Source: a virus. From it: a stretch of 31,182 bases of DNA. Each line of letters begins with the position of its first letter. The stretch's first letter is position 1. A program made the position numbers and the translations under genes. The notes under the pieces were generated by a model, which was not told the DNA's origin, made no database searches, and saw only the letters and a list, made by a program, of their open reading frames with translations. Shown here in pieces: positions 1-31,182 of the stretch. Location of the stretch: positions 1 to 31,182 of the IMG/VR virus record IMGVR_UViG_3300027985_000382. One strand, written 5' to 3'.

Positions 1-129
1 CTGCTCGTACGCGGTGCGGTCGAGGAACAATCCGACGCCGTCCTCGTCCATGCGGATCCGGTAGCCGTCGCGCTTCCAGACCATCTCGGTCGGGCAGTGG
101 ACTGTGTGGTTGTCAGGGCGGTCAGGCAT
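1..129 (-). CDS. Small early hypothetical protein (3' end outside window)
   Basis: Not recognised. The first 43 codons are visible, reading MPDRPDNHTVHCPTEMVWKR and then a polar, charged stretch with DGYRIRMDEDGVGLF, and the frame runs off the window. The ATG at 127-129 lies inside the last codons of the preceding gene, giving an 8-base overlap, which is the spacing used throughout this early operon. No transmembrane segment or metal motif is visible in the part seen. Its place at the end of a run of tiny overlapping genes suggests an early accessory protein, but function cannot be inferred. Confidence 0.55.
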   Translation of the reverse strand, partial: MPDRPDNHTVHCPTEMVWKRDGYRIRMDEDGVGLFLDRTAYEQ

Positions 130-457
130 GGGTTTCCTCCTCGGTGCACGGGGTGTAGGTGTCGGCGGCCTCGTCCTCCCACTGGGCGCGGCGGTCGGCC
201 TGGACGGTGGCGGCGTAGCTGGCGAGGACTTCGGCGGCCACGCCGTATTCCTGCAGCGTGGTAGCGTCCCGGACGCGCAGCTCGCGCAGGGCGGAGATCT
301 CGCTGGTGGTGCGGGCCTGCTGGGCCAGGAGGTCGGCGATCTCGCTGTCGTAGAGGCGGACACGCTCCGCCAGTTGCGCGCGGGTCGTGCGGATCAGGTC
401 GGTCGGGTACGGCGTGGGCTGCCAGTCCTCGTCGCCCGGCTGCTGTGGGGCGTTCAT
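122..457 (-). CDS. Early hypothetical helical protein, 111 aa
   Basis: Not recognised. The ATG at 457 overlaps the stop of the upstream gene in an ATGA tetranucleotide, which decides the start over a longer frame reaching back to 598. The protein is highly charged and predicted helical: residues of about 25-95 form a continuous amphipathic stretch (LIRTTRAQLAERVRLYDSEI, then alternating E/R and A/L), likely a coiled coil. The C-terminus is acidic (EEETHA). There is no membrane segment and a single Cys near the end. It is translated from the same early transcript as its neighbours. It could be a small scaffold or a DNA-transaction accessory, but nothing specific supports either. Confidence 0.65.
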   Translation of the reverse strand: MNAPQQPGDEDWQPTPYPTDLIRTTRAQLAERVRLYDSEIADLLAQQARTTSEISALRELRVRDATTLQEYGVAAEVLASYAATVQADRRAQWEDEAADTYTPCTEEETHA

Positions 458-669
458 CGGGCCTTCCTGGGGTCGAGTTGGTGGTCGAGGATGGCCAAGG
501 TGGCGTCGTCCTCGTGGGCGGTGACGGCGATGCCGTGGCGGCGCCGGCCGTGGCAGCGGCGGCACTCGCGGGCGCAGTCGGGGCAGTAGACGAACCACCA
601 GCCGCCGATCTGTTTGGCGATCGCGTGGTGCTCGCGCCGGCGGCGGAACAGTCGGGCGATGATGCTCAC
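454..669 (-). CDS. Small zinc-knuckle-like early protein, 71 aa
   Basis: A basic protein starting MSIIARLFRRRREHH, with two CxxC pairs close together (CPDC, then CRRC, about residues 29-40) that could hold one zinc ion. Many actinophage early operons carry such Cys-pair proteins of unknown role. The ATG overlaps the upstream stop by four bases at 666-669, and its own stop overlaps the next start at 454-457, so translation is probably coupled on both sides. The Arg-rich N-terminus (RRRREHH) would suit nucleic-acid contact, but that is inference. No full-length family is recognised. Confidence 0.65.
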   Translation of the reverse strand: MSIIARLFRRRREHHAIAKQIGGWWFVYCPDCARECRRCHGRRRHGIAVTAHEDDATLAILDHQLDPRKAR

Positions 670-935
670 CGGGACCTCCGGGCTGGCATGTCGGACGGCG
701 ATGGGCGGACCTGGCCGACGACGCGGGGCGACGGTGGCTCGTCGGTGATGGCGTACGTCAGCCAGGTCCCGCGGGCGTAGCAGACCTCAACGCCGTCGGA
801 GTCGTGGAGGAGGAGCGCACCGAAGTCTCGGCGCCACCGGCATACGTTGGTGTGGACTACCCGGTCGAGGAGCTCACGGTCGGAACACGCTTCGCCGTCG
901 AGTGGGGCGAGGGTGACGGTCACGGTGCGGCTCAT
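666..935 (-). CDS. Early hypothetical protein, 89 aa
   Basis: Not recognised. It starts MSRTVTVTLAPLDGEACSDR and continues as a mixed alpha/beta soluble protein with three scattered Cys residues (near 17, 32 and 52) and a Pro/Arg-rich C-terminus (DEPPSPR to MPARRSR). The ATG overlaps the upstream stop at 932-935 (ATGA). A plus-strand frame covering the same bases has no ribosome-binding context and runs against the operon, so it was set aside. Function unknown. Confidence 0.6.
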   Translation of the reverse strand: MSRTVTVTLAPLDGEACSDRELLDRVVHTNVCRWRRDFGALLLHDSDGVEVCYARGTWLTYAITDEPPSPRVVGQVRPSPSDMPARRSR

Positions 936-1117
936 CGGCGTCCCCGCTCACGCTCGCGTGCGGTCAGGAACCTGCGGGCGGCCGCGCGGCGTTCCTCGTG
1001 GCAGCCGACTGCCTCGACGCCGGGGTCGATGCACGGCCAGTCGCGCAGCGCGTCGCACTTCGGGCAGGCGACCGCCTGGGCCCACGCGCCGTCGCCCTCC
1101 ATGTCCGCCGGGCTCAC
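932..1117 (-). CDS. Zinc-finger-like early protein, 61 aa
   Basis: A small protein carrying the pattern CPKC-x7-PC-x10-H-x3-R (about residues 18-42), which is the C-x2-C ... C ... H layout of a small zinc-binding domain often seen in actinobacterial and actinophage proteins. The C-terminus is strongly basic (RRAAARRFLTARERERGRR). The GTG start at 1117 overlaps the previous stop as GTGA. Nucleic-acid binding is plausible from the fold pattern and charge but not shown. It sits between the octapeptide-repeat protein and another Cys-containing protein in the overlapping early series. Confidence 0.65.
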   Translation of the reverse strand: MSPADMEGDGAWAQAVACPKCDALRDWPCIDPGVEAVGCHEERRAAARRFLTARERERGRR

Positions 1118-1980
1118 GACGCCTCCCGGTAGTCGTGGCGCCGATGGCGGTGACGGACCATTAGGTCCACCTCACGCAGGACGTGTAGGCGTGGGGCCTT
1201 GGCTTTGGTGTCGTCGATCGGGCGCAGCTGGTCAACGGGGCAGGTGACCTCGAGGTAGCGGGTCGCGTCCGGGTAGTGGTCGCGGGCCTGTGATGGTCGG
1301 GGGCAGGCGTGGAGGCCGCCGCCGCAGTCGTGGTCGTCGCGCCACACGTCCGGGGTGATGTCGGCGCCGAGCGTGTATGCGGTGGGCACCCACTGGTGGC
1401 CGGCGACGAGCTGGTCGTCGACGGCCTTGTATAGGTGTGCCCAGCCCTCGTCGTCGACCTCGACGCCGTGGTAGGCACACCAGGTCTGCGGGTCGGTCAG
1501 TTCCAGCCCGGTGATGTCGATGATGACGCCGCCATGGATGGTCGCCTGTGCGGAGTGGAGATGCACCGCGACATACGGGGTGGCCCTGACGGTCGCGGAA
1601 TCCCAGGCCCTGACGGTCGCGGAGTCCCAGGCCTCGACGGTCGCGGAGCCCCCGGCCTTGACGGTCGCGGAGCCCCCGGCCTCGACGGTCGCGGAGCCCC
1701 AGGCCTTGACGGTCGCGGAGTCCCAGGCCTCGACGGTCGCGGAGCCCCCGGCCTTGACGGTCGCGGAGTCCCAGGCCTCGACGGTCGCGGAGCCCCAGGC
1801 CTTGACGGTCGCGGAGCCCCCGGCCCTGACGGTCGCGGAATCCCCGGCCCTGACGGGGTGCCGGTGGTTGTCGGTGATGGTCAGCCACACACCAGCCAGA
1901 CTGTCGATGATGATGGGCTGGTGGTCGTCGGTGGCGAGCGCAGCGTCGAGCTCGGCCTGCGTTGTGATGGTGATGGTCAT
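1114..1980 (-). CDS. Octapeptide-repeat early protein (DUF7666-like), 288 aa
   Basis: The ATG at 1980 overlaps the upstream stop in ATGA. Residues 1-43 form a short N-terminal region ([19 protein letters not shown]). Residues 44-131 are eleven exact-length copies of an octapeptide of the form x-A-[GW]-[GD]-S-A-T-V, where x is R, K or E. One strongly polar flank per unit and a fixed SATV core suggest a right-handed beta-solenoid. The remaining C-terminal half (about 132-288) is a globular Trp/His/Cys-bearing region ([23 protein letters not shown]), ending in a His/Arg-rich tail. Similar SATV-repeat proteins occur in actinophages and mobile elements and have no proven role. The family name is given from memory of the C-terminal pattern and is tentative. 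Confidence 0.75.
1588..1851. repeat. 24-bp tandem repeat, 11 units, inside a coding region
   Basis: Eleven head-to-tail 24-bp units encode the octapeptide repeats of the overlapping minus-strand gene. Units differ mainly at three codons (Gly/Trp, Gly/Asp and Arg/Lys/Glu), while the SATV codons are nearly invariant, so the array looks as if it was expanded by slippage or unequal recombination. Because 24 is a multiple of three, copy-number change keeps the reading frame. Confidence 0.9.
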
Positions 1981-2087
1981 TGTGTCCCCCCGGGGGTGTG
2001 GTGGCCTTCTCTGGTGGTGGCGATGACTCCCAGAACGGCGGGCGGCGGAATGAGGGCGGCGATGAAGATGGTGAGGCCGAGGAACAT
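1977..2087 (-). CDS. 36-aa single-helix membrane peptide
   Basis: A very short gene with stop/start overlaps at both ends: TGATG at the 5' end with the upstream gene, and its TGA shares three bases with the ATG of the octapeptide-repeat gene. The peptide begins [20 protein letters not shown], one hydrophobic helix of about 20 residues, followed by a short polar tail. No database family is recognised. The exact coupling on both sides argues that it is translated; small membrane peptides are common in phage early regions and some alter host membrane proteins, but that role is not shown here. Confidence 0.5.
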
Positions 2088-2524
2088 CACGCGACCTCCC
2101 GGGTGACAGCCCAGCCGAGCTGTGTGCACCACGTGGGCACGTCATCCCACCGGCGCTCACGGATCGCGCGGACAGCACCTACAGCGGCACCGTGGATCCG
2201 CAGGCCCTCGTTCATGTCCTCGATGCGCATCGACGAGTACGCCCGGGCGTGCAGCCATCCCTCGAGCTCGGCGGTCGTCATGGTCTCGGCGTCATCGCCC
2301 GGGTGTGGGATCACCTGCCAGGTGACGGTGGGGACCGTGGTCATCATGCGACCATCCTGGAAGTCGTGGCGGCACCACTCGTGGACCTGGGCCTGCGTCA
2401 TGTCGTGGCGGCGGCGGATGATCCCGCACGAGGCGCACGGCCGGATGCGGCGGCCACGCCACCAGCCGATGACCCATCGGGCCGCGAGGCACATGACCGG
2501 GACCAGCAGGACGATCAGCGACAC
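2087..2524 (-). CDS. Membrane-anchored Cys-pair protein fused to a repeated module, 145 aa
   Basis: From the GTG at 2524, which overlaps the upstream stop by ten bases, the product starts with a transmembrane helix ([20 protein letters not shown]), then has a CASC pair with further Cys at the segment [10 protein letters not shown]. At about residue 60 it continues with [20 protein letters not shown], whose DNA is part of a 60-bp exact duplicate of the 31-aa gene at 3451-3546. The last 60 residues ([10 protein letters not shown] ... [20 protein letters not shown]) resemble the C-terminal part of the 79-aa protein at 2950-3189. An internal start at the MM pair (2347) is possible, which would give a separate soluble protein of about 87 aa. 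Function unknown. Confidence 0.55.
2287..2346. repeat. 60-bp direct repeat, copy A
   Basis: Identical base for base to 3489-3548. In this copy the repeat lies inside the longer 145-aa reading frame and codes for the [18 protein letters not shown] segment. Confidence 0.9.
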
Positions 2525-2694
2525 GACTGGTGGGACGACGATTGGTCGGCGGCGTGTGCTGCGGCGGCGTCCATGGCGTCGTCCCAGGTGGTGACGGTCT
2601 TCCACCAGTCGCCGCCCCACGTGATCGGGCAGGAGTGGTGCGCCGCGTACCACTGGTGCGTTCCCTTGTTCCGGAAGATCTGGATGCGGCGCAT
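2515..2694 (-). CDS. Early hypothetical protein, 59 aa
   Basis: Not recognised. It starts MRRIQIFRNKGTHQWYAAHH and is rich in Trp (WGGDWWKTVTTWDD) with an Ala/His/Ser-rich C-terminus. The single ATG at 2694 shares its A with the upstream stop (TGATG), which fixes the start. The Trp-dense core suggests a compact soluble fold. It lies between a 31-aa membrane peptide and the 145-aa membrane protein. Confidence 0.55.
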   Translation of the reverse strand: MRRIQIFRNKGTHQWYAAHHSCPITWGGDWWKTVTTWDDAMDAAAAHAADQSSSHQSCR

Positions 2695-2789
2695 CACGAC
2701 TCCCTCTTGTGGTCGAGGGAACCGAGGACCAGCCACGGCAGGACGAGCGCGGCGACGAAGAAGACCGGGCCGATCAGATGAGCGATCAT
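2694..2789 (-). CDS. 31-aa single-helix membrane peptide
   Basis: The peptide MIAHLIGPVFFVAALVLPWL followed by VLGSLDHKRES is one membrane helix with a short basic tail, so it is likely an inner-membrane miniprotein. The ATG overlaps the upstream stop in ATGA (2786-2789), and its own stop overlaps the next start. It follows directly another small membrane protein (2786-2953); two adjacent miniproteins could act as a pair, which is speculation from position only. Confidence 0.5.
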   Translation of the reverse strand: MIAHLIGPVFFVAALVLPWLVLGSLDHKRES

Positions 2790-2953
2790 CGCCCCATCAC
2801 CACCACGACCGTGTTGATGATGGCGTGGGCGACCAGGACGGCGCCACCGGTGATCAGGATGGAGGCGAGCGCCAGGAGGAGGCACCCGAACGCGCCCGGC
2901 GGCTGGGGAGTCATGCGAGCCTCCGCAGGGTTGTCGTGTCGGTGCGGACTCAT
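2786..2953 (-). CDS. Small membrane protein, 55 aa
   Basis: The product is a polar N-terminus (MSPHRHDNPAEARMTPQPPG) followed by about 30 hydrophobic residues (FGCLLLALASILITGGAVLV onward to NTVVVVMGR), enough for one long helix or a tight helical hairpin. The ATG at 2953 overlaps the upstream stop (ATGA); an internal ATG at 2914 is an alternative start that would keep the membrane part. Not assigned to a family. Confidence 0.55.
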   Translation of the reverse strand: MSPHRHDNPAEARMTPQPPGAFGCLLLALASILITGGAVLVAHAIINTVVVVMGR

Positions 2954-3189
2954 CGCGCCACCTCGGGGGTGATCGTGATCCCGATCGTGGACAGCCACAC
3001 CGCGGCGGCCGACCACTCCTGGTGCTCGAGCATCTCGACCACGTCCCGGGCGTACTCCCAGCCGTTCGCCTTGTCGTACTCCTTCGCGACCCAGGCAGTG
3101 ATCTCGGCGACGGTCCCGGTCAGGGTGACGCACTGCGCGTCGTCGTGGAGCGTCCACCGTTCCGGCGGCTTCGTGGTGGTGATGATCAT
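2950..3189 (-). CDS. Early hypothetical protein, 79 aa
   Basis: Not recognised by family. It begins MIITTTKPPERWTLHDDAQC and ends WSAAAVWLSTIGITITPEVAR. The ending resembles that of the 145-aa protein at 2087-2524 (Trp, x-x-x-Trp/Val, then a T-x-E-V-A ending), so the two are probably distant paralogues within this operon. Soluble, no metal motif. The ATG overlaps the stop of the upstream gene at 3189. Confidence 0.6.
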   Translation of the reverse strand: MIITTTKPPERWTLHDDAQCVTLTGTVAEITAWVAKEYDKANGWEYARDVVEMLEHQEWSAAAVWLSTIGITITPEVAR

Positions 3190-3437
3190 CAGGCCGCCCT
3201 CCTCGGCCCGCTGGAGTCGGCCGGCGCGATCTTGATCCGGCCGGCGTCCAGGTCATCCAGGAGTTCGTGCAGGGTGCGGAGGCGTTCGACGCGATGGCCG
3301 GCGACGTCCGGCCCGAGCGCCTGGATGTGGGACTCGATGGTGGTCGCGTCGTGGGTGAGCGCGTCGCGGAGTGCGGCAGCCTTGCCGGCGGGGAGCGCCA
3401 GCTGGCTGTCCGTCGGCGGAGCGGTGGTGGTGGTCAT
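3189..3437 (-). CDS. Early hypothetical helical protein, 82 aa
   Basis: The ATG at 3437 is preceded by GGGGGAAA, a good ribosome-binding site, which decides it over a longer frame starting at 3497. The sequence starts MTTTTAPPTDSQLALPAGKA and continues with a charged helical region (RDALTHDATTIESHIQALG, then RVERLRTLHELLDDLDAGRI), a likely helical bundle or coiled coil. No Cys, no membrane segment. Function unknown. Confidence 0.6.
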   Translation of the reverse strand: MTTTTAPPTDSQLALPAGKAAALRDALTHDATTIESHIQALGPDVAGHRVERLRTLHELLDDLDAGRIKIAPADSSGPRRAA

Positions 3438-3450
3438 CGGTTTCCCCCTG

Positions 3451-3546
3451 TCAGGCCGCGGTGTCGCGGCCGGTGGTCGTCTTGGTGGCGGCGTCATCGC
3501 CCGGGTGTGGGATCACCTGCCAGGTGACGGTGGGGACCGTGGTCAT
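3451..3546 (-). CDS. 31-aa early peptide made largely from a duplicated module
   Basis: The ATG at 3546 shares its A with the upstream stop (TGATG). The first 19 or so residues ([19 protein letters not shown]) come from the 60-bp duplicate also found at 2287-2346; after it the frame ends within 12 residues, where the copy at 2287 continues for another 65 codons. This may be a truncated duplicate of the downstream module, still coupled translationally, or a remnant with no function. Confidence 0.4.
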   Translation of the reverse strand: MTTVPTVTWQVIPHPGDDAATKTTTGRDTAA

Positions 3547-3548
3547 CA
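3489..3548. repeat. 60-bp direct repeat, copy B
   Basis: Exact copy of 2287-2346, same orientation, about 1.2 kb apart. It covers the start codon and most of the 31-aa reading frame. The identity extends through synonymous sites, so the duplication is recent or kept by recombination. Confidence 0.9.
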
Positions 3549-3680
3549 GGCTGCCCTCCGCGGCGCAGCAAGACAGTCGGTGAGGCGGAGGTAGCCGGTC
3601 CAGTGACGCGGCACGGCGTCGATCAGCGCAGGCTCGGTCCTGATCTCCCAGTGCGGGTAGGTCACGATGTCGGTGGGCAT
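3546..3680 (-). CDS. Early hypothetical protein, 44 aa
   Basis: The short product begins MPTDIVTYPHWEIRTEPALI and ends in a basic, Ala-rich tail. The ATG at 3680 has a strong AAGGAG ribosome-binding site nine bases upstream, the best Shine-Dalgarno of the early genes, as expected for the first gene after an RNA hairpin. It could be the first gene of the block translated independently from the antirepressor. No family recognised; its size would also fit a small excision factor, but it lacks a visible winged-helix pattern. Confidence 0.5.
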   Translation of the reverse strand: MPTDIVTYPHWEIRTEPALIDAVPRHWTGYLRLTDCLAAPRRAA

Positions 3681-3701
3681 TGGTAGACTCCTTGGTTGGT
3701 T

Positions 3702-3738
3702 GGCCCGTCCCTCGGTTGGTGTGCTGTGGGGGCGGGCC
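3702..3738 (-). terminator. Imperfect GC-rich hairpin between antirepressor and small early genes
   Basis: GGCCCG pairs with CGGGCC, then one mismatch and CCC with GGG, around an 18-base loop. There is no U-rich tail, so it could be a weak terminator, an RNA-processing site or an attenuator dividing antirepressor from downstream genes. Confidence 0.35.
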
Positions 3739-3748
3739 TGCTGTGTGG

Positions 3749-4528
3749 TCAGGCGAGGACGCCTTGCGGGTCGTAGTGCTCGTGCCAGACGCGATCCATC
3801 AGCGACCTGTCCGCCTCGGTGTACGCGAGGACCTGGCGGACCTGGCCGTTGCCGACGGTGAGTGGGTACTTCTCGGGCGGGGCGCCGTGCAGGTCGGTGT
3901 ATGCGGCCTTGACGCGCTTCCCGAACACGCCGGCGACGCTGCGGAGCTTCGAGTCGGACAAGCCCTTCTCCCGCAGGTAGTCCTGCGTGTAGAGCGGGCG
4001 GCGGCCGGACTCGATCTCGGCGTGCTCACCCATGCCCCGGGCCAGGATCGTGCGCGCCTTCGCCTCCAGGTGGTCCGGGTGGATCAACCCCTTGGCGGCC
4101 TGGCAGAGTTCCATAAGGGCGCGGGCCTGGAAGATTGCGGCGTTCGTGCGGTGCTCGCGCTGCTCGTCGGTCATCGCGTACGAGCCGGTTCGGCGGATCG
4201 CCGGCAGGACCTCGTGGGTGACCCAGCGCTGGAAGGCCTTCACTGCGGCCCGCTGCGCGTCGTCGACCATGCGGCCGGTCTGACGCTGGAGGATTGCCTG
4301 GTAGAGGCCGGCCTCGGTGATGGTCGTCATCTCCTGATCACCGGAGGGGGTACTCACCAGACGCGTACCCCTCTCGTCGGGGTCGATAGCGCGGGTCATG
4401 TCGGATGCCATGCGGTGACCGAGCGCAGTGGCGACGTCGGCGGCGATGAAGGTCAGGGTGCCGTCGTCCTCGGTGAAGACGCGGAGCTGCTGGCCCTGGT
4501 AGCTGAACGGGGCGATGGTGGCAGTCAT
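3749..4528 (-). CDS. BRO-N domain phage antirepressor
   Basis: A 259-aa protein. Residues of about 5-110 match the BRO-N pattern of phage antirepressors: a beta-rich start (FSYQGQQLRVFTEDDGTLTF), IAADVATALGH, then TTITEAGLYQAILQRQTGR and AVKAFQRWVTHEVLPAIRRT, which is the characteristic end of the domain. The C-terminal 130 residues contain a helical region and a KLRSVAGVFGKRVKAAYTD segment, possibly a second DNA- or protein-binding domain. The ATG overlaps the stop of the Cro-like gene in ATGA. Antirepressors of this family bind or displace repressors during induction; here the likely target is the repressor at 4870-5268, by position. The protein ends GVLA. Confidence 0.85.
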   Translation of the reverse strand: MTATIAPFSYQGQQLRVFTEDDGTLTFIAADVATALGHRMASDMTRAIDPDERGTRLVSTPSGDQEMTTITEAGLYQAILQRQTGRMVDDAQRAAVKAFQRWVTHEVLPAIRRTGSYAMTDEQREHRTNAAIFQARALMELCQAAKGLIHPDHLEAKARTILARGMGEHAEIESGRRPLYTQDYLREKGLSDSKLRSVAGVFGKRVKAAYTDLHGAPPEKYPLTVGNGQVRQVLAYTEADRSLMDRVWHEHYDPQGVLA

Positions 4529-4755
4529 GCGGCAGCCTGTTCGGCGCCGGCCAGAAGGGTGGCCATCGGGACACCCAGACGCTCCGCAACTGCCATGAGC
4601 TCGGTCACGGACCAGTCCTGCTTGCCGATGATGCGCTTCGACAAGGAGGACTGGCCGACGCCGACGACGGCAGCGAGTTCAGCCTGGGTAACCCCGACGC
4701 GTGCCATCTCGGCCCTCACGTTGGCGCCGATTGTGGCGCTCGGGTTTGGTGTCAT
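4525..4755 (-). CDS. Cro-like XRE-family helix-turn-helix regulator
   Basis: A 76-aa helix-turn-helix protein: TIGANVRAEMARVGVTQAEL, AAVVGVGQSSLSKRIIGKQD and WSVTELMAVAERLGVP are the successive helices of the lambda-repressor/Cro fold. It is transcribed away from the repressor, as expected for the lytic partner of a genetic switch, and heads the early operon. No ribosome-binding site precedes the ATG at 4755; instead a promoter-like TTGACC-17-TAGCGT places the transcription start at or next to the ATG, so the mRNA is probably leaderless. A longer start at 4791 (TTG) would overlap the promoter and operators and is less likely. The C-terminus is EQAAA. Confidence 0.8.
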   Translation of the reverse strand: MTPNPSATIGANVRAEMARVGVTQAELAAVVGVGQSSLSKRIIGKQDWSVTELMAVAERLGVPMATLLAGAEQAAA

Positions 4756-4799
4756 GGCCGCTACGCTAGCGGCCCATCCACTAGCGGTCAACCCGCTAG
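4756..4799 (-). promoter_or_regulatory. Early promoter with overlapping CTAGCGG operators
   Basis: On the minus strand TTGACC (4791-4786) and TAGCGT (4768-4763) are 17 bases apart, seven bases before the ATG of the Cro-like gene. Two inverted repeats overlie it: CCGCTA-CGC-TAGCGG at 4758-4772 covering the -10, and CTAGCGG-TCAAC-CCGCTAG at 4781-4799 covering the -35. They share the half-site CTAGCGG (or TAGCGG), as expected for binding sites of the repressor and/or Cro-like protein. Confidence 0.6.
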
Positions 4800-4833
4800 A
4801 CCTAGAAGAACGCCAATGTAACTTGCGCTACAG

Positions 4834-4845
4834 CTAGATATCTAG
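4834..4845. promoter_or_regulatory. Perfect palindrome, candidate third operator
   Basis: CTAGATATCTAG is a perfect 12-bp palindrome 24 bases upstream of the repressor ATG. It shares the CTAG ends with the CTAGCGG sites and may control the repressor promoter. The repressor's own -10 could be TATCCT at 4858-4863, seven bases before the ATG, but no good -35 is visible. Confidence 0.4.
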
Positions 4846-4869
4846 TTGGTGAGCGCATATCCTCTCGTC

Positions 4870-5268
4870 ATGAGCACCGCACCAGCCCAACTCCCCGACT
4901 ACTCGACCCTGAACGGTCGCGTCGTCCGCAACGTTCGCCACCTCAAAGACGACTTCCGGCTGAACCAGACTCAGTTGGCCGCCGTCATCGACATCACGCA
5001 GACGCAGATGTCGCGTCGCCTCCACGGTGCCGTCCCGTTCAGCCTGGAGGAAGTTGAGCGTCTCGCCGACTACTTCGGAGTGACCGCCGGCGCGCTCCTC
5101 GGATACGAAGAAATGCCCCTCAACCCGAGAGGGCCGAGGGGCATTGGCGGTGTGGCGCGCCCGGAGGGATTCGAACCCCCAACCTTCTGGTTGGGAGTCG
5201 ACCACGACGCTGAGGTGATCCAGCTCATGCCTCGACGTCAGCTTCATATCGAGGGAATCGTGGCCTGA
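4870..5268 (+). CDS. Immunity repressor with attP inside its 3' end
   Basis: From the ATG at 4870 the product has 132 residues. Residues of about 15-80 form a helix-turn-helix domain: VRNVRHLKDDFRLNQTQLAA, VIDITQTQMSRRLHGAVPFS and LEEVERLADYFGVTAGALLG. After YEEMP the frame passes through a terminator-like hairpin (5112-5145) and then through the antisense of a tRNA 3' half (5153-5197, read as GVARPEGFEPPTFW), so the last third would be replaced on integration. The viral form ends IEGIVA, a nonpolar Ala-ended tail like a ClpXP/ssrA-type degradation signal. Known integration-dependent immunity phages have the same plan: a viral repressor with an unstable C-terminus and a shorter stable prophage form. 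A TTG at 4846 is an alternative start; no clear ribosome-binding site exists, so translation may be leaderless. Confidence 0.8.
   Translation: MSTAPAQLPDYSTLNGRVVRNVRHLKDDFRLNQTQLAAVIDITQTQMSRRLHGAVPFSLEEVERLADYFGVTAGALLGYEEMPLNPRGPRGIGGVARPEGFEPPTFWLGVDHDAEVIQLMPRRQLHIEGIVA
5112..5145 (-). terminator. tRNA-type terminator hairpin carried next to attP
   Basis: A perfect 10-bp stem AATGCCCCTC / GAGGGGCATT encloses an inner CCC-GAGA-GGG. Read on the minus strand it lies just after the CCA of the tRNA fragment and is followed by TTTCTT, so it is a Rho-independent terminator for that tRNA. On the plus strand it codes for part of the repressor tail. Confidence 0.65.
5153..5197 (-). other. attP core: 3' half of a tRNA gene
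   Basis: Read on the minus strand the segment gives acceptor strand CGGGCGC, discriminator G and CCA, T-loop TTCGAAT with a GGGGG/CCCTC stem, and variable loop AGGTT, then part of an anticodon arm. The 5' half of a tRNA does not follow: bases beyond 5197 do not pair with CCAGA. So it is not a complete gene but the part a phage shares with its attB. The core is at least 5153-5189; if it reaches 5197 the anticodon loop would read CTCCCAA. The acceptor strand recalls actinobacterial tRNA-Arg(ACG), from memory. An inverted repeat CCCAACC-TTCT-GGTTGGG (5178-5195) lies within it. Confidence 0.75.
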
Positions 5269-5305
5269 CTGGCGATGGGGAGCGCCCAGGCGATATGACC
5301 ACACC

Positions 5306-6142
5306 ATGTCGGGACCAGAGCAATTGGGGGTGCCTGCCGGATGGCGGGCAAGCGTGGATGGATGGACGATGTGGCTCAGAGCCGCAGGGCGGACACGCCA
5401 GACAATCGAGACGAGGACCGGACACGTCCGGATGCTGGCCCGGGCCATGGACGGGGCTCCGGCCGAGGTGACCGGGGTGCAGCTGGTGCGCTGGGCATCC
5501 GATCACGACTGGGCACGCGAAACCCGCAGGAGCATCTATAACTCGATCCGGGCGTTCTTCCGCTGGGCGGTCGCCGAAGGCTGGACGGCCACAGACCCAA
5601 CCGGGTCGCTGCCACCGGTGAAATCCGCCCCGCCGCGCCCCCGTCCGGCGCCGGACGCCGCCTACCGGGACGCGCTCCTTCGGGCCGATGAGCGGACTGC
5701 GCTGATCCTGCGGATGGCTGCCGAGGCCGGGCTACGCCGGGCGGAGATCGCCGGGGTGCACCGGACGGACCTGGTCGAGGATCTCGACGGGTGGAGCCTC
5801 CTCGTGCACGGGAAGGGCGAGCGGGACAGGCTGGTTCCTCTCCCTCGAGGCTTGGCGACGACGGTCCGCGGGGCCTGCATGGCCGGCGGCGGATGGATGC
5901 TCCCCTCGATTCACGGTGACCACCTGCAGCCCCGGGCCGTCGGGAAGCTCGCCGCCGAAGTCCTCCCGGAAGGCTGGACCCTCCACACGCTGCGGCACCG
6001 GTTCGCGACGCTGGCCTACCGAGGGTCGGGTGATCTGCTGGCGGTACAGCAGTTGCTCGGACACACGTCACCGACGACGACGCAGCGGTATGTCGCGGTC
6101 GACCAGGGCCGGTTGCGCACGGTGGCAGGGAGTGCCGCCTGA
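5306..6142 (+). CDS. int: Tyrosine-family phage integrase
   Basis: A 278-aa site-specific recombinase for integration and excision. An N-terminal SAM-like core-binding domain (about 15-100, with TIETRTGHVRMLARAM and RRSIYNSIRAFFRWAVAEGW) precedes the catalytic domain with all expected residues: Arg in AEAGLRRAEIAGV, Lys in VHGKGERDR, His-x-x-Arg in LHTLRHRFATL, His in LLGHTSPTTT and the nucleophile Tyr in TQRYVAVD. It has no long N-terminal arm-binding domain, so it is at the short end of the family. It lies 37 bases after the repressor on the same strand, and attP lies within the repressor, so both probably share a transcript. The protein ends AGSAA, a possible protease recognition tail like that reported for integrases of integration-dependent phages. 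Confidence 0.95.
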   Translation: MSGPEQLGVPAGWRASVDGWTMWLRAAGRTRQTIETRTGHVRMLARAMDGAPAEVTGVQLVRWASDHDWARETRRSIYNSIRAFFRWAVAEGWTATDPTGSLPPVKSAPPRPRPAPDAAYRDALLRADERTALILRMAAEAGLRRAEIAGVHRTDLVEDLDGWSLLVHGKGERDRLVPLPRGLATTVRGACMAGGGWMLPSIHGDHLQPRAVGKLAAEVLPEGWTLHTLRHRFATLAYRGSGDLLAVQQLLGHTSPTTTQRYVAVDQGRLRTVAGSAA

Positions 6143-6153
6143 GGACGACGAAA

Positions 6154-6188
6154 GCGCCCCCCAGCCTCGTGGTGAGGTTGGGGGGCGT
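6154..6188. terminator. Strong bidirectional terminator after integrase
   Basis: A 15-bp stem with two G-T pairs around a 5-base loop (GTGGT) lies between the convergent integrase and the 65-aa gene. Its core is CGCCCCCCAGCCTC / GAGGTTGGGGGGCG. It follows the integrase stop by 11 bases and would also stop transcripts from the other side. Confidence 0.85.
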
Positions 6189-6193
6189 CTGTG

Positions 6194-6391
6194 TCAGGCG
6201 AGGTGCTGGAGGAGCCAGTCGGTGGTGAGTCCGTCGGGCGCTTCGGCCCATTCGCGGTGTCCGGGCCGGTCGAGGCTGACGAGGGTGGGTCCGTCGGTGC
6301 ATCCGATGGCGGTGACGGGGCCGGTGGGGGTGGTGGCGGTGATGCGGGCCATGCCGGTGGGGGCGATCTGGGTGGTGGTGATGGTGGGCAT
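6194..6391 (-). CDS. Small hypothetical protein, 65 aa
   Basis: Not recognised. The ATG at 6391 has a good GAGAGGAA ribosome-binding site. The sequence starts MPTITTTQIAPTGMARITAT and is a Thr-rich, probably all-beta small protein ending in a helix (TTDWLLQHLA). It is a single-gene unit, divergent from the three-gene plus-strand cassette and convergent with the integrase, closed by the shared terminator. A 14-bp segment of its 5' leader (CTCGGTTGGTGTGC on the plus strand, 6403-6416) is repeated at 3711-3724 in the leader of the early genes, hinting at common regulation. Confidence 0.6.
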   Translation of the reverse strand: MPTITTTQIAPTGMARITATTPTGPVTAIGCTDGPTLVSLDRPGHREWAEAPDGLTTDWLLQHLA

Positions 6392-6423
6392 CGGTGGTTC
6401 CTCTCGGTTGGTGTGCCTCCAGA

Positions 6424-6505
6424 GTGACGGATCACCACCACCATGTCTATGTGATGTAGATCACTGCGGGACTAGTTGCATCATGGTGCCGCATGGGACT
6501 AAACT
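6424..6505 (+). promoter_or_regulatory. Promoter and operator-like repeats for the plus-strand cassette
   Basis: TTGCAT (6476-6481) and TAAACT (6500-6505), 18 bases apart, form a plausible sigma-70-type promoter before the gene at 6536. Upstream are GTGACGGATCAC (6424-6435) and GTGAT-GTAG-ATCAC (6451-6464), two related inverted repeats, and GGGACTA occurs twice (6468-6474 and 6495-6501) flanking the -35. These look like regulator sites in the intergenic space shared with the divergent 65-aa gene. Confidence 0.45.
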
Positions 6506-6535
6506 TTAGACATCAGCAAGGGAGAGGAACCCACG

Positions 6536-6904
6536 ATGTACTACCGACTGCACGACGCGAACCGGGAACACACGATGCTCCTCGACCCCACCACCTGGGA
6601 ATCCCGCCAGTACGGCGCCGAGCGCTACATCATCGACACCGCCACCGGCGAGGAGATCGAGGATGTCCGCCACGGAGTCTCCGCCTGCCGCACCATCGAG
6701 GACCTCGCCGCATACCTCGCACAGACCGGAGTCCCGATGCCCGACGACGCAGTGATCGTCGAGGTATCCGGCCCCCTCTCCGACGACACCGACCACGACG
6801 CCAACCTCGGCGTCAGCCTCAACCTCCCCGACACGCTCGGCGAGATCACCCCCGTCGGCGACTGGTTCTACGAGCTGATCAACGCCGCCTACGACGCCCT
6901 CTGA
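6536..6904 (+). CDS. Acidic hypothetical protein, 122 aa (possible lysogenic moron)
   Basis: Not recognised. The ATG follows GGGAGAGGAA, a strong ribosome-binding site. The protein is very acidic: by hand count about 24 Asp/Glu against 6 Arg and no Lys. It starts MYYRLHDANREHTMLLDPTT and has a compact mix of predicted strands and helices, with DDAVIVEVSGPLSDDTDHD in the middle. It is the first gene of a plus-strand unit with its own promoter, set apart from both the lysis genes and the integrase. Such position and charge fit a gene expressed in the lysogen, for example one that affects host DNA-binding or defence proteins, but that is inference; no family supports it. Confidence 0.7.
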   Translation: MYYRLHDANREHTMLLDPTTWESRQYGAERYIIDTATGEEIEDVRHGVSACRTIEDLAAYLAQTGVPMPDDAVIVEVSGPLSDDTDHDANLGVSLNLPDTLGEITPVGDWFYELINAAYDAL

Positions 6905-6962
6905 CACGACAGGACACCGAGCGCCCGACGACCCGCACATCGACACTCGAGAGGAAAACACC

Positions 6963-7466
6963 ATGACCACCTACATCAGCACCAGTACCGACGAGGTCGA
7001 GATGATCCAGCTCGACGAGAGTCAGGAGGCCTACCTCGACCAGATCATCGCCCTCGACGGGCGCGACCGGATCGTCCTCGAGGAACAGCCCGTCCGCAAC
7101 GGCTCCGGCCGGATCATCGGCTCGCACCTGACGATCACGACCGGGACATGGGAGACGATCCAGGAGGCCGTCACCGCGGCCGCCGAGGATGAGGACGCCC
7201 GGACGGAGCAGGGCCGCGAGGAGGCGGCGCAGGAGGTTGCGCTGGCTGCACTCCAGGAGGCGACCGGGGAACTAGACTACCGCCGCCGCGAGCTCGAGCA
7301 GGCCACGACGGCGGCCGGCCAGGCCCGCACCGCAGTGGACGACGCCACCATAGCCCGCGACGAGGCGATCCGGGCCGCGCTCGACGCCGGCGTGACGGGC
7401 TACCGGCTCGCCCGGATCATCGGCATGTCTACCTCGCAGATCTCCCGGATCGGCGCCCGGCGATGA
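6963..7466 (+). CDS. Coiled-coil protein with C-terminal helix-turn-helix, 167 aa
   Basis: The ATG lies 58 bases after the preceding gene, with GAGAGGAAAA upstream. Residues of about 1-65 are a soluble acidic domain (MTTYISTSTDEVEMIQLDES). About 66-125 form a long charged coiled coil rich in Glu/Ala/Arg. The last 40 residues (AIRAALDAGVTGYRLARIIG, MSTSQISRIGARR) are a helix-turn-helix of the kind found at the ends of resolvases and small regulators. It may therefore be a DNA-binding regulator of its own operon or of the operators at 6424-6464; target unknown. Confidence 0.7.
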   Translation: MTTYISTSTDEVEMIQLDESQEAYLDQIIALDGRDRIVLEEQPVRNGSGRIIGSHLTITTGTWETIQEAVTAAAEDEDARTEQGREEAAQEVALAALQEATGELDYRRRELEQATTAAGQARTAVDDATIARDEAIRAALDAGVTGYRLARIIGMSTSQISRIGARR

Positions 7467-7720
7467 CCACCACACAGACCGAGCTCACCGGCGCCGAGGT
7501 GGCTGACATCGTCGTCGCGCTCGAGGAGGCGGCCCGGGAGTACGAGGCTCGGGCCGCGGATGCCCGTGACGAGCAGGCTGAGAACGAGCGCTGGGGGTAT
7601 CTGCTGGCTGCCGCCGCGCAGGAGGCCGATTCCGTCTACCGACAGGGCGAGGCGGACCGCCTGTGGGCGCTCGCGGGACGCATCGAGACGGCGGCCCGCG
7701 TGATCATCGAGGACCACTGA
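7463..7720 (+). CDS. Small helical hypothetical protein, 85 aa
   Basis: Not recognised. The ATG overlaps the stop of the helix-turn-helix gene by four bases (ATGA), so the two are coupled. It is almost entirely helical and Glu/Ala-rich (VALEEAAREYEARAADARDE, then EADRLWALAGRIETAARVII), without metal or membrane motifs. Its 3' end runs antisense into the end of the truncated tail-like gene at 7636-7911. Confidence 0.65.
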   Translation: MTTTQTELTGAEVADIVVALEEAAREYEARAADARDEQAENERWGYLLAAAAQEADSVYRQGEADRLWALAGRIETAARVIIEDH

Positions 7721-7911
7721 GGCGGAGGCGAGGGCCTGCCGCGCTGCGCCCGGTGGGTGGCGGCAGCCCATCCGGTCGCACCGATCGCGGTCCGGGCGAG
7801 GATTGTCGTCTCCGATGTGCCGTCCTCCGAGTAGGCGATGTAGTCGGTGGCGGCCGACGTCGGAAAGACCGCGTCGAGCGCCTGCTGCGAGGCTGCGATG
7901 GTGAGTCCCAT
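7636..7911 (-). CDS. Truncated tail-protein-like gene
   Basis: The first 50 residues (MGLTIAASQQALDAVFPTSA ... TTILARTAIGATGWAAAT) resemble the N-terminus of small phage structural proteins of the type found near actinophage tail or lysis genes, in which a LARTAIGATGW-like segment is followed by further beta strands. Here, after AAAT, the frame enters DNA antisense to the 85-aa gene and becomes a low-complexity Arg/Ser/Pro stretch, ending at 91 aa. The ATG has a strong AGAGGAG site and follows the previous gene by 12 bases, so it is probably still translated. Best read as a 3'-truncated gene at a recombination joint; a genuine 91-aa protein is less likely. Confidence 0.5.
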   Translation of the reverse strand: MGLTIAASQQALDAVFPTSAATDYIAYSEDGTSETTILARTAIGATGWAAATHRAQRGRPSPPPQWSSMITRAAVSMRPASAHRRSASPCR

Positions 7912-7923
7912 GATGGGCTCCTC

Positions 7924-8085
7924 TCACTGATTGGTTTGGGTGGCGGCCCGCCCGCTTCCCTCGGTACGGGCCGCCGTCGCGTCCCAGCCGGCAGGGCCTA
8001 GGACACGCCTGATCTGGTCACATGCCGCACACACGCCCGGGGGGCAGAGCGTCGGCGGCAGATACCAGTCAGTCTTCGGGGCCAT
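7924..8085 (-). CDS. Small Cys-rich hypothetical protein, 53 aa
   Basis: From the ATG at 8085, which overlaps the previous gene's end by 17 bases, the product begins MAPKTDWYLPPTLCPPGVCA and has three Cys in CPPGVCAAC, then an Arg/Thr-rich tail. The Cys cluster could bind a metal together with a further ligand. It lies between another Cys-pair protein and the truncated tail gene, in the same transcript as the lysis genes. The start is uncertain because the ribosome-binding site is weak. Confidence 0.45.
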   Translation of the reverse strand: MAPKTDWYLPPTLCPPGVCAACDQIRRVLGPAGWDATAARTEGSGRAATQTNQ

Positions 8086-8311
8086 CGATCTGGTCCGCGC
8101 GGGACTGGAGCGAGGCGGCGTACTCACGCAGCGCCTGGGTGTAGCGCGGATCCCTCAGGTGGGTCGCCAGATGGTCGGAGTACTCCTGGCCGGAGACCGT
8201 GACGACCACGCAGCCGCCATCATCGAGAGCGCCGAACCCGTGTGCCGTCTCCCCAGTCATCTCCAACTCGACACGCTGGTTGCAGACCGGGCACGCGATG
8301 GATGCGTTCAC
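8069..8311 (-). CDS. Small zinc-ribbon-like protein, 80 aa
   Basis: The GTG start at 8311 overlaps the stop of the holin gene as GTGA. The N-terminus carries CPVC (residues 7-10) in a short beta context, followed by a further Cys near 34 and His residues in DHLATHLRDP, which together could form a zinc site. The C-terminal half is helical (YTQALREYAASLQSRADQID). It lies downstream of the holin in the lysis operon; no lysis role is established. Not assigned to a family. Confidence 0.6.
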   Translation of the reverse strand: MNASIACPVCNQRVELEMTGETAHGFGALDDGGCVVVTVSGQEYSDHLATHLRDPRYTQALREYAASLQSRADQIDGPED

Positions 8312-8535
8312 GATTCCCCCTGGCCATTGATGGGCGTGTTAGATGCGGCAGTGAGACCCAACCCGGTACCGAGGAACGCGAACACGGACAGGGCGATGGT
8401 CAGCCACATGGGCTGCCCGAGGTCGGCGGCGGAGAAGCCGACCTGGGTTCCGCCGAGCAGCAGCCCGACGATCGCGTACGTCTGGTAGAGGATGCCTCTG
8501 GCCTTCGGCGGCAGGGCGACGATGTTCGTGGTCAT
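8308..8535 (-). CDS. Holin, two transmembrane helices, 75 aa
   Basis: Residues of about 12-33 (ILYQTYAIVGLLLGGTQVGF) and 42-64 (WLTIALSVFAFLGTGLGLTA) are two membrane helices joined by a short GQP turn, with a polar tail (SNTPINGQGES). Length, the two-helix plan and position just downstream of the endolysin fit a small actinophage holin that opens the inner membrane so the endolysin can reach the wall. The ATG at 8535 overlaps the previous stop (ATGA), which selects this start over a longer frame from 8715. Confidence 0.75.
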   Translation of the reverse strand: MTTNIVALPPKARGILYQTYAIVGLLLGGTQVGFSAADLGQPMWLTIALSVFAFLGTGLGLTAASNTPINGQGES

Positions 8536-9137
8536 GGTGTGGGTGTCTCCTCGGTTGGAAGGTCGGTGATGAGCCAGCGGGACTCGGTCTGCCCGTCTGC
8601 CGCGCCGCCAGTGACGGTGCAGCGAACGAGGTCCCCCTCGACGGAGAGGGCCCAGTAGTCGACCCGCAAGCGGGAGCAGATCGCGTCGGTGTAGACGGGC
8701 GTCTCGTCCCACCACAGCTCAGGCAGCGGCGTCGGGGTGACTGGCGTTGGTGTTGGTGTTGGGGTGGGTGATGCCGTCCACCCGTCCGGGATCGTGTCCG
8801 CCGTCGCGTCGACCGTCGGGGCGGTGTGCGGCAGGGGGGTTGGGGTGATGGCTGGGCGGGTGCAGCATCGGTCCGTCGCGGTCGTCCGCACCACCGGCTC
8901 AGGTGCCGGCGACGCACTGCCCGGCGGCGTCGGGGTGGCGCTGGCAGTCTGGTGCGGCTTGACGGACTGGGACAGGATCGTTGGGATCGGCTCCGGGCCG
9001 CCCCAATCGTCCGTCGCCGGGGCCGCCGGCCACGCGAGGATCGCGCCGGAGATCGGCGTCGCTACCGCCAGTCCCCAGAAGAGGCCCGCGCGGATGGGGC
9101 GGGCCTGCCACCAGGACCAGTGCTGCCACCCTGCCAC
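8532..9137 (-). CDS. Membrane-anchored Pro/Thr-rich lysis-region protein, 201 aa
   Basis: The N-terminus (AGWQHWSWWQARPIRAGLFW, then GLAVATPISGAILAWPA) is one membrane helix or uncleaved signal anchor. Residues of about 40-145 form an extended Pro/Thr/Ser linker with PTPTPTPTP runs, the kind that spans a cell wall. A C-terminal domain of about 55 residues holds two Cys (AICSRLR and LVRCTV) that may form a disulfide outside the cell. The GTG start is one base from the end of the endolysin gene. It could be a spanin-like or wall-spanning lysis accessory, or an exported surface protein; the family is not recognised. Confidence 0.6.
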   Translation of the reverse strand: MAGWQHWSWWQARPIRAGLFWGLAVATPISGAILAWPAAPATDDWGGPEPIPTILSQSVKPHQTASATPTPPGSASPAPEPVVRTTATDRCCTRPAITPTPLPHTAPTVDATADTIPDGWTASPTPTPTPTPVTPTPLPELWWDETPVYTDAICSRLRVDYWALSVEGDLVRCTVTGGAADGQTESRWLITDLPTEETPTP

Positions 9138-9138
9138 G

Positions 9139-10329
9139 TCACACCTGTGACTCGGGCGGCTCGTCCACCGCGACGACGTCGAGCGGGTTGCCGTACTTGT
9201 CGAGGCCGAGCGCCCTGAGGATCAGGATGGTCTGGTCTTCGAGACGCTTGGTGCGGTCGTCGATGAACTTGAGCTTCTCGTTGTCGGCCACGGTGAACTC
9301 CTCAGTGGTGTCGTCCGGCAGTGTTCCGCCGGTGATGGTGAGTACGCCGCGGGCGATGGCCGCCGCGACGTCGTCGATGTGCGCGTGCCCCCATGCGGCC
9401 TGCTCTGCCCGGTCGTGTGGCCAGCACTCGACGAGGCACGCCGAGGCCGTCGTCTTGCGGAGCATGTATAGCTCGGACCGGTCACGGGTTCCGCCACCGG
9501 CCCACGGCACGACAGCATTGACCTCGGTGTAGATCGCCTTCGCCAGCGCCATGCTGCGGCCGGTGCCGGTATAGAACGCGGACGGGCCGACCGCGCCGCC
9601 GGCGTCCGTATGGATGTCGACGTGAAGGTCAGCGTTGAGCGCGTTGCTGGCGTTCGCCATCTGCGCGAGCTGATCCGAGTCGGACAGGTTGTCGTCGCCT
9701 GTGATGACGACGAACGCCTCCTGCCCGGCGGCGTTGAGCAAGTCGGCCGTCTTGCGGGCGATGAGCCGGCAATGCGCCTGCTCGGTGTCGCCCGCCTTGC
9801 ACGGGTTGTGCTCCTGCGACGAGGGGCTGAGAACGATGCGCATGGGCGCCTCCCGGTCGTACTGTGTGAGGTCGTATTTGTCGATCAGGGCGAGGATCTT
9901 GGTCGCGTAGGCCGGGTCGGTGGCGTAGATCCCAGCCATGGCCCGGGCGAACCCCTCGGCGTCGGAGGCGGCGAACGCCTTGTCGTAGAGTCCGCGGTGG
10001 GTCAGGTACCAGCCGTGGCCGAGGTAGCCGGCCAGATCGGACGGGAACGCGAGGAACACGGCGTCCACGGTCGTCCACGCGCCGTCGAGGTACTCCCCGG
10101 TGGCCTTGCTGATCTCCCCGTTGCTGTGCGGGTTGTCCGTCACGCCAGCCTTCGTGGTGGTGCTGGCCTTGATGCCGTGGTGTGCGTGGCCCTTCACAGC
10201 GAGGATCGACGTGCCCCGGCCGGACTCGAGCAGCCCCTGCGCCAAGCTGACAGACGCGGGCACCCCGTAGCGGGCCCGCTCCGCCTGGGCGTGCGGCACG
10301 TGTGCGGCGATGTACTCCTCCGGCGTCAC
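9139..10329 (-). CDS. Endolysin: glucosaminidase plus N-acetylmuramoyl-L-alanine amidase
   Basis: From the GTG at 10329 (site GGGAGGTGG upstream, overlapping the previous stop as GTGA) the product has 396 residues. The first domain (about 5-150) is a FlgJ/glucosaminidase type, with SLAQGLLESGRG carrying the catalytic Glu, HHGIKAS, and a Tyr/Trp-rich second half. The second domain (about 165-320) is an Amidase_3-type zinc amidase starting RIVLSPSSQEHNPC, with DLHVDIHTDAGG and the late Glu in LVECWPH. The tail is short, charged and probably helical. Two wall hydrolases of different specificity (glycan and peptide-stem amide) in one chain are well suited to an actinobacterial wall. No signal peptide, so export depends on the holin. 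Confidence 0.9.
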   Translation of the reverse strand: MTPEEYIAAHVPHAQAERARYGVPASVSLAQGLLESGRGTSILAVKGHAHHGIKASTTTKAGVTDNPHSNGEISKATGEYLDGAWTTVDAVFLAFPSDLAGYLGHGWYLTHRGLYDKAFAASDAEGFARAMAGIYATDPAYATKILALIDKYDLTQYDREAPMRIVLSPSSQEHNPCKAGDTEQAHCRLIARKTADLLNAAGQEAFVVITGDDNLSDSDQLAQMANASNALNADLHVDIHTDAGGAVGPSAFYTGTGRSMALAKAIYTEVNAVVPWAGGGTRDRSELYMLRKTTASACLVECWPHDRAEQAAWGHAHIDDVAAAIARGVLTITGGTLPDDTTEEFTVADNEKLKFIDDRTKRLEDQTILILRALGLDKYGNPLDVVAVDEPPESQV

Positions 10330-10463
10330 GGCACCCACCTCCCGGCAACGGTCTTCGGCGCCTGCAGCTCGCGCACCTGGTCGGTCAGCCGGGCAATCAT
10401 GGAGCCCTGGCTGATCACCAACTTCTCCAGACACTCCAGACGGACCTCGACGGGTTCAGGCAT
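10326..10463 (-). CDS. 45-aa helical protein before the endolysin
   Basis: A short gene starting MPEPVEVRLECLEKLVISQG with a GAGGAG ribosome-binding site, ending at a GTGA overlap with the endolysin start. It reads as one continuous amphipathic helix (EVRLECLEKLV, then MIARLTDQVRELQAP), likely an oligomeric coiled coil. No membrane segment. Translational coupling to the endolysin suggests a part in lysis or in setting endolysin level, but nothing more specific is visible. Confidence 0.55.
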   Translation of the reverse strand: MPEPVEVRLECLEKLVISQGSMIARLTDQVRELQAPKTVAGRWVP

Positions 10464-10481
10464 CACGGACTCCTCTCGTCC

Positions 10482-10658
10482 TCATGGTGTGGGGGTCGGT
10501 GCGGTCTCACGGTTCACCCGTCGGGCCCGATCCACGGGCGCCGGCGACCGGTCATGCACTGCCGACTCGACCGGGCGAGGTGCCTGCGCCGGCGTCGGCT
10601 CGGCGGCCAACACGAGCCCGAGGAAGGCGGCGCACACGGCGTCCCGGGCCGGGTGCAT
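10482..10658 (-). CDS. 58-aa protein with signal-peptide-like start
   Basis: The ATG shares its A with the stop of the preceding gene (TGATG at 10658-10660). The peptide begins MHPARDAVCAAFLGLVLAAE, a short positively charged start and hydrophobic stretch, followed by PTPAQA and then a Pro/Arg-rich hydrophilic tail. A cleaved or lipoprotein-like secreted peptide is possible (a Cys lies inside the hydrophobic part at residue 9). In the lysis cassette a small exported protein might be a spanin-type element, but this is position-based. Confidence 0.5.
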   Translation of the reverse strand: MHPARDAVCAAFLGLVLAAEPTPAQAPRPVESAVHDRSPAPVDRARRVNRETAPTPTP

Positions 10659-11146
10659 CAGTCGTCCTCTTCGAGGATCCCGGCCCTGTCGAGCGCCTGG
10701 TCGATCATCTGCCGGAGCGTCTGGTGGCGCTGCTCGACGTGCTGGAGGATCGCGGCGTGGTCCACGTCGGCCTTATCCTGCGCCTCGCTGAGCTTGATCA
10801 CGATGTGCTGGTCGCCGTCGTGGCGGGCAGTCCGCTCCTCGCGGAGCTCGGTGCGCATCTGCGACATGTCCGTCCGCATCTGCGACATGTCCGTCCGCAG
10901 CCCACGCGTGTCCTCGACGAGCTGGTCGATCTTGTCCGCGAGCGACTTCCCCGAGTTCGGGTGCAACTGGTGGTCGGCCCTGGTCAGCAACTCGACCATC
11001 TGAGCAACCTGCTCGAGCTGATCGGCCTTCATGTCGCGGAGCGTCTTCACACCCCACGCGATCACGCCGCCGATCATGGTCAGGATCGCGACCGTTGCCC
11101 CCGTCCAGGCGGTGATCAGCCCGGCGTCCCAGTCCGGCGGCGTCAT
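10658..11146 (-). CDS. Membrane-anchored coiled-coil protein (DUF2746-like), 162 aa
   Basis: Starting at the ATG at 11146, a short extracellular-type N-terminus (MTPPDWDAGLITAWTG) leads into one membrane helix (ATVAILTMIGGVIAWGV), followed by a long charged coiled coil. The middle contains a perfect tandem duplication, TDMSQMR twice, from a 21-bp DNA repeat at 10855-10896. This plan matches actinophage DUF2746-type lysis-region proteins; the family match is from memory. A GTG at 11200 could extend the N-terminus by 18 residues. It is the first gene of the lysis block after the tail genes. Confidence 0.65.
   Translation of the reverse strand: MTPPDWDAGLITAWTGATVAILTMIGGVIAWGVKTLRDMKADQLEQVAQMVELLTRADHQLHPNSGKSLADKIDQLVEDTRGLRTDMSQMRTDMSQMRTELREERTARHDGDQHIVIKLSEAQDKADVDHAAILQHVEQRHQTLRQMIDQALDRAGILEEDD
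10855..10896. repeat. 21-bp perfect tandem duplication in coding region
   Basis: Two identical 21-bp units (10855-10875 and 10876-10896) encode TDMSQMR twice in the coiled coil of the membrane protein at 10658-11146. A seven-residue unit equals one heptad, so the duplication lengthens the coil without breaking its register. Confidence 0.9.
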
Positions 11147-11253
11147 GCGGCGGCGTCCATTTGTGATGGTCCTCTCATCAGGCCGCCCTGCCAGATGCAC
11201 CCACCTGAGGGCACCATGTGGAAGACAGCCAGGTTCAACCGGGGGAAAGAAAC

Positions 11254-11625
11254 ATGTCCGATCAAGAGCTCCAGCCAGCCCACATGACCGCAGTTGCCAC
11301 GACGGGTAAGGGATGGCAGCACCACACCGGAACCGCGCTCGGGGTTACCGGCCTCGCGATGCTGTGGTGCCTGCAGTACGGCGGGTGGATCCCGCTCGTC
11401 TACACGTCGCGGTTCCTGGTTTGGATGGCGAAGGCCGCAATCGGCCTCGGCCTTGTCGGCATCGTTCTGCTGTTCATCCCGGTGATCGGGTGGGTGATCC
11501 TCGCCGCGATGCTGATGCACCGCCACGGGCAGAAGCAGATCGTCCGCGAACTCCGCCGCCAGGACGGCCACCCGTCGATCTGGCGGCCGTGGGGCGCCGA
11601 CTGGATCAAGGCCCGCCGCGCCTAG
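11254..11625 (+). CDS. Plus-strand membrane protein, 123 aa (moron candidate)
   Basis: An isolated plus-strand gene among minus-strand genes, with GGGGGAAAG before the ATG at 11254. The protein has a polar start (MSDQELQPAHMTAVATTGKG), a first hydrophobic segment (TALGVTGLAMLWCLQYGGWI) and a second, long one (AAIGLGLVGIVLLFIPVIGW, then VILAAML), followed by a basic cytoplasmic tail with RHGQKQIVRELRRQDGHPS. Its TAG stop lies in CTAG, which also holds the stop of the convergent lectin gene. Gene orientation and an own ribosome-binding site suggest expression outside the late operon, as for genes that change the host surface or exclude other phages; that function is inference. Confidence 0.7.
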   Translation: MSDQELQPAHMTAVATTGKGWQHHTGTALGVTGLAMLWCLQYGGWIPLVYTSRFLVWMAKAAIGLGLVGIVLLFIPVIGWVILAAMLMHRHGQKQIVRELRRQDGHPSIWRPWGADWIKARRA

Positions 11626-12767
11626 GTGATCCCCCACTTGCTCATCAGTTCCGCCTCAACAGCGGCAGTCTCCGCGCCGGACAGCGCTGTGCCATCCCAC
11701 TGCACGAGCTCGAGAATGTCCCCGCCGAACGTTTCGTCTGTCTTTGATCCGTTGTACCCGATGTATGTAGTTGCGGCAGAGAAGTTGGAGTCGGTCTTCG
11801 TGTCCGAAGCGTCGGATGCACCGTCAACGCGTATCGACCAGGTACTTTCGACCATGGACCCTTGCGTCGTGTCGAGCCATGTCTCGGCGATCTCGCTGTA
11901 ACTGGCGCCGTTGCTCGCTGTGATGTTTATTAGCCAGTAGGCCCAGGATGTCGAGTTGGAGAACGTGAACTCCTTCGTAGCGCTTCCGACCCAATCGGTG
12001 ACACCCGTCTGAGTGGACAGGACAGTCCAGTCTGTGCCATTGAGTGACCCCTCGATAGTGAAGTCCTTCGGCATGTAGGTCGTGCGTCCCGAGCGGCAGG
12101 TGATGGACAGCGATGTGGCAGCCCACGGCGTCACGGGCTCGATTTGGAACCACTGCGTCGTACCTGCGGCCGACAACCAGACGGATGTCTCGCCATCGCC
12201 ATTCACCGCCGTGTCAGGCAGTGTGGTGGCGTTGTAGTACGAGCTGGCAGAAGCAGCATAGACAGGGTTCTCCGAGCCGGTGACAGTGGCCGAGACGATG
12301 TGGGGAGTGTCGACGGTCACTGTCGTCGTTCCGGATCCGATACTGGCAACGGCTTGCTTCAAGAGCTCGACGACGTTACCAGTCGTCAACCTCACCTGAA
12401 GACCACCAGAGGTGTTCGAGCCGCGGATCGTCCGATAGGTGGAGGCGCTGTTTGGGATGATCGCGGCAACAACCGTCTGGAACTCCGAGGAGACTGTGGC
12501 TGCGGACGAAAGCGCTCCAGTCGTACCGTGCACGAACCGGATGGCCGGGAGCCCGTTCTGGATGTTGGTCTTATAGACGGGAGCGGTGGACACCGGAGTC
12601 GCTGCATTGCCGTTCCCGGACAGGTCTGGGACGGAGACTATGTTGTCCCCGTCCGACAGTCCGGAGATCTCGTCGGCGGCCCACCATCCGGTAGGCGCCA
12701 GATCGAGGATGTTGAACGTGCCGCCACCCCGTCTCCTGCTGGAGGCAGAGATCCCGACCGACCTCAT
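11622..12767 (-). CDS. LamG-like tail lectin with inserted discoidin-like domain
   Basis: The ATG at 12767 overlaps the previous stop (ATGA), giving 381 residues. Residues of about 18-162 start a concanavalin-like/LamG fold ([42 protein letters not shown]). At about 163-308 another domain intervenes, with the order of a discoidin (F5/8 type C) domain: [28 protein letters not shown], then [20 protein letters not shown]. The LamG fold then resumes with [29 protein letters not shown] and ends [13 protein letters not shown]. Both folds commonly bind carbohydrate, so this is a candidate receptor-binding protein at the end of the tail operon. Confidence 0.75.
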
Positions 12768-13852
12768 GCGAGGTCTCCCTGCACCCACCACGTGTCAACC
12801 GCGATCTTCCGGCAGGTCAGGCCGCTCCCGGTCCCCGCCGTGGTCAGCGTGCCGGTCGGGACGACGGTCGTTCCCGTGCCCGCCGCGACGGTGACCATCC
12901 CCGCGCCGAGCGGAACGAGGTCGAACCACCCGCCGACCGGGAACGCCAAGTCCGAGTCCTGCGGGAGCGTCACGGTGACGTCCGAGGTGTTGGTGCAGGT
13001 GACGAGGCGTGACTCGTCGGCGAGCGCCGGCGTGTACGTGGTGCCAGTCTGAGGGTTGATCTCCTGCCGACCGAGGAGTCGGCTGTCGGTGCTGGGGACG
13101 TAGGCCGAGAGGTCGACGTAGATCAGGTCGTCGGTCCCGAGGCTGGCGGCGTTCCCGGCGTCGGAGCTGACTGCGGTCGGCCCTTCAGGGCCGGTGTCAC
13201 CTTGTGGGCCCTGCGGCCCTGTGTCGCCCGTCAGGCCCTGCGGCCCCTGGTCACCCTGAGGGCCAGTGTCACCCTGGATGCCTTGCGGGCCATCAGGACC
13301 GGCTGGCCCCTCCGGGCCCGGCGGGATTGTGATCGGGTCCGTGGTGCTGCCGTCGGACATGAGGAAGGTGAGGGTGCCGTCGCCGTTGTCCGTCGCGCCA
13401 ACGACGGATGCGCCGTCGTCACCCGGCAGGACCAGCCCGCCGGTGTTGAGCTGATCCGACAGCGCGACGTATTGCTCGAGTCGCATCGTGCGGACCTGCA
13501 CGACGACCCCGTCGATCGCCTCCTCCACCGGGGCGACGGCGGCGATGGCCTCCGCGCTCAGGACAGCTGGGACTTGCCGAACTCCTGGGGCGGTCAGGTA
13601 GATCGTCCATCCCCAGTCGGTCGGATTGGTCGAGGTCGGGTCGGTGAGGTAATGCTGCCACGGGGCCGAGACCTCGGTGAACTCCTCCCGGATGACACTG
13701 GCCAACCCCGGACCCAGGACCGAGCCGAGATCGTCGAGCCCTGGCTCGCAGATGATCCGCCCAGCGAGAGGATCACCGGGCTGCCCTGACGCGGGAAGTT
13801 TGGCTGATCCGAGGTCCTGCCACGAGTCCAGCGTCACGCAGATGATGGACAT
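12764..13852 (-). CDS. Collagen-like tail fibre, 362 aa
   Basis: Residues of about 1-175 are a globular N-terminal part, perhaps tail-attaching. About 180-228 are sixteen Gly-x-y triplets ([15 protein letters not shown] and so on), a collagen-like triple-helix stalk typical of phage fibres. The C-terminal part (about 229-362) is beta-rich, with [19 protein letters not shown] and a final [14 protein letters not shown], resembling C-terminal trimerising/receptor tips. A trimer is implied by the collagen motif. It sits between the LRR protein and the lectin and overlaps the latter's start by four bases. Confidence 0.85.
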
Positions 13853-13864
13853 GGATCCTCACTC

Positions 13865-14605
13865 TCAAATGGCGCTGATGTAGGCGGCCCGGTCGGACCA
13901 GTACGCCGCGGCCTGGTAGGCGGCGACCGATTCGGCGGGGACCTTGATCTCGCAGGTGGCGGCCAGTCCTGTGATGGACGTCGAGGTGAGCGTCGGCGGG
14001 GTCGTCGCCAGGCACGTCAGCGTCGCCATCGACGAGCAGCCGTAGAACACGTAGGTGCCGAAGCTGGTGACGCCGGCCGGGATCGTCACCGCTGTGAGGG
14101 CCGTGCAGCTGTAGAAGATGCCGCTGTTGATGACCGTCACGCCGTCGGGGATGACCATCGATGTGATCTGCGTGACCATGAACGCGTACGTCCCGATGCT
14201 GGTGACACCGTCAGGGATCGTCAGCGACGTGAGCGATGTGCAGCCGGCAACCAGGTCGGCACCGATGCTCGTGACACCGTCAGGGATCGTCAGCGACGTG
14301 ATTCCGGTGCAGCCGTAGAACACGTAGGTGCCGAGGCTGGTCAACCCGTCCGGCAGGGTGAGGGATGTGAGCGAGGAGCAGTTACGCAGCGCGTAGTTTG
14401 CGATGCTGGTGACGGTCGACGGGATCGTGATCGAGGTGAGCAGCGACCATCCGTCGAACGCCTGGTAGGCGAGCGAGGTGATCCCGTACGGCAGGTCGAT
14501 GTCAGTGATCCGGTTGACGTCGAAGGCGGCGGCGCCGGAGTAGGCGTAGGACAGGCCGGACCCGCCACCCCCGCCGACGATGACTGGCTGGATCGGGATG
14601 CCCAT
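13865..14605 (-). CDS. BspA-type leucine-rich-repeat tail protein, 246 aa
   Basis: The ATG at 14605 shares its A with the upstream stop (TGATG); a GTG at 14614 is a slightly longer alternative. After a Gly-rich start (VIVGGGGGSGLSYAYSG), residues of about 40-210 are seven or more repeats of about 23 residues with the LRR_5/BspA pattern LTSLTIPDGVTSIGTYAF-x-GC. The C-terminus (AATCEIKVPAESVAAYQAAA, then YWSDRAAYISAI) is the capping segment typical of BspA-like proteins. BspA-like repeats usually mediate binding to surfaces; within the tail operon it is likely exposed on the virion. Confidence 0.8.
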   Translation of the reverse strand: MGIPIQPVIVGGGGGSGLSYAYSGAAAFDVNRITDIDLPYGITSLAYQAFDGWSLLTSITIPSTVTSIANYALRNCSSLTSLTLPDGLTSLGTYVFYGCTGITSLTIPDGVTSIGADLVAGCTSLTSLTIPDGVTSIGTYAFMVTQITSMVIPDGVTVINSGIFYSCTALTAVTIPAGVTSFGTYVFYGCSSMATLTCLATTPPTLTSTSITGLAATCEIKVPAESVAAYQAAAYWSDRAAYISAI

Positions 14606-15729
14606 CAGACCCACCAGAGAACGACGACGTCAACGGCGGCGACCGGAGCCGTCCCGGTGATGGTGATCTCCCCATCGGCTGACGTGATCCACCATTCGCC
14701 GGCGGCCCATGCCGCCGAAGCGTCGGGTGATGCCGGGCCGACCATGCACGGCTCGACCATGCCGGCCACGGTGATCGTGGTCGACGTCGTCCATCCGGTC
14801 GGCACCGTGACGGTCGCCTGGTACGCGGATTCGCCCCCGCCCCCGCCGGACAGCGGCACAGGCGCCCATCCGGTGATGCTGTCGAACACGAGGGCGTCAC
14901 CGGTGGTGGCGCCGGTCGTGTCGACGTCACCCAGGTCGCCGAGGTCGGCGACCGACGATGTGCCGGCGCCGATCACTCCCCGGGCCTCCGCCTGGTCCTC
15001 GGCGGTGAGCAGGGCGCGCCCGACCGTCGTCGCGTCGGCGATGTTCATCGACGTCGGTTCGGACACGATCGACGCCTCGAGGGTCGCGATCCGGCTGGCC
15101 GTCGCATCGACCGACGATTGAAGGGACCGGCGCGCGTCGAACGCCAGCGAGTCCCCCAGACTGAACCCGACCGTCACGCCGGACGTTCCGGCGACGATCT
15201 GCACCTCGGTCACCGTCGACACGGTCTCCGCACCGTCCACGACCGCCGACACGATGTCCCCGACGCCGTAGTCGCGGTCCAGCTGCATCGTCGTCTCGTC
15301 CACAGGCACGGCGGCCAGCGAGATCCCGCCGGCACCGTCAAGCAGCTCGAGCTCACCATCCGCCGCGAGCCCATCGGTCGTCGACACGTTCCGCGCGTCG
15401 TTGAACGACTCGATGCGGCGGCCCCAGTCCTCCTCCGCCTGCTCCGATGAGGTTGTCGACGACTCGAGCAGGGTGCGGAGTTCCGCCTCACCCTGCCCGG
15501 CGTTGATCACCCTGGTCGTGTCCGGGGCGAGAACCGCCGATGTCTGCGCCTTGAGTGTGCCGTTGTCGATGTCCATCCGGACCGTGGCGGACCGGTCCAT
15601 GATCTCGAGGACCTGGAACTGGAGCTCGTCGTCGATCTGCACGACGCGGAAGCGGAGCCCGGCCCGGATCGCGATGTCGCGGAGCAGCTCGCCGAGCGTG
15701 TCGAAGCGTGCCTCGATCGTGTCTGTCAC
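14605..15729 (-). CDS. Gp37-like tail protein, C-terminal half plus extension, 374 aa
   Basis: The GTG start at 15729 overlaps the stop of the previous gene as GTGA. Residues 1-210 match the second half of siphovirus ReqiPepy6 Gp37-like tail proteins: RFDTLGELLRDIAIRAGLRF, RVVQIDDELQFQVLEI, ATVRMDIDNGTLKAQTS, then VINAGQGEAELRTLL and DRDYGVGDIVSAVVDGAETV. The rest (about 215-374) is a helical link, then a Ser/Gly-rich beta domain ending VVVLWWV. The first half of the same fold is in the upstream gene, so the two products probably act together at the tail tip. Confidence 0.7.
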   Translation of the reverse strand: MTDTIEARFDTLGELLRDIAIRAGLRFRVVQIDDELQFQVLEIMDRSATVRMDIDNGTLKAQTSAVLAPDTTRVINAGQGEAELRTLLESSTTSSEQAEEDWGRRIESFNDARNVSTTDGLAADGELELLDGAGGISLAAVPVDETTMQLDRDYGVGDIVSAVVDGAETVSTVTEVQIVAGTSGVTVGFSLGDSLAFDARRSLQSSVDATASRIATLEASIVSEPTSMNIADATTVGRALLTAEDQAEARGVIGAGTSSVADLGDLGDVDTTGATTGDALVFDSITGWAPVPLSGGGGGESAYQATVTVPTGWTTSTTITVAGMVEPCMVGPASPDASAAWAAGEWWITSADGEITITGTAPVAAVDVVVLWWV

Positions 15730-16976
15730 AGGACCACCTGCCCCAGGTAGAAGTCCGCGACGGCGAAGACCTGTGAGTGGCCGTTCGTGACGGCGGAGTG
15801 GACGAGCGGCTCGGCGAACGCCGCGCCGGCGGGGGCGGTCAGGTCATGGCTGATCGTGTAGGCGTTGAAGGGCCCGGGACCCCACCGGGGGTCACGCTCC
15901 CATGTGGTGTATGCGGCGGCGGCCTCCGGCCACGTCTCCGGATCCGGCGCAGCTACCGTCGAGGACCATGGAGGCTGATGGAAGGTGTCGGAGTAGTCGG
16001 TGCTGATGACGACGTGGGCGGCGTCGTACCAGCGGACGGCGATCTGCTGGGCACTCGACAGGGACGTGCCAGCCTCATTCCGGACGTCCGAGTACGTCTG
16101 GCAGGACACCCGGTACAAAGTCCCCCCTTCGATGATGGGGATCAGGTCGCGGACCGGGAAGATCGCGTCGATCCACAGGTCATCGCCGAGCCGGTCGGAT
16201 CGCGAGATGAACGAACGTAGGTCTGGCGCCACGGCCGGGCCGGGACCAGCCTCGGCCGTGATGAACGACTCGGTGCCGATGTCCTCGCCGGTCGTCTGGT
16301 TGGTCTTGTGCGAGTTGGTCCACCACTCGAACAGGGGCGCGTCCTGGTAGACGCCGTCGACCCACTCCTTGTCCGGGTAGACGTACCAGATGCCACTGAT
16401 GTTCTCTGTGCTGTTTGGCAGGCTGAGGTCATCGGGCTGCGGATCCGGGTTCGGGATGAGGTTCGATCCGGTCAGGTTCACCAGGCTCACGAACGACCCG
16501 AGCGTCCCCGCAGGCCACCTGGCGAGGTTCGGGTCCAAGAAGTAGGCGAGCGCGTCCAGCGCGCCGGTGAGAGTCGACAGGTCGCCGGTCCACACGTCGT
16601 ACGCGACGTCCATCGTGAAGTCACCCAGGTCGAAGTCAAACGTCGGGTCAGGCCAGGCGAGCGTGTCCCACAACACGATCTCATCCGTCACCCCGGCGAC
16701 GGTCAGAGTACCGGCCCCGCCGTCCTGGTCGACCGTCACCTTCGCCGACGTCATCGGGCCCGAGCAGATCACCCCGGCAGGGCCCGTCAAGATGATCCCC
16801 GCCCCCGGCGTGCGCAACGCAGGGCCCATCTCGTGATCCGCCGGAAGTGTCAGCGACCAGTCGCCGACCGCGGAATCGACGATCCGGAACTCCCCGATCA
16901 GATCCCGCGGCGGGATCGTGCCAAGCCGGGCAAGGGTACGGTCACGCACCTCGAGCGTCAGGTCATCGGGCAGCAT
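15726..16976 (-). CDS. Gp37-like tail protein, N-terminal half with inserted module, 416 aa
   Basis: The ATG at 16976 shares a base with the upstream stop (TGATG). Residues 1-165 match the start of ReqiPepy6 Gp37-like proteins: LTLEVRDRTLARLGTIPPRD, EFRIVDSAVGDWSLTLPADH, TPGAGIILTGPAGVICSGP and TLTVAGVTDEIVLWDTLAWP. About residue 170 the sequence turns into LTGSNLIPNPDP, a start typical of carbohydrate-binding-like beta-sandwich modules, which continues to the end (FAVADFYLGQVVL). The second half of the Gp37-like fold follows as a separate reading frame. The module may expose a binding surface at the tail tip. Confidence 0.7.
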   Translation of the reverse strand: MLPDDLTLEVRDRTLARLGTIPPRDLIGEFRIVDSAVGDWSLTLPADHEMGPALRTPGAGIILTGPAGVICSGPMTSAKVTVDQDGGAGTLTVAGVTDEIVLWDTLAWPDPTFDFDLGDFTMDVAYDVWTGDLSTLTGALDALAYFLDPNLARWPAGTLGSFVSLVNLTGSNLIPNPDPQPDDLSLPNSTENISGIWYVYPDKEWVDGVYQDAPLFEWWTNSHKTNQTTGEDIGTESFITAEAGPGPAVAPDLRSFISRSDRLGDDLWIDAIFPVRDLIPIIEGGTLYRVSCQTYSDVRNEAGTSLSSAQQIAVRWYDAAHVVISTDYSDTFHQPPWSSTVAAPDPETWPEAAAAYTTWERDPRWGPGPFNAYTISHDLTAPAGAAFAEPLVHSAVTNGHSQVFAVADFYLGQVVL

Positions 16977-17755
16977 CAGTACACCAGCTCCCGCCGCGGA
17001 TAGTAGGTGCCGACGATCCCCGACCCCGTGTCGGAGCCAGTCATCGTCGCCGTGACCGTCTGCGACCCGGGCTGCAGCGACCAGAACTTCGGCACCGACG
17101 CGAGGCTGCCGTACACGTTGGTGCCGGCCTTCTTCACGGTCCCGGCACGCATGTCCACGTCGACCGTCTCGGCGGCGGCGAGCACATCCGACCACGTCAA
17201 CGACCGCCCGCCGGAGGCGAGCGTGAAACTGGTGCACGGGCCCGTTACCTGCCACGTCGACCACGCCGGAGCGGTGCCCAGCACCGTCACCGACGTCGCC
17301 GCGGCCAGGTTGGCGACGGTGATCGTCTCCGCCGTACGCCGGGCCCAGAACGGCTTCCCGGCCGTCAGGGTGATGGTCTGGTCGATGTAGCTGTTGGCAG
17401 AGGGCGACCAGTCCCAGCTGCCTCCGCCGGTCCGGACGACCTCCAGGTCCCAGTCCTCGACATCCTCGCCGTCGGTCAGGGTCATCGTCAGGGTCGCCGT
17501 GTCGGTCAGGATCGCGGCGAGGGTGTCCAGGGCCGACCTGATCGCGTCCGTCGTCCCGGACAGATGCAGCGGCAGCGGGAACTCCCGGCGCGGTGTCCGG
17601 GATCCGCGATGCGTGGCGCCCTCGCCGGCGCCGACGATCCACTGCGCCTCGCGGTCCGCCAGGCCACCCCGGAACCCCGGGGAGGCCATCACCGGCGGAC
17701 CATCCAGCGACAGGGACAGCGCCCCGGCAGAGATCGACAGTGACCTGCTCACCAT
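16976..17755 (-). CDS. Distal-tail-type minor tail protein, 259 aa
   Basis: Lies directly after the tape measure, overlapping its end by seven bases, the usual place of the distal tail (Dit-like) protein in siphoviruses. The sequence is all-beta in character: SRSLSISAGALSLSLDGPPV, ATLTMTLTDGEDVEDWDLEV, then TITLTAGKPFW and QTVTATMTGSDTGSG. A Trp-rich middle (GGGSWDWSPSANSYID) and an inserted region with DVDMRAGTVKKAG resemble minor tail proteins that form the hexameric ring at the tail end. The family assignment rests mainly on order and pattern. Confidence 0.7.
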   Translation of the reverse strand: MVSRSLSISAGALSLSLDGPPVMASPGFRGGLADREAQWIVGAGEGATHRGSRTPRREFPLPLHLSGTTDAIRSALDTLAAILTDTATLTMTLTDGEDVEDWDLEVVRTGGGSWDWSPSANSYIDQTITLTAGKPFWARRTAETITVANLAAATSVTVLGTAPAWSTWQVTGPCTSFTLASGGRSLTWSDVLAAAETVDVDMRAGTVKKAGTNVYGSLASVPKFWSLQPGSQTVTATMTGSDTGSGIVGTYYPRRELVY

Positions 17756-20700
17756 GTCGACCGCCCTTCACTCAGCGGTGTCACCGCACCCGACTGAACC
17801 TTGCCCGACTCGACGCGCATCCGGCCGATCAGACCTCCGTCGATGTCGCGGATGGTCAGATACTCGGGCCCGGTCGCCGTCAGCGGGGTCGTCATCGACG
17901 CTGGCGGGATCAGCGACGCCGGATCAGACGGGACAGCAGCCCCGACCATCGCGACACCGGCAGCAGCCACGGCGGCATGCTGCGAGTCCATCCCGACCGT
18001 CATCCCCTCACCGGTCAGGACACCCAGCTCGGCGAACACCTTCGACGGCGAGGCGATCCCCAGCACGCCCTTCGCGGCGTCGATCGCCCCGGACATGGCG
18101 TCCCGGACCGACTGCCACAGCTGCGCAGCCGCGTCCTTGACGCCCTGGACCATGCCGGAGATCAGCTGCCCTCCGGCGCCACGTAGCCAGTCGCCGATCC
18201 CGGATATCGCCGACTTGATCTTCCCGGGCAGGTCGGCGAAGAAGCGGACGATCGCGGTCATGCCGGTCACGAATCCGGTCAGGAGCCCAGCGACGACTTT
18301 CACGATCCCCGAGACGACGGCGATCGCGACCTTGATCGCCGAGACGACCGATGTCATGACGACCGACACGACGGGCAGGATCGCTCGGAACGCCGGGATC
18401 AGGGCAGACACGATCGCCGCGATCAGCGGAGCGACGGCCTGCACGATCCCGATGATGGCCGGGACGAGCGCCTGGAACAGGGACAGGATCGGCGGGAGGA
18501 CCGTCGCGACCAGCTGCATGAACAGGTCGACGAGCGGCGGCAGGACCGCCTGGGCGAGCTGCATGATGACCGGCAGGAGCCCCTCGAGCAGCTGCGTGAC
18601 CAGCGGCGCGATGGCCGCGACGAGCTGCGCGAACGTCTGCGCGATCTGGACCAGGATCGGTGCGAGCAGCTGGATCAGCGGACCGATCATCGACAGGACC
18701 GGTTGCAGGGCGGGCAGGAGCGCTATGACGATCTGCATCAGCGGCGGGAGCAGCTGCACCAGCGTCTGCGCCAGGATCGGGAAGACCTGGGCGGCGAGCT
18801 GGGTCAGCATTGGCGCGACCGCGGTGATGGCCTGCAGGAGCGACTCGCCCAGCATGGAGACGACCGGGCCGAGTGAGGTGGCGAGCTGCCCGACGATCGG
18901 AGCGAGGGCTGTCAGGGCCTCGCCGAGGATCGGGCCCAGCACGGAGAAGACCTGCCCGGCCAGGGTGCCGATCTGGCCCAGCATCGTGCCGAGCGGACCG
19001 AACGCCGGCGCAAGCGCCTGCACTCCCGTCAGGAGACCGCCGAACATGTCCGTGAGGCCCTGCTGGAACGCAGGGTTCGCGAGGACGTCCGACAGGCCCG
19101 TCACCAGGACACCGATCGCGCCGGCGGCCTGCTGCATGATGATGGACAGGGTTGGCGCCAGCGACGCCAGCGAGTTGCCGAACGACGCCAGGGCCGGGCC
19201 GATGGACGACATCGCCGCGTTCGCCCCGGAGAACACCTCCACCAGGGCCCCCTGCACGAGGGGTCCGTTGACGGCCTCGTTCACGGCACGGAACCCGTCA
19301 GCGATGGCCCCGAGGGAGCCGCCGCCGGCGGCCTCGTTCATCGCCTTCCCGAGCCCGCCGACGATCCCGGCGACGCTCCCCACGATTGACCCGAGCTGCT
19401 GGATGCTGACTAGGGCGGCGTCGATCCAGTCGAACAGCTGCCCGCTCTGGGCGGCGCCCTGGATCCACGAATCGAAGCGGTCCGCGATGTCGTTGAAGCC
19501 GCTGGCCAGCATTGGCAGGTAGGACGATCCGGCCAGACCCAGCGTCAGGAACCCGGACGTGAACGCCCCGACCCCTTCAGCGGCGACGTCGACAGCCTGC
19601 GCGACGTAGTCGAGCATCTTCGACATCTGGCCAAGGCCGAGGGCACTCCCGGCGGCGATGTTGATGGCGCTGGACCAGTCGCCGAAGGCCGTGGCCACGT
19701 CCGACAGGCCGGTCTTCAGGACCGGGAGGATCGAGGTTGCCAAGTCGTTGATCGGCCCGGCGGAGGCCGCCCAGAACGAGCTGGAGACGGACTTCTGCAG
19801 GTCGGAGAAGCCCTGCAGGACCCCGGGGATCTGTGCCTCTGCATCCTTCAGGGACATGGCCAGGACGGCGATACCAGCGGCCGCACCAGCGAGGGCTCCG
19901 GGGACGATCAGGGCGGCCGGGGCGATCGATGCGAGGCTCGTCGCGAGCGCCGACACCTGCGACGTCGCTGCGAGCGCGGCACTGCCCAGGGTGAGGATTC
20001 CGGCACCGCCGACACCGACCTTCGACATGGACAGGATCCCGGCCGAGAGCTGGGAGCTGACCTTCGCCATAGCTGCCATGGACAGCTTCGGCTTGATGCT
20101 GACGTCCCGGTCGTGGGCGACCTGGTCCAGTTGGGCCTTGGCCTTGAGCTCGTCGGCCCGGGCGACGGCGGCGCGTACGTTGGCGACGACGTCGTCTCCG
20201 GCGAATGCCTCGAGGCGCGCCTTGCTCTCCGAGAGGTCCCGGATCATCTTGCTGTTGTCGACCCCGACGGTGACGTCGGCCGATAGCCGCTCGATCTCCG
20301 CCTCGAGGCGCAGCACCTCGCGGGCCGCCTTCTGCCGGTCCAGGCTGACGTCGACGACAGCTTCCAGGGAGTCGACCTCGCCGAGGATCTCCGCGACGTC
20401 CCGGCTCACGCCCTTGGAGTCGACGAAGACCGGCACCTCGGCAGAGATCGCATCGAGCGCGGCCTGGATCGAGGCCGCCTCAGCTTGCGCAGCGGCCGTG
20501 TCGGCGCTGACCTTGACGTCGGCCTTGAGCCGGTCCAGCTCCTGCTGGATCGCCTCAGCGGTCGCCTTAGCCTGGGCAGAGTTTGCCCCTACCTGGACGT
20601 CGGCCTGCATGCCGTCGATGGCCGTACGGGTCTGGCCGGCCTGCTGGACGGCCTTCTTCCCATTGGCCGCCAGGGCGATCTCGACGGTCCCGATCGCCTT

Positions 20701-20880
20701 CGCGATCGCGGCACGGATCTTCTCCGCGTCCCGCTTGATCCCGGAGACGTCCAGCTCCGTCGGGATCGAGACCCGGAGGTTCTTCTCGATCTCCTTCAGG
20801 TCGGCGAGGAGGTCCTGGCGGAACCCCTTCGTCATGGGGACGGCGCGGACGCCGACGCGCCCAGCTTCGTACGTCGGCAT
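17749..20880 (-). CDS. Tape measure protein
   Basis: The longest gene (1043 aa), in the standard place after the tail chaperones. The N-terminal 270 residues are charged helix with a repeated block of about 40 residues containing a V-x-V-x-x-D/S core (DVQVGAN, DVKVSAD, EVPVFVD, VVDVSLD, DVTVGVD). About residues 280-900 are mostly hydrophobic helix, with many short LAPI/LLPPLM-like repeats, and the C-terminus includes FADLPGKIKSAISGIGDWLR and GIASPSKVFAELG, both typical of phage tape measures. No lytic domain is apparent. At about 0.15 nm per residue the tail would be near 150 nm. Confidence 0.95.
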   Translation of the reverse strand: MPTYEAGRVGVRAVPMTKGFRQDLLADLKEIEKNLRVSIPTELDVSGIKRDAEKIRAAIAKAIGTVEIALAANGKKAVQQAGQTRTAIDGMQADVQVGANSAQAKATAEAIQQELDRLKADVKVSADTAAAQAEAASIQAALDAISAEVPVFVDSKGVSRDVAEILGEVDSLEAVVDVSLDRQKAAREVLRLEAEIERLSADVTVGVDNSKMIRDLSESKARLEAFAGDDVVANVRAAVARADELKAKAQLDQVAHDRDVSIKPKLSMAAMAKVSSQLSAGILSMSKVGVGGAGILTLGSAALAATSQVSALATSLASIAPAALIVPGALAGAAAGIAVLAMSLKDAEAQIPGVLQGFSDLQKSVSSSFWAASAGPINDLATSILPVLKTGLSDVATAFGDWSSAINIAAGSALGLGQMSKMLDYVAQAVDVAAEGVGAFTSGFLTLGLAGSSYLPMLASGFNDIADRFDSWIQGAAQSGQLFDWIDAALVSIQQLGSIVGSVAGIVGGLGKAMNEAAGGGSLGAIADGFRAVNEAVNGPLVQGALVEVFSGANAAMSSIGPALASFGNSLASLAPTLSIIMQQAAGAIGVLVTGLSDVLANPAFQQGLTDMFGGLLTGVQALAPAFGPLGTMLGQIGTLAGQVFSVLGPILGEALTALAPIVGQLATSLGPVVSMLGESLLQAITAVAPMLTQLAAQVFPILAQTLVQLLPPLMQIVIALLPALQPVLSMIGPLIQLLAPILVQIAQTFAQLVAAIAPLVTQLLEGLLPVIMQLAQAVLPPLVDLFMQLVATVLPPILSLFQALVPAIIGIVQAVAPLIAAIVSALIPAFRAILPVVSVVMTSVVSAIKVAIAVVSGIVKVVAGLLTGFVTGMTAIVRFFADLPGKIKSAISGIGDWLRGAGGQLISGMVQGVKDAAAQLWQSVRDAMSGAIDAAKGVLGIASPSKVFAELGVLTGEGMTVGMDSQHAAVAAAGVAMVGAAVPSDPASLIPPASMTTPLTATGPEYLTIRDIDGGLIGRMRVESGKVQSGAVTPLSEGRSTW

Positions 20881-20897
20881 CTGTCACCCCACTCTCC

Positions 20898-21673
20898 TCA
20901 GTTGAACCAGCTCAGGACCTCGTCGAGAGATTTCGCGACGGGCCGCGACGATGGGCGCCCGGGATACGGCGGAAGGCGCTTCGGCTTGGCCCGCGTGCCG
21001 TGTACCGCGATATGAGCGGTGTTGTCCCGCATCGCGTCCCATAGGTCAGCGAGGACCGTCTCGGTCCGCGTCCATCCGAGCCAGGCCCGGTCATCGTCAG
21101 ATGCGTCACCGGTAGGCGGATGGTCGTTCAGGAGCCGGGCCCGGTACAGGCTCCACGGCTCGTGGGGAAGTCGCCCCAGGAGGGCCGACACCAGCCGGAG
21201 ATCCCACGACGACGCGAGCACCTGCAGCACGTCGACGCGATACAGCGCCCACATGTCGCTGATGATCTCCGGATGATCGTCGATCAGCTCCTGGAGCTGT
21301 GTGATTCCCCCATGAGCGAGGCGTACTTCCCGAACAGGGCCGTCACGCGCCGCTCCGCGTCCTGGGCGGTGACCCACTCGATGTAGGTGTCCTTGTCGAC
21401 GGCGACCTGCTCAAGGAGCTTGTCGATGTCACCGAGGACGTCGTACAGGCGTTCGAGCGCGTCGTCCGAGACGTTGTCGAGAGAGAGGTCCTCGGTGATG
21501 CCGCTGACGTTCGCCTCGCTGAGCCGCTTCACGAGCAGGTTCACCCGGCCGCGCTGCGCGACACGCAGCTTCGACGGGTGGATCAGCTCGGGCGCATCGG
21601 ACAGGTCGACGTCCTCGACCTCGGTGCCGACCTCGGCGGACGGTTCGTCGATGGTCTTCTTCTTGCTGGTCAT
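20898..21673 (-). CDS. Tail assembly chaperone GT fusion (-1 frameshift product)
   Basis: If ribosomes slip back one base at 21305-21311, translation of G continues for 135 more residues, from ITQLQELIDDHPEIISDMWA through SALLGRLPHEPWSLYRARLL to SLDEVLSWFN, giving a product of about 258 aa. The downstream part has no start codon or ribosome-binding site of its own. The G/GT pair chaperones the tape measure during tail assembly and is present in most long-tailed phages. The frame ends 18 bases before the tape-measure start. Confidence 0.8.
21284..21673 (-). CDS. Tail assembly chaperone G
   Basis: A 129-aa acidic protein starting MTSKKKTIDEPSAEVGTEVE, with a helical middle (VNLLVKRLSEANVSGITEDL, ALERLYDVLGDIDKLLEQVA) and the ending YIEWVTAQDAERRVTALFGK. 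The unshifted product stops soon after the slippery run, at HSSRS. It lies between the major tail protein and the tape measure, where gene G is found in lambda-like phages. It is the abundant form; the longer GT form is made by frameshifting. Confidence 0.85.
   Translation of the reverse strand: MTSKKKTIDEPSAEVGTEVEDVDLSDAPELIHPSKLRVAQRGRVNLLVKRLSEANVSGITEDLSLDNVSDDALERLYDVLGDIDKLLEQVAVDKDTYIEWVTAQDAERRVTALFGKYASLMGESHSSRS
21305..21311 (-). promoter_or_regulatory. Candidate -1 ribosomal slippery site
   Basis: GGGGGAA, read in frame as ATG GGG GAA, near the 3' end of the G gene. Slipping one base back joins the frame to the open frame that continues to 20898. GGG re-pairs fully; the A-site codon changes from GAA to GGA, so the shift may be mainly P-site driven. 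Confidence 0.65.
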
Positions 21674-21760
21674 GGGTGGCTCCTTGACTGGCGGCTCGAG
21701 ACGGTGGGCCCGGGTGGGGCCAGGAGCCGTCCGAACGGCCCCACCCGGGAGTCACTGAGA

Positions 21761-22594
21761 TCAGGCGGCGTAGACGTACGACGAGCCGGACGACGTCGCC
21801 GACGTGCCGGCGCTGTTCGTGACCGTGACGTCGACGGTCCCGGTCCCGGCCGGGGACACCGCGGTGATCTGCGTCGGACTGTCCACGACCCAGGACGTCG
21901 CATCGGTCGACCCGAACTTGACGCCGGTGGTGGCGGTGACCTTGTAGAAGCCGGTGCCGGTGATGACCACGCTGTCTCCGCCAGCCTCCGCGCCGGTGGC
22001 CGGCGCCAGGGACGTCACGACCGGGGTTGTGAGGAACGGGCGGACCGCGTGCGGCTGCAGCCGGATACCTGTCGACTCCGAGGCGAGGATCTGCCCGGCC
22101 AGCTGGACCTCGAAGAACGCCTCCGGGTCGACCTGCGGCATGTCGCCGATCGTGACCGTGTTGTTCGGGAAGTACCAGCCGCCCCGGCGCCCATCTCCGC
22201 CGATCATGATGATGATCACGGCCTTCTTGACGGTGCCGAGTTCCTTCACCTTGTACGACTGGGTGGTCGCGTCCCACTCGTTCGTGCCGAGGCCGAACGC
22301 CATCTCGAAGCCGGCCTGGTCGAACTGGAGCTTCGACGCGGTCCAGCCGAGCGTGGTGGAGGCCTTCGACGAGTCGACGCCCTCCTGCTCCCACGAGTCG
22401 TTCTGGGTGAGGTCGCCGCCGTCCTTGGTGAGGGCGACGGCGTTGTCCTTGCTGGTGTGGGAGATCGTCCAGCCGGTGTAGGTCGCGGGGGTGTTGACGT
22501 CGAACAGGTCGAAGTCGAACGGGGCGGTGTCGACCGGCGCGAACAGGACGGAGCCGCGTCCGGGGATGATGGTGGTGGATGCGTCCAGGCTCAT
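21761..22594 (-). CDS. Major tail tube protein with C-terminal Ig-like domain
   Basis: The ATG at 22594 has an AAAGGA ribosome-binding site; 277 residues. The first 190 residues have the beta-rich pattern of siphovirus tube subunits (MSLDASTTIIPGRGSVLFAP, then YTGWTISHTSKDNAVALTKD, TTLGWTASKLQFDQAGFEMA). Residues of about 192-275 form an IPT/TIG-type Ig-like domain: VVTSLAPATGAEAGGDSVVI, TGTGFYKVTATTGVKFGST, ending AGTSATSSGSSYVYAA. Such domains decorate tail tubes and are often laterally transferred. A hairpin lies just upstream of the gene. Confidence 0.85.
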   Translation of the reverse strand: MSLDASTTIIPGRGSVLFAPVDTAPFDFDLFDVNTPATYTGWTISHTSKDNAVALTKDGGDLTQNDSWEQEGVDSSKASTTLGWTASKLQFDQAGFEMAFGLGTNEWDATTQSYKVKELGTVKKAVIIIMIGGDGRRGGWYFPNNTVTIGDMPQVDPEAFFEVQLAGQILASESTGIRLQPHAVRPFLTTPVVTSLAPATGAEAGGDSVVITGTGFYKVTATTGVKFGSTDATSWVVDSPTQITAVSPAGTGTVDVTVTNSAGTSATSSGSSYVYAA

Positions 22595-22623
22595 GGCCGG
22601 GGTCCTTTCCAGTGGCATGGGAA

Positions 22624-22651
22624 AGGCACCCGGCGACATGCCTGGGTGCCT
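22624..22651 (-). terminator. Hairpin upstream of the major tail gene
   Basis: AGGCACCC / GGGTGCCT, extended by GG/CC with one bulged base, around a 7-base loop. It has no U-tract and lies in the longest gap in this part of the operon. It could be a partial terminator or a 5' stabiliser for the highly expressed tail mRNA. Confidence 0.4.
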
Positions 22652-22675
22652 CGAGGGTTGTGGTGCGGTAGTAGG

Positions 22676-23065
22676 TCAGGCCGAGACGATGACGACGGTC
22701 CAGGTCTGGACGAACTGATGGATGCCGCCGGCGGGAATGTCCGGTGTGGCGCGCTCCGGGAGCCTAGGGTCCGACGCCGACGAGATCGCCCCGTACGGAC
22801 TCGCATAGCCGGCCGCCCCGTCGATCGCCTGCGCTGTCTGCCACGCCAGGTCGTACGCCGCATCCCGCCCGGCGGCGAGGGTGGAGACGTCCAGCAGGAC
22901 GGTGATGGCCTCGAGCGGCAGGGCGTTGTGGACGGCCTGCGGGGTACGGCAGTGGATGATGGTGAGCGGCAGCTGGTCGATCAGGTCGACGTCCCGCTCT
23001 GACCTGACGGTCGAGGACGTGGACGCGGACAGGAGCGCGGTGACGACGGCCTCGGGGTCGATCAT
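22676..23065 (-). CDS. Tail terminator protein, 129 aa
   Basis: The ATG at 23065 overlaps the previous stop (ATGA) and has GAGGAGC upstream, which selects it over a longer frame. The sequence (MIDPEAVVTALLSASTSSTV, then VDLIDQLPLTIIHCRTPQAV, AYDLAWQTAQAIDGA, ending WTVVIVSA) has the helix-strand order of phage tail terminators that cap the tail tube before joining it to the head. The gene lies immediately before the major tail protein, the standard position. Identification is by pattern and order. Confidence 0.7.
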   Translation of the reverse strand: MIDPEAVVTALLSASTSSTVRSERDVDLIDQLPLTIIHCRTPQAVHNALPLEAITVLLDVSTLAAGRDAAYDLAWQTAQAIDGAAGYASPYGAISSASDPRLPERATPDIPAGGIHQFVQTWTVVIVSA

Positions 23066-23391
23066 CCGATGCTCCTCACCGCGACAGCAGCGCCGCCCAT
23101 GATGTGCTGGCCGGGCACCCACCGGGGCGGCCCGATGAAGTCCTCCCCGACCTCGGCGACGTGCCCGTACTCGATCGAGATGGACTGCGGGTCGGTCGCG
23201 ACGATCAGCCGGTCGACCACGCCTCGCTTCCCCTTCACCTTCTCGATCTTCATCGACTCCATGTAGGAGCCGGTCTGCCGGTGGCGGGCGGCGAGCATCT
23301 GCGCGGCGTCCAGAACCTTGTCCGCCACGACGTCCATCTCCCGCGACAGTCCGACGATCTTCGCGACCTCGACACCCGTACGCCGGTTCAC
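23062..23391 (-). CDS. Head-tail connector protein (DUF5403-like), 109 aa
   Basis: A 109-aa protein starting MNRRTGVEVAKIVGLSREMD with a helical first half (VVADKVLDAAQMLAARHRQT) and a beta second half (DRLIVATDPQSISIEYGHVA, then IGPPRWVPGQHIMGGAA), typical of the actinophage neck proteins grouped as DUF5403 or HK97 gp10-like. The E-Y-G-H segment followed by a W-V-P-G turn is characteristic. Four-base overlaps with both neighbours place it in the connector series. Family name from memory. Confidence 0.7.
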   Translation of the reverse strand: MNRRTGVEVAKIVGLSREMDVVADKVLDAAQMLAARHRQTGSYMESMKIEKVKGKRGVVDRLIVATDPQSISIEYGHVAEVGEDFIGPPRWVPGQHIMGGAAVAVRSIG

Positions 23392-23723
23392 CGATCGACG
23401 TGCTCCACCCCGACCGATGCCCGGCGCACGAGAGGCTCGCCCTGCTGGTCGAACTCCCGGCCGTCCCAGGAGACGGTCGAGTGCGGCCCGCCCGGCCAGG
23501 CGATGCGACTGCCGGTGCTGTCCCGGGGTCTACCGATCCACCGCCACGACGACGACGCGGTCACACCGATCCTCGCGGACTCGTCCGCCGACAGTTGCTG
23601 CATCCGCCCACCCGAGACCTCTACCGGGGTCCCTGGCTGGTAGTCGACGGTGCCGGCCCTACCGGGCACGGCCACCATCGGCGTCACGGTCACAACATCA
23701 GGCCCGTCATCCAGGAGGCTCAT
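23388..23723 (-). CDS. Head-tail stopper-type protein, 111 aa
   Basis: Starts MSLLDDGPDVVTVTPMVAVP and is mostly beta strands (VTVTPMVAVPGRAGTVDYQP, GTPVEVSGGRMQQLS, ASSSWRWIGRPRD), as expected of the small beta-barrel head-tail stopper that follows the adaptor gene in siphoviruses. It overlaps the adaptor stop by four bases and the next connector by four bases. No catalytic residues are expected. The assignment rests on order, size and beta character. Confidence 0.65.
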   Translation of the reverse strand: MSLLDDGPDVVTVTPMVAVPGRAGTVDYQPGTPVEVSGGRMQQLSADESARIGVTASSSWRWIGRPRDSTGSRIAWPGGPHSTVSWDGREFDQQGEPLVRRASVGVEHVDR

Positions 23724-24109
23724 GGCATCCTCGGCTTCACCCGGATCGTCCCGACCGGAGACCGGCGTGGACGCAGCAGCGCCAGGTCGGAGTCGGGGAA
23801 CCAGATCGCCGCCGACGCTGTCAGCGCCGACGCGACCGAGTAGCTGTACGAGCCCTCCGACTCAGAGCTGTAGCCCTCCGAGACCTTCGGGTTCCGCACG
23901 ACGCGAGCGACCGCGGCGATAATGACGTCCCGGATGAACGCCGCCGTGTCAGGGGCAGCTGACAGGGTGTCCAGGTTCGGGATGTGACGGCGCAGCCGGC
24001 GCTCAGCCTGACGGATGAGAGTGTCCAACCATGCCTTCTGATCTGGGTCAGCAGTCCGGCCGAGAGCATCGGTGATGTCGACTGCCAGGATCATGTCCCA
24101 CGCCATCAC
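23720..24109 (-). CDS. Head-tail adaptor, Gp19/Gp15/Gp42-like, 129 aa
   Basis: The protein has helices DPDQKAWLDTLIRQAERRLR and TAAFIRDVIIAAVARVVRNP, followed by the hallmark beta hairpin SEGSYSYSVASALTAS seen in the Gp19/Gp15/Gp42-like head-tail connection family, then WFPDSDLALLRPRR. This adaptor binds the portal and receives the stopper protein. The start is an ATG pair (MMAW); the first at 24109 is kept, the second is equally possible. Its gene follows a 58-aa gene and overlaps the stopper gene. Confidence 0.75.
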   Translation of the reverse strand: MMAWDMILAVDITDALGRTADPDQKAWLDTLIRQAERRLRRHIPNLDTLSAAPDTAAFIRDVIIAAVARVVRNPKVSEGYSSESEGSYSYSVASALTASAAIWFPDSDLALLRPRRSPVGTIRVKPRMP

Positions 24110-24122
24110 GTCCCCCTTCCGG

Positions 24123-24299
24123 TCAGGTCGCCTTGCTCTTCACCGCGCGGCGGGGCGGCGCCGGAGGCGCGGGCGGGATGGCCCACGCCTTCGGGTTCGT
24201 GATCTGCTCGGCGATCTCGTCGGGAACATCTGGGCCAGGCCCGTAGGCCCGACCCTCGACGAAGACGCGATGCGCGAGCACGCCGCCATGCCTAGCCAT
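24123..24299 (-). CDS. Small head-region protein, 58 aa
   Basis: The ATG shares its A with a TGA in the shifted frame of the capsid gene (TGATG at 24297-24301). The peptide starts MARHGGVLAHRVFVEGRAYG, includes PDVPDEIAEQITNPKAWAIP and ends in a Pro- and Lys/Arg-rich tail. Short genes of this kind, with an IT-NPKAW segment, commonly follow the major capsid gene in actinophages; the role is unknown, perhaps at the neck. Its translational coupling only makes sense if the capsid frame reaches 24299. Confidence 0.7.
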   Translation of the reverse strand: MARHGGVLAHRVFVEGRAYGPGPDVPDEIAEQITNPKAWAIPPAPPAPPRRAVKSKAT

Positions 24300-25326
24300 C
24301 AGGCGATGACGTCCGCGACCATCAGCAGGCTCGCGTTGGTCAGGACGGGCATGCCGACCGCAAGGTGTACTGCCGGTAGGGAGGCCCGTCCTTCTCGACG
24401 ACGCCGACGATGCCGGGGGCGTCCTCGAAGGTCATCTCGGCCTCGTTGGAGTTGACGAGCTCGAGCGCGGTCGCGGAGATGCCCCAGTACGAGGCGCCCA
24501 GGTCGTCGAGGTTCGGCGGGAGGAACACGATCCGGTCGTCCGCGATGACCCGGGTCGACACTCCGTCGACGGACAGCTGAGTGTCGTACGGCTCGCGGAA
24601 GATCGGCCACCCCTCGCCGGCCATGAACTCGTTCAGGTCGGCGCGGGACACGCGAGGCTTGCCGGCGGCCGACCCTACGACGGAGTTGATGACCGAGGTG
24701 TTCTTCTTGACGGCGGTCTGCACGCGGGTCGAGCACAGGATCGACCCGGGCATGAACCCGTTCTCGGCGACGTACTCGTTCAGCCATGCCTCGAGGTCGG
24801 TCACCAGCGCGGTGCCGACGATGTCCCACGACGCCGAGGGGGTCTGGACCAGGGAGGCCGGGACGCCGTAGTCAATCTCGGCGACGAAGCCGCCCTCGTT
24901 GATGTTCAGCTTCCCGTCGGTGAGGACGTCGCCCCAGGCGAGCTCGTAGCGGTTCAGGACCTCGTTGGTGAGGCGCTGGGAGTCGTTGTAGATCGCCTGC
25001 TCGAGCGCCGCGCCGCGGGTCCCTCCGGTGCGGAGGAACTGGAGCTTGAGCCGCTCGTACTCACCCATGGACAGCGACGAGGAGAGCGGAGCGAGGGGGA
25101 CCTTCTTCTCGGTCGCGCCGTCGCGGCTCGAGGAGTGGATGACCCCGTCGGGGTCGCGGTAGCGGGCGGTCCGGTTGGTGTTGGTGATGTCCGTCCAGTC
25201 GACTTCGTTGTCCATCACGTCGTTGGGGGTGAACATGCCCGACAGGGTGAGCTGCGGGTTGGCAGGCACCTGGCGGACGAACGCGGTCAGCGCGTCCGGG
25301 GTGACCTCGGCATCCCAGATGATCAT
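24299..25326 (-). CDS. Major capsid protein, frameshifted near its C-terminus
   Basis: Reading from the ATG at 25326 (AAAGGA site), the protein follows the lambda gpE-like major capsid pattern (MIIWDAEVTPDALTAFVRQV, LTLSGMFTPNDVMDNEVDWT, KKVPLAPLSSSLSMGEYERL, then GFMPGSILCSTRVQTAVKKN, WPIFREPYDTQL and RVIADDRIVFLPPN). At about residue 323, after PPYRQYTL, the frame as written ends at 24340 in RSACPS. The expected family ending is in the adjacent frame: AVGMPVLTNASLLMVADVIA, stopping at 24299. Adding one base in TTGCGG (as TTGGCGG) restores a 342-aa protein. An assembly error or a recent mutation are both possible. It forms the icosahedral shell. Confidence 0.85.
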
Positions 25327-25355
25327 GAGTCAGGATCCTTTCTGCTGGCCGCCGG

Positions 25356-25769
25356 TCAGGCGCCGAACACGATGAGGGGCAGGTCGACCTTGCCGGCTGC
25401 GTCGATCGACCCTTCATCGGCCGAGAACGGCAGCCGGGCCTCCGACACGTAGCCGTGGATGAGCATGGCGCCGGTCGCGTCGTGGGTGTTGTCGAGGACG
25501 TCGACGGCGACCGCGGAGAACAGGACGCCGACCGCGACGCCGAGGCTCGTGGTGGTGTTCGCCGGGTCGTACGGCGCGTAGCTGCCGCCGGCGACGGTCT
25601 CCGCCAAGATGGTTCCGGACGGGATGACGCCGTTCGGGTAGTGGGTTCCGGCGGTGAACGCGGAGACGTCGAGCAGGATGCTGGGCGTCATGTCGGTGCC
25701 GTGGGTGCCGATCAGCCAGGACCGGTCGTCCTGCACCATGCTGGTCGTCTGGACTCGGAAGTCCGCCAT
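25356..25769 (-). CDS. Head decoration protein, 137 aa
   Basis: A 137-aa protein between scaffold and capsid genes, with GAAAGGAG before the ATG. It is beta-rich with many Gly/Thr (MADFRVQTTSMVQDDRSWLI, PNGVIPSGTILAETVAGGS, TTSLGVAVGVLFSAVAVD, MLIHGYVSEARLPFS), the pattern of lambda gpD-like decoration proteins, where a P-x-G-T-x-L turn and a late G-x-V strand recur. It would bind at capsid three-fold sites and stabilise the full head. Confidence 0.8.
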   Translation of the reverse strand: MADFRVQTTSMVQDDRSWLIGTHGTDMTPSILLDVSAFTAGTHYPNGVIPSGTILAETVAGGSYAPYDPANTTTSLGVAVGVLFSAVAVDVLDNTHDATGAMLIHGYVSEARLPFSADEGSIDAAGKVDLPLIVFGA

Positions 25770-25833
25770 GATGGGCTCCTTTCAGGAGTGGTTGAGGTGT
25801 CCAGCCATCCGGCGGACCCGGATCCTGGTGGTG

Positions 25834-26514
25834 CTACTTCTTGTTGCCGAACCGGCGGGCAGCCTCGTCACGGCCGCGCTGCGACTGCGACACGGGAGGC
25901 CCGGCCGGGTGGCGGCCCTGGTTCGGGTCACGCGGCGGGTTCTGTTGCTGCGGGGCGACGACACCGAGGTAGCGGTTCAGGTCGTCGATCTTCAGCTCGC
26001 CGGCGTCGTCGAGGAACGCCGACTTGTTCAGCCCGGTCAGCACGTCGCCGGCCCGGTCGGACAGGCGTGCGGTGACGTACGCGTCGACGATCCGGGAGCC
26101 GGACTCCTTGAGCCCCTCAGACCTGCCGGCCTGCTTGGCTGCCTCGATCGCCTTCTCGTCCTCGGTCATCCGCTCCTGACGGAGCCGATCCCGTTCGGCC
26201 ACGACCTTGTCGTAGTCCTTGGTGCGCTTGGCCTTGTCCTCGTTCTTCCGCGACTGGTGCTTGTAGTAGGCGACCTGCTGCTCCAGCGTCATCTCGGCGG
26301 TCGGGGTGTTGGCCGGGAAGCCCAGGTCAGACTGGCCCTGTTGAGACTGGTCGCTGCCGGCGCCGCTCTGGTCGCCCGACTGTCCGCCGGCCGCACCCTC
26401 GGAGCCGCTGTTGGTCGCCTCCATCAGCGTGGTGCCGAACATCTGCTGGTGGAGTGCGACGACTTCGGCGAGGTCGGCGGGGAAGATCGAGAGGTCGAGG
26501 GCGGGTCGGGGCAT
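25834..26514 (-). CDS. Scaffolding protein, 226 aa
   Basis: The ATG at 26514 has AGGAGA upstream and lies 45 bases after the previous gene, so a longer frame from 26619 is rejected. After a Gly/Ser/Gln-rich low-complexity stretch (GSEGAAGGQSGDQSGAGSDQ), the middle is a long charged coiled coil (KHQSRKNEDKAKRTKDYDKV, AERDRLRQERMTEDEKAIEA), and the C-terminus is basic and Gln/Pro-rich, ending RRFGNKK. Coiled coil plus a basic capsid-binding tail, just before the decoration and capsid genes, is the standard siphovirus scaffold plan. Confidence 0.8.
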   Translation of the reverse strand: MPRPALDLSIFPADLAEVVALHQQMFGTTLMEATNSGSEGAAGGQSGDQSGAGSDQSQQGQSDLGFPANTPTAEMTLEQQVAYYKHQSRKNEDKAKRTKDYDKVVAERDRLRQERMTEDEKAIEAAKQAGRSEGLKESGSRIVDAYVTARLSDRAGDVLTGLNKSAFLDDAGELKIDDLNRYLGVVAPQQQNPPRDPNQGRHPAGPPVSQSQRGRDEAARRFGNKK

Positions 26515-26558
26515 GGGTTGTCTCCTGTCGGAGTGGTGGGTTGGTGGCCCTGGCGGGC

Positions 26559-27557
26559 CTAGGAGGCGGTGAGCTCGGCCCTGCGGGCCTTGAGCTTCGC
26601 CAGGATCGCGGTGCGCCACTCGGAGTCACGCAGCGGCTCGATGACCCTGATCTGGTTCTCGATCCAGTCCAGGTCGTCCCACACGTCGGACTTCGGGGCG
26701 CGGGGACTGCGCGGGGTGGAGCGGTGGCGCGGGTCCTCGTCCTGGGGCTTGTCCGGGTCGGGCTTCCGGAGCGTGGCTGGGTCGGGCTGCAGCTTCCCGT
26801 TGTCGTCGACCGTGTACCTGACCCGCTTCAGGTCCCAGCCGTCCGTCGTGTCGCCGGCGTCGGCGTAGACGTCGCCGAGGTCGTCCAGGTTGATCGCCCC
26901 GCCGGGATCCTGCCCGTCGACGATCGGGACCACTTCGCAGTGACATCCGTCGTGCACCGGCCGCAGGTCACCCCGGGAGTAGATGCGGGTGGAGGCGACC
27001 ACGCACAGGCCGCAGGTCTGGCCGCTCCTGCTCTTCTCCGGGTGGATGATCCTGCGGAACTGTTCTCCGGTCCCGAGTTGATCGGCGGTCCAGGCGACGG
27101 CCTCGGCGTGTGCATCGGACAGGTCGGTGACGATGATCCCGCGCGCCGATGACTCGGCGCGTGTGAGAGCGGTGTCCTCGTCCAGGTCGTCGTCCACCGC
27201 GTCGTGGTAGGCGCCGACCGGCTCGATCCACCGCACCGCCAGCGAACCGGCGGCCATCCGATCGGGCAGCTCGAACGGATCCGGCTCGGCGGCTCCCGCG
27301 GTGGCCGGCGCGTCGGGGGCCTCCCGGACGATGTTGACGATCTCCGTGACCGACTGCACGGTCATGTCACCGACGGCCTGCATGCCAGCCTCGGCGCTCT
27401 CCGCCGCGGCCTGCAAGAACTCGGCCTCCGACACCGGGTCGCCCCACAGGACAGCCCGCAGCGCCGAGACGATCCGGCCGATCAGACTGTCCTCGACCTC
27501 CATGCGGCGCGCCGTCTGCGCCTCGATCAGCGCCAGGATCCGCTGGTCGACCGCCAT
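26559..27557 (-). CDS. MuF-like head morphogenesis protein
   Basis: The gene (332 aa) starts two bases after the portal stop. The N-terminal two thirds are helical (LALIEAQTARRMEVEDSLIG, SEAEFLQAAAESAEAGMQAV). At about residues 180-210 a Cys/His cluster with the order C-x2-C-x15-H-x3-C-x-C (in QTCGLCVVAST and VHDGCHCEVVP) marks the C-terminal part of the MuF-like minor head protein family and probably holds zinc. The rest is Pro/Asp-rich and charged, ending in a helix. MuF proteins are packed with the portal in the procapsid and sometimes carry a toxin or other cargo domain; none is visible here. Confidence 0.75.
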   Translation of the reverse strand: MAVDQRILALIEAQTARRMEVEDSLIGRIVSALRAVLWGDPVSEAEFLQAAAESAEAGMQAVGDMTVQSVTEIVNIVREAPDAPATAGAAEPDPFELPDRMAAGSLAVRWIEPVGAYHDAVDDDLDEDTALTRAESSARGIIVTDLSDAHAEAVAWTADQLGTGEQFRRIIHPEKSRSGQTCGLCVVASTRIYSRGDLRPVHDGCHCEVVPIVDGQDPGGAINLDDLGDVYADAGDTTDGWDLKRVRYTVDDNGKLQPDPATLRKPDPDKPQDEDPRHRSTPRSPRAPKSDVWDDLDWIENQIRVIEPLRDSEWRTAILAKLKARRAELTAS

Positions 27558-27558
27558 G

Positions 27559-28990
27559 TCAGCCGGTCCTCAACCCCGGAAGCTCCTGCTGCGTTGAGGT
27601 CGCGAACAGCGTCTCGCGGTCCCGCTGCTTCTTCCACCGCGACACCGTCGCCGGTGGCATATGCATGACGTCAGCCCACACGCCCTCGGTCGGGACGCCG
27701 GCACCCTTCGCCTGCGCGCCGGCCTGCACCCGCTGCTGCATCGACTCCCGCGTCGCCGCCGACCACATCGCCTGCCACTCGCCGTTCGCAGACTTCCCCG
27801 CGTACGCCAGCAGCAGCCGGCCGATCTGGACGACGTCCGGGCCCCACCGCTCCTGCAGGTCCGTGGCCTTGTCGACCAGGCCGGAGTCGGCCAGGCTGGC
27901 CCCCTCGGCCGACCCCGTCATCGCGTCCGGGCTGAACATCGCCAGCGGCGTCCGCGTGGTCGCCGACAACTCCTTGATGTCGTCCCGCACCGGGGCAAGG
28001 AGCTCGTTGATGCTGACCTGCCGCGACTCCCACAGCGAGGCCTTCCCCGGGATCCGCCACAGGGCTCCCGGGTCGGCAGTGAAGATCTCGTTGTAGTCGA
28101 TGGGGTTGCCGTCTTCGTCGTTGTCCGGGAGCTCATCGGCCCCGAGGATCGCGCGCTGCAGGAACGTCTGGAACTTCGATGTCCACAGCCGGTCACCGAT
28201 GTCGTTCGTGATCCGCTCCACCAGAGGCAGAGCCGCCTCGAACTCGCCGGCTGCATGCTTGTTCTGCAGCTGCACGATCGGCAACCCGACACCTGCCACG
28301 AGGTCGCGCGACCTAGACGGGTCTGACTCCCACCGGGACGGGGAGAACGCCGTCGCTGCTGACTGGCCGTCATGGACGAACGCGGCCACTCGGGGCCCGG
28401 TGCCGTCCGGCTCGGTCCGGTACAGGGCCAGCACCGACACCTCGTCGTCGGGGTCCCAGTACCGCTTCATCGCCGCGCGGATCCGGCGCGAGTTCGTCGG
28501 ATCCGGTGACCGCGACCATCAGCCGCGGGTCCTCCGCTGTGGCCAGCGCGCCGCCATCACCATCCGGCCCGACGAGGACCAGACCTGTTCCCATCGCGAC
28601 CGCATACTCCGTCGCATCAGCGAAGAACGCCCCGTTCGCGGCCAGGAGCCGGCGCACGTCATCGTCACCGTCAGCATCGGCCTCGGTGACCGACTGGATC
28701 CCTTGGAACTTCACGCGGTCGAGGACCGCCTGGACGACGATGCCCGGGTAGTTGTTCTTGCTGAGCCGCAGGAACTCGCGGGTAGCATCGGCGTACTTGT
28801 CGGCGAGCCGCGACAGCGGAGCCTCGCCCGTGTAGTGCGCCCACAGCAGGCTCAGCCACTGGTCGCGGCGCATCTCGTACTTCCGCGAATCCGAGATCGT
28901 GTAGACGGGTCGCTGCGGCCGGGCGTACATCTCACGGAAGCAGCGCCGGATCCACCACTGGTCGGAGAACTTCGTCGTGCTGTCCTGCAC
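27559..28990 (-). CDS. Portal protein, interrupted by a +1 frameshift
   Basis: The N-terminal frame from the ATG at 28990 has the SPP1 gp6-like portal pattern (RPVYTISDSRKYEMRRDQWL, PLSRLADKYADATREFLRLS, NNYPGIVVQAVLDRVKFQGI, VAMGTGLVLVGPDGDG, EDPRLMVAVTGS) until about 28503, after which it would end uselessly. The other frame continues: TNSRRIRAAMKRYWDPDDEV, VERITNDIGDRLWTSKFQTF, RTPLAMFSPDAMTGSAEGAS and on to 27559. Removing one G in GGATCCGACG joins GS to TNSRRI and gives about 476 aa, a usual portal length. The portal is the dodecameric DNA channel. Whether the shift is an assembly error or a real mutation cannot be told here. Confidence 0.85.
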
Positions 28991-29008
28991 GAGGCACCCC
29001 TTCCAGTC

Positions 29009-30694
29009 TCAGCGGATCCGCTTCGGGACTCCCGCGGTCTTCTTCCGTCCGGCGCCGGCGGCGATCGCGTCGACCCGGGCCTGCCACGCCAGGACCATCG
29101 CCACGGCGGCGTCGATCTTGTGCGGGCTGTAGTCGTGCGCCTTGCCGAGGGCGAGCTTCCCGTGCGACAGCCGGCGGTGCGCTGCGAGCACGTGGGCGGT
29201 CAGGCGGTAGTCGTTCGGGTGGCACAGGTCCCGGTTGCGGATTGCGCCTTCGGTCTCCTCGATCGCCCGCTCGACCAGGCCGGCGCGGCCGCCCGTCATC
29301 CACCACTCGAACGGGTGATCTCGTGACGCCCGGACCTTGACCTTCGAGCCCCAGCGGGCTTCCCAGGCGCCGATGTACGCGCGCCAGTCCTTGCCCGGGT
29401 CGGCGTACAACGCGGCGACCGTCCACGTCCGGAAGGCCTGCTCGAGCGCCGCCTCGATCTCCGGGACCGGCGGGGACCAGGACGGCCAGGCCGACTTCGT
29501 ATCCGGCGCCTCCCAGACGCCGACCGGCCACACGTACCCGTCGAGCACCCGGCAGGCGACCAGCGCAGTCGCGTCAGGCTTGCCCTTCGCGCGGCCACGG
29601 CTCCCGTCGAAGCCGAGCGTGACCACGTCCCGCGCGGCCACGGCGATGCCGGGACGGTGGCAGGCCATCCAGTCAGGCTGCGACAACCAGGCCGACGAGG
29701 CCGCGGTGATCATGTTCAGCTTGAACCGCATCGCGTCCTGCGGGTCCTCGCCCAGGTCGAAGATCTCCTCGAGCTGCCTGTCAATGTCGATCCACGGGCT
29801 GTCCGCGTACAGCTCCTCCAGGGCCTCGCGGACCAGCTCCCGGTCACCGATGTCGTCCTCGGTGATCTGGGCCTGCGGATGCCACCGCAGCACACCCGCA
29901 TCGTCCTTCGCCGACGCGGCGATCTCGCCGGCCTGGATCTTCAGCGCGTAGTCGTACGTGTCCTCGGCCACCGACCCGGCGCCCGGAAGCCAGGCGTTCG
30001 TCGTCTCGATCATCCGGCCGTTCATCTTCGCCAGGTTCCGGCGGAGCGTCCGGACGAGATCCTTGCCGCCGTTGCTCGACGTCCACAGGTGCGTCTCGTC
30101 CGCGACCGCCGCCGTCGCCCGCTGACCCTCGCGAGTCTTCGATGAGGCCGTCACCGGCTGCAGCTTCCCGTGCGCGGTGCGGACCCTGGTCAGGCCCGGG
30201 TCCAGGCCGGTGATCGACTGGCGGGCATGCGACCCCGGCGCGACCATCGCAATCGCGAGGTCCATCGTGTTGCCCGCCTGCTCCTTCGACACGGCAGCGA
30301 GCTGCACGTGCGGCGAGGGGTGCGGGACACCGATCGGCTCCCCGTCGTCAGCCCAGCCGCCGAACCGGACCGGCCCCGCAAGCTCGAGCAGCGAAAGCGC
30401 CGCCGCAATCGGACTCTTCCCCGCCCCCTTCGGGAGCACGATCTGGCCACGGCGGAACAGGAACATCGGCCGCCGGAACGCTTCCTGATCCGGACCGCAG
30501 TCCAGCGCGTACCACCAGCAGACGTAGCGGCCCTGCGACTCCGTCCAGCGCCACGGATCCCCGGTGAACTCTCCGTCCGGCTGCACGAGCTCGGTCTCGC
30601 CCCATGCCAGAGCACCGGGGCCCAGCGTCGGGATGCCGTAGTCCTGAGGCCACCCGACCGGCAGCCCGTCAGGGCCCCAGTCCCACGGCCTCAC
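29009..30694 (-). CDS. terL: Terminase large subunit
   Basis: The GTG at 30694 overlaps the small-subunit stop as GTGA; 561 residues. The ATPase domain has LPKGAGKSPIAAAL (Walker A, residues of about 87-100) and TAAVADETHLW (Walker B with catalytic Glu). The C-terminal nuclease domain shows VVTLGFDGSRGRAKGKPDAT, AALYADPGKDW and HKIDAAVAMVLAW, with the three spaced Asp residues of RNase H-like terminase nucleases. It cuts phage DNA and drives it into the procapsid through the portal encoded next. The length is normal for the family. Confidence 0.95.
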   Translation of the reverse strand: MRPWDWGPDGLPVGWPQDYGIPTLGPGALAWGETELVQPDGEFTGDPWRWTESQGRYVCWWYALDCGPDQEAFRRPMFLFRRGQIVLPKGAGKSPIAAALSLLELAGPVRFGGWADDGEPIGVPHPSPHVQLAAVSKEQAGNTMDLAIAMVAPGSHARQSITGLDPGLTRVRTAHGKLQPVTASSKTREGQRATAAVADETHLWTSSNGGKDLVRTLRRNLAKMNGRMIETTNAWLPGAGSVAEDTYDYALKIQAGEIAASAKDDAGVLRWHPQAQITEDDIGDRELVREALEELYADSPWIDIDRQLEEIFDLGEDPQDAMRFKLNMITAASSAWLSQPDWMACHRPGIAVAARDVVTLGFDGSRGRAKGKPDATALVACRVLDGYVWPVGVWEAPDTKSAWPSWSPPVPEIEAALEQAFRTWTVAALYADPGKDWRAYIGAWEARWGSKVKVRASRDHPFEWWMTGGRAGLVERAIEETEGAIRNRDLCHPNDYRLTAHVLAAHRRLSHGKLALGKAHDYSPHKIDAAVAMVLAWQARVDAIAAGAGRKKTAGVPKRIR

Positions 30695-31086
30695 TGCGCC
30701 TGCTTGCGGTCCCACCTCGCCCGGGCAGCAGCACGAGCCTGGGCCGAAGCATCAGACTCGGCACGCTCGCCAGCAGCATCGGTGTCCGGGAGCTTCAGCG
30801 ACTTCAGCAGCGAGCTCAGCGTGCTCCGATGCTGCCGCACCTCCGACACCAGCGGCGACGCGACCAGCTGCCCCATGCTGCCCTTCACCATCAGCGGAGC
30901 GTCGACCAGCTCGTCCTCGAGCCTCTCGATGAGATCGGCCTCCCGGCACGCATCGCCCAGGACACGGACCTCGTCCGGCCTGAGCTTGTACGCCTTCGTG
31001 ATCTCGTTCCAGAGCCGACGGCCGGCACGGCCGAGACCCTTCGGTGCTGTCGCCTTCGTGGCGCGAGGCTGCGTGGTCATGGTCAC
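30691..31086 (-). CDS. terS: Terminase small subunit, P27-like
   Basis: A 131-aa protein with a basic start (MTMTTQPRATKATAPKGLG), then RRLWNEITKAYKLRPDEVRV, LGDACREADLIERLEDELVD, SMGQLVASPLVSEVRQHRST and LSSLLKSLKLPD. The motifs x-L-W-x-x-I, a short G-x-x-x-x-N/S-P-L-V-x-E-x-R and a basic C-terminus (RAAARARWDRKQAQ) are typical of P27-family small terminases. It recognises the packaging site and regulates the large subunit. It is the first complete gene of the late operon in the window. Confidence 0.85.
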   Translation of the reverse strand: MTMTTQPRATKATAPKGLGRAGRRLWNEITKAYKLRPDEVRVLGDACREADLIERLEDELVDAPLMVKGSMGQLVASPLVSEVRQHRSTLSSLLKSLKLPDTDAAGERAESDASAQARAAARARWDRKQAQ

Positions 31087-31182
31087 TCCCTGACGGGATC
31101 GGTGAAGCCCTGACGGGCGGTGGAGGAGTCCGGAAAACCCGGTGGAAAAGCCGGAGGATCAGCATGCAGACCCTGAGAGGCA
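31087..31182. other. Noncoding segment before the terminase genes
   Basis: No gene is supported in these 96 bases. A CCCTGACGGG element occurs twice, 20 bases apart, and CCGGAAAACCCGG with a related GGAAAAGCCGG follows. Short repeats next to the small terminase gene are where packaging (cos or pac) signals often lie, but nothing specific is shown. Confidence 0.3.

Follow-up and report, generated by a model that had tools for sequence, protein, structure and literature searches.

A likely tRNA terminator within the repressor gene of an uncultured virus with integration-dependent immunity

Integration-dependent immunity, in which the phage attachment site (attP) lies inside the repressor gene (rep) and the 3′ end of that gene is swapped on integration, has been known since 2013, and the description of one more member is therefore incremental. 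The switch has been documented in mycobacteriophages of clusters G, I, N and P (PMC4557955), in Gordonia phages (PMC5559632), in M. abscessus prophages (PMC9934374, PMC8092301) and in Bifidobacterium prophages (PMC6109161). As it is thus already on record in phages with unrelated structural genes, the proposal of an initial annotation that the present locus extends it to a phage with different structural genes does not hold. Here we analyse the uncultured virus record IMGVR_UViG_3300027985_000382, the whole 31,182-bp stretch of which (G+C 68.5%) is referred to as the window. Its system is integration-dependent immunity of the known type, and the locus very probably serves a temperate tailed phage of actinobacteria as its immunity–integration cassette. 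We propose that a single stretch of rep probably has three uses—repressor coding, a core that rebuilds the tRNA, and an intrinsic tRNA terminator kept by selection on codon choice—in the window phage and in about half of the repressors examined. A replacement tRNA terminator within a repressor gene appears to be undescribed, the word ‘terminator’ not being mentioned in the literature examined on the switch; this novelty is provisional because the founding 2013 paper lay outside our literature search.

The features of the cassette are collected in Table 1. The repressor gene lies immediately upstream of the integrase gene (int) in the same direction, with a Cro-like gene divergent from it. Translation from the ATG at 4870 agrees with the initial annotation that the repressor frame runs on to 5268, giving 132 residues that end in IEGIVA; the frame stays open through the antisense 3′ part of a tRNA, and a Cro/C1-type helix–turn–helix (HTH) is detected in the product. 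The Cro-like protein and the repressor are 33% similar in the HTH part. The terminase, capsid and tail genes of the window are distant kin of known phages only, and searches for a close relative of its capsid, terminase and repressor found none. Elsewhere in the window, a strong inverted repeat seen by eye right behind int (6154–6188) looks terminator-like, and an endolysin gene with glucosaminidase and amidase domains (9139–10434, − strand) adjoins the tail genes.

Table 1 Features of the immunity–integration region of the window
Feature	Positions	Strand	Description and basis
Antirepressor-like gene (Bro-N)	3749–4528	−	Next in the leftward early operon after cro
Cro-like HTH gene	4525–4755	−	76 aa; divergent from rep
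rep–cro control region	4756–4869		Inverted repeats 4756–4774 and 4831–4848, candidate operators
rep, immunity repressor, viral form	4870–5268	+	132 aa; translation, HTH/BetR and phage repressor families
rep, predicted prophage form	4870–5187	+	Residues 1–106; stop formed at attL, from the joint with the host tRNA
Hairpin, likely to replace the tRNA-Arg terminator in lysogens	5112–5145	−	Inside rep; 15-bp stem, 4-nt loop, T-rich tail TCTTCG
attP core	5157–5189		Matches the 3′ terminus of the host tRNA-Arg(ACG) gene exactly, the tRNA lying on the − strand; 5155–5189 with the best host match
Virus-only 3′ end of rep	5190–5268	+	Residues 107–132, ends -IVA, swapped on integration; translation, joints, tail statistics
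int, tyrosine integrase	5306–6142	+	278 aa, ends GSAA; catalytic residues conserved

The 33-bp core (GCGCCCGGAGGGATTCGAACCCCCAACCTTCTG) lies entirely within the rep coding sequence and is identical to the 3′ end of tRNA-Arg(ACG) over 33–35 bp, the best host match (Agrococcus sp. KRD186) covering 35 bp. In an identity search against the 98 tRNA genes of the fetched loci, it was the only window stretch of at least 16 bp in common with host tRNAs, which upholds the earlier view of it as the only plausible attP core. The same core sits inside a repressor gene in many phages and, taken with the sole match, this argues that the tRNA identity is not due to chance. Window and host agree through CCTTCTG and then diverge, the window reading GTTGGG and the host, at the attL sites of relatives, running on as ATCCGTAGTCAG; the core is accordingly placed at 5157–5189. 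The tRNA part of 45 bp (5153–5197) assigned initially was too long, as 5190–5197 (GTTGGGAG) is not tRNA.

The host gene itself was named correctly, ARAGORN recovering a complete tRNA-Arg(ACG) in 10 of the 10 attL sites checked. A tRNA-Arg with another anticodon was considered as attB because several phages have GGTT after the core, and is ruled out by the anticodon ACG of the rebuilt tRNA at all ten sites. We also rejected tRNA-dependent lysogeny, in which a core of about 10 bp leaves the host tRNA unrebuilt and the phage bears a tRNA gene: the 33–35-bp core rebuilds the tRNA. No tRNA gene was found in the window record. ARAGORN and Rfam (gathering and relaxed thresholds) do not call the tRNA fragment in rep and, together with the comparison against the 98 host tRNAs, yield no attP candidate other than 5155–5189. 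No lysogen of the window phage was found; among 395 genomes sampled from the class, two contain an exact 34-bp core.

Past the core, host tRNA genes go on with ATCCGTAG, which turns the window’s TGG into TGA and makes the joint TTC-TGA. Joining window 4870–5189 to the host sequence yields a product of 106 residues ending RPEGFEPPTF-TGA with all six host genomes tried, so that both the continuation of tRNA-Arg(ACG) assumed in the initial annotation and the prophage form of 106 residues predicted from it are borne out by real host genes. The viral form is longer by 26 residues.

Prophages of relatives in host genomes, located via the integrase and via the core pattern, have undergone like events: in 11 of 12, rep is truncated at attL and the lost tail lies at attR, where its remnants are retained in frame. 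Seven of the 12 use the window’s frame and end in RPEGFEPPTF, RPKGFEPPTF, RPEGLEPPTF or RSKGLEPPTF followed by TGA. In another four, the repressor is read in the next frame and finishes with SDP and TAG; the remaining one, in Labedella, uses the third frame, its prophage form exceeding the viral form in length. The two att ends of the Nakamurella and Rothia prophages lie on different contigs, so that the attL–attR pairing is inferred there. Prophages with the switch occur in Actinomyces, Brachybacterium, Curtobacterium, Agromyces, Nakamurella, Rothia, Tersicoccus, Xylanimicrobium and Nocardioides, and it is this recurrence that the survey adds, with lysogens visible in the genomes of these genera, all at one tRNA gene. 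Anatomy, attL product, integrase type and the natural lysogens of relatives all agree with the switch of the kind found in phage BPs that had been suggested for this locus.

Several elements seen in the survey differ in layout. The repressor of Labedella phragmitis (L188, L198) is read in the sole frame kept open by the antisense tRNA; a repressor also lies upstream of the second att site, so that two elements may be present in a tandem array. Many tRNA-Arg elements with this integrase (G001, G003, G004, G006, G011, G126 and G172) have only 15–18 kb between their att sites and are small prophages, remnants or satellites. In L015, a 90-aa repressor-like open reading frame (4245–4517, + strand) ending ADLEHHRRVAA lies directly before a related int; it has a tRNA-like stretch (RDSNPEP) unmatched by the tRNA-Arg pattern and is probably the same design at another tRNA.

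The integrase is, by its sequence, a BPs-type tyrosine integrase. In the alignment, the residues expected at a tyrosine-recombinase active site fall in invariant columns, and the protein is 48–49% identical to cluster G and Typha-group integrases and 59% identical to an Actinomyces polynesiensis integrase. Its C terminus, GSAA, resembles a degradation tag as a feature of sequence only. A relative of the integrase is present in 43 of 213 genomes of the Actinomyces family (E ≤ 1e-40), mostly away from tRNA-Arg(ACG); a scan of 24 genomes found this tRNA gene unoccupied in the majority, many Actinomycetaceae integrase relatives being located elsewhere. L007, a single 88.7-kb contig, carries two related integrase genes back to back (4960–5772, − strand, and 6250–7140, + strand) that flank the tRNA core.

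The choice of repressor frame and the viral tails bear marks of selection. At 25 non-redundant repressor-bearing att sites, the three frames are used 16, 7 and 2 times, the rarest being the frame left open by the antisense tRNA (p = 0.0035 for the rare frame against one third). With the frame set by the HTH, 12 of 15 sites have a viral tail whose last residues are -A or -AS; for the remaining frames, the figure is 6 of 30 (p = 0.00017). The window tail is -IVA, not -AA, and kin tails end in -AVA (L177 and Typha, the latter -GAVA), -EVA (L005), -RVA (L100) or -LVA (Rothia, L031); the repressor of the BPs-group phage Angel ends in -DKAS. In a Bacillus thuringiensis reporter, GFP carrying -LAA or -LVA fluoresced less brightly than GFP carrying -AAV or -ASV (PMC5732988), the destabilising effect of -LVA being about that of -LAA; an -AA end is also missing from several M. 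abscessus repressors of this type (PMC8092301). The kin tails, the -LVA reporter result and the ends without -AA in Angel and M. abscessus make degradation of the 132-aa form via its -IVA tail plausible. Truncation could instead be neutral, with both forms active and immunity independent of integration, and the -IVA rather than -AA tail would fit such a reading, as would the lack of a tag-like end in some related repressors (L123, L143); we regard it as very unlikely in view of the frame bias and the tag-like tails in the repressor frame, the -AA end of Int, the tail remnants still in frame at attR and the precedent of BPs. That the real attP lies elsewhere, the tRNA-like stretch in rep being a relic of an earlier integration system, is scarcely credible, given that no other window stretch of at least 16 bp matches a host tRNA and that relatives with 51–59% identical Int use the same core beside int in real prophages.

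The core is accompanied by a hairpin that the initial annotation left unnoticed. On the tRNA strand, 11 nt beyond the end of the tRNA, it reads AATGCCCCTCGGCCC-TCTC-GGGTTGAGGGGCATT and then TCTTCG (5145 down to 5112); in rep, it occupies codons between the HTH-coding part and the core. An uninterrupted stem of at least 9 bp occurs within 50 nt of the core at 14 of 25 non-redundant sites, compared with 0–3 for segments starting at least 20 nt from the core elsewhere in the gene. The stem is usually 5–13 nt past the tRNA end, like host tRNA terminators, and the tails hold more T on the tRNA strand than on the other (mean 3.6 versus 2.2 of 9, p = 0.004, 15 sites). Against a null in which the amino acids were kept fixed and synonymous codons were drawn from the same gene, the hairpins of 12 of 25 sites, the window included, are more stable at p ≤ 0.01; for the window (z = −3.0, p = 0.005) this rejects the hairpin as a by-product of the protein sequence. 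In Actinomyces polynesiensis and G172, 45–47 bp beyond the core, hairpin included, are common to attL and attR, which looks as if these phages had copied a host terminator; in Labedella, where two elements may lie in tandem, the two sites share 49 bp beyond the core. The hairpin is absent from the BPs-group (Angel), Typha and M. abscessus-type repressors examined, and is therefore not essential to the switch. Its stem can form on either strand and is located between rep and int in the viral transcript, as would suit a role on the rep–int mRNA, in its stability or in damping read-through into int. We consider such a role unlikely, because the T-richer tails are on the tRNA strand, the spacing from the tRNA end is mostly that of host tRNA terminators, and the stretch shared by attL and attR in Actinomyces polynesiensis and G172 has the appearance of a host copy.

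The reading frames, the match of the core to the tRNA, the joint of 106 residues, the hairpin and the corresponding events in relatives’ prophages are read directly from sequence, and we propose the following mechanism around them. In the virus, rep and int run one way and would be co-transcribed; the -IVA tail most likely marks the 132-aa repressor for proteolysis, and Int, which ends in -AA, would, if it persists long enough, recombine attP with the 3′ end of the host tRNA-Arg(ACG) gene. At attL, the repressor would then stop after residue 106, with the tail and int moved to attR, away from the rep promoter. This short form, predicted to be stable, would repress cro and the antirepressor-like gene (ant) in the leftward operon and, presumably as the only form to do so, confer immunity. 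The phage core would rebuild the host tRNA. As integration parts this tRNA from its own terminator, which is displaced to attR, and directs tRNA transcription antisense into rep, the hairpin at 5112–5145 most likely ends that transcription. A terminator in rep would answer how a lysogen halts tRNA transcription running antisense into the very gene that maintains lysogeny, a read-through problem not raised in the literature examined on the switch. This likely terminator is the part of the system worth following and is directly testable.

Among known systems, BPs/Angel (cluster G) share with the window an attP in rep, an adjacent int, a divergent early gene, a tRNA-Arg attB, the tRNA reading frame RPEGFEPPTF and an Int 48% identical to that of the window. 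In BPs, as in the window, the host base beside the core makes a stop at the third base of a codon (TGC to TGA in BPs, TGG to TGA in the window), and the viral and prophage forms are 136 and 103 residues long, compared with 132 and 106 here. Their structural genes, however, are unrelated, the repressors are about 29–35% identical over part of their length, and the hairpin is missing from BPs/Angel. In the Typha group (Typha, Hilltopfarm), an annotated immunity repressor crosses this core in the window’s frame and ends in -AVA, and Int is 48–49% identical, but the genomes are 75 kb long, no hairpin precedes the core and the repressor is otherwise not close. Gordonia phage Bakery (Wizardvirus) has a rep that runs through the tRNA-Arg core, a tail ending in -AAA, a strong hairpin before the core and a 46% identical Int, whereas its core is read in another frame (ARRDSNPKP) and its structural genes are different. 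The Nakamurella lactea prophage (L201/L191) differs in its viral tail, -RRRAS, and in having att ends on separate contigs (presumed pair), yet it holds the nearest repressor found (37%), in the same frame, with a 51% identical Int, RPEGFEPPTF-TGA at attL and, like the window, a hairpin before the core.
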